Assembly: GCF_003031265.1 (NCBI RefSeq)
Contig: NZ_CP019966.1
Location: forward strand, 1 to 64,000
Reading direction: 5' to 3'
Source of the DNA: Rhodopseudomonas palustris
GTDB lineage: Bacteria; Pseudomonadota; Alphaproteobacteria; Rhizobiales; Xanthobacteraceae
Length of the DNA: 64,000 nt
How positions within the stretch are numbered: position 1 is the first letter of the stretch; the number at the start of each line of letters is the position of its first letter. Of this stretch, positions 1 to 64,000 are shown piece by piece. Below the pieces are notes generated by a model. That model saw only the letters and a program-made list of their open reading frames with translations. It ran no database searches and was not told the origin of the DNA. The translations under genes and the position numbers were made by a program.

Positions 1-678
1 ACCGGTCGAGGCGAAATCTTCACCCTCCCCTCGGAATCATATCCATTGCAGCGGAGGGGCCGTCGTGGTTTTCATAGTCCACCCGCGACGCCCACGGCTC
101 TTCAGATCAGCGCGGTTTGAGAACCAAGGGCGGACATGCAAATCGGCGGCGGTGTGCATGTTGGTGGCTTTTCCAAATGACGGTCGACCTGCAACTCATA
201 GCAATATGGGGCCGGCGAAGCCGTGTCTGAATTCAAGCGGAAGCCTTCGTTCGAAGGTTTCTAAAGAACGACGGCACCGGCGATCCAGCGGAATGCAGAC
301 GCAGTCTTGGTGAGAGCATCGACGCGGTTTTGTTTTGGCGACGTCTGGCCGCGCGCAAGCGCGGCGAGAGGGGGAGGTTTCATGAGCACCGAAGTCGACG
401 TATCATTCGAACCTGCCGATCATCCGGTTGAATTTTCCGCCTTCGCGGGCCATGCGTTTTTCAATAGTCATTGCCGTGCTCACACTCCGGTTTATCCGTC
501 GAGTCCTCCGCTGAGCTGACCTTTTTCCATCTCTCTTCGGCCCTGATCTGACGCCGGCTGCTTCAGCCGAAGCGGCGGAGCCATGTCCGAACTCAACTCG
601 CTGGTCGCGGCGATGGCGTGAGCCGTCATGGCTCGCCGCTGCGATGGCCCGTAACTCTGGAATTGAAAAGCTGCTGAA
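1..678. other. Non-coding region upstream of dnaA
   Basis: About 680 bases without a convincing gene. Short open frames here have no recognisable protein and poor codon structure. A possible hairpin (CCCCTC at 27-32 with GAGGGG at 54-59) could end a gene outside the window. I looked for the DnaA box TTATCCACA and found no exact copy, so this is not clearly oriC. The dnaA promoter must lie here, but I cannot place it. Confidence 0.5.
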
Positions 679-2097
679 ATGTCGAACATGGAACAGGATC
701 GCTGGTCACGCGTGAAGGGCCGTTTGCGCTCGAGCGTCGGCGAGGACGTTTATTCGAGCTGGTTCGCGCGGATGGACCTCGAAAGCGTCCAGGACGAGAG
801 CGTGCACCTGTCGGTGCCGACCCGGTTCCTGAAGAGCTGGATTCAGACGCACTACTCCGACAAGGTGCTGTCGTGCTGGCAGGCCGAACTGCCGGAGGTC
901 AATCGCGTCGACCTCACCGTACGTTCGCCGGTGCGCTGTGCAGCGCCCGCCAAGGAAGCGCCGGCGCCGGTGGAGAGCCGCCGCGACGAGCAGCGTCCGT
1001 CGGCTGAACGCAGCAACGGCGCGACGCCGGTCTCGGCCAATCACGATGCGCTCGGCGGCTCGCCGCTCGATCCGCGCCTGACGTTTGCGAGCTTCGTGGT
1101 CGGCCGCTCCAATACGCTGGCGCACGCCGCCGCCAAGCAGGTGGCCGAAGGCCGCCGCGGCGACCCGGTGATGTTCAATCCGCTCTACATTCACTCCGGC
1201 GTCGGTCTCGGCAAAACCCATCTGCTGCAGGCCGTGACCTGGGCCGGCAATGCCGGCACCGAACGCAAGGTGCTGTATCTCACCGCCGAGAAGTTCATGT
1301 ACGGCTTCGTCGCGGCGCTGAAGACGCAGACCTCGCTCGCCTTCAAGGAAGCGCTGCGCGGCATCGACGTGCTGGTGATCGACGATCTTCAATTCCTGCA
1401 GGGCAAGACCACTCAGGCCGAGTTCTGCCACACGCTGAACGCGCTGATCGACGCCGGCCGCCAGGTGGTGGTGGCCGCCGACCGGCCGCCGGCCGATCTG
1501 GAAAGCCTCGACGAGCGCGTGCGCTCGCGGCTCGCCGGTGGTCTCGTGGTCGAAATGGCGCCGCTCGGCGAAGATCTGCGCCTCGGCATCCTGCGCTCGC
1601 GCGTGGTCGCGGCCCGCACCCATCACGTCAGCTTCGACGTGCCGCAGCCGGTGCTCGAGTATCTCGCGCGCACCATCACGCATAATGGCCGCGATCTCGA
1701 AGGCGCGATCAATCGCCTGCTGGCGCACTCCAAACTGAACAATCAGCCGGTGACGCTGGAGATGGCCGAGCACGAAGTGCGCGACCTGATCCGCCCATCC
1801 GAGCCGAAGCGCATCAAGATCGAAGACATTCAGCGCATCGTGGCGCGGCAGTACAATGTCAGCCGCTCCGATCTGTTGTCGTCGCGCCGGACCGCCAATG
1901 TGGTGCGGCCGCGTCAGGTCGCGATGTATCTGGCCAAGACGCTGACGCTGCGCTCGCTGCCGGAGATCGGCCGCCGCTTTGGCGGGCGCGACCACACCAC
2001 GGTGCTGCATGCCGTGCGCAAGATCGAAGGGCTGGTGTCGAAGGACACCACGCTGTCGGACGAGGTCGAATCCCTGAAGCGCCAGCTTCAGGAGTAA
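679..2097 (+). CDS. dnaA: Chromosomal replication initiator DnaA
   Basis: DnaA binds oriC, oligomerises with ATP and opens the duplex. The 472-residue protein has the full family layout: an N-terminal DnaB-interaction domain, a variable linker (about 85-125), an AAA+ core with Walker A GVGLGKTH and Walker [11 protein letters not shown], and a C-terminal DNA-binding domain with the signature [16 protein letters not shown]. The start is the ATG in AAATGTCGAAC. It heads the run dnaA-dnaN-recF-gyrB, typical of the replication-origin region in rhizobiales. A GC-rich hairpin at 2209-2226 lies between dnaA and dnaN. Confidence 0.98.
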
Positions 2098-2338
2098 GGC
2101 GCTCGCGCTCGCTGCAGGCGGCCTTCATTCTCGGGCCGAATCTCGGGGAAATTTGCGCCGGCGGCGGTCGCGTGCTCTTGCGTCGATCGCTCAACCACGC
2201 CACCCTGCGGACCCCCCGCGGGGTCCGGGCGACCTCAGCGGGTGCCAATGGCCTTGGCGCCGCAACGGCTGCCGGGCACCTCCATCATATCCGGCAGCTT
2301 CATCACACGATGTGGGCGCGGAGCAGGCGGGTTTTGCA

Positions 2339-3457
2339 ATGAAGGTCACGGTCGAACGCGCGCAACTGTTGAAGTCGTTGAGCCACGTGCATCGCGTGGT
2401 CGAGCGCCGCAACACCATCCCGATCCTCGGCAACGTGCTGGTGCGCGCCGAAAACGCGCAGCTTGCGCTGAAGGCGACCGACCTCGACCTCGAGGTCACC
2501 GAGACGCTGCCGGCCGAAACCGCGACCGCGGGTTCGACGACCGTGCCGGCGCATATGTTTTACGACATCGTCCGCAAGCTGCCGGACGGCTCGCAGATCG
2601 TGCTCGAGAGCGACGGCGACCGCTCGGTGCTGGCGATCCGCGCCGGCCGCTCGCGGTTCACGCTGCAGACGCTGCCGGAGAGCGACTTCCCGGATCTTGC
2701 CGCCGGCGAGATGAGCCACGCCTTCCGGCTGCCGGCCTCCGACGTCAAGCGGCTGATCGATCGCACCCAGTTCGCGATCTCGACCGAAGAGACCCGCTAC
2801 TATCTCAACGGTATCTATCTGCACACCGCCGGCAGCCCCAAGGCTTCGAGCTTGCGCGCGGTTGCGACCGACGGCCACCGGCTGGCGCAGCTCGACCTGA
2901 CGCTGCCGAGCGGCGCCGACGGCATGCCGGGCGTGATCGTACCGCGCAAGACCGTGGGCGAAGTGCAGCGGCTGATCGAAGACACCGAAGCCGAGATCGG
3001 CATCGAACTGTCGACCGGCAAAATCCGCTTCACGCTCGGCAATGTCGTGCTGACCTCCAAGCTGATCGACGGCACCTTCCCGGACTACGGCCGGGTGATC
3101 CCGCAGAACAACGACAAGGAACTGCTGGTCGACAAGAAGGACTTCGAAGCCGCGGTCGACCGCGTCTCGACGATTTCTTCTGAACGCGGCCGCGCCGTGA
3201 AGCTGGCGCTGTCCGCCGGCAAGCTGGTGCTGTCGGTGACCAATCCGGATTCCGGCAGCGCGACCGAAGAACTCGAGGTCGAATACGCTTCCGATCCGCT
3301 CGATATCGGCTTCAACTCGCGCTATCTGCTCGACATCGCCGCGCAGATCGAAGGCGAAGTCGCCGTTCTCAAGCTCGCCGATCCCGGCTCGCCGACCCTG
3401 ATCCAGGACCGCGATTCCAAGAATGCGCTGTACGTCCTGATGCCGATGCGGGTGTAA
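2339..3457 (+). CDS. dnaN: DNA polymerase III beta subunit (sliding clamp)
   Basis: DnaN forms the dimeric ring that tethers DNA polymerase III to the template. The 372-residue protein begins MKVTVERAQLLKSL and ends ALYVLMPMRV, both typical of the family, and fits the usual 365-375 residues and three-domain fold. The same frame stays open 186 bases upstream, but the ATG at 2339 is chosen because it gives the conserved N-terminus. The gap to dnaA is 241 bases, so it may also have its own promoter. Confidence 0.97.
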   Translation: MKVTVERAQLLKSLSHVHRVVERRNTIPILGNVLVRAENAQLALKATDLDLEVTETLPAETATAGSTTVPAHMFYDIVRKLPDGSQIVLESDGDRSVLAIRAGRSRFTLQTLPESDFPDLAAGEMSHAFRLPASDVKRLIDRTQFAISTEETRYYLNGIYLHTAGSPKASSLRAVATDGHRLAQLDLTLPSGADGMPGVIVPRKTVGEVQRLIEDTEAEIGIELSTGKIRFTLGNVVLTSKLIDGTFPDYGRVIPQNNDKELLVDKKDFEAAVDRVSTISSERGRAVKLALSAGKLVLSVTNPDSGSATEELEVEYASDPLDIGFNSRYLLDIAAQIEGEVAVLKLADPGSPTLIQDRDSKNALYVLMPMRV

Positions 3458-3507
3458 TACGAGCCGCTTCAATAGCACCATCGTCATCGCACGGTTGGAG
3501 CCGAATT

Positions 3508-3648
3508 CGTCATTGCCGGGCTTGACCCGGCAATCCATCTTGATCGTGTGACCCAAGCGTTGCGGCCAGCGAGACGTCGCAGGATCTCGACGATAATTCT
3601 GTCCGCTGGCGCGGACGCTTGATTGCCGGGTCAAGCCCGGCAATGACA
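3508..3648. repeat. Palindromic repeat pair, family A
   Basis: Two hairpins lie between dnaN and recF: TTGCCGGG-cttga-CCCGGCAA at 3513-3533 and TTGCCGGG-tcaag-CCCGGCAA at 3623-3643. With their flanks (gtcattg and caatgac) the two units are inverted relative to each other, so the whole element can fold as one long cruciform. Related elements occur at 7553-7642 and 46640-46712. This resembles dispersed extragenic palindromes of Bradyrhizobiaceae. Confidence 0.85.
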
Positions 3649-3656
3649 CCCTGATC

Positions 3657-4796
3657 ATGACCGCCGCCCGCATCACACGCCTGACGCTGACGCATTTTCG
3701 GAACTATCGCGGGGCGTCGCTGACCACGACGGCCGACCAGGTGGTGCTGGTCGGGCCGAACGGCGCCGGCAAGACCAATTGTTTGGAAGCGATCTCGTTT
3801 CTGTCGCCGGGCCGCGGATTGCGGCGTGCGACGCTGGAAGACGTCGCCGATCATGAGGGCGACGGCTCCTGGGCGGTGTCGGCCGAAGTCGAAGGTGCGC
3901 TCGGGCTGGCGACGCTCGGCACCGGGATCGAGCCGCCGCGCGGCGACACCACAACGACGCGGCGTTGCCGGATCGACCGCGAGCCGGTCGGGTCGGCGGC
4001 CGCGTTCGGCGATCATCTGCGGATGGTGTGGCTGACGCCGTCGATGGATGGGCTGTTCATGGGCGCGGCCTCGGAACGCCGGCGGTTCTTCGACCGCCTG
4101 GTGCTGGCGATCGACAGCGGCCATTCGGCCCGGGTTTCGGCGCTCGATCGCAGCCTTCGGTCGCGCAACCGGCTTCTCGAAGACATCCGCAACGCCGACT
4201 CGCACTGGCTCGACGCCATCGAGCGCGAAACCGCGGAGCTTGCGATCGCAGTGGCAGCCCAGCGCGGCCAGACCGCGCTCAAGCTCGCCGCGATGCTCGA
4301 CGCCCGCGGCGCCACCTCGGCATTTCCGTCTGCCAAGATCATGCTCGACGGCTGGATGGAGAACGCGCTGACCTCCGAGCCGGCGACCGCGGTGGAAGAC
4401 CGCTACCGCGCCATCCTGCGCGACAGCCGCGGCCGCGACGCCGCCGCCGGCCGCACGCTCGACGGACCGCACCTTACCGATCTCGAAGTGATCTACGCGC
4501 CCAAGGCGATGCCGGCGCGCGATGCCTCCACCGGCGAACAGAAGGCCCTGCTGATCGGCCTGGTGCTGGCGCACGCGCAGCTCGTTGCCGAAACCACTTC
4601 GATCACGCCGCTGCTGCTGCTCGATGAAGTGGTGGCGCATCTCGACCCCGGCCGCCGCGCGGCGCTGTTCACCGAACTCGGCAAGCTCGGCGCGCAGGTT
4701 TGGATGACTGGCGCCGATCCTTTGGCGTTTGCCGAGATCGGTCCGGCAGCAGGCATTTTCGACGTCGAGAACGGGCGAATCAGGCCGCGCGGATGA
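3657..4796 (+). CDS. recF: DNA replication and repair protein RecF
   Basis: RecF is an SMC-like ATPase that helps RecOR load RecA at single-strand gaps. The 379-residue protein has Walker A GPNGAGKTN near residue 36, the ABC signature STGEQKALLIGLVLAHAQL, and Walker B LLLLDEVVAHLD. The ATG at 3657 gives the conserved start TAARITRLTLTHFRNY. It lies downstream of a palindromic repeat that separates it from dnaN, so co-transcription with dnaN may be partial. Confidence 0.97.
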   Translation: MTAARITRLTLTHFRNYRGASLTTTADQVVLVGPNGAGKTNCLEAISFLSPGRGLRRATLEDVADHEGDGSWAVSAEVEGALGLATLGTGIEPPRGDTTTTRRCRIDREPVGSAAAFGDHLRMVWLTPSMDGLFMGAASERRRFFDRLVLAIDSGHSARVSALDRSLRSRNRLLEDIRNADSHWLDAIERETAELAIAVAAQRGQTALKLAAMLDARGATSAFPSAKIMLDGWMENALTSEPATAVEDRYRAILRDSRGRDAAAGRTLDGPHLTDLEVIYAPKAMPARDASTGEQKALLIGLVLAHAQLVAETTSITPLLLLDEVVAHLDPGRRAALFTELGKLGAQVWMTGADPLAFAEIGPAAGIFDVENGRIRPRG

Positions 4797-4931
4797 GGCG
4801 CTGAGACGCGCAAAATCGGCAGCTTGGCCGCGGTTTGCAGCGACCGTCGAATCGGCCTTCGCGAGGCTTGCGAACGCGGCTAAAATCTCTATCTCTTCAA
4901 CGGGTTGAACGGCGCGACTTTGCGCTGGTGA

Positions 4932-7454
<2,523 letters not shown>

Positions 7455-7552
7455 CTGACGTCGTCGATCGCAGCGATCTCCGAGACGCTGCGCCTTTGCC
7501 CTAAGGGCTACCCGACACGCGCCCTCCGAAATCCAGCGCGTCCGTCTCCACG

Positions 7553-7642
7553 CGTCATACCCGGCCTTGTGCCGGGCATCCACGCCTTGCCGACGTCCAT
7601 GCGCGAAAGGCGTGGATGGCCGGGACAAGCCCGGCCATGACG
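7553..7642. repeat. Palindromic repeat, family A-like, after gyrB
   Basis: A long inverted repeat: the left arm begins cgtcatacccggccttgtg and the right arm ends acaagcccggccatgacg, with complementary caccgcct-like inner parts (ccacgcctt and aaggcgtgg). It lies between the convergent ends of gyrB and hppD and may act as a bidirectional transcript end. The 285-base gap holds no other recognisable feature. Confidence 0.8.
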
Positions 7643-7739
7643 GCATTCGTGGCGAACTAAGTGACCTACAAAAATGCTGTGAGTCGAGTGCGCTTACTGA
7701 GCTAAACTTTGGGGCGCCCGGCAACGCCGAGTCCCACGC

Positions 7740-8858
7740 CTAAGCCGCCTCCCCCGTCTTCAGCACGCCTCTGCGGATCTGGTCTTCTTCGATCGACTCG
7801 AACAGCGCCTTGAAGTTGCCTTCGCCGAAGCCGTCATCGCCCTTGCGTTGGATGAATTCGAAGAAGATCGGGCCGATCGCATTGGCCGAGAAGATCTGCA
7901 GCAGCACCTTGGTCTGACCGCCGTCCACAACGCCTTCGCCGTCGATTAGAATGCCGTTTCGCTGCAGCCGGGCGACATCCTCACCATGCTTTGGCAGCCG
8001 TGCATCGACGCGCTCGAAATACGTCTCGGGCGGCGACGGCATGAACGGCAGGCCGGCGGCGCGCAGGCCTTCGACGGTGCTGTAGATATCGCGGCAGCCG
8101 CAGGCGATGTGCTGAATACCCTCGCCGCGATACAGGTTGAGATATTCTTCGATCTGGCCGGAGTCGCCGGCATCCTCGTTGATCGGAATCCGGATCTTGC
8201 CATCCGGACTGGTCAGCGCGCGCGAGAACAGGCCGGAGGCGCGGCCCTCGATATCGAAGAAGCGGATCTGCCGGAAGTTGAACAGCTTGGCGTAGAACTC
8301 CGTCCATACGTCCATGCGGCCGCGATGAACGTTGTGGGTCAGGTGATCGATGTAATAGAGGCCGGCCCCTATCGGCCGAGCATCACGGGCGCCGACCCAA
8401 TCGAACTCGGCGTCATAAGCCGAGCCCTTGGCGCCGTAGCGATCGACGAAATACAGCAGGCTTCCACCAATGCCTTTGATGGCCGGGACGTCCAGCGTGG
8501 CCTGCGCGGCCGTGACGCCGGCCGGTTCGGCGCCGAGTGCGATCGCCCGCTCATAGGCCTCCTTGGCATCGACCACCCGGAACGCCATCGACGGCGCACA
8601 AGGGCCGTGCGCGGTGACGAAGTCGGTGCCGTGGGTGCCGGGCTGCTCATTGACCAGATAGTTGACGTCACCTTGGCGATAGACCGAGATCGCTTTGGTG
8701 CGATGTTTCGCAACCAGGCTGAAGCCCATCAGCTTGAACAGGCTATGAAGCTGCGCCGGATCCGGATGGGCGAATTCGACGAATTCGAAGCCATCCGTGC
8801 CCATCGGATTGTCGGCGCTGATCGTGGCCGGCTGCGCATCGTGCGGAAATGGTCCCAT
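7740..8858 (-). CDS. hppD: 4-hydroxyphenylpyruvate dioxygenase
   Basis: A non-haem Fe(II) dioxygenase converting 4-hydroxyphenylpyruvate to homogentisate in tyrosine breakdown. The 372 residues match the family length. The expected metal ligands are visible: His in YIDHLTHNVHRG, His in GIQHIACGCRDI, and Glu in GPIFFEFIQRKGDDGFGEG. The start ATG at 8858 is preceded by GGAGGAGCC. An in-frame upstream extension to 8915 lacks this site. The gene is divergent from an Lrp-type regulator about 125 bases away, which probably controls it. Confidence 0.96.
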   Translation of the reverse strand: MGPFPHDAQPATISADNPMGTDGFEFVEFAHPDPAQLHSLFKLMGFSLVAKHRTKAISVYRQGDVNYLVNEQPGTHGTDFVTAHGPCAPSMAFRVVDAKEAYERAIALGAEPAGVTAAQATLDVPAIKGIGGSLLYFVDRYGAKGSAYDAEFDWVGARDARPIGAGLYYIDHLTHNVHRGRMDVWTEFYAKLFNFRQIRFFDIEGRASGLFSRALTSPDGKIRIPINEDAGDSGQIEEYLNLYRGEGIQHIACGCRDIYSTVEGLRAAGLPFMPSPPETYFERVDARLPKHGEDVARLQRNGILIDGEGVVDGGQTKVLLQIFSANAIGPIFFEFIQRKGDDGFGEGNFKALFESIEEDQIRRGVLKTGEAA

Positions 8859-8984
8859 TGGCGGCTCCTCCAGATTGGTTCTTTGAGCCGGTAGTATCGT
8901 CCGCGCCGCCCGCAAGAAGCGTGCAAATGCGAGCCGATCGCGCTAGCCTGCGCACGATCCGTGCATCAAACCGAGCTTTTTCGC

Positions 8985-9464
8985 ATGATATCTGTCGATG
9001 CGTTCGACTTGAAGATCCTCAGCGCGCTGCAGGACGATGGCCGCCTCACCAACCAGGAGCTGGCCGACCGGGTGCAGCTGTCGCCGTCGCAATGCTCGCG
9101 GCGGCGGATGCGGCTGGAGCAGGACAATATCATTACCGGCTATCGGGCCGAGCTGTCCGGCGATGCGCTTGGCTTCGGCGTGGTCGCCTTCATCCAGATC
9201 ACGCTGGCGACGCACTCGCCGGGCAACGCCGAGAAGTTTCGATCACTGGTCGGCCGGATCGACGAAGTGCAGGAAGCCTATTCGCTGACCGGTGATGCGG
9301 ACTACGTGCTGAAGGCCGTACTGCGCGACCTGAAAGGCCTCTCCGACCTCGTCAACAACGTGCTGATGCCGCACCAGAGTGTCGCGCATGTGCGCTCGTC
9401 AATCGTGCTCGATCGCCTCAAGGAAAGCGCACGGCTGCCGCTGAAACAGCTCACGGACGGCTGA
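8985..9464 (+). CDS. Lrp/AsnC-family transcriptional regulator
   Basis: A 159-residue Lrp/AsnC protein: an N-terminal helix-turn-helix (DAFDLKILSALQDDGRLTNQ, then LADRVQLSPSQCSRRRMRLE) and a C-terminal RAM ligand-sensing domain (SLTGDADYVLKAVLRDLKGL). It is divergent from hppD, so control of aromatic amino acid breakdown is a reasonable inference. The ATG at 8985 is chosen because the HTH begins right after it; a GTG at 8961 in the same frame would add eight residues. Confidence 0.9.
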   Translation: MISVDAFDLKILSALQDDGRLTNQELADRVQLSPSQCSRRRMRLEQDNIITGYRAELSGDALGFGVVAFIQITLATHSPGNAEKFRSLVGRIDEVQEAYSLTGDADYVLKAVLRDLKGLSDLVNNVLMPHQSVAHVRSSIVLDRLKESARLPLKQLTDG

Positions 9465-9509
9465 CTCTTTTGGACGACAGCGATCAGGCGCAGTACTGCC
9501 CGACGTTGT

Positions 9510-10961
9510 TCAGCTTCTCGGAATCGAGATCTGACAAACCACGCCGGCGGGCGGAAACTCCAGCTTGGCGCCGCCATTGCCGAGGCTGCGCGAGATCAGC
9601 GTCTGGCCGAAGCCGGAGCTTTGCGGCGGCGTCACCGGCGGGCCGTCGTGCTCCTGCCATTCGATCGTCAGCGCCTCGTCGGTGGCGCCGACCCGGCGCA
9701 CCGAGATCCGCCCCGACGGCACCGACAAGGCACCGTATTTCACCGCGTTGGTGGTGAGTTCATGAAACACTAAGCCGAGCGACACCGCGGTCTTGGCGTC
9801 GACCGCAATGTCGAGACCATCGGTGACGATACGGCCGCTGGACAGCGAGGCGAACGGCGCCAGCTCGGCGGCGAGCACATCGCGGATCTGCAGGTTCTGC
9901 CACGAGGCATTCGACAGCAGCGTGTGGGTCGCAGCCAGCGCCTGAATCCGGCCGGTGAAGGATTTCTGGAAATCCTCGATGGTGCGCTCGTGCGCGGCGG
10001 TGCGGGCGCAGATCGCCATCACCATGGTCAGCGTGTTCTTCACGCGATGGTCGAGCTCGCCCATCAGTAGCGCCTGATGCCGCTCGGCGGCCTTGCGCTG
10101 CGACAGGTCGACCAGCGTAACCACGCAGCCTTGAGTGCGCTCGCCCGAAACCACCAGCGGCGCCGCGCTGATCATCACGTCGGTGATCACGGCCGAGGGG
10201 ATGCGCACCGCCGCCTCCAGCCCCTGCACCGGCAAGCCCGCGGTCGCCATCACGACGATGTCGTCGCTGCTCATCAGTTCGGAAGCTTCGGGGAAGCTCA
10301 GCGCGATCGCCTCGGCAAAGGTCTTGCCGACCGGCGCCTCGGCGCAGATCCGCATCGCGGCGCCATTGAGATGGGTGACGCGGCCAGCTCGGTCGCAGAC
10401 GATCACCGCCTCGTTGGCCGAGGACAGGATCGCGCGCGCCAGCCGCTCGGACTCGCGGGCGGCGGCAGCCTGCTCGCGCTCGCTGATGTCGGTGAAGGTG
10501 ATCGCCGCGCCGCGGACCACACCAAATTCCAGCGGGGTGCCGGTGAGCAGCATGCTGCGTTCGGCACTGCCGACCCGCAGGTGGATTTCGGCGGATTGCC
10601 GTTCGCGCTGGGCCTGCGCCAGCAGGCGACGGAACGCCGCCTGATTCACCTGATCGAGCAATCCGATCAGCGCCGATGCGGTCAGCGAGCCATGGGCGTA
10701 GTCGAGCAGCGCACAAAGCGCCTGATTGGCATAGAGCAGCTGGCCATCCTGATCGAACGCCGCGGCCCCGACGTCCATCGCTTCCATGAAGGTGCGATAC
10801 GACTGGCCGCCGCCTTCGAGCGTGAACACCTGCTCTTCGTCGGCGCCGCGGACCACGACCGCATCGATTTCGCCGTCGCGGATCGCCCGCAGCGTCTCCT
10901 CGGCCTCCTCAAGCCGGGCTTCCAGTTCCGCCCTGCTCAGCGCCGAGACCGCCGACGTCAC
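9510..10961 (-). CDS. PAS-PAS-HWE sensor histidine kinase, coupled to kaiBC
   Basis: A 483-residue soluble kinase without membrane segments. There is a short N-terminal coiled coil (about 5-30), two PAS-like domains (about 50-160 and 170-290), and an HWE-type kinase core: phospho-acceptor H305 in [12 protein letters not shown]-box N405 in [12 protein letters not shown], the W435-x-E437 of the HWE group, and a final G-box [12 protein letters not shown]. The start is a GTG whose last two bases are shared with the kaiB stop (GTGA overlap), and GGAGGAG precedes it, so it is translationally coupled to kaiB. HWE kinases often feed the PhyR/EcfG stress pathway in alphaproteobacteria. A role as clock output is inference. 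Confidence 0.93.
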
Positions 10962-11242
10962 GAGGACGGCTCCTCCACCGCCAGATGCACCAGAACTTTC
11001 GGCGTATCGGACAAGTCTCCGATGATTTTGCGGATCGGCACCGGCAACTCCTTCACCAGCGTCGGGATCGCCACGATGCCGTGCTCGCGGGCGAGCTGCG
11101 GCTGCTTCTTCAGATCGATGACCTCGACCTTGTACTTGCCGGCCAGATGTTCGGCACAGATCTTCTCGAGATTGCGGATCGCCGCGAGGGATTTGGGCGT
11201 CTCGCCGGCGACGTACAGCACCAGTTTGATCGGATCGGCCAT
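10958..11242 (-). CDS. kaiB: Circadian clock protein KaiB
   Basis: KaiB is the small thioredoxin-like fold-switching partner of KaiC. The 94 residues keep the family core: [33 protein letters not shown], and [16 protein letters not shown]. Compared with cyanobacterial KaiB the C-terminus is slightly short and ends EEPSS. It starts 9 bases after the kaiC stop, with an AGGGGAC ribosome-binding site, and its stop overlaps the start of the HWE kinase gene. No kaiA is present in the window. Confidence 0.97.
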
Positions 11243-11251
11243 CGTCGTCCC

Positions 11252-12943
11252 CTATTCGGTGTCGTCGGGCGAGCCGATCAGGCCCCGGCTCCGCGCCATC
11301 TCGCTGACATCGCGCTCGCTTTGCGCCCGGAAGCTGACTTCATCTTGCGTGAGCCGCTGCAGCTCGGCCTCGTCGACCGCCAGATCGGCCTTCAGCGCCT
11401 CGATCTGCGCGAGCGCACGCCGGCGGCGCTGCTCGATCTGGTCCTGCACCCGCGCCACCTCGACGCGGCGCTCGCTTTCGGCGCGCCGCGCCTTGGCTTC
11501 CTCGGCCCGGCGCGCCGATCCGGTCAGCGCACCGCCTTCGCCGAGATAGGGCGGCAACAGATGGATGCCGTCGTTCGACATCACGAACTCGCGCACCTGG
11601 TTGGAGTGCGCGATGCCGCGTGCCTTGAGCAGATAGAGCTCGCGATTGAATTCGCCGTGCGCTTCGCGATTGAGCAGCAGGATCCAGGCATCCATCAGTG
11701 ACGACAGCCCGGCGTCGGTTTCGGTCTGAGCGCCGTGCGCAAGATGCGTGAAGGCGCCGGTGATGCCGTTGGATTTCAAGTAATCGACGATGCGCAACAG
11801 CATCGACTGCACTTCGCCGATCTGCCCACTTTCCGTGAACGCCGAGATCGGATCGAGCACCACGAGGTCCGGCTTGAAACGCGCGACTTCGCGCAGCATC
11901 ACCGCCAAGTGCATTTCCAGGCTATAGAACGTCGGCCGCGCCCCGATGTAGCGAAGCTGGCCGCTGCTCAGCCAGCGGCCGAGATCGGTGCCGACCGATT
12001 TCATGTTGCGGACGGTCTGCGCCTCGGATTCTTCGAACGACAGATACAACGCCTTCTCGCCGCGCCGGCAGGCGGCGTCGACCATCATGCAGGCCAGCGA
12101 ACTCTTGCCCGAACCGGCGACGCCGGTGATCAGCACGCTGGTGCCGCGATAGAACCCGCCGCCGGACAGCATCGCGTCGAGATCGGGAACGCCGCTCGAG
12201 ATCCGCTCCTCGTGCACCTTATGTGACAGCCCGAGCGACGACACCGGCAGAACGCTGAAGCCCTCTTCGTCGATCAGGAACGGATATTCGTTGGTACCGT
12301 GCGCAGTGCCGCGGTATTTAACGATGCGCAGCCGGCGGGTCGAAATCTGATTGTCGACGCGGTGATCGAGCAGGATGACGCAGTCGGAGACGTACTCCTC
12401 CAGCCCCTGCCGGGTCAGCGTGCCGTCGCCGCGCTCGCCGGTGATGACTGCGGTGAGGCCCTTCTGCTTCAGCCAATCGAACAGCCGCCGGATTTCGGCG
12501 CGCAGCACGGCGGGATTCTGAAACGCCGAGAACAGGCTCTCGATGGTGTCGAGCACGATCCGCTTGGCGCCGATCTGGTCGACCGCGAACTCCAGCCGCA
12601 AGAACAGCGCTTCGAGATCGTAGTCACCGACTTCGGCGACCTCGGTCGGATCGATCGCGATGTGCTCGATCAGAACCCGCTCCTGCTCGATCAGCCCCTG
12701 CAGGTCGAAGCCCAGCGAGGCGACGTTATCGACGATGTCGACCGGACGCTCTTCGAAGGTGACGAACACGCCGGGCTCGTCATAAAAGCGCGCGCCGTTG
12801 ATCAGGAAGGTGGAGGCGAACAGCGTCTTGCCGCAGCCGGCCGAACCGCACACCAGACTGGGTCGCCCTGAGGGCAAGCCGCCAAGGGTGAGATCGTCGA
12901 ACCCTTCGATCCCCGTCAGAGATTTGGATATGCCGTCCGCCAT
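11252..12943 (-). CDS. kaiC: Circadian clock ATPase/kinase KaiC
   Basis: A 563-residue double-domain RecA-like ATPase. CI has Walker A GSAGCGKT (33-40) and catalytic EE at 64-65. CII has Walker A GVAGSGKS (274-281) and EE at 304-305. The segment TETDAGLSSLMDAW places S414 and S415 where cyanobacterial KaiC has the phosphosites S431 and T432. The C-terminus differs from cyanobacterial KaiC: instead of the KaiA-binding tail there is a charged Arg/Glu/Ala-rich helix (about 475-545), probably a coiled coil. It is the first gene of the kaiC-kaiB-kinase operon. R. palustris KaiC has been described as a KaiA-independent, hourglass-like timekeeper. Confidence 0.97.
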   Translation of the reverse strand: MADGISKSLTGIEGFDDLTLGGLPSGRPSLVCGSAGCGKTLFASTFLINGARFYDEPGVFVTFEERPVDIVDNVASLGFDLQGLIEQERVLIEHIAIDPTEVAEVGDYDLEALFLRLEFAVDQIGAKRIVLDTIESLFSAFQNPAVLRAEIRRLFDWLKQKGLTAVITGERGDGTLTRQGLEEYVSDCVILLDHRVDNQISTRRLRIVKYRGTAHGTNEYPFLIDEEGFSVLPVSSLGLSHKVHEERISSGVPDLDAMLSGGGFYRGTSVLITGVAGSGKSSLACMMVDAACRRGEKALYLSFEESEAQTVRNMKSVGTDLGRWLSSGQLRYIGARPTFYSLEMHLAVMLREVARFKPDLVVLDPISAFTESGQIGEVQSMLLRIVDYLKSNGITGAFTHLAHGAQTETDAGLSSLMDAWILLLNREAHGEFNRELYLLKARGIAHSNQVREFVMSNDGIHLLPPYLGEGGALTGSARRAEEAKARRAESERRVEVARVQDQIEQRRRRALAQIEALKADLAVDEAELQRLTQDEVSFRAQSERDVSEMARSRGLIGSPDDTE

Positions 12944-13152
12944 CGTACCCCAGGCCGTTTTCCGATTTGTAGGAGAACAGGAACTCGCTGCCTAGTGGAA
13001 GCCCAACGAAAATCCTGGTGTCCGACGCGGGAACGAAACGAGGCTTTCTGCGTTGCGGCGACTGATCCTACCTAACTGTCAAACTAACTTGACGATTCTA
13101 GCGGGCCACTGAGCGGCGCACTGTCTCGAAACAGGTCACGATCTGAAATCCA

Positions 13153-14232
13153 TCACTCCGGGGAGCTGACGATCACGCCGTACCAGCCGAGCCCGCGATA
13201 GGTCTCGTAGCCGGGCGTCAGGTGGAAGCCGACCAGCGCTCCCCGGCCGTCGCGATAGGTGCCACAGGTCGGATGAGCCGACTGCAGCGGAAAGCGCTCA
13301 TCGAGAATCCCCTGCCCATCCGAAGCGGCAATCACACGGCGGTCGGCGTCGAGCAGCAGCACCCGCGAGCGGTTCGGATCGTCGACCCGCACGCCTTGCA
13401 CGATCGCCTTGGCCTGAGCTTCCCAGTCGAAGTGAATCGCCAGGATGCCGAGCGGCGCGCCGTCGCTGCGGCCGTCGGCACGGACGCTGGCGCAGTAAGT
13501 CGCCACCTGCGCATCACCGAGCAGCGGCACGCGTTCGATATTGCCTGCCACATAGTCGTCGCCGCTGCGCAGCCGCAACGCTTCCTTGAACCAGCCCTGC
13601 CCCGCCACGTTCTTGCCTGCCACGGCGAAACGGTCGGGCCGGCCGTTAGCCAGAATGGTGCCGTCGAGGCCGCACAGCCACAGATCGAGATACACCGTAT
13701 AGGCCGACAGGATCACGCCCATGCGCGTGGACGCATAGGCGACCGCCTCGGCGGAAGGCTCAGCCACGCAGTCGACCACAGCGGAATCGGTCGCCCACCA
13801 GCGGACATCGCAGGTGCGCTCATAGAGATTGCGATCGATCAGTTCGACGGCGTTGAGCGCCAGATCGACCAGCCGGTCACCGCGTGATCGTTCTGTCATA
13901 TTGCCGATCGAGTCGATCAGCTCGCCGGTTCGCTTGGTGAGTTGGGTTTCGAGGTCGCGCGCGATCTGTTCGATCTGGGCACCGACGTTGCGGACTTCCT
14001 GCGCCACGATGGCGAAGCCGGCGCCCTGCTTGCCGGCGCGGGCACTTTCGATCAGCGCATTGAGCGCCAGAATTTTCATCTGGCTGGTAATCTTCTGGAT
14101 CGTCCGGGTTTTGCCGCAGGCAATCTCGTTCACCTCCGACGTCAGCCGCGCCACCAGCGCAGAGATATCGGCGCGATCATCCGCCTTGGGCTCACCCGCC
14201 GGATCGTCTCTGCGAACGGCTGCGGCGTGCAT
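13153..14232 (-). CDS. Soluble chemoreceptor-like protein with C-terminal Cache-type sensor
   Basis: A 359-residue protein without a signal peptide or membrane segment. Residues about 30-110 resemble the cytoplasmic tip of methyl-accepting chemotaxis proteins (MKILALNALIESARAGKQGA, then GFAIVAQEVRNVG at 73-84), flanked by only short helices. Residues about 200-355 look like a Cache/PAS-like ligand domain (GKNVAGQGWFKEAL, LGILAIHFDWEAQ, RVLLLDADRRVIAASD). The order, signalling part first and sensor last, is the reverse of a usual MCP. It lies 209 bases upstream of kaiC on the same strand. Its partner system is not evident here. Confidence 0.8.
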   Translation of the reverse strand: MHAAAVRRDDPAGEPKADDRADISALVARLTSEVNEIACGKTRTIQKITSQMKILALNALIESARAGKQGAGFAIVAQEVRNVGAQIEQIARDLETQLTKRTGELIDSIGNMTERSRGDRLVDLALNAVELIDRNLYERTCDVRWWATDSAVVDCVAEPSAEAVAYASTRMGVILSAYTVYLDLWLCGLDGTILANGRPDRFAVAGKNVAGQGWFKEALRLRSGDDYVAGNIERVPLLGDAQVATYCASVRADGRSDGAPLGILAIHFDWEAQAKAIVQGVRVDDPNRSRVLLLDADRRVIAASDGQGILDERFPLQSAHPTCGTYRDGRGALVGFHLTPGYETYRGLGWYGVIVSSPE

Positions 14233-14281
14233 ATGTTTCCATCCCCGACGCTGTACGGCGCCGGGGATAAATTTGAGCGAA

Positions 14282-14299
14282 TAGTCCTAATGAGGACTA
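14282..14299. repeat. Short perfect palindrome upstream of chemoreceptor-like gene
   Basis: TAGTCCT-AATG-AGGACTA, seven-base arms, about 50 bases upstream of the start at 14232. It is in an AT-richer 263-base gap (14233-14495) that otherwise shows no gene. It could be an operator or a leader hairpin. No function can be read from sequence alone. Confidence 0.45.
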
Positions 14300-14495
14300 A
14301 ACCAAAAACAGGGAAAGACGCCCGGAAGCAACCTTCGATTGCTGTTAGTTTGTGCAAATCGACCGATTAGTCGACAACTAACAATCATCACAATTCAGAA
14401 CGGCAACTAACTACCTTCGACCGAAGGAGTTCTGAATCGCCACCATCGCTACTGATTCGCCGGCCGAGGTCGTGCGACCAAGCAAATCCAGGCGA

Positions 14496-15005
14496 TTAGG
14501 ATACCGGCATCGGCGGCACCGGCAGTGCCGTCACCGACTTGATCTTCTCCATCGCGAAACGCGAGGTGACGTTCTTCAGCGCCACCGTGCCGATCAGCTT
14601 CTTGTAGAACTGATCGTAGGCGCGCATGTCGGCGACGACGACGCGCAGCATGTAGTCGACATCGCCGGCCATCCGGTAGAACTCGATCACCTCGGGCATC
14701 GCGCTGACGGCATCGGCGAAGGTCTTCAGCCAGGCGTCGGAGTGATCGCCGCTCTCGATCGAGACGAACACCGACAATCCGAGCCCGATCTTGTCCTGAT
14801 CGACCAGAGCGACCCGCTTGATGATCACCCCGTCGGCCTCGAGCCGCTGGATCCGCTTCCAGCACGGCGTCGACGACAGCCCGACCCGATCGCCGATCTC
14901 GGCCACGGACAGCGAGGCATCCTGCTGCAGCACCGTCAGAATTTTGCGGTCAATGGCATCCAGCCGCCGACTGGATTCGGCGACGATGCTGTCGGTGTCG
15001 GTCAT
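14496..15005 (-). CDS. Lrp/AsnC-family transcriptional regulator
   Basis: A 169-residue Lrp-type regulator: HTH near 15-70 (LDAIDRKILTVLQQDASLSV, then AEIGDRVGLSSTPCWKRIQR) and RAM domain (YRMAGDVDYMLRVVVADMRA). The SSTPCWKRIQRLE helix is typical of this family's global-regulator branch. The ATG at 15005 is preferred over an upstream TTG at 15032 in the same frame. The intergenic AT-rich stretch catatatgg at about 15050 could be its own promoter region. The target genes are not identifiable. Confidence 0.9.
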   Translation of the reverse strand: MTDTDSIVAESSRRLDAIDRKILTVLQQDASLSVAEIGDRVGLSSTPCWKRIQRLEADGVIIKRVALVDQDKIGLGLSVFVSIESGDHSDAWLKTFADAVSAMPEVIEFYRMAGDVDYMLRVVVADMRAYDQFYKKLIGTVALKNVTSRFAMEKIKSVTALPVPPMPVS

Positions 15006-15144
15006 GGCGAGAGAACTTTCTTCCAAATTCAATGACGCGCAGCATCATATATGGAATGAAATTTCTCGCAAGCCACTGGTTCCGCGCATGCGCCGGTGCA
15101 ACGCCGCGCTCGCGGAGGACGTAAACGCCATCGTTTTCAAGCAG

Positions 15145-15354
15145 TTACGCAACCCTGAGCTTAGGAGCGCGCGCTGCGGGGCAGTTTTCCAGATGGCGGA
15201 CCGCGGCTTTATGCGCATCTCCGGGCGAGCGGAAGCCCTGCCCTTCGAGCCCGGAGAAGTCGTCGCTAGCGGCGTGGAAGCGGAAACTGCGACCGTCGCG
15301 AACCACGATACCGGCGGCGCGCGAATTCACTTCGATGATAAAGGCATGGGACAT
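15145..15354 (-). CDS. Small conserved-type hypothetical protein (69 aa)
   Basis: A 69-residue protein starting MSHAFIIEVNSRAAGIVVRD, with an N-terminal beta-rich part and a helix ending PGDAHKAAVRHLENCPAA. It has normal codon use for this genome and stands alone between the Lrp gene and the cbb3 cluster. It resembles small uncharacterised proteins of Bradyrhizobiaceae, as far as I can recall. No function is assigned. Confidence 0.7.
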   Translation of the reverse strand: MSHAFIIEVNSRAAGIVVRDGRSFRFHAASDDFSGLEGQGFRSPGDAHKAAVRHLENCPAARAPKLRVA

Positions 15355-15492
15355 GGCGGCACTTCATTGGTCGTCGACTCGCTCGGGGGAGCGGGTACGC
15401 CGGCCTGATAGCCGCGCTCTGTTTCACCCAGATGAAGCGCGCTTAAAGCTTTGATCTTACGTCGATCTGCTGAGCAGGAGGGAACCGGCCGC

Positions 15493-15741
15493 TCAGCAGC
15501 AGGACATCGGCGGAAATGCCGGCTGCAGCTTGCGCAGCGCGCGGTAAAACCGGGCAAACCAGCGGCGCGGCCAGGGCTGCGCCTGGAGCCAGCGCTCCTG
15601 AACGTCCTCGTCGGGCTCGATCGGCGCCTCGGTGGCGGCAGGTGCTGGCGCCGGATCGATCACCGGTGGGGCAGCGGGCTTGGCCGGAGCCTCGAACGCG
15701 ACCGCGATCCGCGGCCGGTCGTCATAGGTGAGCATCGCCAT
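15493..15741 (-). CDS. Small Ala/Pro-rich protein coupled to ccoS, ending in Cys-Cys
   Basis: An 82-residue predicted protein with an Ala/Pro-rich middle (about 18-40), an acidic stretch EPDEDVQERW, then an aromatic/basic amphipathic segment (PWPRRWFARFYRALRKLQ) and a terminal MSCC. The start ATG follows the ccoS stop after a single base, which supports translational coupling. It is the last gene of the ccoGHIS operon. No family is recognised; the CC end could bind metal, but that is speculation. Confidence 0.6.
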   Translation of the reverse strand: MAMLTYDDRPRIAVAFEAPAKPAAPPVIDPAPAPAATEAPIEPDEDVQERWLQAQPWPRRWFARFYRALRKLQPAFPPMSCC

Positions 15742-15742
15742 A

Positions 15743-15928
15743 TCAGCCTCGCTTTTCTGCCGGCGCAGTAGCCGGCGGTGGCAAGGGCGGATCGTCGTCG
15801 GCGATCGCTCGCCAGGCGGCTCCGTCGAGATCTTCGTACTGGCCGCTCTTCAGCGACCACAGAAACGCAATCAGTCCAAGCAGGCCGAGCCCGAGCGCCA
15901 GCGGGACCAGGATCACCATTACTTCCAT
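15743..15928 (-). CDS. ccoS: cbb3 oxidase maturation protein CcoS
   Basis: CcoS is a short membrane protein needed to load cofactors into the cbb3 oxidase. The 61 residues start MEVMVILVPLALGLGLLGLI, a single transmembrane helix, followed by the family motif FLWSLKSGQYEDLDGAAWRA. It overlaps the end of ccoI by 10 bases, so the two are co-translated. Confidence 0.93.
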   Translation of the reverse strand: MEVMVILVPLALGLGLLGLIAFLWSLKSGQYEDLDGAAWRAIADDDPPLPPPATAPAEKRG

Positions 15929-18117
15929 GCCGCGGCTCCCCGGCGAACGCGGCGGGCCCGCATCGCATTCAGCATCACCAGCAGCGACGATCCCGACATC
16001 GCCAGCGCCGCGATCAGCGGTGTGGCATAGCCTGCGATCGCAATCGGCACCGCCAGCACATTATAGCCGATCGCCAGACCGAGATTCTCCCGCATCACCG
16101 CCATCGCTTTACGCGAATAATCGACCGCGGCCAGCACCGGCGCAAGCTCCTTGCCGAGGAACACCAGATCGGCGGTGGCTTGGCTGAGATGGGTGGCGCT
16201 GATCGGCGACATCGAGACGTGCGCGGCGGCGAGCGACGGTGCGTCGTTCATGCCGTCGCCGACCATCATCACGGTGCGACCCTGCTTCTTCAGCGCCTCG
16301 ATATGGGCGATCTTCTCGGCCGGCTTCACCCCGGCACGCCAGGCGGACACGCCGAGCGCATCGGCCGCATGGCGCACCGCCGGTTCTCGATCGCCCGACA
16401 GCAGCTCCACCGCGATGCCGCGATTGATCAGCGCGTCGATCGTTTTGGCAGCATCGGGACGCAGCAACTGGCGCACCGCAAACACCACCCGCTGTTGGCC
16501 GCGGCTGAACGCCACCACGGAGACTTCGGGGTCTTCGCTGAGGATCTGATTGGCTTCGGCATCGGCGCCGCAGAACGCCGGACTGCCGAGCCTCAATTCT
16601 TCGCCGCCAAAGGTAGTGCGGACGCCGCGTCCGGGCTCTTCGACCACGTTCGGCAACGGCGACTTGGCGTGCGCGGCCCGCGCCACCGCAGCGGCGACCG
16701 GATGATGGCTGGCGAGCGCGAGCCGGCCGGCGAGGTCGAACGCGTCGGGCGGGATGCCCGCAGCGTTGACGACATCCAGCTCGGGCAACGTCAGCGTGCC
16801 GGTCTTGTCGAACACGATGGTGTCGACCGACGCGGCGCGCTCGATCGCATCACCGGCGTTGAGCAGCACGCCGGCGCGGAACATCGCCCCGGATGCGACG
16901 GTCTGCACCGCCGGAATGGCGAGGCCGAGCGCGCAGGGGCAGGTGATGATCAGCACCGCGATGCCGATCACGATCGAATCGTGCCAGCCCGCACCGGCCA
17001 GCACCCAGCCGATGATCGTCAGCAGCGCGGTGGCGTGCACCACCGGCGCATAGAGCTGCGAGGCGCGGTCCGCCAGCCGGACGTAACGCGAGCGGGCCTG
17101 CAGCGCGTGGTCGAGCAGGCGAGTGATCTCGGACAGCAGCGTGCCCTCTGCGGCCGCCGCGACGCGCACGCGGAGCGTACCGGAGATGTTCAGCGTGCCG
17201 GCATAAACCTGGGTACCGCGCTCAGCCGGCACATGCAGCGTCTCGCCGGTGATCAGGCTCTGGTCGATCTCGGAGCGGCCTTCGATCACCGTGCCGTCGA
17301 CGGCGCAGCGCTCGCCGGGGCGCAGCAGCACGATGTCGCCGGCGCGGACGGCGGCGATCGGCACTTCGCTGATCTCATCGGGGCCGACGAACTTGGTGGC
17401 GGTCTCGGCCTTCAGCGCGGCGAGATTGCCGGCGACCGCGCGGGTCTTCTGCCGCATCTTCTGGTCGAGGAAACGGCCCGCCAACAGGAACGCGATCAGC
17501 ATCACGGCGGCATCGAAGTAAGCGTGCTCGGCGTGATTGATGGTCTCGACCAGCGACATGCCGAGCGCCAACGTGATGCCGATCGTGATCGGCACGTCCA
17601 TGTTGACGCTTTTGGCCTTCAGCGCGCGGAATGCCGACTGGAAGAACGGCTGCCCCGCATAGGCGGCGCAGGGCAGCGCCACCAGCGCCGACAGCCAATG
17701 GAAGAAGTCGCGTGCTTCGGGACTGAGATCGCCGCCGTACCACACCGGCACCGACAGCATCATCACGTTCATGGTGGCGAACACGGCGACGCCGAGGCAG
17801 CGCAGCAGGAACTTGGTGCGCTCGGCCTCTTCGACTTCGGCCCGCACCGGCTCGTAGGGGTAAGCCTTGTAGCCGAGCTCGGCGAGGCGATCGATGAACT
17901 GGCCGGGCTCCAGCGTGCTGCCCTTGTTCCACTCCACCGCGAGACGGCGATCAGTGAGATTGACGCGGGCCAGCGTCACGTCCGGGATCGATTGCAGGCC
18001 GCGCTCGATCTTGGCCATACAGCTGGCACAGTGAACGCCCTCTACGGCGAGGTCGAGATGCGCGATCCGGCCGTCGACGTCTTTGACGTAGTGAGAGAAA
18101 TCCCGCGTTTGCAGCAT
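15919..18117 (-). CDS. ccoI: Copper-transporting P-type ATPase CcoI/FixI
   Basis: A P1B-type ATPase that supplies copper for cbb3 oxidase assembly. The 732 residues show an N-terminal heavy-metal-associated domain (GVHCASCMAKIE), the membrane metal site TCPCALGLAIP, the phosphorylation motif FDKTGTLTLPEL, and the hinge VGDGMNDAPSLAAAHVSMS. It sits between ccoH and ccoS in the usual GHIS order. Confidence 0.96.
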   Translation of the reverse strand: MLQTRDFSHYVKDVDGRIAHLDLAVEGVHCASCMAKIERGLQSIPDVTLARVNLTDRRLAVEWNKGSTLEPGQFIDRLAELGYKAYPYEPVRAEVEEAERTKFLLRCLGVAVFATMNVMMLSVPVWYGGDLSPEARDFFHWLSALVALPCAAYAGQPFFQSAFRALKAKSVNMDVPITIGITLALGMSLVETINHAEHAYFDAAVMLIAFLLAGRFLDQKMRQKTRAVAGNLAALKAETATKFVGPDEISEVPIAAVRAGDIVLLRPGERCAVDGTVIEGRSEIDQSLITGETLHVPAERGTQVYAGTLNISGTLRVRVAAAAEGTLLSEITRLLDHALQARSRYVRLADRASQLYAPVVHATALLTIIGWVLAGAGWHDSIVIGIAVLIITCPCALGLAIPAVQTVASGAMFRAGVLLNAGDAIERAASVDTIVFDKTGTLTLPELDVVNAAGIPPDAFDLAGRLALASHHPVAAAVARAAHAKSPLPNVVEEPGRGVRTTFGGEELRLGSPAFCGADAEANQILSEDPEVSVVAFSRGQQRVVFAVRQLLRPDAAKTIDALINRGIAVELLSGDREPAVRHAADALGVSAWRAGVKPAEKIAHIEALKKQGRTVMMVGDGMNDAPSLAAAHVSMSPISATHLSQATADLVFLGKELAPVLAAVDYSRKAMAVMRENLGLAIGYNVLAVPIAIAGYATPLIAALAMSGSSLLVMLNAMRARRVRRGAAAWK

Positions 18118-18151
18118 TCGGCGATCCTCGTCACGCCTGCCGGATCGGCGC

Positions 18152-18655
18152 TTAGTTCAACAGCAGCTTGTTCTTGGAGAGGAACATGCGAACGCCGCCC
18201 TGATCCCCTTCCAGAACCAGATCCCAACGGCCCGGCAGCACGCCATTGGCGTCCCCCCGGTACACGCCGCTGCCGACCTCCGCGAGCGCAACCTCGCGGT
18301 CGTAGCGCTTGTCGGACGGCCGCTCCAGCCGGCCGAAGAAGTTCAGACCGGCCAGCGGCAGGCCGGCCTTGTCGCGGGCTTCGACCTGCAGCACGGCGGC
18401 GCCATCGGGCTTGCGCTCGACCTTGGCTTCGACCTTCCAGCCGCGCTGATCCTGATCACGCGCGGCTGCGATCTCACGTTCGTAAGCGAGGCTGGCGGCG
18501 TAGGCGCTGTCGACCTCGGTGCCGGGCAGCGTCTTGATCGCCAGCGTCATCATCAGTCCGTTGACGCCGAACACGATGCCAAAGAACGCCACCAGGACGG
18601 CGAGAACGACTTTGCCGGTGAGAGGACGCGGCGATGATTGCGAACGGCTCATCAT
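18152..18655 (-). CDS. ccoH: cbb3 oxidase assembly protein CcoH/FixH
   Basis: FixH-family protein of 167 residues with one N-terminal membrane helix (VVLAVLVAFFGIVFGVNGLM) and a periplasmic beta-sandwich domain (GLPLAGLNFFGRLERPSDKR). CcoH contacts CcoN early in assembly. The start is taken as the first ATG of an ATGATG pair preceded by CGGAGCC. An in-frame upstream start would run into ccoG. It follows ccoG by 16 bases. Confidence 0.92.
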   Translation of the reverse strand: MMSRSQSSPRPLTGKVVLAVLVAFFGIVFGVNGLMMTLAIKTLPGTEVDSAYAASLAYEREIAAARDQDQRGWKVEAKVERKPDGAAVLQVEARDKAGLPLAGLNFFGRLERPSDKRYDREVALAEVGSGVYRGDANGVLPGRWDLVLEGDQGGVRMFLSKNKLLLN

Positions 18656-18671
18656 AAGGCTCCGGTTCGGA

Positions 18672-20123
18672 TCAGGGCGTGACAAAGACGTCCTTGGTGG
18701 AGGCGACCTCGCCCAGCCCGATATCTGTGACATGGAAGGTCACCGGCACCGACTGCGGCACGTCATCGTTTGCGTCGACCAGCACCCGCAGCTCGGTGGT
18801 GGTGTCGCGGCCGAGGATGATCATCGGCCGGGCCGGCGTGATCGAGTCCGCACCGACGATGTGGATCATCGCATTCGGCGGACCTTCGACGTCGACCGCC
18901 ACCACGCGGTCGAAGCCGCGCTTGTTGAGGAAGCGGATGGTGTAACCGTTGCGCACCGAGCCGTCGGACAGCCGCACCGCGACCGGGTTGCGGTCGTGCA
19001 GGACGTTGACGTCGAGCAGGCTGCGGTTCGCCAGCTTGTACACCATCGCACCACCGATCGCGACGATGATCAGCGAGTAGATCACGGTACGGGCGCGGAC
19101 CGGCTTGAAGACCTCCGGCTTGCCCTCCATCCGGCGATGGATGTTGATGTCGTTGTCATAGCCGATCAGCCGGGTCGGGCGGCCGATCTTCTTCATCACG
19201 TTGTCGCAGGCGTCGATGCACAGGCCGCACTGGATGCAGTCGAGCTGCGGTCCGTTGCGGATGTCGATGCCGGTCGGGCACACGGCGACGCACTGGTTGC
19301 AGTCGACGCAATCGCCGACCGGCTCGCCGATCGCGCGGAGCTGCGCCGCCTTTTTGAGCGACGAACGCTTCTCGCCGCGGTCGTACTTATAGGTGACGTT
19401 GAGCGCCCACTCGTCGGTCAGCGCCGCCTGAATGCGCGGCCACGGGCACATATAGACGCAGACCTGCTCCCGCATGAAGCCGGCCAGCGTGTAGGTGGTG
19501 AAGGTGAGGATGCCGATCCAGATATACGCCACCATCGGAGCGTCGAAGGTGACCAGCTCCTTGATCAGGGTCGGAGCGTCGGCGAAGTACAGAACCCAGG
19601 CGCCGCCGGTCCACCACGCGATCATCAGCCAGATCGAGTGCTTGAGCGCGAGTTCCGCGGCGCGCTGCATCTTGAAGCCTTCGCCGGCCTTGCGCATCCG
19701 CTCGCGGCGATCGCCTTCGACGAACCGCTCGACCGCGTAGAACAGATCGGTCCAAACCGTCTGCGGGCAGAGATAGCCGCACCACACCCGGCCGCCGAGC
19801 GCGTTCATCAGGAACAGGACGATAGCGGCGACGATCAATAGGCCGGTGAAGTAATAGATTTCCTGCGGCCACAGCTCGATGGCGAAGAAGTAGAACCGGT
19901 TATTGGCGAGGTCGATCAGCACCGCCTGATCGGGGGCGCCGAGACCGCGGTTCCATCGCACGAAGGGCAAAAAGTAATAGATCCCGAGGCAGACCGCCAT
20001 CAGGATCCATTTGGTTCGCCGGAACGAGCCGGATACGCTTTGGGGGAAGATTTTCTTTTGGGCCGTGTACAGCGGTCCGTCGTCGTCCGGCTGCAGGTCC
20101 GTCGCGCGCAGGGGCTTGTTCAT
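18672..20123 (-). CDS. ccoG: Cytochrome c oxidase accessory protein CcoG/FixG (polyferredoxin)
   Basis: A 483-residue membrane protein that reduces copper for CcoN assembly. There are several membrane helices (WILMAVCLGIYYFLPFVRW, a helix near 85-105 and others), cysteine motifs YLCPQTVW and YMCPWPRIQ, and two 4Fe-4S clusters (CVDCNQCVAVCPTGID and CIQCGLCIDACD). The C-terminal third is an immunoglobulin-like periplasmic domain. It is the first gene of the GHIS assembly operon, separated from ccoP by a large hairpin. Confidence 0.96.
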   Translation of the reverse strand: MNKPLRATDLQPDDDGPLYTAQKKIFPQSVSGSFRRTKWILMAVCLGIYYFLPFVRWNRGLGAPDQAVLIDLANNRFYFFAIELWPQEIYYFTGLLIVAAIVLFLMNALGGRVWCGYLCPQTVWTDLFYAVERFVEGDRRERMRKAGEGFKMQRAAELALKHSIWLMIAWWTGGAWVLYFADAPTLIKELVTFDAPMVAYIWIGILTFTTYTLAGFMREQVCVYMCPWPRIQAALTDEWALNVTYKYDRGEKRSSLKKAAQLRAIGEPVGDCVDCNQCVAVCPTGIDIRNGPQLDCIQCGLCIDACDNVMKKIGRPTRLIGYDNDINIHRRMEGKPEVFKPVRARTVIYSLIIVAIGGAMVYKLANRSLLDVNVLHDRNPVAVRLSDGSVRNGYTIRFLNKRGFDRVVAVDVEGPPNAMIHIVGADSITPARPMIILGRDTTTELRVLVDANDDVPQSVPVTFHVTDIGLGEVASTKDVFVTP

Positions 20124-20172
20124 ATCGAGGGTTCTTTTCCACTTCTTCTATCGTCGAGCGCAAGCTCAATTC

Positions 20173-20229
20173 CGGGCGCGCAGATCACAACCTCGCGTGT
20201 CCCCCAACACACAAGGTTCTGCGCGCCCG
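20173..20229 (-). terminator. Large hairpin between ccoP and ccoG
   Basis: The arms CGGGCGCGCAG (20173-20183) and CTGCGCGCCCG (20219-20229) are perfectly complementary over 11 bases, with an inner AACCT/AGGTT pairing. There is no clear T-run on the minus strand. It probably attenuates or stabilises the transcript between the structural operon ccoNOQP and the assembly operon ccoGHIS. It is called a terminator only provisionally. Confidence 0.55.
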
Positions 20230-20239
20230 CGAGCGTCGG

Positions 20240-21121
20240 CTATTTGCCGCCGCCGAGCGAGTGGACGTACACCGCCATCGCCTTGATGGTGGTGGGATCG
20301 AGGCGACCGATCCACGCCGGCATCACGCCGCCGCGGCCGTTGGTGATCGTCTCGATGATGGTGGCTTCGTCACCACCGTACAGCCAGATCTTATCCGTCA
20401 GGTTGGGCGCACCAAGTTCGGGATTGCCCTTGGCGTCTTCACCGTGACAGGCGACGCAGTTCTCCGCGAAGATCTGCTTGCCGGCCGCCAGATCGACGCC
20501 CGGACGGGTCGACTGGCCCGACAGCGAACGAACGAAGTTGGCGACCTGAACGATCTGGTCCTTACTCAGCGTGCCGTCCTTGCCGAACGCCAGCATGTTG
20601 CCCATGTGGCCTTCGTCGTTACCGGAGCGCGCGCCGTATTTGATGGTCTTTTCGATTTGCTCGAGGGAACCGCCCCACAGCCAATCGTCGTCGTTGAGGT
20701 TCGGGAAGCCCTTGCCGCCGGCAGCGCCCGAGCCGTGGCACGGGGCGCAGTTGTCGCCGAACACCACCTTGCCCTTGGCGCGGGCCAGAGCAAGCAGTGC
20801 CGGGTTTTTCTCGATCTCTTCGAGCGAGGCAGTCGCCAGCGCCTGCATCTTCTCGCCGCGAACCTGATTGAGCTTGGCGAGATCGACGTCGAGTTCGGCA
20901 CGCGAGGAGTAACCGAACAGGCCGCGGGTGTAGCCGTTCATCAGCGGCCACGCCGGATAGACGATGAAGTAGCCGATCGACCAGATGATGGTGGCGTAGA
21001 AGGTCCAGATCCACCACCGCGGCAGCGGAGTGTTCAGTTCCTGGATGCCGTCCCACTCGTGGCCGGTCGTGGCCGTGCCGGTGACTTTGTCGATTTCGCC
21101 GTGATGTGCATGGTCAGCCAT
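20240..21121 (-). CDS. ccoP: cbb3 cytochrome oxidase subunit III (dihaem CcoP/FixP)
   Basis: A 293-residue subunit that passes electrons to CcoO/CcoN. It has an N-terminal membrane helix (WWIWTFYATIIWSIGYFIV) and two c-type haem sites, CAPCHGSG and CVACHGED, each followed by a methionine-containing loop (HMGNMLAFG; GGVMPAWIG). The start ATG at 21121 gives MADHAHHGEIDKVTG; a longer frame upstream lies over ccoQ. Confidence 0.97.
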   Translation of the reverse strand: MADHAHHGEIDKVTGTATTGHEWDGIQELNTPLPRWWIWTFYATIIWSIGYFIVYPAWPLMNGYTRGLFGYSSRAELDVDLAKLNQVRGEKMQALATASLEEIEKNPALLALARAKGKVVFGDNCAPCHGSGAAGGKGFPNLNDDDWLWGGSLEQIEKTIKYGARSGNDEGHMGNMLAFGKDGTLSKDQIVQVANFVRSLSGQSTRPGVDLAAGKQIFAENCVACHGEDAKGNPELGAPNLTDKIWLYGGDEATIIETITNGRGGVMPAWIGRLDPTTIKAMAVYVHSLGGGK

Positions 21122-21128
21122 GGTCGTC

Positions 21129-21293
21129 TCAGTCCTCTCGAAGCGGCATCTGGGCGGCCTCGTCGAACGCCTCTTTGTTTTTCGGCCAGAGCGCATACAC
21201 CACGATGGCGACGAAGATGGCCATGAACAGCGGCGTCCACCATGTCGTGACGAGACTGGACGCGATGTTGTCGAAGTAGATGATCGCTTTCAT
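21129..21293 (-). CDS. ccoQ: cbb3 oxidase subunit CcoQ/FixQ
   Basis: A short reading frame, 54 residues: MKAIIYFDNIASSLVTTWWT, then a single membrane helix (PLFMAIFVAIVVYALWPKNK), then EAFDEAAQMPLRED. This matches CcoQ, a small subunit that stabilises the oxidase. It lies between ccoO (9 bases away) and ccoP (7 bases away) in the standard order N-O-Q-P. Confidence 0.93.
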   Translation of the reverse strand: MKAIIYFDNIASSLVTTWWTPLFMAIFVAIVVYALWPKNKEAFDEAAQMPLRED

Positions 21294-21302
21294 GTCGCCG
21301 CC

Positions 21303-22037
21303 TCAGCGAAGGTTCGCTTTTTCGTCGTACAGTTTGAAGTCGACCAGGGTACCGAGCATCTGCAGGTACGAGACCAGCGCGTCGAGCTCGGTCGGGTCAC
21401 CCGGTTGGCCGTCGAAGTTGCGCACCACCGCCTTGGGGTAGCGCTTCTGCAGATCGGCCGCGTCGGCGCCGTCCGGAGCGACCTGCGCCTTGGCGTCGGC
21501 CGCCGCCTTGGCGATGTCCTCGTCGCTGTAAGGCACGCCGAGGGTGCGGTTGGTCTTGAGGTGATCCGAAAGGCTGGCGAGATCGACCTTGCTGTTGGCG
21601 AGGAACGCGTAGTTCGGCATCACCGACTGCGGCACGATCGAACGCGGGTTCTTCAGATGCGCGACGTGCCAATCGTCGGAGTACTTGCCGCCGACCCGGG
21701 CGAGATCCGGACCGGTCCGCTTGGAACCCCACTGGAACGGATGGTCGTACATCGACTCCGCAGCCAGCGAGTAATGGCCGTAACGCTCGGTCTCGTCACG
21801 CAGCGGACGGATCATCTGCGAGTGGCACAGATAGCAGCCCTCGCGGATGTAGATGTTGCGGCCTGCCAGTTCGAGCGGGGTGTAAGGACGCACCCCGTCG
21901 ACCTTTTCGATGGTGCTCTTGAGGTAGAACAGCGGAGTGATTTCGACGAGACCACCAATCGCGATCACGAGCAGGATGCCGACGATCAGGACGACCGAGT
22001 TGGTCTCGAAGATCTTGTGCCGAGCCCAGATTGACAT
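21303..22037 (-). CDS. ccoO: cbb3 cytochrome oxidase subunit II (monohaem CcoO/FixO)
   Basis: A 244-residue c-type cytochrome anchored by an N-terminal helix ([20 protein letters not shown]). The single haem site is [15 protein letters not shown], and the distal Met region is [10 protein letters not shown]. Conserved blocks such as [16 protein letters not shown] support full length. It lies 12 bases after ccoN. Confidence 0.97.
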
Positions 22038-22049
22038 TGTTTGCTCTCC

Positions 22050-23696
22050 TTACTCGGCAGGCTGCAGGGCGACGCGAGGCTGAGCCTCGGACCGTTCGCC
22101 GACGCGGACGGTCATCCAGAGGTTGTAGGCCATGATCAGCGCGCCGATCAGGAACAGGCCGCCGCCGGCGGCGCGGATGGCATAGAAGGGGTGCATCGCT
22201 TCGACCGACTCGATGAACGAGTATTCGAGGAAGCCCAGCGAGGTGTAAGCACGCCACATCAGACCTTGCAGGATGCCCGACACCCACATCGCCGAGATGT
22301 AGAGGACGATGCCGAGGGTCGCGATCCAGAAGTGCCAGTTCACTAGGCGGATGCTGTAGAGCTGCTTCCGGCCCCAGACCCACGGCACCAGGCAGTACAG
22401 CGCGCCGAAGGAGACGAAGCCGACCCAGCCGAGCGCGCCGGAGTGGACGTGACCGACGGTCCAGTCGGTGTAGTGGCTGAGCGAGTTGACCGCCTTAATC
22501 GCCATCATCGGACCTTCGAAGGTCGACATGCCGTAGAAGGCGACCGACACCACCATCATGCGCAGCACGGGGTCGGTGCGGAGCTTGTCCCAGGCGCCCG
22601 ACAGCGTCATCAGGCCGTTGATCATGCCGCCCCATGAGGGCATCCACAGCATGATCGAGAAGGTCATGCCGAGGGTCTGCGTCCAGTCGGGCAGCGCGGT
22701 GTAGTGCAGGTGGTGCGGACCGGCCCAGATGTACAGGAAGATCAGCGCCCAGAAGTGGATGATCGACAGCCGGTAGGAATAGACCGGCCGCTCAGCCCGC
22801 TTCGGGATGAAGTAGTACATGATGGCCAGGAAGCCGGCGGTCAGGAAGAAGCCGACCGCGTTGTGGCCGTACCACCACTGGAACATCGCGTCCTGCACGC
22901 CCGACCAGGCGATGTAGGACTTCGAGCCGAGGAAGCTGACCGGCAGCGTCGGGTTGTTGCCGAGGTGCAGCACCGCGATGGTGATGATGAAGGCGAGATA
23001 GAACCAGTTCGCCACGTAGATGTGGGGTTCCTTGCGCTTCATCAGGGTGGCCAGGAACACCAGCAGGTAGGTGACCCAGACGATGGTCAGCCACAGGTCG
23101 GCGTACCATTCCGGCTCGGCGTATTCCTTCGACTGGGTGACGCCCAGCAGATAGCCCGTGCCCGCGATGACGATGAAGAAGTTGTAGCCGATCGCCACGA
23201 ACCACGGCGCGAGGTCACCGGCGAGCCGGGCCCGGGTGGTCTTCTGCACCACGTAGAACGAGGTCGCCAGCAGCACGTTGCCGCCGAACGCGAAGATCAC
23301 CGCCGACGTGTGCAGCGGACGAAGCCGGCCGAAATTGACCCACTGGGCGATGTTCAGGCCCGGATAGGCGAGTTCCAGGGCGATGTAGAGGCCGGCCGAG
23401 AAACCGGCGATGCCCCAAAACATTGCCATAAAGGAGAGGAACTTTATCGGCCCGAGATTGTAATTCGGAGCGCCGTTGATTTCCTGCGGCGGCAGGCCCG
23501 AACGGCTGCGATGCCGAACGATGATCGCGAACACCGCCCAGGCGCTGAACGCGGCCGCGAGCGCGGCATGAAATGCGAAGGGAGCATCCTTGGCGTAGAT
23601 CGCCGCGTAGATGGACAGGATCGTGGTCAATGCGAACACGACCGTGAGACCACCCTCGCCAAGGGTGATCCGCTTCGAATTCAGGGCTTGATTCAT
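22050..23696 (-). CDS. ccoN: cbb3 cytochrome oxidase subunit I (CcoN/FixN)
   Basis: The catalytic haem-copper subunit of the high-affinity oxidase, 548 residues and about 12 membrane helices. Visible ligands: the low-spin haem His in [15 protein letters not shown], the Cu-B His in [15 protein letters not shown], the HH pair in [14 protein letters not shown], and the haem His pair in [16 protein letters not shown]. The start ATG at 23696 gives [15 protein letters not shown] and has GAAGAAAAG upstream; a longer frame lacks support. It is first in the ccoNOQP operon behind a FixK/FNR box. Confidence 0.97.
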
Positions 23697-24008
23697 CTGA
23701 TCAATCTTTTCTTCGGCGGGCAGGTGACTGCACCATCCCCGGTTTCGGGACCGCACGTTTGATTGAAATCAAAATGCCCAAATTTGCGCCACGACGACGC
23801 GCGTTTTGTGCGGTGCGATCGACACTTGCTGCTTTTCGATGAAATGCCTCGAAATTGCAAGAACCATCGCGACTTGCGCGGGCTGCCCTCGGCTGCGTAC
23901 GAGGACGGACGAACACCCCCAACGGAACGTTCGACCAAAGAATGAGGCCCGGCTCAGCGAATGACTTTCATTCGCTTCCGCAGTGCGGGAAAAACTGTCT
24001 GACGGTCG
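23697..24008. other. Intergenic region with ccoN promoter
   Basis: A 312-base gap between the end of the PanE-like gene and ccoN. It holds the FixK/FNR box described separately and the ccoN leader. The remainder (about 23775-24008) shows no convincing gene; the short frames there have no recognisable protein. Confidence 0.6.
23759..23772 (-). promoter_or_regulatory. FixK/FNR (anaerobox) operator for ccoNOQP
   Basis: TTGATTGAAATCAA is an exact match to the TTGAT-N4-ATCAA anaerobox. Its centre lies about 70 bases upstream of the ccoN start, so a class-II position (centre near -40.5) would put the transcript start near 23725. This is the classical arrangement by which FixK or FNR/AadR-type regulators switch on the cbb3 oxidase at low oxygen. 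Confidence 0.88.
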
Positions 24009-24929
24009 TCAGGGACGACGCCGTTCATAGGTCTTGAGGTGGGTGTAGATCACCCGCAACCGTGCCACCGGAACCTTCGCCTCATCGGCACGGATGATGA
24101 GGTCGCCGATCACGTGATCGGCTTCGATCCGGGCGCCAGCCTGGATGTCACGAAACATCGAAGCCGTCAGCGTCGAGCCTTCGGCGAGCAGCATGCCCCG
24201 GGTGCGTTCGACCGAGGCTTGGCGCGGCGCATGGCCGGCCGCCGCCGCAATCGTGGTGATCTCGTCGAACACCCCGAGCATGAAGTCGGCGCCACCCGGC
24301 GCGGCGAGAATGTCGCCGACCGCGCCCCGCATCAGTGAGGTCGATCCGGCGAGCGTCGCCAGAAACACCCACTTCTCCCACATCTCCTGCATGATCACCG
24401 GCGAGGCGTTGACGCCGAAGTCGCAGCCGCCGAGCGCGGCGGCGATCTGCGTCACGCGCTCCGACATCGCGCCGTCACGCTCGCCGAAGGTGATCGCACT
24501 CATCGGCGCGAGCTGGACGACATGGCGCTGCGCATCGAGCGTCGCGGCAATCACGCATTGGCCGCCGAGCACGCGGTCGCGGCCGAATGCAGAGTCCAGC
24601 ACATCGAGATGCTTCATGCCGTTGAGCAGCGGCAGAATCGTCGTGTGAGCCCCGACACCACCCCGGAACGACGCAATCGCGTCGTCGAGGTCGAATGCCT
24701 TGCAGCTCAGCACCACCAGATCGTAGTCGGGAGCGAGCGCCGAAGCCTGCAGCGCAGGCGGATTTGCGATTCTCCCGTCGCCGTGCGGGCTCTTGATCAC
24801 CAGCCCGTCCCGCGCCAATTCCGCTGCGCGGCCGGGCCGCACCAGAAACGTGACGTCACGGCCGACCTGCAGCAGGCGCCCGCCGAAATATCCGCCGATC
24901 GCGCCGGCACCAACGATCAGAATCCGCAT
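24009..24929 (-). CDS. 2-dehydropantoate 2-reductase family (PanE/ApbA-like)
   Basis: An NADPH-dependent reductase-like protein of 306 residues with Rossmann motif VGAGAIGGYFGGRL at the N-terminus, the mid-protein PLLNGMKHLD block, and a C-terminal helical domain with the active-site region EMWEKWVFLATLAG. The family reduces ketopantoate to pantoate, but many paralogues have other substrates, so panE itself is not asserted. The start ATG at 24929 follows GGGAGGACGTG. Confidence 0.88.
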   Translation of the reverse strand: MRILIVGAGAIGGYFGGRLLQVGRDVTFLVRPGRAAELARDGLVIKSPHGDGRIANPPALQASALAPDYDLVVLSCKAFDLDDAIASFRGGVGAHTTILPLLNGMKHLDVLDSAFGRDRVLGGQCVIAATLDAQRHVVQLAPMSAITFGERDGAMSERVTQIAAALGGCDFGVNASPVIMQEMWEKWVFLATLAGSTSLMRGAVGDILAAPGGADFMLGVFDEITTIAAAAGHAPRQASVERTRGMLLAEGSTLTASMFRDIQAGARIEADHVIGDLIIRADEAKVPVARLRVIYTHLKTYERRRP

Positions 24930-25002
24930 CACGTCCTCCCGGAATTTTCGCGAGTCTTAACCGGATCGCGCTGCCGCTGCGAGCGCGATGCCGGCATACC
25001 CC

Positions 25003-25740
25003 TCACCACTTCTCGCCGTAGGGCCGGATTTCCATCTCGAACGTCCAGGCGCTCTTCGGCTGCTGATACAGCTGCCAGTACGCGCCGGCGACCGCCGCCG
25101 GCGGCATCAGCAGATCCGGGTTGGCGAGCGCATCCTTGCCGAAGATCTGCTCACGGCGCTCGCGCACCCAGGCGGTGTCGACGCCGGAATCGATGATCAG
25201 ATGCGCCACATGGATGTTTTTCGGCATCAGCTCGCGCGCCATCGACTGCGCCACCGCGCGCAGCCCGAATTTAGCTGAGGCGAACGCCGCAAAGCCTGAG
25301 CCGCCGCGCAACGACGCGGTCGCGCCGGTGAAGAAGATCTTGCCCTGCCCGCGCGCCAGCATCAGCCGCGCCGACTCCCGGCCCGACACGAAGCCGGCCC
25401 AGCACGCCATCTCCCACACTTTTCGAAACACCCGATCGGTCGTCTCCAGGATCGGGAAATTGACATTGGCACCGACGTTGAAAATCGTCACCTCGAGCGG
25501 CGCGTGGGCGTCGGCGTCGTTCAGGAATGCCGTCACCTCATCTTCTTTTCGGGCATCGAGCGAGCGCGCGACGATGCGACCGCCGGCCGCCTCGATCTCC
25601 GCCACCAGCGGCGCAAGCTTCTCGCCGTTGCGCCGGCCGGCGAACACCGTGAAGCCCTCGGCGGCAAACTTCTTGGCGATCTCCGCCCCGATGTAATCGC
25701 CGGCTCCGATCACCGCGACAGTTGCGTTGCGTGGCGTCAT
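25003..25740 (-). CDS. SDR-family protein lacking the catalytic Tyr
   Basis: A 245-residue short-chain dehydrogenase-like protein. The cofactor motif VIGAGDYIGAEIA fits an SDR nucleotide site, and NVGAN corresponds to the NAG motif. The catalytic YxxxK is F153-ASA-K157 (AAFASAKFGLRAVAQ), so the usual Tyr is Phe; this may mean a non-classical or inactive enzyme. It lies on the same strand between a PanE-like and an HCCA-isomerase-like gene; the substrate is unknown. Confidence 0.85.
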   Translation of the reverse strand: MTPRNATVAVIGAGDYIGAEIAKKFAAEGFTVFAGRRNGEKLAPLVAEIEAAGGRIVARSLDARKEDEVTAFLNDADAHAPLEVTIFNVGANVNFPILETTDRVFRKVWEMACWAGFVSGRESARLMLARGQGKIFFTGATASLRGGSGFAAFASAKFGLRAVAQSMARELMPKNIHVAHLIIDSGVDTAWVRERREQIFGKDALANPDLLMPPAAVAGAYWQLYQQPKSAWTFEMEIRPYGEKW

Positions 25741-25760
25741 GCGGGCGTCTCCCTCAAGCT

Positions 25761-25844
25761 CGTCATTGCGAGCGAAGCGAAGCAATCCACGTTCTCAGCA
25801 CGGAGCGACTGGATTGCGTCGTCGCTTCGCTCCTCGCACTGACG
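25761..25844. repeat. Palindromic repeat, family B (cgtcattgcgagcgaagcg type)
   Basis: The left unit begins cgtcattgcgagcgaagcga and continues with agcaatcca. The right unit begins tggattgcgtcgtcgcttcg and ends cactgacg, so the two are near-inverted copies. This is a widespread intergenic repeat type in Bradyrhizobiaceae. It lies between the SDR and the isomerase-like gene. Confidence 0.85.
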
Positions 25845-25861
25845 GGAGAGATCGATTGAAG

Positions 25862-26464
25862 CTAGCCGTACATCTCTTCGACGTCGCGGAGCTGTTCCTT
25901 GCCGAAGAACATCTCGGTGCCGACGAAGAAGGTCGGCGAGCCGAACGCGCCGCGCTGGACGGCATCTTCGGTGTTGGCGATCAGCTTCGCCTTCACCTCC
26001 GGCTCCTGCGCGCGGGTCAGCAGCGCCTTGCCGTCGAGCCCCGACGACGACAGCGCCGCCGCTGCGACTTCGAGATCGTCCATCTTCTTCGGCTCCACCC
26101 ACATATGGTGGAACGCGGCCTCGACGTATTGGTCGAACACGCCGTCGAGCTGCGCCGCGACCGCGGCGCGCATCAGGTTGAGCGTGTTGACCGGGAAATG
26201 CGGATTCCAGACATACGGCTTCACCCCGTAGCGCTTGAGGAAGCGCTCAGTTTCCACCGTGAGAAATTCGCGCTTGTTCTTGATCCCGGCCAGCGTCTCC
26301 GCCGGAGACTTGTTGTTGGTCGCCTTGAAGATACCGCCGAGCAGCACCGGCACGTAGTCGAACTTGACGCCGATCCGCCGCTCGATCGCCGGGATTGCCT
26401 CGTGGGCCAGGAAAGCGTTGGGACTGCCGAAGTCGAACAGGAATTGCGGGGCGGGCTGGGTCAT
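25862..26464 (-). CDS. 2-hydroxychromene-2-carboxylate isomerase family (DsbA-like fold)
   Basis: A 200-residue protein of the HCCA isomerase/kappa-GST family. Typical features are the N-terminal QFLFDFGSPNAFLAHEAIP, the NPHFPVNTLNLMRAAVAA block, and GAFGSPTFFVGTEMFFGKEQ near the C-terminus. Members isomerise ring-cleavage products in aromatic degradation, but relatives have other glutathione-linked roles. The substrate is not evident from context. Confidence 0.9.
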   Translation of the reverse strand: MTQPAPQFLFDFGSPNAFLAHEAIPAIERRIGVKFDYVPVLLGGIFKATNNKSPAETLAGIKNKREFLTVETERFLKRYGVKPYVWNPHFPVNTLNLMRAAVAAQLDGVFDQYVEAAFHHMWVEPKKMDDLEVAAAALSSSGLDGKALLTRAQEPEVKAKLIANTEDAVQRGAFGSPTFFVGTEMFFGKEQLRDVEEMYG

Positions 26465-26679
26465 GATCTCCTCCGGCAGCGGCGGGGTCGCCTTATATGA
26501 TTATCGTCATCCCATACCGACCGTAGCGCGTCTGCCGCGACCGATCAACCGGGTCGGAGGCGAGGGTCGCGACCTTCGGAACTGTGATGTCCCGCGCCGC
26601 GGAAACTCTGCTAAGGCGAAGCGCGTTCTCACGGCTGGTGCCGCTTCAATCACTGACAGACATCCGGGATCTTCGCGAC

Positions 26680-27348
26680 ATGCTGACCGTCCATCACCTC
26701 AACAACTCCCGCTCGCAACGCGTGCTGTGGCTCCTGGAGGAGCTCGGCACCCCTTACGAGATCAAGCGCTATCAGCGTCAGCCGGACATGATGGCGCCGA
26801 AGGAGCTGCGCGCCGTGCATCCGCTCGGCAAATCCCCGGTGATTACCGACAACGGCAATACCATCGCCGAGTCCGGCGCGATCATCGAATACATCGTGGG
26901 CACCTATGGGGACGGCCGGCTGATCCCGCCGCCGAACACCCCGGAGCGGCTGCGCTACACCTACTGGCTGCACTATGCCGAAGGCTCGGCGATGCCGCCC
27001 TTGCTGCTCAAGCTGCTGTTCTCGATGATGCCGCGGCGCGCTCCGGCGCTGGTGCGGCCGCTGGTGAAGATGGTGGCGTCGGGCGCGCTGACCGGCTTCG
27101 TCGATCCGCAGCTCAAGCTGCACATGGATTATTGGGAGAGCGAACTCGGCAAGGCCGCGTATTTCGCCGGCGACGAATTCACCGCCGCCGATATCCAGAT
27201 GAGCTTCCCGCTGGAAGCCGCCGCCTCACGCGGCGGCCTCGACCAGCGCTATCCGAAGGCGCTGGCCTGGCTCGAACGCATCCACGCCCGCCCCGCCTAC
27301 AACCGCGCGCTTGAAAAAGGCGGGCCGTACGAAATCGGCAAGGCGTAA
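26680..27348 (+). CDS. Glutathione S-transferase family protein
   Basis: A 222-residue GST: N-terminal thioredoxin-like domain (LTVHHLNNSRSQRVLWLLEE, then VHPLGKSPVITDNGNTIAES) and an alpha-helical C-terminal domain (YFAGDEFTAADIQMSFPLEA). The start ATG at 26680 gives the canonical N-terminus; an upstream in-frame ATG at 26584 adds 32 non-family residues. It is divergent from the HCCA-isomerase-like gene. The substrate is unknown. Confidence 0.93.
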   Translation: MLTVHHLNNSRSQRVLWLLEELGTPYEIKRYQRQPDMMAPKELRAVHPLGKSPVITDNGNTIAESGAIIEYIVGTYGDGRLIPPPNTPERLRYTYWLHYAEGSAMPPLLLKLLFSMMPRRAPALVRPLVKMVASGALTGFVDPQLKLHMDYWESELGKAAYFAGDEFTAADIQMSFPLEAAASRGGLDQRYPKALAWLERIHARPAYNRALEKGGPYEIGKA

Positions 27349-27380
27349 TAGCAGCTTCGATTAGAGCAACGACCGACGCG

Positions 27381-27436
27381 CCAAGCACAGCGCGCTCCCT
27401 CTCCCGCAGGCGGGAGAGGGAGCGCGCTGTGCTTGG
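27381..27436. repeat. Perfect 27-bp-arm palindrome, family C
   Basis: The arms 27381-27407 and 27410-27436 are fully complementary with a two-base centre. The core CCCTCTCCCGC recurs at 28439-28480 and around the DUF559 gene at 44.7-45.5 kb. Located between the convergent GST and SDR genes, it may terminate both transcripts. It is a REP-like element. Confidence 0.9.
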
Positions 27437-27443
27437 GGAGAGC

Positions 27444-28319
27444 CTACCCCATCGGCAGCGGCGTGACGGTCACGCCGGGCGGCGGGACGCTGTCGTCCGG
27501 CACGAAGAAGTCCGACATCAGCGGCACGCTCGGGTCGACGCGATACGGTTCGAAGTCGCGCAACCCGGCCTCGTACAGCACGCTGTCATCGATGCAGAAC
27601 TGGCCGGTGAATTCACGCGAGGGCCTAGTCAGGATCGCATGGGCGGCGTCACCCATGATCTCCGGCGTGCGGCTGGCGCGGATCATCGCGTCGCCGCCGA
27701 GCAGATTGCCGACCGCCGCCGTGGCGATCGTGGTGCGAGGCCACAGCGCATTCACCGCAACGCCGGCATGTTTCAGTTCGCCCGAGAGACCGAGCGCCAC
27801 CATGCTCATACCGAACTTCGCCATGGTGTAGGCGGTCGACGCGGCGAACCACTTCGCCTTCATATCGAGCGGCGGCGACAGCATCAGGATGTGTGGATTG
27901 GCGGCCTTCTTCAGATGCGGGATGCAGTATTTCGACACCATGAAGGTCCCGCGGGTGTTGATCCCCATCATCAGGTCGTAGCGCTTCATGTCGGTCGCCT
28001 GCGAATGGGTCAGGCTGATCGCGCTGGCGTTGTTGACGCAGATGTCGATGCCGCCGAACTCCGCCACCGTCTTGCCGATCGCGTCGATCACCTGCGCTTC
28101 ATCGCGGATGTCGCACACCAGCGGCAGCGCCTTGCCGCCGGCCGCAACGATCTCCTCGGCGGCAGTGTAGATCGTCCCCTTCAGCTTCGGATGCGGCTCG
28201 GTGGTCTTGGCGGCGATCGCCACATTGGCGCCATCCCGCGCCGCCCGCAGCGCGATCGCAAGCCCAATGCCCCGGCTCGCCCCGGTGATGAACAGCGTCT
28301 TGCCTTGCAGTGATGCCAT
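27444..28319 (-). CDS. SDR-family oxidoreductase (HSDL2-like)
   Basis: A 291-residue short-chain dehydrogenase: cofactor motif FITGASRGIGLAIALRAARD, NNASAISL motif, and catalytic Y-TMA-K in STAYTMAKFGMSMVALGLSG. The C-terminal half resembles the hydroxysteroid dehydrogenase-like 2 subgroup. The start ATG at 28319 gives MASLQGKTLFITGAS. The gene is bracketed by two near-identical palindromic repeats. The substrate is unknown. Confidence 0.92.
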   Translation of the reverse strand: MASLQGKTLFITGASRGIGLAIALRAARDGANVAIAAKTTEPHPKLKGTIYTAAEEIVAAGGKALPLVCDIRDEAQVIDAIGKTVAEFGGIDICVNNASAISLTHSQATDMKRYDLMMGINTRGTFMVSKYCIPHLKKAANPHILMLSPPLDMKAKWFAASTAYTMAKFGMSMVALGLSGELKHAGVAVNALWPRTTIATAAVGNLLGGDAMIRASRTPEIMGDAAHAILTRPSREFTGQFCIDDSVLYEAGLRDFEPYRVDPSVPLMSDFFVPDDSVPPPGVTVTPLPMG

Positions 28320-28438
28320 CTGATGCAGCCTCCTGGTCGCCCAAATCGATTGGCCGAACAGATTAGCAGGGCGCCGCTGCATCCGCTTGCGGCGAGACGT
28401 TGAACGCCCCGTGCAAGCCGAAGCCTTCGCCGCACACG

Positions 28439-28480
28439 CAGCGCGCTCCCTCCCCCGCTTGCGGGAGAGGGAGCGCGCTG
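28439..28480. repeat. Palindromic repeat, family C
   Basis: A palindrome with 20-base arms (28439-28458 and 28461-28480; one mismatch), sharing agcgcgctccct and gcgggagagggagcgcgctg with the element at 27381-27436. It lies between the SDR start and the end of the ggt gene. Confidence 0.88.
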
Positions 28481-28509
28481 TGCTTGCGGCAAACTCAACA
28501 GCTGGATCG

Positions 28510-30243
28510 CTAATATCCCGCCGCCGTCGCCCCCCGTGTTCGCGGGTCCGGCGCGCCGTGGAAGCCGTCGGTGTCGATCAGGATCGAATTTGCCGAGGTC
28601 TGGCCGAGCGGAGTGACGACGCGGTGGCCCATGGCGCGGAGCGCGTCCAGGGTTGCGTCGGGAAAGCCGCTTTCGACCCGCACCTCGTCCGGCAGCCACT
28701 GATGATGCAGCCGCGGCGCCGACACGGCGTCGGCGACATTCATCCGGTAATCGATCACGTCGACGATCACCTGCAGCACCGCCGAAATGATGCGGCTGCC
28801 GCCGGGCGAGCCGGTGACCAGCACCGGCTTGCCGTCCTTGAGCAGAATCGTCGGCGACATCGACGACAGCGGCCGCTTTCCCGGCGCCGGGAGGTTAGCG
28901 GCGAAGCCGACCAGACCGTAGGCATTAGAGGCGCCAGGAGCCGCGGTGAAATCATCGAGTTCGTTGTTGAGCAAAACGCCCGTGCCATCCGCTACCAGCC
29001 CGACGCCGTAAGAGAAGTTGAGCGTGTAGGTGTTACTGACTGCATTGCCCTCGGCATCGGCGACCGAGAAGTGCGTGGTGTTCTGGCCCTCGCGCGGCTG
29101 CGGCAGTGGTTGCTCGACCGGCGTGGCTCGCTGCGGATCGATCGCGGCGCGCAGGCTGGCTGCGTAGTCCTTCGACAACAGCTTCGCGACCGGTGCCGCG
29201 CTGAAGGCGGGATCGCCGAGATAGCGGGCGCGATCCGCATAGGCGCGCTTCATCGCTTCGATCAACAGATGCAGCGACGGCGGCGTGCCCTGCCCGAGGT
29301 CGCGCATCGCGAAGCCTTCCAGGATGTTCAGGCTTTCGATCAGCACGACGCCGCCGGACGACGGCTGCGGCATCGCCACGATATCGTAGCCGCGGTAGCT
29401 GCCACGCAGCGGCGGGCGCAGCATCGGCTGATAGCCGGCGAGATCCTCCGGAGTGATCAGCCCGCCGGCCTCCCGAATGCCGCGCGACAACTTCTCGGCG
29501 ATCGGGCCGCGATAGAACCCGTCCGGTCCCTGCTTGGCGATGGCCTCCAGCGTGGCGGCCAAATCCGGCTGCGCCAGCCTGTCGCCGGCCTGCAGCGGCG
29601 AGCCGTCGGGACGCGCGAACACCTTGCGGGTGGACGGCCAGCGCGACAGCCAGGCGTGCCAATCCGGCAGCGTATCGGCGGTGTCGTCGGCGATGATGAT
29701 GCCGTCCCGGGCCAGCGCAATCGCTGGCGCGATCACGTCCGCGAGCTTGAACTTGCCAGAGCCGTATTTCTCAAGAGCGAGCGCCAACCCAGCCACGGTG
29801 CCGGGAACGCCGATGCCGAGCGCGGATTTGCGCGATTTGTCCGGGTCGGGTTTGCCGTCCGTCAGGAACATGTCCTGGGTGGCGGCCTGCGGCGCGGTTT
29901 CGCGATAGTCGATCGCCACGTCCTCATTCTTCGCCGCGGAATGGATCACCATGAACCCGCCGCCGCCGAGATTGCCGGCGCGCGGATAGGTGACTGCCAT
30001 GGCGAAGCCGGTCGCCACCGCGGCATCGATCGCATTGCCGCCGCGGGACAAAAAGCCGGCGCCGATTTCCGCAGCCAGCCGTTCCTGCGCCACTACCATG
30101 CCGTGTTTGGCGATCACCGCTTGGGCCGGCCCGCGCGCCATGCCGCTGCGCATATCCTGCGCCGGCGCGGCAAGCGGGCTCACCACCAGCACCAGCACGG
30201 CCAGCGTCATCAAAATGCGTTGCGGGACGCGCAGTGTGATCAT
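28510..30243 (-). CDS. ggt: Gamma-glutamyltransferase
   Basis: An N-terminal nucleophile hydrolase that cleaves the gamma-glutamyl bond of glutathione in the periplasm. The 577 residues start with a signal peptide (MITLRVPQRILMTLAVLVLV, then VSPLAAPAQ). The autoprocessing/nucleophile Thr is the first T of NTTHFSVADAEGNAV. The oxyanion/substrate block RPLSSMSPTILLKDGKPVLV and TGSPGGSRIISAV are conserved. The precursor is expected to cleave into large and small subunits. Confidence 0.95.
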   Translation of the reverse strand: MITLRVPQRILMTLAVLVLVVSPLAAPAQDMRSGMARGPAQAVIAKHGMVVAQERLAAEIGAGFLSRGGNAIDAAVATGFAMAVTYPRAGNLGGGGFMVIHSAAKNEDVAIDYRETAPQAATQDMFLTDGKPDPDKSRKSALGIGVPGTVAGLALALEKYGSGKFKLADVIAPAIALARDGIIIADDTADTLPDWHAWLSRWPSTRKVFARPDGSPLQAGDRLAQPDLAATLEAIAKQGPDGFYRGPIAEKLSRGIREAGGLITPEDLAGYQPMLRPPLRGSYRGYDIVAMPQPSSGGVVLIESLNILEGFAMRDLGQGTPPSLHLLIEAMKRAYADRARYLGDPAFSAAPVAKLLSKDYAASLRAAIDPQRATPVEQPLPQPREGQNTTHFSVADAEGNAVSNTYTLNFSYGVGLVADGTGVLLNNELDDFTAAPGASNAYGLVGFAANLPAPGKRPLSSMSPTILLKDGKPVLVTGSPGGSRIISAVLQVIVDVIDYRMNVADAVSAPRLHHQWLPDEVRVESGFPDATLDALRAMGHRVVTPLGQTSANSILIDTDGFHGAPDPRTRGATAAGY

Positions 30244-30348
30244 CGAGCGGCTCCGATTTCTGCGGCGCAGGCTGCCACGCGCCGGACGAATCCTATAGGC
30301 AATCGAAGCCGCGAGGCAAAACGCGGTCCGGCCCGCGGAAGGAACAAG

Positions 30349-31746
30349 ATGTCGTCATCGCTTGCGGAAGGCATCGCGCAAACTCGTGAACCGATCCGCT
30401 ATCCGTCGCAGGGCGCCGTCGTCGGCTGGATCCTGTTCGACTGGGCGGCGCAACCGTACTTCACGCTGATCACGACCTTTATCTTCGCGCCCTATTTCGC
30501 CACCTACGTGGCGCCCGATCCGGCGACCGGCCAATCGCTGTGGGGCTTCGCCACGGCAGCGAGCGGTTTCGTCATCGCCTTGGCATCGCCGGTGCTCGGC
30601 GCGATCGCGGATGCCAGCGGCCGGCGCAAGCCGTGGATCGCGCTGTTCGGCGCCATGCTGGTGATTGGATCGATGCTGATGTGGTTCGGCAAGCCGGGCG
30701 AACCACATACGATTCTGCCGCTGCTGATCGCCTACGCGATCGCCACCATCGGCGTTGAATTCGCCACCGTGTTCAACAACGCGATGATGCCCAACCTGGT
30801 GCCGCCGGAGAAGATCGGCCGTCTGTCAGGGACCGGCTGGGCGACCGGCTATGTCGGCGGCATCCTGTCGCTCGTCCTGGTGCTCGGCTTTCTGGCCGCG
30901 AGCCCAGATACCGGCAAAACCCTGCTCGGCCTTGCGCCGTGGTTCGGACTCGACCCGGCGCTGCACGAGGGCGATCGGATCAGCGGCCCACTCACCGGGG
31001 CGTGGTTCGTATTGTTCGTGCTGCCGATGTTTCTGCTGACGCCGGACTTCCCCGCCAAGCTGGCGCCGCGCGCCGCGATCCGCGAGGGCCTGCGCGAGCT
31101 CGCCGAAACGCTGCGCGACCTACCGCGACGGCGTTCGCTCGCGATCTTCCTGCTCGCCAACATGATCTACACCGACGGCCTGGTATCGCTGTTCGCGTTC
31201 GGCGGCATCTACGCCACCGGCACCTTCGGCTGGAGCACGATCCAGATCGGCACTTTCGGCATCATCCTGGCAATCGCCGCCACCATCGGCGCGTTCGTCG
31301 GCGGCCGCCTCGACGATGCGTTCGGGTCCAAGCGGGTGATCACCGGCTCGCTGGTCCTATTGCTGATCGCGATCGGCGGCATCCTGCTGGTCGATCCCAG
31401 CCATGTCTTGCTGATTGAAGTAACGCCGCCGCAACCGGGCGCAGCGCTGTTCGCCTCACCTGCCGAACGCGCCTACCTGCTGCTCGGCTGCCTGATCGGC
31501 ATCGCCGGCGGCCCGCTGCAGGCGGCATCGCGCACGCTGCTGATCAGGATCGCCCCACGAGACCGGATCGCCCAGTATTTCGGCCTGTTCGCCCTCACCG
31601 GCAAAGTCACCTCGTTCATCGGCCCGCTGCTGATCGCGACCGTCACCGCGCTGGCGAGCAGCCAGAAGGCCGGCATGGCCGTGCTGGTGCTGTTCTTCGT
31701 CGCCGGATTGGCGCTGCTGACCCAGGTTCGGGGCTCCGCGGACTGA
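30349..31746 (+). CDS. UMF1-type major facilitator transporter
   Basis: A 465-residue membrane protein with about 12 helices. The motif WILFDWAAQPYFTLITTFIF and the block EFATVFNNAMMPNLVPPEKI are typical of the UMF1 (Atg22-like) family. The start ATG at 30349 has GGAAGGAACA upstream. The same frame is open far upstream, but that part is antisense to ggt and is rejected. The substrate is unknown. Confidence 0.9.
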   Translation: MSSSLAEGIAQTREPIRYPSQGAVVGWILFDWAAQPYFTLITTFIFAPYFATYVAPDPATGQSLWGFATAASGFVIALASPVLGAIADASGRRKPWIALFGAMLVIGSMLMWFGKPGEPHTILPLLIAYAIATIGVEFATVFNNAMMPNLVPPEKIGRLSGTGWATGYVGGILSLVLVLGFLAASPDTGKTLLGLAPWFGLDPALHEGDRISGPLTGAWFVLFVLPMFLLTPDFPAKLAPRAAIREGLRELAETLRDLPRRRSLAIFLLANMIYTDGLVSLFAFGGIYATGTFGWSTIQIGTFGIILAIAATIGAFVGGRLDDAFGSKRVITGSLVLLLIAIGGILLVDPSHVLLIEVTPPQPGAALFASPAERAYLLLGCLIGIAGGPLQAASRTLLIRIAPRDRIAQYFGLFALTGKVTSFIGPLLIATVTALASSQKAGMAVLVLFFVAGLALLTQVRGSAD

Positions 31747-31795
31747 TCGCGCCGGTGCGTGGACAAACACGCCGACCTGGTCTATAGGAGCGGGC

Positions 31796-31873
31796 ATGAT
31801 CCACCTGACCGCCTCGTACTGGTACTTTTATTTTAGCAGCTCGCTGGCGGCGGGAGGATTTCGCGCGATCTGA
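31796..31873 (+). CDS. Aromatic-rich leader peptide of DAHP synthase attenuator
   Basis: A 25-codon frame, M-IHLTAS-YWYFYF-SSSLAAGGFRAI, with an AGGAG ribosome-binding site at 31786-31790 five bases upstream. Six consecutive aromatic codons (Tyr-Trp-Tyr-Phe-Tyr-Phe, 31817-31834) are followed by a region that can pair with the terminator arm downstream. This is the expected design of a leader peptide that senses charged tRNA for aromatic amino acids, placed directly before an aromatic-pathway entry enzyme. Confidence 0.85.
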   Translation: MIHLTASYWYFYFSSSLAAGGFRAI

Positions 31874-31921
31874 AGATTGCAGCATAGAGATCCGACAAGC
31901 CGCCAGACCTGGCGGCTTTTT
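31844..31921 (+). terminator. Attenuator: terminator with competing antiterminator
   Basis: The terminator stem AAGCCGCCA (31897-31905) pairs with TGGCGGCTT (31910-31918), loop GACC, followed by a run of T (31917-31921). The competing arm CTGGCGGC (31844-31851), inside the leader-peptide gene, is perfectly complementary over 8 bases to GCCGCCAG (31899-31906). CCGCC at 31809-31813 could in turn pair with GGCGG at 31846-31850. The three alternatives fit classical ribosome-mediated attenuation. Confidence 0.85.
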
Positions 31922-31961
31922 CGTTTGAGCCGGCAGGTCTCCTGAACAGGAGCAAACTGCC

Positions 31962-33050
<1,089 letters not shown>

Positions 33051-33158
33051 TTAGCTAAGCGCAGGGCAGCGACCTCAGATCGCTGCCCCGCTTTTCGCAT
33101 CGGTTGTTAGGGCGCTGCAGGACTTGAGTGAAGCGATACGATCCAAGGTGCACTGAAT

Positions 33159-33264
33159 CCTCATCCTGAGGAGCCCGGCGAAGCCGGGCGTCTCGAAGGA
33201 TGGGACCACGCATTGCCAGCGGGGCATGGTTCGAGACGGCGCTTCGCGCCTCCTCACCATGAGG
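33159..33264. repeat. Palindromic repeat, family D
   Basis: The element begins cctcatcctgaggagcccgg and ends tcctcaccatgagg. Internally it has the hairpin gcccggcgaagccgggc and the inverted pair cgtctcgaagg/ggttcgagacgg. It lies between the convergent DAHP synthase and purH genes and is a commonly dispersed element type in this genus. Confidence 0.85.
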
Positions 33265-33308
33265 CTGTGCTTGTTGCTGACGCTTCAGAGCTCAAGTTAT
33301 GAAACGCC

Positions 33309-34898
33309 TCAGTGCCGGAAGTGCCGGGTGCCGGTGAACACCATGGCGATGCCGGCGTCGTCCGCAGCCTTGATCACTTCGTCGTCGCGGACCGAGCCGC
33401 CGGGCTGGATCACCGCGGTGGCGCCGGCTTCGATGCAGGCCAGCATGCCGTCGGCGAACGGGAAGAACGCATCCGAGGCGACGACCGAACCCTTGGTCAT
33501 CGGCGCCGCGAGCTTCAGCTCGGCCGCCGCATCCTGCGCCTTGCGGGCGGCGATGCGGGCGGAGTCGACGCGGCTCATCTGACCGGCGCCGATGCCGACG
33601 GTGGCGAGATCCTTGGCGTAGATGATGGTGTTGGACTTGACGTGCTTGCCGACGCGGAACGCGAACTTCAGGTCGCGTAGTTCGGCTTCGGTCGGCTGCC
33701 GCTTGGTGACGACCTTCAGCGCCATGTCATCGACCACCGCATTGTCGCGGCTCTGCACCAAGAGGCCACCGGCGACGGTCTTGTAGGTCAGGCCATTGGC
33801 GCGCGGATCGGGCAGCGCGCCCGCCAGCAGCAGCCGCAGATTCTTCTTCGCGGCGACGATCGCGATCGCTTCCTCGGTGGCGTCGGGCGCGATGATCACT
33901 TCGGTGAAGATCTCGGTGATGGCGCGCGCGGCCTCCGCATCGAGGGTACGGTTGAGCGCCACGATGCCGCCGAACGCCGACACCGAATCGCAGGCCAGCG
34001 CCTTGCGATAAGCGTCGAGCAGATTCGCGCCCTCGGCGACACCGCATGGGTTGGCGTGCTTGACGATGACGCAGGCCGCGGTGCGCTTGGCATCGAACTC
34101 GCCGACGCACTCATAGGCCGCGTCGGTGTCGTTGATGTTGTTGTAGGACAGCTCCTTGCCCTGCACCTGGCGTGCGGTGGCAACGCCCGGACGCTTCTCC
34201 GGGGTGGCGTAGAACGCCGCGGTCTGGTGCGGATTTTCGCCGTAGCGCAGCGACTGGATCAGCCGACCGCCGATCGCGCGGAAGTCCGGCGCGTCGGTCT
34301 TGAGCTGCAGCGCGAACCAGTTGGAGATCGCCGCATCGTAAGCCGCGGTGCGCGCATAGGCCTTGGCGGCGAGGCGCTTGCGCAAATTCAGCGTGGTCGC
34401 GCCGTTGTTGGCGGTCAGCTCGTCGAGCACCGCCTGATAGTCGTTAGCCTCGACCACCACGGCGACATCGTCGTGATTCTTGGCCGCGGCGCGGATCATC
34501 GCCGGACCGCCGATGTCGATGTTCTCGATGCAGTCTTCGTAGCCGGCGCCTTTATCGACGGTGGCTTCGAACGGATAGAGGTTGACGACGAGGAGGTCGA
34601 TCTGCGCGATGCCGTGATCGGCCATTGCCTTGTTGTGCTCGGCATTGTCGCGGATCGCCAGCAGGCCGCCATGCACCTTGGGGTGCAGCGTCTTGACCCG
34701 GCCGTCCATCATCTCGGGGAAGCCGGTCAGGTCGGAGACGTCCTTCACCGGCAGGCCGGCGGCGGCGATCGCCTTGGCGGTGCCGCCGGTCGAGACCAGC
34801 TCGACGCCGTGGCCAACGAGCGCCTTGGCGAAATCGATCAGACCGGTCTTATCGGAAACGGACAGAAGGGCACGGGTGACGCGGCGCGGCTTAGTCAT
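33309..34898 (-). CDS. purH: Bifunctional AICAR transformylase/IMP cyclohydrolase
   Basis: The last two steps of de novo IMP synthesis. The 529 residues have an N-terminal MGS-like cyclohydrolase domain ([20 protein letters not shown], then [15 protein letters not shown]) and a C-terminal transformylase domain ([36 protein letters not shown]). The start ATG at 34898 gives [16 protein letters not shown]. The heparinase-like gene lies upstream on the same strand. Confidence 0.97.
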
Positions 34899-35116
34899 GG
34901 GGCAAGATCCTCTGATGGAAGGAAACATATGCCCAGGCGCGCGGCAGATACGTCCCGCGCTTCCCGATGGTGCTCCATCCTAGGTCGCCAGTCGCGCGAG
35001 GCGGGCGTTGGTTAGCAGTTTTCGCCTGCGGCCACAACGGCGACCAAGGTCGTTCAGCCTTGCGGATTTGCCGGGTTTTGCTGGCGAACCGCTATTCCCG
35101 TCGCCGGGACAACGCC

Positions 35117-37003
35117 TCAGAGCGGCAGCTCGGGCTCGTGGCGGGCGGCGCGGCGGGCGCTGGTCGCCTGCGGCGACGCATTGGAGCGGACGAAGCTCCA
35201 GCGCACGTTGGGCGCCTCGATCGAATTCTGCCGGATCACGATCTGGGTCGAGCGCCGCGGTCCGTCGTTGCCGGCCAGGAACACGGTCTCTTCGAGATCG
35301 ACCTTGTCGTCGGCCGCCTCGAAGGTCCAGACCTCGCGATTGGGCAGCACCAGCATCACACCGCGGGCATCATGCAGCCGGCTGGCCTTGACCAGCGGGT
35401 GCAAGTGGAAGCGCACGGCGTAGTCGGCCTGCGCGGCGCGGTGCCGGCCACCCTGCACCGGCGACAGGCTGTCCTCGCCATCGACCCGGCTGCCGTCATG
35501 CTTCACCATCAGGACGCGCCGATGCAGCACGCCGAATTTGTCGCGGTAGCCGTCATGCGACGTCGTCAGCAGCACGCCGCCGGCAACTTCTTCGCGCCGG
35601 TTCTCGACCTGACGCGGACCGCCAACCACCGGCGCGCCGTGCAGGAAGCGTTTCATCGCGGAGCGCTCGACGAAGCTGCACGACGAAGTGTCGTGGCAGG
35701 TGACTGTGGAGTGCGCCACCGTCGAGCGGGCAAAACCGCGCCAGCTCTCGCGATTGGTGGTCGGCATGCCGCTGTTGATCACGATCCGGCAGGACCCCGA
35801 CGACAATTCGAACGACAGGCAGCCGGCATGCGCCTCCTGGCTGACATTCGCGGGCGGCGGGGTGCCGGCATCGACGATCACCAGCGTGGTGCCGGCGTCG
35901 ATCCGCTGGTAGCCGGAATGCGGCATGCTGGCGAGCGGCGTGCCCTGGCTGTCGTCATAGGCCAGCAGCGTCGCCAGCAGATCCGACGGCGTCGCACTCA
36001 TGCCGTTGAACAGCGCGAAATTGCCGTCGCCATGGCGGAAGAACCGCAGCATCGGCATCATCCGGTCGATCGCGTTCAGCAGCGCCGGCGGCGGTGCGAT
36101 GTTGCGGGCCGCAAACGTCTGGCGCAGCGGCAACAGGTCGATCAACAATTCGATCAGCGCGCTCGGATTGCGCGAGATATGGCCGCCGTCCGGGAGGATC
36201 TGGCGTTGCAGCTCGTCGGACAGCTTCTTGGTGGCGCCGCGGATCTGACGCGCCTGGTTGGCGAGGCACAGCGACGCGTAGCACAGCGCGATCAGCACCT
36301 GCAGCCGCGGCACGCCATCCTGCACATCGAGCAGCGCGTAGCGCAGCGCACGGATTTCGCGGGTCAGGCCGCGCAAATATCGGCGATAGAACTTGCCGTC
36401 GGTGTCGGACAGCACCAGCGGCGCCTGCGACAATAACGAGATCACCCGCCGCGCCAACACATCCGGCCGCCGGCCGACCGGGCCGGTGCGCGACATGTTG
36501 CTGAGCCAGTCGTCGACCAGCGAACGGGCGTTGGCACGGGTGATCGCGGTGTCGGCGGCGCGCAGATGGCGCAGCCAGCCGAACCCGAGCAGCGCGGCTT
36601 CCCAGTCGTCGGAAGGCGGTTCGAGATCGAAGATCGAGCGGCCGTGGCAGGTGACGATCTTGCCCGCAAACACGAAGCGGCCCGCATAGATTTCGGCGGC
36701 GCGGGTCGCGTCCGCGGTGCGCAAATCGTGAGGCGCAATGATTAGCCGATCGGTGCGGCCAGGCCACAGCCGGGTCACCGCCACCGAACCACTGGAGGCG
36801 CGCGCCATCACGGTCCGCGCGAAGCGGCCCACGATCAGCGTCGAAATTCCTCTGCGGGGCGCGGCCGACACCTGCGCTAGAGCCCCGGGTCGTTGGTACG
36901 CATCACGTTGCTGCCCCCTGCGGACGGCCGACGTCAGTCCGCGCAAGACGTCGGACAATCGTCCAGTCCGGTACAGCTTCGACTGAAACGGCTCTGCAGA
37001 CAT
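35117..37003 (-). CDS. Heparinase II/III-family protein
   Basis: A 628-residue protein with an alpha-helical N-terminal half and a C-terminal beta-rich half of the heparinase II/III type (YQRIDAGTTLVIVDAGTPPP, AHAGCLSFELSSGSCRIVIN, AHSTVTCHDTSSCSF, SHDGYRDKFGVLHRR). No signal peptide is visible. The neighbouring rsmB and purH form a gene order I recall in other alphaproteobacteria. Its substrate is unknown; an uronic-acid polymer would be expected from the family. Confidence 0.87.
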   Translation of the reverse strand: MSAEPFQSKLYRTGRLSDVLRGLTSAVRRGQQRDAYQRPGALAQVSAAPRRGISTLIVGRFARTVMARASSGSVAVTRLWPGRTDRLIIAPHDLRTADATRAAEIYAGRFVFAGKIVTCHGRSIFDLEPPSDDWEAALLGFGWLRHLRAADTAITRANARSLVDDWLSNMSRTGPVGRRPDVLARRVISLLSQAPLVLSDTDGKFYRRYLRGLTREIRALRYALLDVQDGVPRLQVLIALCYASLCLANQARQIRGATKKLSDELQRQILPDGGHISRNPSALIELLIDLLPLRQTFAARNIAPPPALLNAIDRMMPMLRFFRHGDGNFALFNGMSATPSDLLATLLAYDDSQGTPLASMPHSGYQRIDAGTTLVIVDAGTPPPANVSQEAHAGCLSFELSSGSCRIVINSGMPTTNRESWRGFARSTVAHSTVTCHDTSSCSFVERSAMKRFLHGAPVVGGPRQVENRREEVAGGVLLTTSHDGYRDKFGVLHRRVLMVKHDGSRVDGEDSLSPVQGGRHRAAQADYAVRFHLHPLVKASRLHDARGVMLVLPNREVWTFEAADDKVDLEETVFLAGNDGPRRSTQIVIRQNSIEAPNVRWSFVRSNASPQATSARRAARHEPELPL

Positions 37004-37169
37004 GCGCGCAGCGGAGACGAAAGATTGTTCTGGACCAAAGCAACCTCAAGTTAACGAAAATTCGTTGCGAATCCTTTTAATCTGGAATTGGCGTTCACAC
37101 ACCCTGGCGATAGGCGAATGTGGACGGGCGCTGCTGCGCCACGTCCCACAGGCGGCTAATCTCGAAGGA

Positions 37170-38522
37170 TTACAACGACTTCACCAGCCGCGCGGCATAG
37201 AAGCCGTCGAGCCCGGCGAGCCGCGGATCGCTATGCGGCAAATGACACGGCAGGGTCCGCAGCGCACCGTCAGCCGTGACGATCTCGGTGAGACCGGCGA
37301 CTTCCGCCGGGTCGATCGGCTGCCGCCGCATCGACGGCTCGGCGTCGAGCAGCGCGGCGATCGCCTGCTCGCCCTCCTCGGGCTCGAGCGAACAGGTGCA
37401 ATATACCAGCGTACCGCCGGGTCGCAGCAGCGAGGCCGCCTTCTTCAACAGCCGGTTCTGAACCGCAGCGAGCGCGCCGATGTCGCTCTCCTGCTTCAGC
37501 CAGGCGACGTCGGGATGTCGCCGGATCGTGCCGGTCGAGGCGCACGGCGCGTCGATCAGCACCGCGTCGAACTCCGCGGTCGCATCACCCCGCCATTCGG
37601 CCGCATCGGCAACTCCGGTTTCAACCTCGAGCGACAGCCGCGCCAGATTTTCGCGCAACCGCGCCACGCGCGCGGGCGAGCGGTCGATCGCCGTGACCCG
37701 GGCACCGGCAGCGGCGAGCTGCGCCGTCTTGCCGCCGGGGGCCGCACAAAGATCGGCGACGCTCTTCCCGGCGATATCCCCGAACAGCCGGGCCGGAAGC
37801 GCGGCCGCAGCGTCCTGCACCCACCACTGACCTTCATCAAACCCCGGCAGCATGCGCACCGAGCCCTGCAGCAGCGTGCGAACGGTCCCGGTCGGCAGCA
37901 CTTCACCATGCAACCGGGTTGCCCAATGCGCCGGGTCGGATTTCACCGTGAGGTCGAGTGAGGGTTCGTGGCTGATCGCCTGCGCGATCGCGCGCGCGGT
38001 GTCGGCGCCATAATGTTCGCTCCAGCGCGCCAGCAGCCATTGCGGCACGTCGGGCGTGCCGGCCGCCAGTTCCTCGACCAGCGGCAGGCCCTCACGCGCA
38101 CAACGGCGCAGCACGGCGTTGACGAGGCCGGCATATTTGGCGGCGCGACGGTCGGATTGCACCAGCCGTACCGACAGATCGACGGCGGCATGATCGGGCA
38201 CGTCCATCCAGAGAATTTGCGCGGCGCCGATCAACAACGCGCTCTTGGCGCGCGGCGCGTCGGTCGGCACGCCGCGATCGAGCAGCTTGGCGAGCAGTCC
38301 TTCCAGCGTTCCGAGCCGGCGCAGGATGGTCGCAACCAGCCGGCGCATCAGCGCGCGGTCGCGATCCGACAGCGTCTTCAGACCCGGATGCGCGGCCGGG
38401 CCCTCGAGCTGGTCGTCGAGCATACGGCGCTTCTGCAGCACCCCATCCAGAATGTCCGCGGCAATGCGGCGCGCAGCGAGGCCGGGCACCTCGGAAGCTT
38501 GGGCGAATCTTGGAGCAGGCAT
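37170..38522 (-). CDS. rsmB: 16S rRNA m5C methyltransferase, RsmB family
   Basis: An N-terminal NusB-like helical domain (about 1-150) and a C-terminal SAM-dependent RNA methyltransferase domain in 450 residues. Motifs: SAM site DLCAAPGGKTAQLAAAG, catalytic Cys pair in VLIDAPCASTGTIRRHPDV and VYCTCSLEPEEGEQA. The protein is expected to modify C967 of 16S rRNA. The start ATG at 38522 gives MPAPRFAQASEVPGLAARR. Confidence 0.95.
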   Translation of the reverse strand: MPAPRFAQASEVPGLAARRIAADILDGVLQKRRMLDDQLEGPAAHPGLKTLSDRDRALMRRLVATILRRLGTLEGLLAKLLDRGVPTDAPRAKSALLIGAAQILWMDVPDHAAVDLSVRLVQSDRRAAKYAGLVNAVLRRCAREGLPLVEELAAGTPDVPQWLLARWSEHYGADTARAIAQAISHEPSLDLTVKSDPAHWATRLHGEVLPTGTVRTLLQGSVRMLPGFDEGQWWVQDAAAALPARLFGDIAGKSVADLCAAPGGKTAQLAAAGARVTAIDRSPARVARLRENLARLSLEVETGVADAAEWRGDATAEFDAVLIDAPCASTGTIRRHPDVAWLKQESDIGALAAVQNRLLKKAASLLRPGGTLVYCTCSLEPEEGEQAIAALLDAEPSMRRQPIDPAEVAGLTEIVTADGALRTLPCHLPHSDPRLAGLDGFYAARLVKSL

Positions 38523-38674
38523 GGATTGAGGGTATCACAGCAGGAGGAGAGACGCCGCGCGAGGCCGCGCGCTGGTCTGCCGTGGATGGCATTCGAATAT
38601 GCCAAATGTAAGAATCGCCGTCGCACCTGCCGGTGATGGCCTGCGCCCCGCGCGATGAAGAAAGGCGTCCGCCG

Positions 38675-38893
38675 ATGACAAACCCCGATCCGAAATCCGC
38701 CCCGACGGATGCCGCCCCGCCGCGCAAGGATCTCCCCGAAGCGGCCAAGCGTGCCCTCGCCGAAGCCGAAGCCCGCCGCGTCGAAGCCGCCAAGCACGCC
38801 GAAGCCCGCGCCAAGGAAGTCCAGGGCCCGAAGGGTCCCGAGCCGACCCGCTACGGCGACTGGGAAGTCAAAGGCATCGCATCGGACTTCTGA
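38675..38893 (+). CDS. SdhAF4-like small protein (DUF1674)
   Basis: A 72-residue charged protein with a helical Ala/Glu/Lys-rich middle and the C-terminal signature GPEPTRYGDWEVKGIASDF characteristic of DUF1674, the bacterial counterpart of succinate dehydrogenase assembly factor 4. Family members help flavinate SdhA. No sdh genes lie in this window. It is divergent from rsmB. Confidence 0.85.
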   Translation: MTNPDPKSAPTDAAPPRKDLPEAAKRALAEAEARRVEAAKHAEARAKEVQGPKGPEPTRYGDWEVKGIASDF

Positions 38894-38979
38894 GACTTTG
38901 GCGGGGCGCCAAGGCTCACCGCAACCGGTGATTGCGCGGAATTGTTGCGCCATCTTTCGACTCGGGTTATCATAGGAAT

Positions 38980-39552
38980 ATGTCCCCATATCCGAGAACG
39001 AACCCCGTCCGGATTTCGCGGCTGCCCTGGCGCAGCCGGCTGTGGCCGTGGGTGTTCGTGCTCGGTGTTGCGGCCGGCACCATGCTGCCTGCACGGCATT
39101 GGCTGCACCTGCCGTGGCTGCAGCCGCCGGCCTCGCAGGGGATCGATAACGACAGCGAGACGGTGTGGCGACGCGCCGGCAACCCGACCACTCGGCATCC
39201 GGTCGACGTGCTGTACACCATCGACGGCGACACCTTCGATGCGCGGGTGCATCTATGGCCGGGCACCGACCTGCGCACGCGGGTGCGGCTGCGCGGCATC
39301 GATGCGCCGGAACTGAAGGCGCAATGCGCCCGCGAATTGCGGATGGCCGAAGCCGCCGCCGAGGCGCTGCGCCGGCTGCTCGCCGAGGGCGAGGTCGCGA
39401 TCTACAACATCGGCCCCGACAAATATCAGGGCCGCGTCGTGGCGGACGTAGCGACCAAACGCACCGCCAGCGTGTCGAACGCATTGCTCGACGGCGGCTA
39501 TGCCCGCGCCTATGGCGGCGGACATCGCGATGGCTGGTGCGACGGACGCTAA
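38980..39552 (+). CDS. Membrane-anchored thermonuclease (SNase)-family protein
   Basis: A 190-residue protein with a single N-terminal membrane helix (LWPWVFVLGVAAGTMLPARH) and a staphylococcal-nuclease-like domain: VLYTIDGDTFDARVHLWPG, RVRLRGIDAPELKAQCARE, and DKYQGRVVADV. The Asp, Arg and Glu positions of the active site appear present. The ATG at 38980 follows ATAGGAAT. It would face the periplasm. The role is unknown. Confidence 0.88.
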   Translation: MSPYPRTNPVRISRLPWRSRLWPWVFVLGVAAGTMLPARHWLHLPWLQPPASQGIDNDSETVWRRAGNPTTRHPVDVLYTIDGDTFDARVHLWPGTDLRTRVRLRGIDAPELKAQCARELRMAEAAAEALRRLLAEGEVAIYNIGPDKYQGRVVADVATKRTASVSNALLDGGYARAYGGGHRDGWCDGR

Positions 39553-39555
39553 GGT

Positions 39556-40437
39556 TTAGGCGACTGCGCCAAGCTTGGGCGGTCCGGCGAGATCGAGGGC
39601 CGGATCGGCTTCGGCGGTCTGCGTCACCAGCGACGGCGCCGTTTCGGACTCATCAATCGGCGGCGCGAACGGGCCGTCACTCTCGACCGGCTTCGGTTTG
39701 TCGGCCCAATGCAGCGCGGTGTAGTCGAAGCCGTTGACGATGGTCGGCTTCACCACCTCGAAATACGGCGAGATATCGAAGTCGCGCGGCATGTACAGCG
39801 ACGAGTGCCGGATATGCAGGATCTCGCGCCGCGCCGCACGGCTGCCGGCCTTGGTGATCTTCGGCAGGATCGGATAGCGCACCGCCTCGAACGCCTGCGC
39901 GATCAGCGCCGAACAGATGATCTTGGTCGGGTCACCCGAACCGAGCGCAATCATGCGGCGGCGCCAGCGCTGCGGCAGCGGCAGCGGCACCAGATAGCGC
40001 ATCAGGTCGATGATGTTCTTGGTGTCGTAGCCGAAGCCGATGCGATTGATCGCGTAGCGACACACCGTGTGGCGGTCCTCGTAGGACAGGCCGACGGGGC
40101 GACACACCCGCGTGTGGTAGGCAAGGTGCCGCGACAGCGGCGACGAACTCACCCCTTCGCCGATATTGGCCTCGACCAGCACATGCGGCTCGCCGTCCGG
40201 TTCGGTCACGCCATCGATCGGCCCGACATAGAGCGCGGCGTGCGACCAGGTCGACTGCGTCAGATACTTGATGATGCCGGCGATCCGGCTGTTGCCCTCG
40301 ACCAGCAGGACATCGCCGGGCTCCATGATGGTACGCAGATGGTCGGGATCGCTCGGGGTGAACGGCTCATAGCCGGGCTCTTCCTTCTGCAAGTAGCTGG
40401 CGATCAACTTGCCGATGGTCTCGAGCACCACACCCAT
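39556..40437 (-). CDS. YiiX/permuted NlpC-P60-type hydrolase
   Basis: A 293-residue protein of the permuted papain-like amidase family. The putative catalytic His lies in STWSHAALYVGPI and the Cys in KIICSALIAQAFEAVRYP. Conserved blocks EPGDVLLVEGNSRIAGIIKY and NRIGFGYDTKNI fit the family. The C-terminal 50 residues are Pro/Ala/Glu-rich. No signal peptide is apparent. It is convergent with the nuclease gene, with 3 bases between. Confidence 0.82.
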   Translation of the reverse strand: MGVVLETIGKLIASYLQKEEPGYEPFTPSDPDHLRTIMEPGDVLLVEGNSRIAGIIKYLTQSTWSHAALYVGPIDGVTEPDGEPHVLVEANIGEGVSSSPLSRHLAYHTRVCRPVGLSYEDRHTVCRYAINRIGFGYDTKNIIDLMRYLVPLPLPQRWRRRMIALGSGDPTKIICSALIAQAFEAVRYPILPKITKAGSRAARREILHIRHSSLYMPRDFDISPYFEVVKPTIVNGFDYTALHWADKPKPVESDGPFAPPIDESETAPSLVTQTAEADPALDLAGPPKLGAVA

Positions 40438-40785
40438 TGCTGCGCTCCTGCGGGATCCCTACTGCGACATCGTCACATCGCGTTCGTGGACGATCGTCGA
40501 GCAAAGCCGTTGCAGTTTAGTTCATCTGGTTCCTGGCGCAGTTACGCATCGTTCACCACGAACGGTTGCCGGCCGGAGGCGATTCCGGCAAGTTGACGGG
40601 GTCGGCCGGGCAGTGCGGCACCGCCGAACCAGTCGGCGGACGACGCAAAACGCGACGGAGTTCAACACATTGGTCACAGTCGCGGGACGCCGCACCGTCG
40701 CCCCACCGGATAGTCGCCGCGCCGGCCGCCATTGGCCGCGTCGGTCGATCGCCCCGGCCGCCTCCAAGCTTTCGGAAACCATGCA
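40438..40785. other. Intergenic region, nothing recognised
   Basis: A 348-base gap between the divergent YiiX-like and amine oxidase genes. It must hold both promoters. Open frames on both strands are GC-rich and have no recognisable protein. No clear hairpin or operator was found. Confidence 0.5.
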
Positions 40786-42243
40786 ATGACGATTTCGCGA
40801 CGCAGCCTGCTCGAGGGCCTGCTCGGCGCCACTGCCGGCCTTGCGTTGCTGCCGGCATTAGCAAGCCGAGCGAACGCCGCTCTGCCGCGCGAGGCGGAGG
40901 TGGTGGTGGTCGGCGCCGGCGCCGCCGGAATCGCGGCGGCGCGGCGGATCGTGGCGGCCGGCCGCAAGGTGATCGTGGTCGAGGCCGCCTCGGAGATCGG
41001 CGGCCGCTGCGTCACCGATACCACCAGCTTCGCAGCGCCGTTCGACCGCGGCGCGCGCTGGCTGCACAGCCCCGACAGCAACCCGCTGGTCCGGCTGGCG
41101 CGCAGCTCCGGCTTTGCGGTGACGCCGGTCGCCCCCGGCCAAAAGGTCAGGATCGGACGCCGCAACGCCCGTTCGCGCGAGACCGAGGATTTTCTCGCCG
41201 CCTACGTCCGTGCCACCCGCGCCATCAGCGACGCCTCACGCGGCAAGGCCGATATTTCCTGCGCCGCCGCGCTGCCGAACGATCTCGGCGATTGGGCGGC
41301 GACGATCGAATATGTGCTGGGCCCTGCGACCACCAGCAAGGACCTGCGCGCGCTGTCGGCGATGGATGCCGCGCGGACGCTGGACCGCACCGCGCTGCTC
41401 GGCTGCCCGCAGGGCGTCGGCAGTCTGCTGACTCAGCTCGCGTCCTCGCTGCCGATTGCGCTGTCGACGCCGGTCAAACGGATCGTGTGGAGCGGGCGCG
41501 ACCTCGCGGTCGAAACCGCGGCCGGCCGGATCGGCGCGCGCGCCATCATCGTCACCGCATCAACCAACGTGCTGACCTCGGGCAATCTGGCGTTCTCCCC
41601 CGAACTGCCGAAACGCCAGCTCGACGCCGCAGCGCGGCTGAGCCTTGGCAGCGCCGACCGCATCGCGCTGCAGTTCAAGGGCAATCCGCTCGGGCTGTCG
41701 CGCGACGAGACCATCATCGAACGCGCCGACGACATCCGCACCGCGACGCTGATGGGCAATATCGGCGGGACCTCGCTGTGCACGGTCGACGTCGCCGGCT
41801 CGTTCGGGCGCCAGCTCGCCGCGCAGGGCGAAGCCGCGATGCAGGATTTCGCGATCGAATGGCTCGGCAAGCTGTTCGGTAGCGACATCGCGGGCGCCGT
41901 CGAGCGCAAGGCGGTGACGCGCTGGAACGAGATGCCCTACGTGCTGGGCGCGATGTCGGCGGCGGAGCCCGGCGGCCAGCCGTCGCGCAAGGTGCTGGGC
42001 GAGCCGCTCGGCAATCTGTTCTTTGCCGGTGAAGCGACCCACGAAACGCTGTTCGGCACGGTGCAGGGCGCCTGGGAATCCGGCGAGCGCGCCGCCGACG
42101 CTGCGCTGAAAAAGATCGGCGCCGTCAAGGAGCCCGCGCCGGAGAAGCCCGCACGCAAACAGAAGCCGCGGCGCGAACCGCAGCGTCAGCGCGAGCAGCG
42201 CCCGCCCGCCACCGCGAGCGGCACGCCGTCGTGGTGGCGCTGA
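40786..42243 (+). CDS. Flavin-containing amine oxidase, Tat-type signal
   Basis: A 485-residue FAD oxidoreductase. The N-terminus has a twin-arginine-type signal (MTISRRSLLEGLLGATAGLA), followed by the FAD motif VVVVGAGAAGIAAARRIVAA and VVEAASEIGGRCVT. The C-terminal block NLFFAGEATHETLFGTVQGA is typical of amine oxidases. The last 40 residues are Lys/Arg/Pro/Gln-rich. Export to the periplasm is inferred. The substrate is unknown. Confidence 0.9.
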   Translation: MTISRRSLLEGLLGATAGLALLPALASRANAALPREAEVVVVGAGAAGIAAARRIVAAGRKVIVVEAASEIGGRCVTDTTSFAAPFDRGARWLHSPDSNPLVRLARSSGFAVTPVAPGQKVRIGRRNARSRETEDFLAAYVRATRAISDASRGKADISCAAALPNDLGDWAATIEYVLGPATTSKDLRALSAMDAARTLDRTALLGCPQGVGSLLTQLASSLPIALSTPVKRIVWSGRDLAVETAAGRIGARAIIVTASTNVLTSGNLAFSPELPKRQLDAAARLSLGSADRIALQFKGNPLGLSRDETIIERADDIRTATLMGNIGGTSLCTVDVAGSFGRQLAAQGEAAMQDFAIEWLGKLFGSDIAGAVERKAVTRWNEMPYVLGAMSAAEPGGQPSRKVLGEPLGNLFFAGEATHETLFGTVQGAWESGERAADAALKKIGAVKEPAPEKPARKQKPRREPQRQREQRPPATASGTPSWWR

Positions 42244-42249
42244 GCGGCC

Positions 42250-44661
42250 TCAGCCGCGCAGGCTGCCGCCGGTCTTCTTGGTGACTTCCGCCACGATCTT
42301 GGCCGCGACCGCCTCGATCTCCTGATCGGTCATGGTCTTGTCGCGCGGCTGCAGCGTCACGGCGATCGCCACCGACTTCTTGTCGGGATCGATGCCCTTG
42401 CCTTCATAGACGTCGAACACGCTGACCGAAGTGATCAGCTTCTTATCGACGCCCTGCGCGGCGCGGACGATATCGGCAACCGCGACCTTGCGATCGACGA
42501 TGAAGGCGAAGTCGCGCGACACCGGGTGGAACGCAGACAATTCCAGCGCCGGCTTGGCGCGGGTCGGCCGCTGCTTCGGATCGGGGATCTTCTCCAGAAT
42601 CACCTCGAACGCCACCAGCGGGCCATCGGCTCCGAGCTGTTCGAGCACCCGCGGATGCAGCTCACCGAAATAGCCGAGCACGTTCTGCGGCCCGATCTGG
42701 ATCGCGCCGGAGCGGCCCGGATGCAGCCAGGCCGGCAGCTTATTGGTGGCGATCTGCAGACCCGCCATCGGCGCACCGGCCGCAGCCAGCACCGCGAACG
42801 CATCGGCCTTGGCATCGAGCGCGGTCGCCTGCGCCGAGCCCGACCAATGCCGGCCGAGGCCGGCGGAGGACGCAACGCCATGGCGGACGCCGCTCGCAGC
42901 CATGAACTGATCCTGCGGCCGGTCGCCCTTGAACACCTGCCCGACTTCGAACAGCGCCAGATCGGCCGAACCGCGATCGGCGTTGGCCTGGGCGGCTGCG
43001 ATCAGGCCGGGCAACAGGCTCGGCCGCATGTCGGACAGATCGGAGGCGATCGGATTGGCCAGCGCCAGCTCTGGCTGGCCGCCACCGAAAGCTTCGGCGA
43101 ACGGCTTGGAGATGAACGACCAGGTCACCGCCTCGGTCAGGCCGCGCGCCGCCAGCGCGCGCTTGGCACGGTGGGTGCGGTTCTGGATCTGGGTGAGCAC
43201 CGGCTTGCGCGGGGCATCGCCGCGCTCGAACGGCGTCAGCGGCACCTTGTCGACGCCGACGATCCGAACGATTTCCTCGACGATATCGGCTTTGCCGTGG
43301 ACGTCGCTGCGCCACGACGGCACCGCGACCTTCACCACCGGCGCCTGACCGACGACGGTGAAGCCGAGATGATTGAGGATGCGGCGGATCTCGGTGAGCG
43401 ACACTTCGATGCCGGCCAGCCGCTTCACCTCGGCGAGCGGGAAGTCGATGATCTTGTCGTCGGCGAACGGATTGCCGACCACCACCACGTCCGACGGCGT
43501 GCCGCCGCAGAACTCCATCACCAGCTTGGTGGCGAGTTCGAGCCCGGGCAGCATGAAGGCCGGATCGACGCCGCGCTCGAAGCGGTAGCGCGCATCGGTG
43601 TTGATGCCGAGCTTGCGGCCAGACTGGGCGATGTTGATCTCGTTCCACAACGCCGATTCGATCAGCACGTCGGTGGTCTCGGCCGAACAGCCGGACACTT
43701 CACCGCCCATGATGCCGGCGAGCGATTCGACGCCGTGGTCGTCGGCGATGACGCAGACCGACGAATCGAGCGTGTAGGTGCGGCCGTCGAGCGCCAGCAG
43801 CGTCTCGCCGTCCTTGGCGCGGCGCACCACCAGATTGCCCTTCACCTTGGCGGCGTCGAACACGTGCAGCGGGCGCGAGCGATCGAACGTCAGGTAGTTG
43901 GTGATGTCGACCAGCGCGTTGATCGGGCGCAGCCCGATCGCGGTCAGGCGCTTCTGCAGCCATTCCGGCGACGGGCCGTTCTTGACGCCCTTCACCAACC
44001 GCAGCGCGAAGCCGGGGCACAGCTTGCTGTCTTCGACCGTGACGCTGACCGGGCACGGGAATTCGCCCTTGATCTGCTTGATGCCCGGGTCTTTGAACTT
44101 GCCCATGTCGGCGGCGGCGAGATCGCGCGCGATGCCATGCACGCCGGCGCAGTCCTGCCGGTTCGGCGTCAGGTTGATGTCGAGCACCGGATCGCCGAGC
44201 CCGGCCCAGGCGGCATAGGGCGTTCCGACCGGCGCATCGGCCGGCAGCTCGATGATGCCGTCGTGATCTTCGGAAATTTCCAGCTCGGCCGCGGAGCACA
44301 GCATGCCGCGGCTTTCGACGCCGCGAATATTGCCGATGCCGAGCGTGAAGTCCTTGGCCGGAATATAGGTGCCGGGCGGCGCGAACACGGTGACGAGGCC
44401 GGCGCGCGCATTCGGCGCGCCGCATACCACCTGCACGGGCGCGCCGCCGTCACCGACGTCCACCGTGCAGACCTGCAGCTTGTCGGCGTTGGGGTGCTTG
44501 GCGGCGGTCAGCACCTTGGCGATGATGAACGGCGCCAGCACCTTCGCCTTGTCCTCGATGCCCTCGACCTCAAGCCCGATCATGGTGAGCTTGTCGGCGA
44601 GCTTTTCCAGCGGCTCGTCGGTGTCGAGATGATCTTTCAGCCAGGAGAGCGTGAGTTTCAT
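42250..44661 (-). CDS. pheT: Phenylalanyl-tRNA synthetase beta subunit
   Basis: The 803-residue beta subunit of the alpha2-beta2 enzyme charging tRNA-Phe. It has the N-terminal tRNA-binding OB domain ([20 protein letters not shown]), B3/B4 and B5 core domains, and the C-terminal anticodon-binding FDX-ACB domain ([20 protein letters not shown]). It is full length. It is separated from pheS by a DUF559 nuclease gene and repeats, although pheS and pheT usually sit together. Confidence 0.97.
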
Positions 44662-44726
44662 CGGTTGTTACTTCCGTCTGGCCGCGCAGTGGGCGCGTCG
44701 TACTGAATGCTCAAGGTCGTGCCCGC

Positions 44727-44778
44727 GTCGCCCTCACCCCAGCCCTCTCCCGCAAGCGGGAGAGGGAGCAGGCCGTGC
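44727..44778. repeat. REP-like element, family C, copy 1
   Basis: Core hairpin CCCTCTCCCGC-aa-GCGGGAGAGGG at 44743-44766, preceded by ccctcacccca. It lies in the gap after the DUF559 gene and before the pheT start. Copy 2 faces it in opposite orientation, forming a BIME-like pair. Confidence 0.88.
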
Positions 44779-44805
44779 CGAATGGAGAGGCTGCGGGCCA
44801 TGTCG

Positions 44806-45297
44806 TTAGTCCGAATCGTCCGATGACGGGCGCTGCGTTGCTTCGTTTTGTTTAGGCCGCAGCTTCCCCGCACGCTCGGCGCGCTCCCTCTCCCGCTTGC
44901 GGGAGAGGGTTGGGGTGAGGGCTCTTGCGGCGAGCTCGGACGCGATGCTCTGCAGCACCCCGTCGCGATTGCTCATCACCTCGGCATTGCTGAAGCGGAT
45001 CACTCGAAACCCGCGCGCCTCGATCGCCGCCGTGCGGGCCGCATCAGCGCGCTCAGCGTCATCAGCAAAATGCTGACCGCCGTCGAGTTCGACCACCAGT
45101 TTTTTCGCGTGGCAGGCGAAGTCGGCGATGTACGGCCCGATCGGCACCTGACGCTTGAACGAAGCCCCGTCGAGCTGCTTGTCGCGCAGCGCCGACCACA
45201 TCAGCCGCTCGGCATCGGTGGATTTTTTGCGCAGCTCGCGCGCGTGGCGGCGCTGGCCGGGGGAGACGCTCCAGCTCGGCTGCTTCGGATCGTCCAT
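44806..45297 (-). CDS. DUF559 (Vsr-like) endonuclease-domain protein
   Basis: A 163-residue protein with the DUF559 nuclease core: RRHARELRKKSTDAERLMWS, PIGPYIADFACHAKKLVVEL, DGGQHFADDAER, and GFRVIRFSNAEVM, which fit the PD-(D/E)XK-like fold of Vsr endonucleases. The start ATG at 45297 is inside the frame; upstream codons are translated repeat. The C-terminus (ALTPTLSRKRERERAERAG) is also encoded by a repeat copy, so the natural end has been remodelled. It interrupts pheS-pheT. The activity and role are unknown. Confidence 0.85.
   Translation of the reverse strand: MDDPKQPSWSVSPGQRRHARELRKKSTDAERLMWSALRDKQLDGASFKRQVPIGPYIADFACHAKKLVVELDGGQHFADDAERADAARTAAIEARGFRVIRFSNAEVMSNRDGVLQSIASELAARALTPTLSRKRERERAERAGKLRPKQNEATQRPSSDDSD
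44886..44922. repeat. REP-like element, family C, copy 2
   Basis: Core CCCTCTCCCGC-tt-GCGGGAGAGGG (44886-44909) followed by ttggggtgagggc, inverted relative to copy 1. It lies inside the 3' end of the DUF559 gene and encodes its last part (LTPTLSRKRERE). Confidence 0.88.
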
Positions 45298-45313
45298 CGC
45301 AAGCTCCGTGCCC

Positions 45314-45366
45314 GTGTCGCCCTCACCCCAACCCTCTCCCGCAAGCGGGAGAGGGAGTTCGCCGTG
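45314..45366. repeat. REP-like element, family C, copy 3
   Basis: Core CCCTCTCCCGC-aa-GCGGGAGAGGG at 45332-45355, preceded by gtgtcgccctcaccccaa, the same orientation as copy 1. It lies just upstream of the DUF559 start. Confidence 0.88.
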
Positions 45367-45460
45367 CCGGGTTGCGAGGGCTTCAATCATTTCAACAACA
45401 GATCGTTTTCAACTATCAGCGTCCGAGTTCAGCCGCGTAGCTCCCAAAGGCCGCGGCCTG

Positions 45461-45500
45461 CCCCCTCTCCCGCTTGCGGGAGAGGGCTGGGGTGAGGGCA
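45461..45500. repeat. REP-like element, family C, copy 4
   Basis: Core CCCTCTCCCGC-tt-GCGGGAGAGGG at 45463-45486, followed by ctggggtgagggc, inverted relative to copy 3. It lies just after the pheS end. Copies 3 and 4 form a pair like copies 1 and 2. Confidence 0.88.
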
Positions 45501-45534
45501 CTTGCGCCGAGCACGGCGCTCGCGCACGTCCAAC

Positions 45535-46617
45535 TCACGAACTCAATCCCCCCGCCAGCGTCGGGATGTCGAGCGGCTTGAAGCCGTAGTGATTGAGCCA
45601 GCGCACGTCGGCTTCGAACAGCTGCCGCAGGTCGCTCATGCCGTATTTCAGCATCGCGATGCGATCGATGCCCATGCCCCAGGCAAAGCCTTGATACTCG
45701 TCCGGATCGAGGCCGCAGGCGGTCAGCACGTTCGGGTGCACCATGCCGCAGCCGAGAATCTCCAGCCAGTCTTCGCCTTCGCCGAACCGGATCTCGTCCT
45801 TGCCGCGGCGGCACTGGATATCGACTTCCAGCGACGGCTCGGTGAACGGGAAGAACGACGGCCGGAACCGCATATTGACGTTGTCGACCTCGAAGAACGC
45901 CTTGCAGAACTCGTGCAGGATCCACTTCAGGTGGCCGAGATGGCTGCCCTTGTCGATCACCAGGCCTTCGACCTGATGGAACATCGGCGTGTGGGTCTGG
46001 TCCGAGTCGCTGCGATAGGTGCGGCCGGGACAAATCACCCGGATCGGCGGCCGCTGCGACAGCATGGTCCGGACCTGCACCGGCGAGGTGTGGGTGCGGA
46101 GCAAGAGGCGCGAGCCGTCTTCCTTCGGGTTGAAATAGAAGGTGTCGTGCATCTCCCGGGCCGGATGGCCTTCGGGGAAGTTCAGCTTGGTGAAGTTGTA
46201 GTCGTCGGTCTCGATGTCCGGACCTTCGGCGATCGAGAAGCCCATGTCGGCGAAGATTGCGGTGAGCTCATCCCACACCTGGCTGAGCGGATGCAGCCGG
46301 CCCTGCTCGGCGGCGGGCTCGCGCATCGGCAAGGTGACGTCGATGGTTTCGGCGGCCAGCTTGGCGTCGAGCGCGGCGGCCTTCAGCACGTCGCGGCGGG
46401 CGGTCAGCGCCTCGGTCACCGCTTCCTTGGCGCGATTGATCGCCGCGCCCTCGGTCTTGCGCTGCTCGGGGTCCATCTTGCCGAGCGTGGCGAGCAGCGC
46501 CGAGATCGAGCCCTTCTTGCCGAGCGCTCCGACACGGACCGCTTCGAGCGCGGCCTCGTCTGAAGCCGCCGCGATATCGGCGAGGATTTGGGATTGCAGG
46601 TTTTCGAGATTGGACAT
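45535..46617 (-). CDS. pheS: Phenylalanyl-tRNA synthetase alpha subunit
   Basis: The 360-residue catalytic alpha subunit. It has the N-terminal coiled coil ([20 protein letters not shown]), class II motif 2 ([20 protein letters not shown]) and motif 3 ([18 protein letters not shown]), and the phenylalanine-binding [20 protein letters not shown]. It lies downstream of rplT with a palindromic repeat between, and upstream of DUF559 and pheT. Confidence 0.97.
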
Positions 46618-46639
46618 GAGCCGCCGTTCCCCTCAAGAA

Positions 46640-46712
46640 GTCATGCCCGGGCTTGACCCGGGCATCCATCGCTTCTCGAAAGATGGATCGCCGGGTCAAG
46701 CCCGGCGATGAC
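46640..46712. repeat. Palindromic repeat, family A-like
   Basis: The left unit gtcatgcccgggcttgaccc and the right unit gccgggtcaagcccggcgat are inverted, with complementary gatccat/atggatc inner parts. It lies between pheS and rplT and is related to the elements at 3508-3648 and 7553-7642. Confidence 0.85.
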
Positions 46713-46760
46713 GGTCAACCCGTTGAACGTCGGGGCCGCCGATGCGGCCTCGAATGAACC

Positions 46761-47120
46761 TCAGGCTGCGAGCGCAGCCTTGGCCTTCTCGGCGATCGCC
46801 TGGAACGCCGCCGGCTCGTTGATCGCGAGATCCGACAGCACCTTGCGGTCGACGACGATGCCGGACTTCGACAGGCCGTTGATGAACACGCTGTAGGTCA
46901 TGCCGAACGGACGCACCGCGGCATTGAGGCGCTGGATCCACAGCGCGCGGAACGTCCGCTTCTTGCGCTTGCGATCCCGGAACGCGTACTGGCCGGCCTT
47001 GTCGACCGCAGCCTTGGCGGTGCGGATCGTATTCTTCCGACGACCGCGATAACCCTTGGCGAGCTTGTAGACCTTCTTATGCTTGGCGTGAGCCGTCACA
47101 CCGCGTTTAACGCGAGCCAT
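46761..47120 (-). CDS. rplT: 50S ribosomal protein L20
   Basis: The 119-residue L20 protein: [40 protein letters not shown], and [20 protein letters not shown] are characteristic. L20 is needed early in large-subunit assembly, and in many bacteria it represses its own operon. It lies 83 bases downstream of rpmI, same strand. Confidence 0.98.
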
Positions 47121-47203
47121 GACTGATCTCCTTCATCTGAATTTGGTTTGGACGGCCGCGATGCGGCCCGATGAGGCTGCCGCGCAAGGCGCGGCGTGAA
47201 CGG

Positions 47204-47404
47204 TCAGGCGTTCGGCAAGAAATACTTCTTGATGTTGTCGCCGTCGGTTTTGAAGATCGCGCGGGTGCCGCGAAGCTGACGGATCTGCTTCTTGGTACGC
47301 TTGATCATGCCGTGGCGCTTGCCACGCTGGGCGGACATCACCTTGCCGGTGGCGGTCACTTTGAAGCGCTTTTTGGCGCCCGATTTGGTCTTCAACTTGG
47401 GCAT
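47204..47404 (-). CDS. rpmI: 50S ribosomal protein L35
   Basis: The 66-residue L35: [20 protein letters not shown], then [20 protein letters not shown]. The start ATG at 47404 follows AAAGGAGAGCCAA. A longer frame extends upstream without family similarity. It stands between infC and rplT in the usual order infC-rpmI-rplT. Confidence 0.97.
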
Positions 47405-47430
47405 TTGGCTCTCCTTTGCCACGCGCGAAA

Positions 47431-47447
47431 AGCGCCCCGGGGGCGCT
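47431..47447 (-). promoter_or_regulatory. Hairpin upstream of rpmI ribosome-binding site
   Basis: AGCGCCC-CGG-GGGCGCT on the minus strand followed by TTTC, about 25 bases before the rpmI start. It may be a leader hairpin for rpmI-rplT, where L20 autoregulation operates in other bacteria, or a weak terminator. The class is not resolved. Confidence 0.45.
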
Positions 47448-47675
47448 CTGCGGCGGCGGACATGCTCGTTAGAGCGTTGAAATTGCACGACCATTCTCAA
47501 GATCGAGGCAGGTCGGCAGGGCCATCGCCACGGCAGCCCTTGATCAGCCGGGCGATGAAGGCTGCGCTTATGGCAGAGCGGAGGCCGGTTGGCAACGTGT
47601 AAGGCGGAAGATCGAGCACCGCCGACGCGTCCTGCCAAACGACGGGTGAACGCCACGGCAAAGAAAGCGGCAAAG

Positions 47676-47704
47676 AAAAAGGCCCGTCAGATCGCTGGCG
47701 GGCC
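47676..47704 (-). terminator. Intrinsic terminator of infC
   Basis: On the minus strand: GGCCCGCCAG-CGAT-CTGACGGGCC (one G-T wobble), then TTTTTC. It begins about 35 bases after the infC stop. It is a clear intrinsic terminator for the infC transcript. Confidence 0.85.
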
Positions 47705-47738
47705 TTGTTCGTTCTGAAATCGAAAACCCGGATCCGCG

Positions 47739-48278
47739 TCAGCGCGGCGCCAGCACCATCACGACCTGACGGCCTTCGAAGCGGGGGTCCTGCTCGACCT
47801 TGGCGATTTCAGCGACGTCGTTCTTCACCTTTTCGAGCAGCTTGGTGCCGATCTCCTGGTGAGCCATTTCGCGTCCCCGATAGCGCAAGGTGATCTTGAC
47901 CTTGTCGCCTTCCTCGAAGAAGCGCAGCATCGCCTTCATCTTCACGTTGTAATCGTGGTCGTCGATCATCGGGCGGAGCTTGATCTCCTTGATCTCGACG
48001 ATCTTTTGCTTCTTGCGCGCCTCGGCGGCCTTCTTCTGCGCCGAATACTTGTACTTGCCGTAGTCCATGATCTTACAGACCGGCGGCGACGAGGTCGGCG
48101 AAATCTCGACCAGATCCATGCCTGCGTCCATTGCCATTTTGATCGCGACAATGGTCTCGACCTTGCCCTGGTTCACACCGGTCTGGTCGATCAGCTGGAT
48201 CTCGAAATTGCGGATTTCATCGTTGGTGCGCGGCCCGTCCTTGGCTACGGGGGGCGGCGCTCTGTTGGGACGGCGAAT
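47739..48278 (-). CDS. infC: Translation initiation factor IF-3
   Basis: IF-3 prevents subunit re-association and checks the start codon. With the ATT start at 48278 the protein has 179 residues and begins (M)[20 protein letters not shown], then [20 protein letters not shown], the conserved N-domain; the C-domain includes KIKLRP-like and [23 protein letters not shown] lies five to eight bases upstream of the ATT. A GTG at 48176 would lose the first 34 conserved residues. A non-standard start is the known basis of infC autoregulation. Confidence 0.93.
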
Positions 48279-48598
48279 GGGTTCTTCTCCACACTTGTGA
48301 ACGTTGACGGCGAACGATGGGATCGAGGCAGGTACGGCTGCTGGTCGGATCCGCGCGCTTCATATAGGTCGAAGCGCGATCCGACGCAAAACCACTCAGC
48401 GTCGATACCAGGGTCAATGCCCTTTTTGATCCGCGCGCAGTGTGGCGGAAGAACCGCCGAGCGGCAAGCCGACTTCCGCATAAACGCAAAGCCGGCCAAT
48501 TCGCCGCGCGGCTTCCGTCGCGCTACGCCCTGAGGCGCCGGCATTGACGGCGCCTCGCCGTGTACTGCAAACCAACCCGGCAACGAGGTTGTTGATCC

Positions 48599-49384
48599 AT
48601 GACAAAACCATCCGAACCGGCGCCCGACTTCATCACCATCGGCGATGGCGCCGCGGCGCGGCGGATTGCGGTCCGCCCCCGGCCGGGCACCTCCCCTGGG
48701 CTGTTTTGGCTCGGCGGCTTCAACTCCGACATGACCGGCACCAAAGCGACCGCGCTCGACCAATGGGCCGAAGCGCGCGGCCGCGCCTGCGTCCGGTTCG
48801 ATTATTCCGGCCATGGCGAGTCCTCCGGCAGCTTCGCCGACGGCACCATCGGCCGCTGGCTGGAAGAGAGTCTGGCGGTGTTCGACGCCTACGCCCGCGG
48901 TCCGCAAATCGTGGTCGGCTCGTCAATGGGCGGCTGGATGGCGCTGCTGCTGGCCCGCGCCCTGCGCCGCCGCGGCGGCGAGACGGCCGCCAAGCTGGCC
49001 GGATTGGTGCTGATCGCACCGGCGCCGGATTTTACCGAAGCGCTGATGTGGAAGGGTTTTTCACCCGAGATTCGCGCCGAGATCGAGACCAAGGGCGTCT
49101 GGCACCGCCCCTCGGAATACGGTGAGCCCTACCCGATCACCAAGGCGCTGATCGAAGACGGCCGCAATCACCTCGTGCTCGGCGGCATGATCGAGGTCGG
49201 CTGCCCGGTGCGCATCCTGCAAGGCAAACAGGACGAAGACGTGCCGTGGCGCCACGCCTTCGAACTGGCGGAGCGGCTGCCGACCGACGACGTCGTCCTG
49301 ACCATGATCCAGGACGGCGACCACCGGCTCAGCCGCCCGCAGGACATCGCCCGGATGCTGGCCGCGGTCGAGGAGCTGGGCTGA
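48599..49384 (+). CDS. Alpha/beta hydrolase
   Basis: A 261-residue alpha/beta hydrolase: oxyanion region LFWLGGFNSDMTGTKATALD, strand/loop FDYSGHGESSGSF, nucleophile elbow GSSMGG, catalytic Asp region QGKQDEDVPW, and His in DGDHRLSRPQD. It resembles the ABHD10/palmitoyl-thioesterase-like subgroup. No signal peptide. The substrate is unknown. It is divergent from infC. Confidence 0.88.
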   Translation: MTKPSEPAPDFITIGDGAAARRIAVRPRPGTSPGLFWLGGFNSDMTGTKATALDQWAEARGRACVRFDYSGHGESSGSFADGTIGRWLEESLAVFDAYARGPQIVVGSSMGGWMALLLARALRRRGGETAAKLAGLVLIAPAPDFTEALMWKGFSPEIRAEIETKGVWHRPSEYGEPYPITKALIEDGRNHLVLGGMIEVGCPVRILQGKQDEDVPWRHAFELAERLPTDDVVLTMIQDGDHRLSRPQDIARMLAAVEELG

Positions 49385-49435
49385 CGAGGGGCGCCGCCCG
49401 GCGTCGCCCAGCCGCATCATAACCGCATCATAAAT

Positions 49436-49532
49436 CGTCATCGCCCGCGCAGGCGGGCGAACCAGTATTCCAGAGAGATCGGTTCATCGGCGCACTGGGA
49501 TACTGGATCCCTCGCCTTCGCGAGGGATGACG
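49436..49532. repeat. Palindromic repeat, family E
   Basis: The element starts cgtcatcgcccgcgcaggcg, with the hairpin cgcccgcgcaggcgggcg, and ends ctcgcgagg-type cttcgcgagggatgacg. Inner parts ccagtattccag and ctgggatactgg pair. It lies between the convergent hydrolase and queG genes. Confidence 0.82.
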
Positions 49533-49550
49533 ATTGATTGGGGGAGTGCC

Positions 49551-50759
49551 CTACTCAGCAGCGACCCCGCCCCACTCCGCCCGCACGCGGTCATCGGCTT
49601 CGGCTGCAAGATGCGCAGCCTTCAGGGCCGCGAAGCGCTCCGGCGACAGCAGCTGCCCCAGCGCCCAAGCCGCAGCACCGCGGATCGTCGGGCTCGGATC
49701 GGCGAGCAGCCGTTCGGCCTCCGGCGCCAGCTCGCCGTCGCCCGAATTGCCGATCGCGATCAGCACGTTGCGGATGAAGCGGTCGCGGCCGATGCGCTTG
49801 ACCGGTGATTTGGTGAACAGCGCCCGGAATGACGGGTCATCGAGCGCCACCAACTCACTGAGCGCCGGTGCGCGCAAGCCGTCGCGGGCGGCGAGCTTGG
49901 CCTCGCGCCCGGCCTGGGCGAACTTGTTCCAGGGGCAGGCGGCGAGACAATCGTCGCAGCCGTAGATCCGGTTGCCGAGGCGCGCGCGAAACTGGCGCGG
50001 GATCGGACCTTTGTGTTCGATCGTCAGATACGAGATGCAGCGCCGGGCATCGAGCTGATACGGCGCCGGAAACGCGCCGGTCGGACAGGCATCCAGGCAG
50101 GCGCGGCACGAGCCGCAATGATCATGCTCGGCGGCGTCCAGCGGCAGATCGAGCGTGGTGAACACCGCGCCGAGAAACATCCAGGACCCGCGGCCTTTCG
50201 ACACCAGATTGGTGTGCTGGCCCTGCCAGCCGAGGCCAGCGGCCTGCGCCAGCGGCTTTTCCATCACCGCTGCGGTATCGATGAACACCTTGACGTCGCC
50301 GCCGGCGGTGGCGACGAGCCAGCGTGCGAACTGCTTCAGCCGGGCCTTGATGACGTCGTGATAATCGTCGCCCTGCGCATAGACCGAGATCGCCCCGCGA
50401 TCCTTTCGCGTCAGCACCGCGCGGGGATCGGTATCAGGACCATAATTGAAGCCGAGCAGGATGACGCTGCGGACCTCGCTCCACATCACCCGGGGATCGG
50501 AGCGGCGCTCGGGACGATCGGCAAGCCAGGCCATGTCGCCGTGATAACCTGCGTCGAGAAACGCGCGCAGCCGCGCCGGCGCTTCGGGGATCGAGTCCGG
50601 CGCGCAAATTCCGAACGCATCAAAGCCGAGCGCGCGTGCCTGGTCGGCGATTTCCGCCTTCAACGCATCGCCGGGTTCGGCCGATGCGGGCTGTCCGTCG
50701 GCGAAGGTCAGAAATCCAGATCCACGTAGGTCCGTGACGCCGGCACGCCCGCGAGCCAT
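49551..50759 (-). CDS. queG: Epoxyqueuosine reductase
   Basis: Catalyses the last step of queuosine synthesis on tRNA. It has the cobalamin/Fe-S family motifs: GCGS-type clusters [16 protein letters not shown] and [14 protein letters not shown], and a C-terminal HEAT-like segment ([30 protein letters not shown]). Length is about 403 residues. The start is uncertain: the ATG at 50759 overlaps the GST end by 52 bases, and a TTG at 50663 is possible. Confidence 0.92.
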
Positions 50760-51400
50760 TCGCTCAACAGCGGGCGGAACGAGGGGCGCGATTTGATCCG
50801 CGCGTACCAGGCCTTTGCCGCCTCGTCCTCGATCCATGGCACATCGCCCAGATAGTCGATCGCCGACAGGTGCGCCGCGGCGGCGAGATCCGCATAAGTC
50901 ATGCGATCGCCGGCGAGAAAGTTCCGGGTGCGCGCCAGCCAGCCGATATAGGCCAGATGATAGCGCACATTGGCATTGGCGGCGCGGATCACGTCCATCG
51001 CCGGCGGCCCGCCGCCGTCTTCCTCGCTCATGAAGCGCTTGTAGATGCGCTCGGTCATCAGCGGGCCGGAGGCCTCTTCGAAAAACTTGTCATTGAACCA
51101 CGACAGCAGCCGCCGCACCTCGATGCGTTCGGCGGTGGACTGCGGCAGCAGCCGGCGGTCACCCATTTCAACGCCGTGCACTTCGTCGAGGAACTCGGCG
51201 ATCACCCCGGCGCCGGGAATCGGGGGACGCCCCTCTGCGACCAGGACCGGCGTGGTTCCCGCCGGATTGAGCGCCAGGAAGGCCGTTCGCCGCTCCCAGG
51301 ACCGCTCTTCCACCAACCTGAGATCGAGACCGTGTTCGCCGAGCGCAAGGCGGATGAACCGCGACAGCGGGCAGAACGGGTGGTGGAACAGGGTGTACAT
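50708..51400 (-). CDS. Glutathione S-transferase family protein
   Basis: A 230-residue GST with thioredoxin-like N-domain ([20 protein letters not shown], then [20 protein letters not shown]) and an all-helical C-domain ([20 protein letters not shown]). The Cys in HPFCPLSR is at the active-site position. It overlaps the likely start of queG, so the two may be co-transcribed. The substrate is unknown. Confidence 0.92.
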
Positions 51401-51599
51401 GCTGACCTAGATAGTTTCGAAGAGCTTAACAAACCGTGGCGGATCGCATCGAAAAGGCTCTTCGGGAGGCGGCCAAACTAGTCTCATGCGACGCGGACGC
51501 AAGGCACCGAAAGGCGCATTTTTGACGTTGCGACCCCTTGGGGAATAGGCGACAAGGTCCGGCCTCGCGGGCGCCCGATCCCTTGCAGCGGACAATTCC

Positions 51600-52406
51600 A
51601 TGCTCATCGATATCATCAGAGCCGTCATTCTCGGCATCGTCGAGGGTGTCACTGAATTCCTGCCGGTATCTTCGACCGGCCACCTGCTGTTGGCGGAGCG
51701 GTTCTTCAATCTCGGCGAAGGCAACTTCTGGAAGAGCTTCGCAGTGCTGATCCAGCTCGGAGCGATCCTGGCAATTCTGGCGCTGTATTTCGTGAAATTG
51801 TGGCGAATCGCGCTCGGCATGTTCACCGATGCCAACGCTCGCCGTTTCGTCATCGGTGTGCTGGTGGCGTTCCTCCCGGCAGCGGTGATCGGCGCGGCGT
51901 TCGGCGGCTATATCAAGCACTACCTGTTCAATCCGTGGGTCGTGTGTTTTTCGCTGATCGTCGGCGGCGCGATCCTGCTGTGGGTCGACCAGCTCAACCT
52001 GAAGCCGCGCTATCACGACGCCACCGCGTTCCCGCTGCTGACCTATTTCTATATCGGCTGCGCGCAGTGCACCGCGATGATCCCGGGAGTATCGCGCTCC
52101 GGCGCCAGCATTGTTGCGGCAATGCTGCTCGGCACCGACAAGCGCTCGGCGGCCGAATTCTCGTTCTTCCTGGCGATCCCGACGATGCTCGGCGCGTTCG
52201 TGTACGATCTCTACAAGAACCACGCCGACATGACCGCCGACAACCTGATCATCGTGGCGATCGGCTTCGTGGTGTCGTTCATCACCGCGATCATCGTGGT
52301 GAAGACCTTCCTCAGCTACGTCACCCGCCACGGCTTCGAGCTGTTCGCCTGGTGGCGCGTGATCGTCGGCACGCTCGGCCTGATCGCGCTGGCGCTGGGG
52401 CGGTAA
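51600..52406 (+). CDS. uppP: Undecaprenyl-diphosphatase UppP (BacA)
   Basis: A membrane phosphatase that recycles the lipid carrier of peptidoglycan synthesis. The 268 residues with about eight helices show the signature [19 protein letters not shown] and the second motif [20 protein letters not shown]. The start ATG at 51600 follows GCGGACAATTCC; the conserved N-terminus begins there. It is divergent from the GST gene. Confidence 0.97.
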
Positions 52407-52455
52407 CAAACCCTCTCGGAACGCGGCGTCCTTGAGGGACGCCGCCGCGGTTCGC

Positions 52456-53421
52456 TTACGCGGTCTTGCGCGCGAACTGGCCGGTCTTGCGGAACCGCCA
52501 CAGATAGGACGGCACGATCGCCTGCAGCGAATCGGGCTGAATGCCGAGGCCCTGCAGCGTCAGCCCGGCCGACTTGGCGGCTTCCGACACCACATTGTCG
52601 ACCTCGAGCATCCGCACCTGATCCGGCGTCAGCTTGAAGGCGCCCGGCGCGAACTGCAGCAGCATCGCCTGCAGGCTGGCTAGGCCGAACGGCAGCGGCA
52701 CCAGCAGCGGATTGCGATCGGTGGTCTGCAGAATGATGCGCATGATTTCGCGCATCGACAGCTGTTCCGGACCGCCGAGTTCGTAGGTCGCGCCCGGCTT
52801 GGCCAGACCGTCGACCGCATCGGCGATCGCGGTCGCAACATCGCCGACATAGACCGGCTGCAGCTTGGTGTCGGCCCCGACCAGCGGCAGTACCGGCAAC
52901 AACCGCGCCAACGCGGCGAATCGGTTGGTGAACTGGTCTTCAGGCCCGAACACCACCGACGGACGGAAGATGGTGGCCTGCGGCACGGCGGCGAGCACCG
53001 CTTGTTCGCCGGCCGCCTTGCTGCGGGCGTAGCGGGCGGGCGAGTTCGGATCGGCGCCGATCGCCGAGACATGCACCATCCGGGCGCCGGCGGCCGCCGC
53101 GGCCTGCGCCACGTTGGCGGCGCCGCTGCCCTGCACCGCGTCGAACTTCTGCGCGCCGCCTTCGGCGAGGATGCCGACCAGGTTGATCGCCACATGCGCG
53201 CCGCGCATCGCCGCCGCGACCGATTCGGGGTAACGCAGATTCGCCTGCACGGCGTGGATCTGCCCGACGCGACCGAGCGGCTGCAGATGCCCGGAAAGCT
53301 CCGGCCGGCGCACCGCGACCCGAATCCGATAGTCGCGCCGCGCCAGCGCGCTGACGACGTGCCGGCCGAGGAAGCCGGAGCCACCGAAAACCGTGACGAG
53401 CGTGTCGATATTCGAAGTCAT
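52456..53421 (-). CDS. Atypical SDR / NDUFA9-like complex I-associated protein
   Basis: A 321-residue NAD(P)-binding protein with glycine motif VTVFGGSGFLGRHVVSALAR near the N-terminus and the downstream KAAGEQAVLAAVPQATIFRP. It belongs to the extended/atypical SDR group that includes the complex I accessory subunit NDUFA9. Alphaproteobacterial homologues are thought to assist complex I. No nuo genes lie in this window. Confidence 0.87.
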   Translation of the reverse strand: MTSNIDTLVTVFGGSGFLGRHVVSALARRDYRIRVAVRRPELSGHLQPLGRVGQIHAVQANLRYPESVAAAMRGAHVAINLVGILAEGGAQKFDAVQGSGAANVAQAAAAAGARMVHVSAIGADPNSPARYARSKAAGEQAVLAAVPQATIFRPSVVFGPEDQFTNRFAALARLLPVLPLVGADTKLQPVYVGDVATAIADAVDGLAKPGATYELGGPEQLSMREIMRIILQTTDRNPLLVPLPFGLASLQAMLLQFAPGAFKLTPDQVRMLEVDNVVSEAAKSAGLTLQGLGIQPDSLQAIVPSYLWRFRKTGQFARKTA

Positions 53422-53581
53422 GCGGGCTGATCCTGATCGCGGAGGAGCGTCTTTAGACGTCCGGGAATTCGCGGACATTCTGGCGGTTTCGCGTTACGCC
53501 ATCAACCTTCCGGTGTACAGCGGATTTGGTTGGCGGAAGCCATTTGACTTTTCCGTAACGCCTCCCTATCAAGCGCCCCGG

Positions 53582-53666
53582 GCCCAGGTGGCGGAATTGG
53601 TAGACGCGCTGGTTTCAGGTACCAGTGGGTAACACCGTGGAGGTTCGAGTCCTCTCCTGGGCACCA
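53582..53666 (+). tRNA. tRNA-Leu (CAG)
   Basis: An 85-base tRNA with encoded CCA. Acceptor stem GCCCAGG (53582-53588) pairs with CCTGGGC (53656-53662), then A and CCA. The D arm contains GGCGGAATTGGTAGACGC, the anticodon stem CTGGT/ACCAG encloses loop TTCAGGT with anticodon CAG (53616-53618), and the T arm has GGTTCGAGTCC. A long variable arm (TGGGTAACACCGT-type) fits tRNA-Leu. Confidence 0.96.
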
Positions 53667-53834
53667 TTGCCCACGCCCTTCTTCTCGTATCCGCATCTCT
53701 TCACATCGACATCGGTTCGAGACGTCCACCGCAAGGTGGCGCCGCCCCTCGCGTCGCGCGGATCGGGGCGATAGGTTGGGCTGCCGATTCGGGGCGTTCG
53801 GCGCTCTCCTCCATGGCCCAAAGGTTTGCGACAC

Positions 53835-54449
53835 ATGACGATCCGCCTGCATCGCGGCGACCTGCCGGATCTTTCCCGCTATACAAATTCGGTGGCGATC
53901 GACACCGAGACGATGGGGCTGCATCCGCATCGCGACCGGCTGTGCGTGGTGCAATTGTCGAACGGCGACGGCAGCGCCGATGTGGTGCAGATCCCGCAAG
54001 GGTCGACCGATGCGCCGAACCTGAAGAAGCTGCTCGGCGATCCGGCCGTGGTGAAGATCTTCCACTTCGCCCGATTCGATCTGGCGGCGCTGTACAAGGC
54101 GTTCGGCGTGATGCCGCAGCCGGTGTACTGCACCAAGATCGCCTCGCGCCTGACCCGCACCTACACCGACCGGCACGGCTTGAAGGACCTGGTGCGCGAG
54201 CTGCTCGGCGTCGATCTGTCGAAGCAGCAGCAGTCCAGCGACTGGGGCGCCGATACCCTGACCGACGCGCAGCTCGCTTACGCCGCTTCCGACGTGCTCC
54301 ACCTGCACGCGCTGCGCGACAAGCTCGACACCATGCTGGCGCGGGAGAATCGCACCGATCTCGCCACCGCCTGCTTCGGCTTCCTGCCCGTCCGCGCCCG
54401 GCTCGACCTCGACGGCTGGAGCGAAGAGGACATTTTCGCTCATTCGTGA
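53835..54449 (+). CDS. rnd: Ribonuclease D
   Basis: A 204-residue 3'-5' exonuclease domain protein, DEDD type: D23 and E25 in SVAIDTETMGLHPHRDRLCV, the mid motif FHFARFDLAALYKAF, and AYAASDVLHLHALRDKL. It contains only the exonuclease domain, without the HRDC domains of longer RNase D. The start ATG at 53835 gives MTIRLHRGDLPDLSRY. It precedes lptC, which has a separate upstream gap. Confidence 0.93.
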   Translation: MTIRLHRGDLPDLSRYTNSVAIDTETMGLHPHRDRLCVVQLSNGDGSADVVQIPQGSTDAPNLKKLLGDPAVVKIFHFARFDLAALYKAFGVMPQPVYCTKIASRLTRTYTDRHGLKDLVRELLGVDLSKQQQSSDWGADTLTDAQLAYAASDVLHLHALRDKLDTMLARENRTDLATACFGFLPVRARLDLDGWSEEDIFAHS

Positions 54450-54678
54450 CCGGCTGGGCGGCCCTCCCGGCGGTTCCTGCGCCCGAGCGGCACCCTGCGC
54501 CGCGTTTCGGTCATACTCCTCGGTCTGATGGGCCGGGGCCTGCCATGGCCCTCCCCTGCCGGGGTGATTAAGATAAGCTTAAGGATGTATTGCAGACTGG
54601 AGACCGCGCTCGAAGCGGCGCTCCGGAGGACGGAGCGCACGGCTCCGTAACACGCGCGAGACGAGCTCGGGAGCAGCG

Positions 54679-55419
54679 GTGACAGCGGTTCAGTTGTCGT
54701 CCTATCAGACCGGAATGGAGGCGCGCTTCGCGGCAGCGGCGCGCCACAGCCGTTTGGTGCGCACGCTGCGGCTCGCCGTGCCGCTGGTCGTGGTGCTGTC
54801 GATGGCGGTGATCATCGCGATCTCGGTGTTCAACCCGTTCCGCTATCTGTCGAAATTGCCGATCGACGTCGGCGATCTGGTGGTCTCGGGCACCAAGATC
54901 ACGATGGAGTCGCCGCATCTGGCCGGCTTCACCAATGACGGCCGCCCCTACGAGATGTGGGCGCGCACCGCCACCCAGGATCTGACCAGCCAGGACCACG
55001 TCGATCTGCATACGCTGCGCGCCAAGGTGCAGTCGGAGGACCAGTCCACCGTCATCATCGAGTCGCGCGAAGGCCAGTTCGAGACCAAGGCGCAGCTTCT
55101 GAAGCTGAACAAGGACGTCTATCTGCACAATTCGACCGGCACCGAGGCCTGGATGACCCAGGCCGACATCGACATGGGCAAAGGCACCGTCACGTCCGAC
55201 GCGCCGGTCGACGTCAAATGGGACGGCGGCACGCTGCGCGGCCAGCGGATGCGGATTACCGAGAAGGGCGACCTGATCCGGTTCGAGGGCGGCGTGGTGA
55301 TGAACATCGACAACGCCTCGCTCGGAGAACCGGCCCCCGCCGCGCAGACCGCGCCGCCGCCCGCCCCGACCAAGTCGCGGCCGGCCCCCAATCCCGGCCA
55401 GCGGGCCGTCGCGAGGTGA
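54679..55419 (+). CDS. lptC: LPS export protein LptC
   Basis: A 246-residue inner-membrane-anchored LptC: membrane helix (LAVPLVVVLSMAVIIAISVF) and a periplasmic beta-jellyroll domain (GTKITMESPHLAGFTNDGRP, ALRG-type blocks). The start is a GTG with GGGAGCAGC before it. The C-terminus is Pro/Ala-rich. It starts the lptC-lptA-lptB cluster; lptA follows after 8 bases. Confidence 0.92.
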   Translation: MTAVQLSSYQTGMEARFAAAARHSRLVRTLRLAVPLVVVLSMAVIIAISVFNPFRYLSKLPIDVGDLVVSGTKITMESPHLAGFTNDGRPYEMWARTATQDLTSQDHVDLHTLRAKVQSEDQSTVIIESREGQFETKAQLLKLNKDVYLHNSTGTEAWMTQADIDMGKGTVTSDAPVDVKWDGGTLRGQRMRITEKGDLIRFEGGVVMNIDNASLGEPAPAAQTAPPPAPTKSRPAPNPGQRAVAR

Positions 55420-55427
55420 TCTCGACA

Positions 55428-56093
55428 ATGCACATTGCTGTTTGGTTTCGCCGGCTTCGTGGCCCGGCCGCGCTGGCCAGTGCCGCGCTGGTTGCTCTGT
55501 CGGTTGCCGGCACGGTGCCGGCGGCGGCGCAGAGCGCCGTGCAGGGCGTGCCTAACGCGATGCAGGGCTTCTCGCAGAACCGCGACAAGCCGATCCAGAT
55601 CGAATCCGACACCCTCGAAGTGCGCGACAAGAACAAGGAAGCGACCTTCACCGGCAACGTCAAAGTCGTGCAGGGCGACACCACCATGACGTCGCAGACG
55701 CTGGTGGTGTTCTACGACCAGGATCAGACGCCGGCGAAGGGCGCCAAGGGCAAGCCGATGCCGGCGGCCGCGCCGGGCCCTGACGGCGCCTCGTCGATCC
55801 GTCGGCTCGAAGCCAAGGGCCACGTCGTGGTCACCCAGAAGGATCAGGTGGTCACCGGCGACAAGGCGGTGTTCGAGACCAAGACCAATTTGGTGACGAT
55901 GACCGGCAACGTGGTGCTGACCCAGGCCCGCAACGTGGTGCGCGGCGACCGCCTGCTGGTCGACATGACCACCGGCGTATCGCGGGTGGAATCGGACAGC
56001 GGCCGGGTGCAGGGCCTGTTTCAATCCTCGGGCGCGAATGGCGGCGGTCCGCTGCCGCTCGGCCCGCCGACCAGTTCGGGCAAGCCGAAGTGA
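55428..56093 (+). CDS. lptA: LPS transport periplasmic protein LptA
   Basis: A 221-residue OstA/LptA-like protein: a signal peptide (ALASAALVALSVAGTVPAAA, ending AQS), then beta-jellyroll repeats (QIESDTLEVRDKNKEATFTG, TMTSQTLVVFYDQD, GHVVVTQKDQVVTGDKAVFE). It bridges LPS transport across the periplasm. The start ATG at 55428 gives the signal peptide; the frame is open upstream over lptC. Confidence 0.93.
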   Translation: MHIAVWFRRLRGPAALASAALVALSVAGTVPAAAQSAVQGVPNAMQGFSQNRDKPIQIESDTLEVRDKNKEATFTGNVKVVQGDTTMTSQTLVVFYDQDQTPAKGAKGKPMPAAAPGPDGASSIRRLEAKGHVVVTQKDQVVTGDKAVFETKTNLVTMTGNVVLTQARNVVRGDRLLVDMTTGVSRVESDSGRVQGLFQSSGANGGGPLPLGPPTSSGKPK

Positions 56094-56260
56094 CTGTACC
56101 GGGTCACCAGCACGCACCGCGAGTGTTGAACCGGACGGCGGCCGCCTTTAACAGCGCCGGCGAAGCGTCGCTTTGCCGCGTCCACACGGCCTCGGCAGAC
56201 GCCAATGACGTCACCGCGAGCCTTGCGGGGGCGCACCTCACGGGACAGGTTCGGTAGCGC

Positions 56261-57223
56261 ATGGTGGATCTTCGCGGCATGTTCCGTCGGCGCCCGAAAG
56301 CTCCCGGGTTCGGCAGCGCGCGTAACGACATTACCGGATACAGCGACGACGTCGGCGATCTGCTCGCCACGCCGGTGCGCGACGCGCCGCCGATCGCACG
56401 CAGCGAGGCGTACGCGGCTCCGCAGCGACAACCGGCCGCGGCTGCAGCACCGCGCCGCACCGTCGCCCCGCAGGCGGCTGCGCCGCAGGCCGCACCGGCA
56501 TCCAGTTACTTGGCGGTGCACAGCGTCGAGAAGAGCTTCGGCACCCGCAAGATCGTGCGCGGCGTCAGCATCTATGTTCGCCGCGGTGAAGCGGTCGGCC
56601 TGCTCGGCCCCAACGGTGCTGGCAAGACCACCGTGTTCTACATGATCACCGGGCTGATCAAGGCCGACAACGGCGCGATCGAACTCGACGGCCATGACGT
56701 CACCAAGCTGCCGATGTATCAGCGCGCTCGGCTCGGCATCGGTTACCTGCCGCAGGAAGCCTCGATCTTCCGCGGCCTCACCGTCGAGCAGAACATCCGC
56801 GCGGTGCTGGAGGCGGTCGAGCCTGACAAGCGCAAGCGCGAAGCCCAGCTCGACAATCTGCTGCAGGAATTCAACATCGAACGGCTGCGAAAATCGCCGT
56901 CGATCGCGCTGTCGGGCGGTGAGCGCCGCCGCGTTGAAATCGCCCGCGCGCTCGCCAGCCGCCCGAACTACATGCTGCTCGACGAGCCGTTCGCCGGTAT
57001 CGACCCGATCGCGGTCGGCGACATTCAGGACCTGGTGCGTCACCTGACCAATCGCGGCATCGGCGTGCTGATCACCGATCACAACGTTCGCGAAACGCTC
57101 GGCCTCACCGATCGCGCCTACATCGTCTATGCGGGCGAGATCCTGACCGAAGGTACGCCCGAAGACATCGTCAACGATCCGGATGTGCGCCGGCTTTACC
57201 TTGGCGAAGAATTCCGACTGTAA
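56261..57223 (+). CDS. lptB: LPS export ABC transporter ATPase LptB (N-terminally extended)
   Basis: The ATPase that drives LPS extraction from the inner membrane. The last 240 residues are a standard ABC ATPase: GPNGAGKTTVFYMITGLI, QEASIFRGLTVEQN, signature LSGGERRRVEIARAL and Walker B MLLDEPFAGIDPIA, and switch His in LITDHNVRETLGL. The first 80 residues are an Ala/Pro/Arg-rich extension not usual for LptB. It lies 167 bases after lptA. Confidence 0.93.
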   Translation: MVDLRGMFRRRPKAPGFGSARNDITGYSDDVGDLLATPVRDAPPIARSEAYAAPQRQPAAAAAPRRTVAPQAAAPQAAPASSYLAVHSVEKSFGTRKIVRGVSIYVRRGEAVGLLGPNGAGKTTVFYMITGLIKADNGAIELDGHDVTKLPMYQRARLGIGYLPQEASIFRGLTVEQNIRAVLEAVEPDKRKREAQLDNLLQEFNIERLRKSPSIALSGGERRRVEIARALASRPNYMLLDEPFAGIDPIAVGDIQDLVRHLTNRGIGVLITDHNVRETLGLTDRAYIVYAGEILTEGTPEDIVNDPDVRRLYLGEEFRL

Positions 57224-57428
57224 AGCCGGTTGCGGTTTAGAGCCGGTGGGTCCATGATTACCTTTACCGGCCTGATCGTGAGGCACGATCAGAACTACTT
57301 AGATACCGGAAAGATATCCCGCCCGAAGGGCCGGCGCCTCTACTCCAAATTTCCCATCCGTCAAGGCGTGTACAACCGCTTCGGAAAGGCGTAAGCAAGA
57401 AACGGACCAACTACCGTTTCTGGCCACC

Positions 57429-59075
57429 ATGGCGCTGTCGCAACGTCTCGAATTTCGTCAGACCCAGTCTCTGGTGATGACCCCGCAACTGATGCAGGCG
57501 ATCAAGCTGCTTCAGTTGTCGAATCTCGACCTCGCGGCTTTCGTCGAAGACGAGATCGAGAAGAACCCGTTGCTCGATCGCGCCGGCGACAATGCGGAAC
57601 CGCCGGTGGCCGGTGAGGCCACGGCGGAAGGCGCCGAGGGCGGCGGTGAGTTCGGTGCAAGCGGCGGCGAGGATTTCGGCGGCGAGGGTTCTTCGGATTT
57701 CACCGACCCCGCGGCCGCCGGTGCGTTCGAGCCCGGCACCGAAGAATGGATGCACCGCGATCTCGGCAGCCGGAGCGATATCGAGCAGACGCTCGATACC
57801 GGCATGGAGAACGTTTTTCCCGAAGAGCCTGCCGAAGCTGCGGCCCGCGCCGCGCAGGACAGCGCGCCGGCCTCATATACCGAATGGGGCGGCGGAGCGT
57901 CGTCGGATGAAGGCTACAACCTCGAAGCCTTCGTGGCGGCCGAGACTTCGCTGGCCGACCACCTCGCCGAACAGCTCGCTGTCGCGGTCACGACGCCGTC
58001 GCAGCGGCTGATCGGACAGTACCTGATCGACCTCGTCGACGACGCCGGGTATCTGCCGGCCGATCTCGGCGATGCCGCCGAACGCCTCGGCGCCAGTCAG
58101 GACGACGTCGAAGCAGTCGTGCAGGTGCTGCAGACCTTCGACCCGCCCGGTATCTGCGCGCGCAACTTGAGCGAATGCCTCGCCATCCAGTTGCGCGAGC
58201 GCGATCGCTACGACCCGGCCATGCAGGCGCTGGTCGAACACCTCGACCTGCTCGCCAAGCGCGACGTCGCCAGCTTGCGCAAGATCTGCGGCGTCGACGA
58301 CGAAGACCTCGTCGACATGATCGGCGAGATCCGTCACCTCGACCCGAAGCCGGGGCTGAAGTTCGGTTCGTCGCGGGTGCAGACGATTGTGCCCGACGTG
58401 TTCGTCCGGCCCGGCCCCGACGGCGGCTGGCTGGTCGAACTCAACAGCGACACGCTGCCGAAGGTGCTGGTCAATCAGTCGTATTATTCGGAGCTGTCGA
58501 AGACGATCCGCAAGGACGGCGACAAGTCGTACTTCTCCGACTGTCTGCAGAACGCCACCTGGCTGGTGCGCGCGCTCGATCAGCGCGCCCGCACCATCCT
58601 CAAGGTGGCGACCGAGATCGTGCGCCAGCAGGACGGATTCTTCACCCACGGCGTCAAGCATCTGCGGCCGCTGAATCTGAAAGCCGTGGCCGACGCGATT
58701 CAGATGCACGAATCGACGGTGTCGCGCGTCACCGCCAACAAATACATGGCGACCAACCGCGGCACCTTCGAGCTTAAGTATTTCTTCACTGCGTCGATCG
58801 CTTCCGCCGACGGCGGCGAAGCGCATTCGGCCGAAGCGGTGCGGCACCAGATTCGCCAACTGATCGACAGTGAAGATCCGTCAGCAATCCTGTCGGATGA
58901 TACGATCGTCGAACGTCTGCGCGAGGCCGGCATCGACATCGCGCGTCGCACCGTCGCGAAATATCGCGAAGCGATGCGCATTCCCTCTTCAGTGCAGCGC
59001 CGTCGCGACAAGCAGAACATGCTGGGCACGCCGTCTGCGGCAGCGAGCCGCTCCCGCGACACAGCCCCAGCTTGA
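57429..59075 (+). CDS. rpoN: RNA polymerase sigma-54 factor
   Basis: Sigma-54, needed for nitrogen-related transcription. The 548 residues show the Gln/Leu-rich region I (LEFRQTQSLVMTPQLMQAIK), an acidic linker (about 50-140), the core-binding and helix-turn-helix regions, and the RpoN box ARRTVAKYREAMRIPSSVQR. It follows lptB by 205 bases and is followed by hpf and ptsN in the classical rpoN cluster order. Confidence 0.98.
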   Translation: MALSQRLEFRQTQSLVMTPQLMQAIKLLQLSNLDLAAFVEDEIEKNPLLDRAGDNAEPPVAGEATAEGAEGGGEFGASGGEDFGGEGSSDFTDPAAAGAFEPGTEEWMHRDLGSRSDIEQTLDTGMENVFPEEPAEAAARAAQDSAPASYTEWGGGASSDEGYNLEAFVAAETSLADHLAEQLAVAVTTPSQRLIGQYLIDLVDDAGYLPADLGDAAERLGASQDDVEAVVQVLQTFDPPGICARNLSECLAIQLRERDRYDPAMQALVEHLDLLAKRDVASLRKICGVDDEDLVDMIGEIRHLDPKPGLKFGSSRVQTIVPDVFVRPGPDGGWLVELNSDTLPKVLVNQSYYSELSKTIRKDGDKSYFSDCLQNATWLVRALDQRARTILKVATEIVRQQDGFFTHGVKHLRPLNLKAVADAIQMHESTVSRVTANKYMATNRGTFELKYFFTASIASADGGEAHSAEAVRHQIRQLIDSEDPSAILSDDTIVERLREAGIDIARRTVAKYREAMRIPSSVQRRRDKQNMLGTPSAAASRSRDTAPA

Positions 59076-59132
59076 TTGCGTCGCCCTGCTCTGACTAGAC
59101 TCATCTCCCCACATGTGAATCGAGGCACTGCC

Positions 59133-59738
59133 ATGACCATCCGGATATCCGGCAAAAGCATCAGCATCGGCGAAGCGCTGCGCAGCCGCGTGAGCGAACG
59201 CACCGAGGAGGTGCTGCGCAAGTATTTCGATGGGAATTATTCGGGGCACTTCACGCTCAGCAAAGACGGTTTCGGCTTCCGCACCGATTGTGCGCTGCAC
59301 CTCGATTCCGGCATCACGCTTGAAGCCGAGTCCAATGCCGCCGACGCCTATGTCAGCGCCGATCAGGCGCTGGTGCAGATCGAGAAGCGCCTGCGCCGCT
59401 ACAAGAGCCGCCTGAAGGATCGTTCGGCCCGCAAGGCTCACGCCGAGGCCAACGCACTCGCCGAGCTCGGCACGCCGGTGGACGCGGCCAGCTACGTGAT
59501 CGAAGCGCCCGGCGACGAAGAGCATCACGAGGACGCCTACAACCCGGTGATCATCGCCGAGGCCACCACCGCGATGAAGCGGCTGTCGGTGAGCGAGGCG
59601 GTGGTCGAGCTCGATCTCACCGGCGCACCTGTGGTGGTGTTCCAGCACGGCAGCTCGGGCCGCGTGAACATCATTTATCGTCGCGCCGACGGCAATATCG
59701 GCTGGATCGACCCGCCGGTGCTGAACGGCACGAACTGA
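59133..59738 (+). CDS. hpf: Ribosome hibernation-promoting factor, long form
   Basis: A 201-residue long-form HPF/RaiA: the N-terminal RaiA domain (TIRISGKSISIGEALRSRVS, DQALVQIEKRLRRYKSRLKD) and the C-terminal dimerisation domain (MKRLSVSEAVVELDLTGAPV, NIIYRRADGNIGWIDP). It dimerises ribosomes in stationary phase. The start ATG at 59133 gives MTIRISGKSIS. It lies 57 bases after rpoN. Confidence 0.95.
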   Translation: MTIRISGKSISIGEALRSRVSERTEEVLRKYFDGNYSGHFTLSKDGFGFRTDCALHLDSGITLEAESNAADAYVSADQALVQIEKRLRRYKSRLKDRSARKAHAEANALAELGTPVDAASYVIEAPGDEEHHEDAYNPVIIAEATTAMKRLSVSEAVVELDLTGAPVVVFQHGSSGRVNIIYRRADGNIGWIDPPVLNGTN

Positions 59739-60012
59739 CCCGCGCATTGCCTCGCGGGAAAGCCGCAAGCGGAACCTCCGCGAGGCATTGACGCCCGTGC
59801 AACGCTCTGCCTATGGTCCGCCGCTTTTCGGCGGACCGCCGACGGCATTTTACGGCCGCCGGCAGGAATGCTAGACTTAAGTTAGGATCATGATTTCAGA
59901 AGCGTTTTAGCCGCGATCAGGAAATCGCGCGGCGCTTCTCGGATCGAACGCTTGACGCAACCCACCGCCGTCCTATTTCACCCGGACCGCACCAACACCC
60001 CCGGAACGCCTG
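59739..60012. other. Intergenic region with two hairpins between hpf and ptsN
   Basis: A hairpin GCCTCGCGG/CCGCGAGGC (59749-59757 with 59778-59786) and a second, perfect GGTCCGCCG-ctttt-CGGCGGACC (59815-59837) lie in this 274-base gap. Neither has a strong T-run. They may end or process the hpf transcript before ptsN. Confidence 0.5.
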
Positions 60013-60474
60013 ATGACGATTACGGATCTTGTCGCGCCCGAGGCCGTCATCCCGGCGCTCAAGGTGATCAGCAAGAAGCAGGCGCTGCAGGAACTCGCGG
60101 CGCGCGCCGCTGAACTCACCGGTCAGAACGAGCGCTCGATCTTCGAAGTGCTGCTGCAGCGCGAGAAGCTCGGCACCACCGCGGTCGGCTATGGGGTGGC
60201 GATTCCGCACGGCAAGCTGCCGAAGCTGGAAAAGCTGTTCGGGCTGTTCGCGCGGCTGGAACGTCCGATCGATTTCGAAGCGATGGACGGCCAGCCGGTC
60301 GACCTGATCTTCCTGCTGCTGGCGCCCGAAGGTGCTGGCGCCGACCATCTCAAGGCGCTGGCGCGGATTGCCCGGCTGCTGCGCGACCAGGACGTCGCCA
60401 AGAAGCTGCGCGCCTCCCGCGACGCCCATGCGATCTATTCGGTGCTCGCACTGCCCCCGGCCACCGCGGCGTAA
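60013..60474 (+). CDS. ptsN: PTS IIA-like nitrogen regulatory protein PtsN
   Basis: The 153-residue EIIA-Ntr of the nitrogen phosphotransferase branch. The phosphorylatable His is in the motif TTAVGYGVAIPHGKLPKLEK, and the block DLIFLLLAPEGAGADHLKAL is typical. PtsN links nitrogen/PEP state to potassium and other regulation. It is last in the lptCAB-rpoN-hpf-ptsN cluster. Confidence 0.96.
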   Translation: MTITDLVAPEAVIPALKVISKKQALQELAARAAELTGQNERSIFEVLLQREKLGTTAVGYGVAIPHGKLPKLEKLFGLFARLERPIDFEAMDGQPVDLIFLLLAPEGAGADHLKALARIARLLRDQDVAKKLRASRDAHAIYSVLALPPATAA

Positions 60475-60777
60475 CAGCGCGGCGTATTGCTGGCCAGCAG
60501 GCGCTAGCTTCGCGAAGACATCCGACTGACCGCACAATGAGTGCTCAGCGCCGGACCGAAACTGGTTCAGGCGCAGCGGTTGCTCGTCCGAGATCCTGCG
60601 TCGCTTACCAGCGGCAATGGCACGGAATCGCTTTGGTATCGATGTGTGGAAGTGCGCAATGCAACGCGCTAGGGTTGCTTGCTGGCGGGCGCCTCAGCGC
60701 CGCTAGTGGGTATTCAGCGGGCGCGGGGGCCGTCACCGGACTCCCCGCGTCGCGTAACCGTCTTCTTCAGTCAGCGC
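60475..60777. other. Intergenic region, nothing recognised
   Basis: A 303-base gap between the convergent ptsN and DUF1150 genes. Some GC-rich inverted sequence is present (a TCAGCG/CGCTGA pair at 60771-60791 overlaps the DUF1150 stop), but no gene or clear terminator is seen. Confidence 0.5.
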
Positions 60778-61044
60778 TTAGTGGACGCTGACGGCCTGCA
60801 GTTCCTGGCTCCAGGCATTCGCGATCGCCGCTTCACGGCTGTCTGTCAGCATGATCGGCGTGCCATCGGCCGAATGCAAAGCAAACAGCTTGAGGCCCGG
60901 CGCGATCTGCGGCGCCTGCGGGAATAACCCAGGTACGTCTTCGGAGCGGATCTGCTTCACATAGGCGATGTGGCCTTCGCCCAGATGCGCCAGCGCTTCC
61001 GGCGTGACGCCCACATTTTCAAGCGTAGTACCAGCTTCAGTCAT
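60778..61044 (-). CDS. DUF1150-family protein
   Basis: An 88-residue protein matching DUF1150: LENVGVTPEALAHLGEGHIA, YVKQIRSEDVPGLFPQAPQI, and DGTPIMLTDSREAAIANAWS. The family is small and common in alphaproteobacteria, often beside hsp20. It lies 50 bases downstream of hsp20 on the same strand, so the two are probably co-transcribed. The role is unknown. Confidence 0.85.
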   Translation of the reverse strand: MTEAGTTLENVGVTPEALAHLGEGHIAYVKQIRSEDVPGLFPQAPQIAPGLKLFALHSADGTPIMLTDSREAAIANAWSQELQAVSVH

Positions 61045-61094
61045 GGTCTCGACTCCTCTAGGAGACTAAGCGGTCGAGTCCGCTACTCGTTCCA

Positions 61095-61520
61095 TTATTC
61101 GTGTTCGGTGATGGCGATTGTCTTAATGACCCTTTCCGGCTCAGGCCGGATCAGGTCGATGGACAACAACCCGTTTTTCAGGTCCGCACCCAACACCTGC
61201 ATCCCGTCGGCCAGCACGAACGTCCGCTGGAAGTGACGCGCGGCAATGCCGCGGTGGATGTATTGCCGAGTTTTGTCATCCTGCTGCCGGCCCCGGATCA
61301 CCAGTTGATTTTCCTCAACTGTGACATCGAGTTGATCGCGGGTGAATCCAGCCACCGCCAGTGTGATGCGCAGCTTTTCGGGATCGCCGTTGCTGCGTTC
61401 GCACCGTTCGATGTTGTACGGGGGGTACCCGTCGGCGCCTTTGACGACGCGGTCGAGCGCACGCTCGATCTCGTCGAATCCCAGCAGAAAGGGACTAGAT
61501 AACGAAGGAACACGAGACAT
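61095..61520 (-). CDS. Small heat-shock protein, Hsp20/alpha-crystallin family
   Basis: A 141-residue Hsp20: alpha-crystallin domain (LRITLAVAGFTRDQLDVTVE, then NQLVIRGRQQDDKTRQYIHR, RHFQRTFVLADGMQVLGADL) and a short C-terminal tail. It prevents aggregation of unfolded proteins. The start ATG at 61520 gives MSRVPSLSSPFLLGFDEIE, with the Shine-Dalgarno AGAGGA seven bases upstream, held in a ROSE-like hairpin. Confidence 0.93.
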   Translation of the reverse strand: MSRVPSLSSPFLLGFDEIERALDRVVKGADGYPPYNIERCERSNGDPEKLRITLAVAGFTRDQLDVTVEENQLVIRGRQQDDKTRQYIHRGIAARHFQRTFVLADGMQVLGADLKNGLLSIDLIRPEPERVIKTIAITEHE

Positions 61521-61524
61521 CACA

Positions 61525-61590
61525 AAGTCCTCTCGAAGCGACTTTGAGGGGGTCCTTGCGGCACCCCATCGACCGTCCGGCACCTCGCCG
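61525..61590 (-). promoter_or_regulatory. ROSE-like RNA thermometer in hsp20 leader
   Basis: On the minus strand the last hairpin, AAGUCGCUUCGAGAGGACUU (61525-61544), pairs the Shine-Dalgarno AGGA with UCGCU; this leaves one bulged G, as in the ROSE signature U(U/C)GCU. Two further hairpins lie upstream: GGGGT/ACCCC around 61548-61567 and CGGC/GCCG at 61578-61590. The arrangement fits ROSE elements of rhizobial small heat-shock genes. Confidence 0.75.
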
Positions 61591-61673
61591 TCCAGTCCAA
61601 ACCAATATGGGCAGTGCAAAAGAACTGTTCAAGAAGGCCAGAACAGCGAATTCCACCAGTAGCTTACGGCCGG

Positions 61674-62765
<1,092 letters not shown>

Positions 62766-62770
62766 TGTTG

Positions 62771-63619
62771 CTACTTCTCCGTCTCGACCAGTCCGCGCAC
62801 GAACAGTTTCTGCATCAGCACCACCACGGCGACCGGCGGCAGCATCGCCAGCACGGCGGTCGCCATCACCACCGGCCACTCGGTCAGTGCGTCCGAGGTG
62901 ACGATCATCTTGCGGATGCCGATCTGGATGGTCTGCATGTCGTCGCGCGTGGTGATCAGCAGCGGCCAGAGATATTGATTCCAGCCGAGGATGAACAGAA
63001 TCACGAACAGCGCCGCCATGTTGGTGCGCGACAGCGGCAGCAGCGTATCCCAGAAGAAGCGCAACGGCCCGGCGCCATCGATCCGCGACGCTTCCAACAG
63101 TTCGTCCGGCACCGTCATGAAGAATTGCCGGAACAGCAGCGTCGCGGTCGCCGACGCGATCAGCGGCAGCGCCAGCCCGGCGTAGCTGTCGAGCAGATTG
63201 AGGTCCGCGGCGATCTTGTAGGTCGGATAGATCCGGACCTCGACCGGCAACATCAGGGTGATGAAGATCAGCCAGAAGATCGTCATCCGGAACGGAAACC
63301 GGAAATACACGATCGCATAGGCGGAGATGATCGAGATCGCGATCTTGCCGAGCGCGATCGACATCGCCATCATGAACGAGTTGAACAGCATGCTGGCGAC
63401 CGGCTCGCGGGTGGTGCCGGAGGAGCCGACGAAGATGGTCTTGTAATAGGTTTCCAGGAAGTGGCCGCCAGGCAGCAGCGACATCTGGCCATTGGCGATG
63501 GTGGCGTTGTCCTGGGTCGAGGCGACGAACGCCAGATAGACCGGGAAGGCGACGATCGCGACACCGATCCACAGGATCAGATGCGGCACCAGGTTTCCGA
63601 ACTTCCGGTGCTCGACCAT
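62771..63619 (-). CDS. ugpE: sn-glycerol-3-phosphate ABC transporter permease UgpE-like
   Basis: A 282-residue permease with six predicted helices ([40 protein letters not shown], and others) and the EAA-loop motif [20 protein letters not shown] that contacts the ATPase. Its stop is a few bases before ugpC and its start overlaps the end of ugpA by one base. Confidence 0.93.
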
Positions 63620-64000
63620 CAGTAATTCACCTTGCGCTCGACGAAGCGGAACTGGATCGCCGTCAGCGCGATCACGATCGCCATCAGAATCACCGATTGA
63701 GCCGCCGAACTGCCGAGGTTCGAGCCGAGCAGGCCATCCTGATACACCTTGTAGACCAACGTTTCGGTCGCTTTCGCCGGACCGCCGCGGGTCATCGTGT
63801 CGATGATGCCGAACGTGTCGAAGAACGCGTACACGACGTTGACGATCACCAGGAAGAAGATGGTCGGCGACAGCAGCGGGAAGATGATGGTCCAGAACCG
63901 GCGCATCGGCCGGGCGCCGTCGATCGCCGCCGCCTCGATCACGCTGGACGGAATCGCCTGCAGCCCGGCGAGGAAGAACAGGAAATTGTAGGAGATCTGC
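63619..64000 (-). CDS. ugpA: sn-glycerol-3-phosphate ABC transporter permease UgpA-like (partial)
   Basis: Only the C-terminal part is in the window. The EAA loop [20 protein letters not shown] and helices [20 protein letters not shown] and [16 protein letters not shown] are visible. It continues beyond the right edge, where ugpB would normally follow. It is incomplete, not truncated by mutation. Confidence 0.9.

Follow-up and report, generated by a model that had tools for sequence, protein, structure and literature searches.

The locus lies in a window of 64 kb, the whole stretch of DNA that was analyzed, and its parts are all encoded on the + strand. An MFS-like gene (named by eye), the stop codon of which is located at 31746, is followed by a leader ORF of 25 codons (31796..31873), a terminator, and the gene for a type I DAHP synthase of the AroFGH type, which has a GTG start and encodes 362 amino acids (31962..33050). 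The enzyme matched TIGR00034 with 526 bits (cut-off 173.2), and its best match among solved structures was a Phe-regulated enzyme (5.5e-142). A single type I DAHP synthase is encoded in the genome, together with a type II enzyme at another site (PF01474; G000:C1:2179887-2181200, +), and thus the type I enzyme with the putative attenuator is one of two.

The leader ORF starts with an ATG at 31796-31798, encodes the peptide MIHLTASYWYFYFSSSLAAGGFRAI and ends with a TGA at 31871-31873. The 25-codon ORF and its start had been given in a preliminary description of this DNA, as had a run of six consecutive aromatic codons, which was indeed found at 31817-31834 and reads TAC TGG TAC TTT TAT TTT (Tyr-Trp-Tyr-Phe-Tyr-Phe). 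The codon pattern TWYTGGTWYTWYTWYTWY, which was formulated after the run had been seen, is found at a single place in the 64-kb window, and 100 shuffled sequences did not contain it.

The leader was examined in 110 loci (L001-L110). Fifteen were without a leader, and five were excluded by name (L032, L037, L053, L074, L079); L032 and L037 later matched the covariance model R1 described below, so that two true members are absent from the counts. The locus L051 comprises only 52 nt upstream, which is too short to show a leader. A terminator was detected by our own rule in 89 of 90 leaders (all except L060), which yielded 85 unique sequences; all counts of conservation refer to related sequences and not to independent events. 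Between four and nine aromatic codons precede segment 1, the 5′ arm of the antiterminator described below, in all 85 sequences. Codons for all three residues, Phe, Tyr and Trp, were found there in 42 of 43 alphaproteobacterial sequences and in 8 of 8 sequences from Xanthomonadales. The other 34 sequences contained all three residues (14), only Phe and Tyr (19), or Phe and Trp (1) before segment 1, and the Trp codon is thus absent in 19 of these 34 and in 1 of the 43 alphaproteobacterial sequences. The earlier proposal that the DAHP synthase gene is controlled by an attenuator in which Tyr, Trp and Phe codons are mixed thereby received strong comparative support. The last aromatic codon begins 14 nt before the GGCGG core of segment 1 in 37 of 39 alphaproteobacterial sequences, in 8 of 8 from Xanthomonadales and in 10 of 32 others. 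The idea that segment 1 shifts its reading frame between lineages was dropped, because 74 of the 79 sequences with a GGCGG core keep one frame. A GGAGG (31853-31857) is located directly 3′ of segment 1 and is present in every one of the 14 related sequences of alignment A2; it resembles an internal Shine-Dalgarno sequence, at which the ribosome could be slowed.

The preliminary description had also noted a strong terminator from 31897, the 5′ arm of which could alternatively pair with 31844-31851, and both features were verified. The terminator is intrinsic and precedes the structural gene; its stem is formed by segment 2 (AAGCCGCCA, 31897-31905) and segment 3 (TGGCGGCTT, 31910-31918) and is followed by TTT. 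Segment 1 (TGGCGGC, 31845-31851), which is part of CTGGCGGC (31844-31851) and lies within the leader ORF, is complementary to the terminator 5′ arm, so that segment 2 is at the same time the 3′ arm of an antiterminator. The duplex of segments 1 and 2 in the window was matched by none of 200 shuffled sequences, and it was better than shuffled versions at the 5% level in 71 of the 85 unique sequences. An antiterminator helix that overlaps the leader ORF and is an alternative to the terminator, as is typical of a ribosome-mediated attenuator, is thus present.

Both helices were analyzed further with an alignment of 56 sequences. In the terminator 98.9% of the cells were paired and two-sided changes occurred in 3 of 8 pairs, and in the antiterminator 90.0% of the cells were paired and two-sided changes occurred in 3 of 7 pairs, with the outermost antiterminator pair failing in 28 of the 56 sequences. 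The covariation score of each helix was reached by none of 500 shuffled alignments, a procedure that leaves the relatedness of the sequences in place. Controls with slid arms scored at most 0.140 compared to 0.187 for the true terminator, and at most 0.038 compared to 0.100 for the true antiterminator. A middle hairpin (31856..31893), which separates segment 1 from segment 2 and has the stop codon in its loop, was predicted for the window as well as for the consensus of a group of 14 related sequences, in which it exhibited no two-sided changes.

In the minimum-energy fold, a further short segment within the leader ORF, segment 0 (CCGCC, 31809..31813), pairs with segment 1 and is a candidate protector. 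This pairing was better than shuffled versions at the 5% level in 27 of the 85 sequences, and the window itself was not among them (f 0.265). Covariation for it was absent from the alignment, in which a version slid by +3 scored higher (0.412 vs. 0.218); the MAFFT alignment does not hold the position of segment 0 in register. The pair count gave no support for a general fourth arm, and segment 0 is retained only as a weakly supported candidate for a fourth segment.

The promoter region was scored with a simple promoter score that made use of the general sigma70-like consensus. The best match consists of a -35-like element TGGACA (31760..31765), a spacer of 17 nt, and a -10-like element TATAGG (31783..31788), which ends 7 nt before the leader ATG. 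From this distance a leaderless leader mRNA is predicted, the 5′ end of which would be at 31796 or adjacent to it. Like segment 0, the promoter-like site had been missed in the preliminary description, which had regarded the leader as well initiated by an AGGAG. This claim was not borne out. The AGGAG (31786-31790) is not conserved among the relatives, and it overlaps the conserved -10-like box, to which it probably belongs, rather than to a ribosome-binding site. In the alphaproteobacterial set the -10 hexamer of the best site was located 6–8 nt before the ATG in all 44 sequences, compared to 70 of 880 shuffled sequences; in four of the 44 (L010, L099, L106, L110) two ATGs are 6 nt apart and the upstream one was used; measured from the other ATG, the distance would be 13 nt. 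The GACA of the -35-like element was kept in all 44 sequences, the spacer had a length of 17 nt in 42 and of 18 nt in two of them, and TATATG was the most frequent -10-like box (21/44). Two alphaproteobacterial sequences, L047 and L050, are not part of this set and were placed among the others; their best sites are found 10 and 6 nt before the ATG. The Xanthomonadales comprised nine sequences in the promoter analysis (with L071) and eight in the codon and spacing analyses. The best -10 was located 7–8 nt before the ATG in 8 of the 9, with a promoter score barely above that of shuffled sequences (6.82 vs. 6.31). Among the remaining 36 sequences the distance varied from 0 to 32 nt and was 6–8 nt for six of them. 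A TATAGT box is found 25–27 nt before the ATG in six sequences from Oxalobacteraceae, and therefore a 5′ leader is likely in that group.

A different start for the same attenuator can be envisaged, with transcription initiating further upstream and with the AGGAG as a genuine Shine-Dalgarno site. Ribosome loading at the AGGAG was the proposal of the preliminary description, the motif is present in the window, and a minority of the relatives contains a Shine-Dalgarno-like motif. Against it stands the -10-like box at a fixed distance in the whole alphaproteobacterial set. Moreover, the median energy of pairing with the anti-Shine-Dalgarno sequence was -2.2 kcal/mol at the leader starts and -6.6 kcal/mol at the DAHP synthase starts, and -4 kcal/mol was reached by only 6 of 44 leader starts, in contrast to 44 of 44 DAHP synthase starts. 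A stricter promoter scan of 31500-32100 did not favor it either, as no promoter whatever was reported, the TGGACA-17-TATAGG site included. Translation from a Shine-Dalgarno site downstream of another promoter is thus regarded as unlikely, and the leaderless start is preferred.

To describe the behavior of the putative switch, the RNA was folded with the span of a ribosome masked, and the footprint was assumed to have its 3′ edge 12 nt past the first base in the A site. Among the 85 sequences, the commonest gap between the edge of the stalled ribosome and segment 1 was 0 nt (range -5 to 9). In the window, the terminator probability was 0.95 without a ribosome as well as with a ribosome at the stop codon, and it was 0.00, 0.00, 0.03, 0.50, 0.28 and 0.39 with a ribosome at aromatic codons one to six. 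When the upstream RNA was left free, the respective values were 0.00, 0.01, 0.04, 0.57, 0.88 and 0.95, and because of this rise the Tyr-Trp-Tyr codons look strongest in the model. Before segment 3 exists, the mean probability of the 1:2 pairing in the 85 sequences was 0.35 for free RNA, 0.83–0.88 with a stalled ribosome and 0.33 with a ribosome at the stop codon. The contrast was smaller in the window, with values of 0.56, 0.88–0.94 and 0.63, respectively. At full-length equilibrium the terminator probability was at least 0.57 at every ribosome position in 5 of 7 relatives tested, and therefore the switch must be kinetic there and be decided before the synthesis of segment 3. Equilibrium folding as a proof of switching was rejected, as it fails in these five relatives.

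Within the family, the type I DAHP synthase gene has a patchy distribution and was found in 43 of 296 genomes and in 4 of 47 genera. For the genus of the window 16 genomes were listed, 14 of which have the gene, and an aromatic leader was found in all 14 loci; in the two others, G108 and G199, a type I DAHP synthase was not detected at E <= 1e-60. Conservation of codons and arms had been suggested earlier as a check; an aromatic leader peptide is encoded in 30 of 30 family loci fetched (30 of the 43), and the whole element is kept across classes. For wider searches, the covariance model R1 was built from an alignment of 56 non-redundant elements (56 of 89). Full-length matches on the + strand with E <= 1.8e-8 were obtained for 61 of the 80 nearest named loci, which are the best 80 among the enzyme matches listed, and 19 of the 80 were without; 47 of the 61 had been part of the model alignment and 14 had not. 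Six of the 80, the enterobacterial and Photobacterium loci L073, L074 and L077-L080, had no R1 match at E <= 0.001.

A sample of 398 genomes covered the phylum, and the enzyme was found in 225 of them. At least 49 of the 225 had a full-length R1 match with E <= 8.3e-8 just 5′ of the enzyme gene under strict filters, and under the same threshold and filters 176 had none beside it. In the window's class, which was assigned as alphaproteobacteria from named relatives, the element was present in 23 of 23 enzyme-holding genomes of the sample, 35–75 nt before the protein match. The 50th hit at E <= 8.3e-8 precedes a chorismate-mutase-like gene (L167, named by eye). In the window's own genome R1 gave one full-length and 12 partial matches at E <= 10. 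When 34 places with R1 hits were fetched, 19 of the first 20 were located before a DAHP synthase gene, and the remaining ones, nearly all weaker hits, included the chorismate-mutase-like gene at L167, pheS-like genes (L169, L170, L172), a leader with WWW like that of trpE (L178) and unrelated places (named by eye). Of the 62 rows with a leader in a tree built from 81 enzymes, 59 fell into one clade of 62 rows with a support of 99/97, and the distribution of the leader label required at least 6 changes, compared to 17.2 in shuffled versions. The Mesorhizobium enzymes were nearer to that of the window than the Bradyrhizobium enzymes. The leader thus seems to be old in its enzyme clade and to have moved together with the gene.

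Taken together, the conservation at DAHP synthase genes, the covariation of terminator and antiterminator, the geometry of codons and arms, the masked folding, and the position of the promoter-like site argue that the element is very probably a ribosome-mediated transcription attenuator. The stable fold of the window (z -3.19) might also be expected of a metabolite-binding riboswitch or a protein-binding leader that overlaps an ORF by chance. This is very unlikely, because no Rfam family was found at threshold, conservation resides in codons and alternating arms, and the spacing from codons to arm is conserved in alphaproteobacteria and Xanthomonadales. It is still less credible that the terminator, which is located between two genes on the same strand, belongs to the MFS-like gene and that the aromatic ORF is incidental or encodes a small functional protein, since leader and terminator accompany DAHP synthase in different classes and within a well-supported clade of the enzyme, a conserved promoter-like site separates the upstream gene from the terminator, and the antiterminator covaries.

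The mechanism of the attenuator would build on the leader codons, segments 1 to 3, the terminator and the position of the promoter-like site, which all stand out in the comparison of related sequences. Transcribed from a promoter that ends 7 nt upstream of the leader ATG, the mRNA would begin at or adjoining this codon, and ribosomes would be loaded without a Shine-Dalgarno site. If charged tRNA-Tyr, tRNA-Trp or tRNA-Phe were scarce, a ribosome would stall within the six aromatic codons. Its leading edge would come to lie at the border of segment 1 or slightly before it, and segment 1 would pair with segment 2, a pairing that the middle hairpin would favor; with the terminator blocked in this way the DAHP synthase gene would be transcribed. 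If all three tRNAs were charged, the ribosome would reach the stop codon and open the middle hairpin, so that segments 2 and 3 could form the terminator and transcription would stop at about 31921. Behind the ribosome, segment 0 may bind segment 1. The element would thus respond to all three amino acids, and it probably shuts off the DAHP synthase gene when Tyr, Trp and Phe are plentiful.

The Rfam search gave no family at threshold; below it were RNAI (26.8 of 47 bits) and Phe_leader (RF01859; 20.5 bits, gathering threshold 55). Phe_leader and the classical attenuators of pheA, pheST and trp likewise combine an aromatic leader peptide with alternative hairpins, but they belong to other genes, and the window stays below the gathering threshold of RF01859. 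A work of Neshat et al. from 2014 is reportedly tied to the aroF (cg1129) leader of Corynebacterium glutamicum, and comparative work on attenuation includes that of Vitreschak from 2004.

According to the relevant passage of PMC4046766, aroF (cg1129) of C. glutamicum has a putative attenuator leader peptide with Phe-Tyr-Phe. As in the window, a leader with aromatic codons would precede one of two DAHP synthases; however, this species is an actinobacterium, Trp is unmentioned in that passage, and the likeness concerns the leader peptide as described there. The section on aroF of Acholeplasma in PMC8632094 reports the motif uORFC-13-1, likewise a uORF and a terminator before a DAHP synthase gene, but with at least one Phe codon and restricted to Acholeplasma and environmental sequences. 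Attenuation has been proposed for DAHP synthase genes of gammaproteobacteria as well, in passages that give no leader sequence: it was hypothesized for E. coli aroF(-tyrA) (Camakaris 1980, as cited in PMC8632094 and PMC2659441), Vibrio aroF-tyrA has an entry among tabulated putative attenuators (PMC1173090, Table 7), and a list of predicted RNAs includes aroF and aroH of Shewanella, with aroF as an “attenuator sensing tyr-tRNA” cited from E. coli work (PMC2659441). For the predicted start, the closest parallel in the passages considered is rnTrpL of Sinorhizobium meliloti, a rhizobial attenuator RNA that begins with the ATG of trpL (PMC7298713), while such a start is only predicted in the window; it differs in that its leader is a Trp peptide of 14 aa, which precedes trpE(G). 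For Streptomyces lividans, too, several leader peptides were described as leaderless in the respective part of PMC8079986.

The preliminary description had supposed that the element had not been described for this gene. This holds in that an account of the R1 element in Proteobacteria was not found in the open-access PMC papers searched, and it does not hold for the gene in general, for which attenuation has been reported or proposed in Corynebacterium, Acholeplasma and E. coli, as far as the cited passages go. The kind of attenuator is therefore known and DAHP synthase genes have been linked to attenuation elsewhere, and the R1 family appears to be undescribed in the open-access literature searched.

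If the attenuator reading is true, the gene for the entry enzyme of the aromatic pathway has, in many alpha-, beta- and gammaproteobacteria, a defined control at the level of transcription with Tyr, Trp and Phe as joint inputs. In E. coli, aromatic control follows the TyrR/TrpR scheme, which may not apply in lineages carrying the element. The element mostly follows one enzyme clade and would be a natural multi-input attenuator with a lineage-dependent Trp codon. The analysis also corrects a plausible misreading, in which a -10 box had been taken for a ribosome-binding site, and the element would make leaderless initiation in attenuators testable across many species. By analogy to rnTrpL and peTrpL of S. 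meliloti, it is conceivable, if rather doubtful, that the terminated leaderless transcript of about 125 nt and the aromatic peptide are trans-acting regulators, so that a single element at the entry of the pathway would sense the three aromatic amino acids and in addition signal to other genes, e.g., that of the type II DAHP synthase.

Two further features were observed downstream of the DAHP synthase gene. The intergenic sequence at 33155-33265, 3′ of the gene, was noted by eye to be palindromic and resembles repeated intergenic elements of rhizobia. A ZMP/ZTP riboswitch (RF01750, 63.3 bits) is located on the - strand at 34924-35005, directly 5′ of a purH-like gene (33309-34928, -; named by eye).
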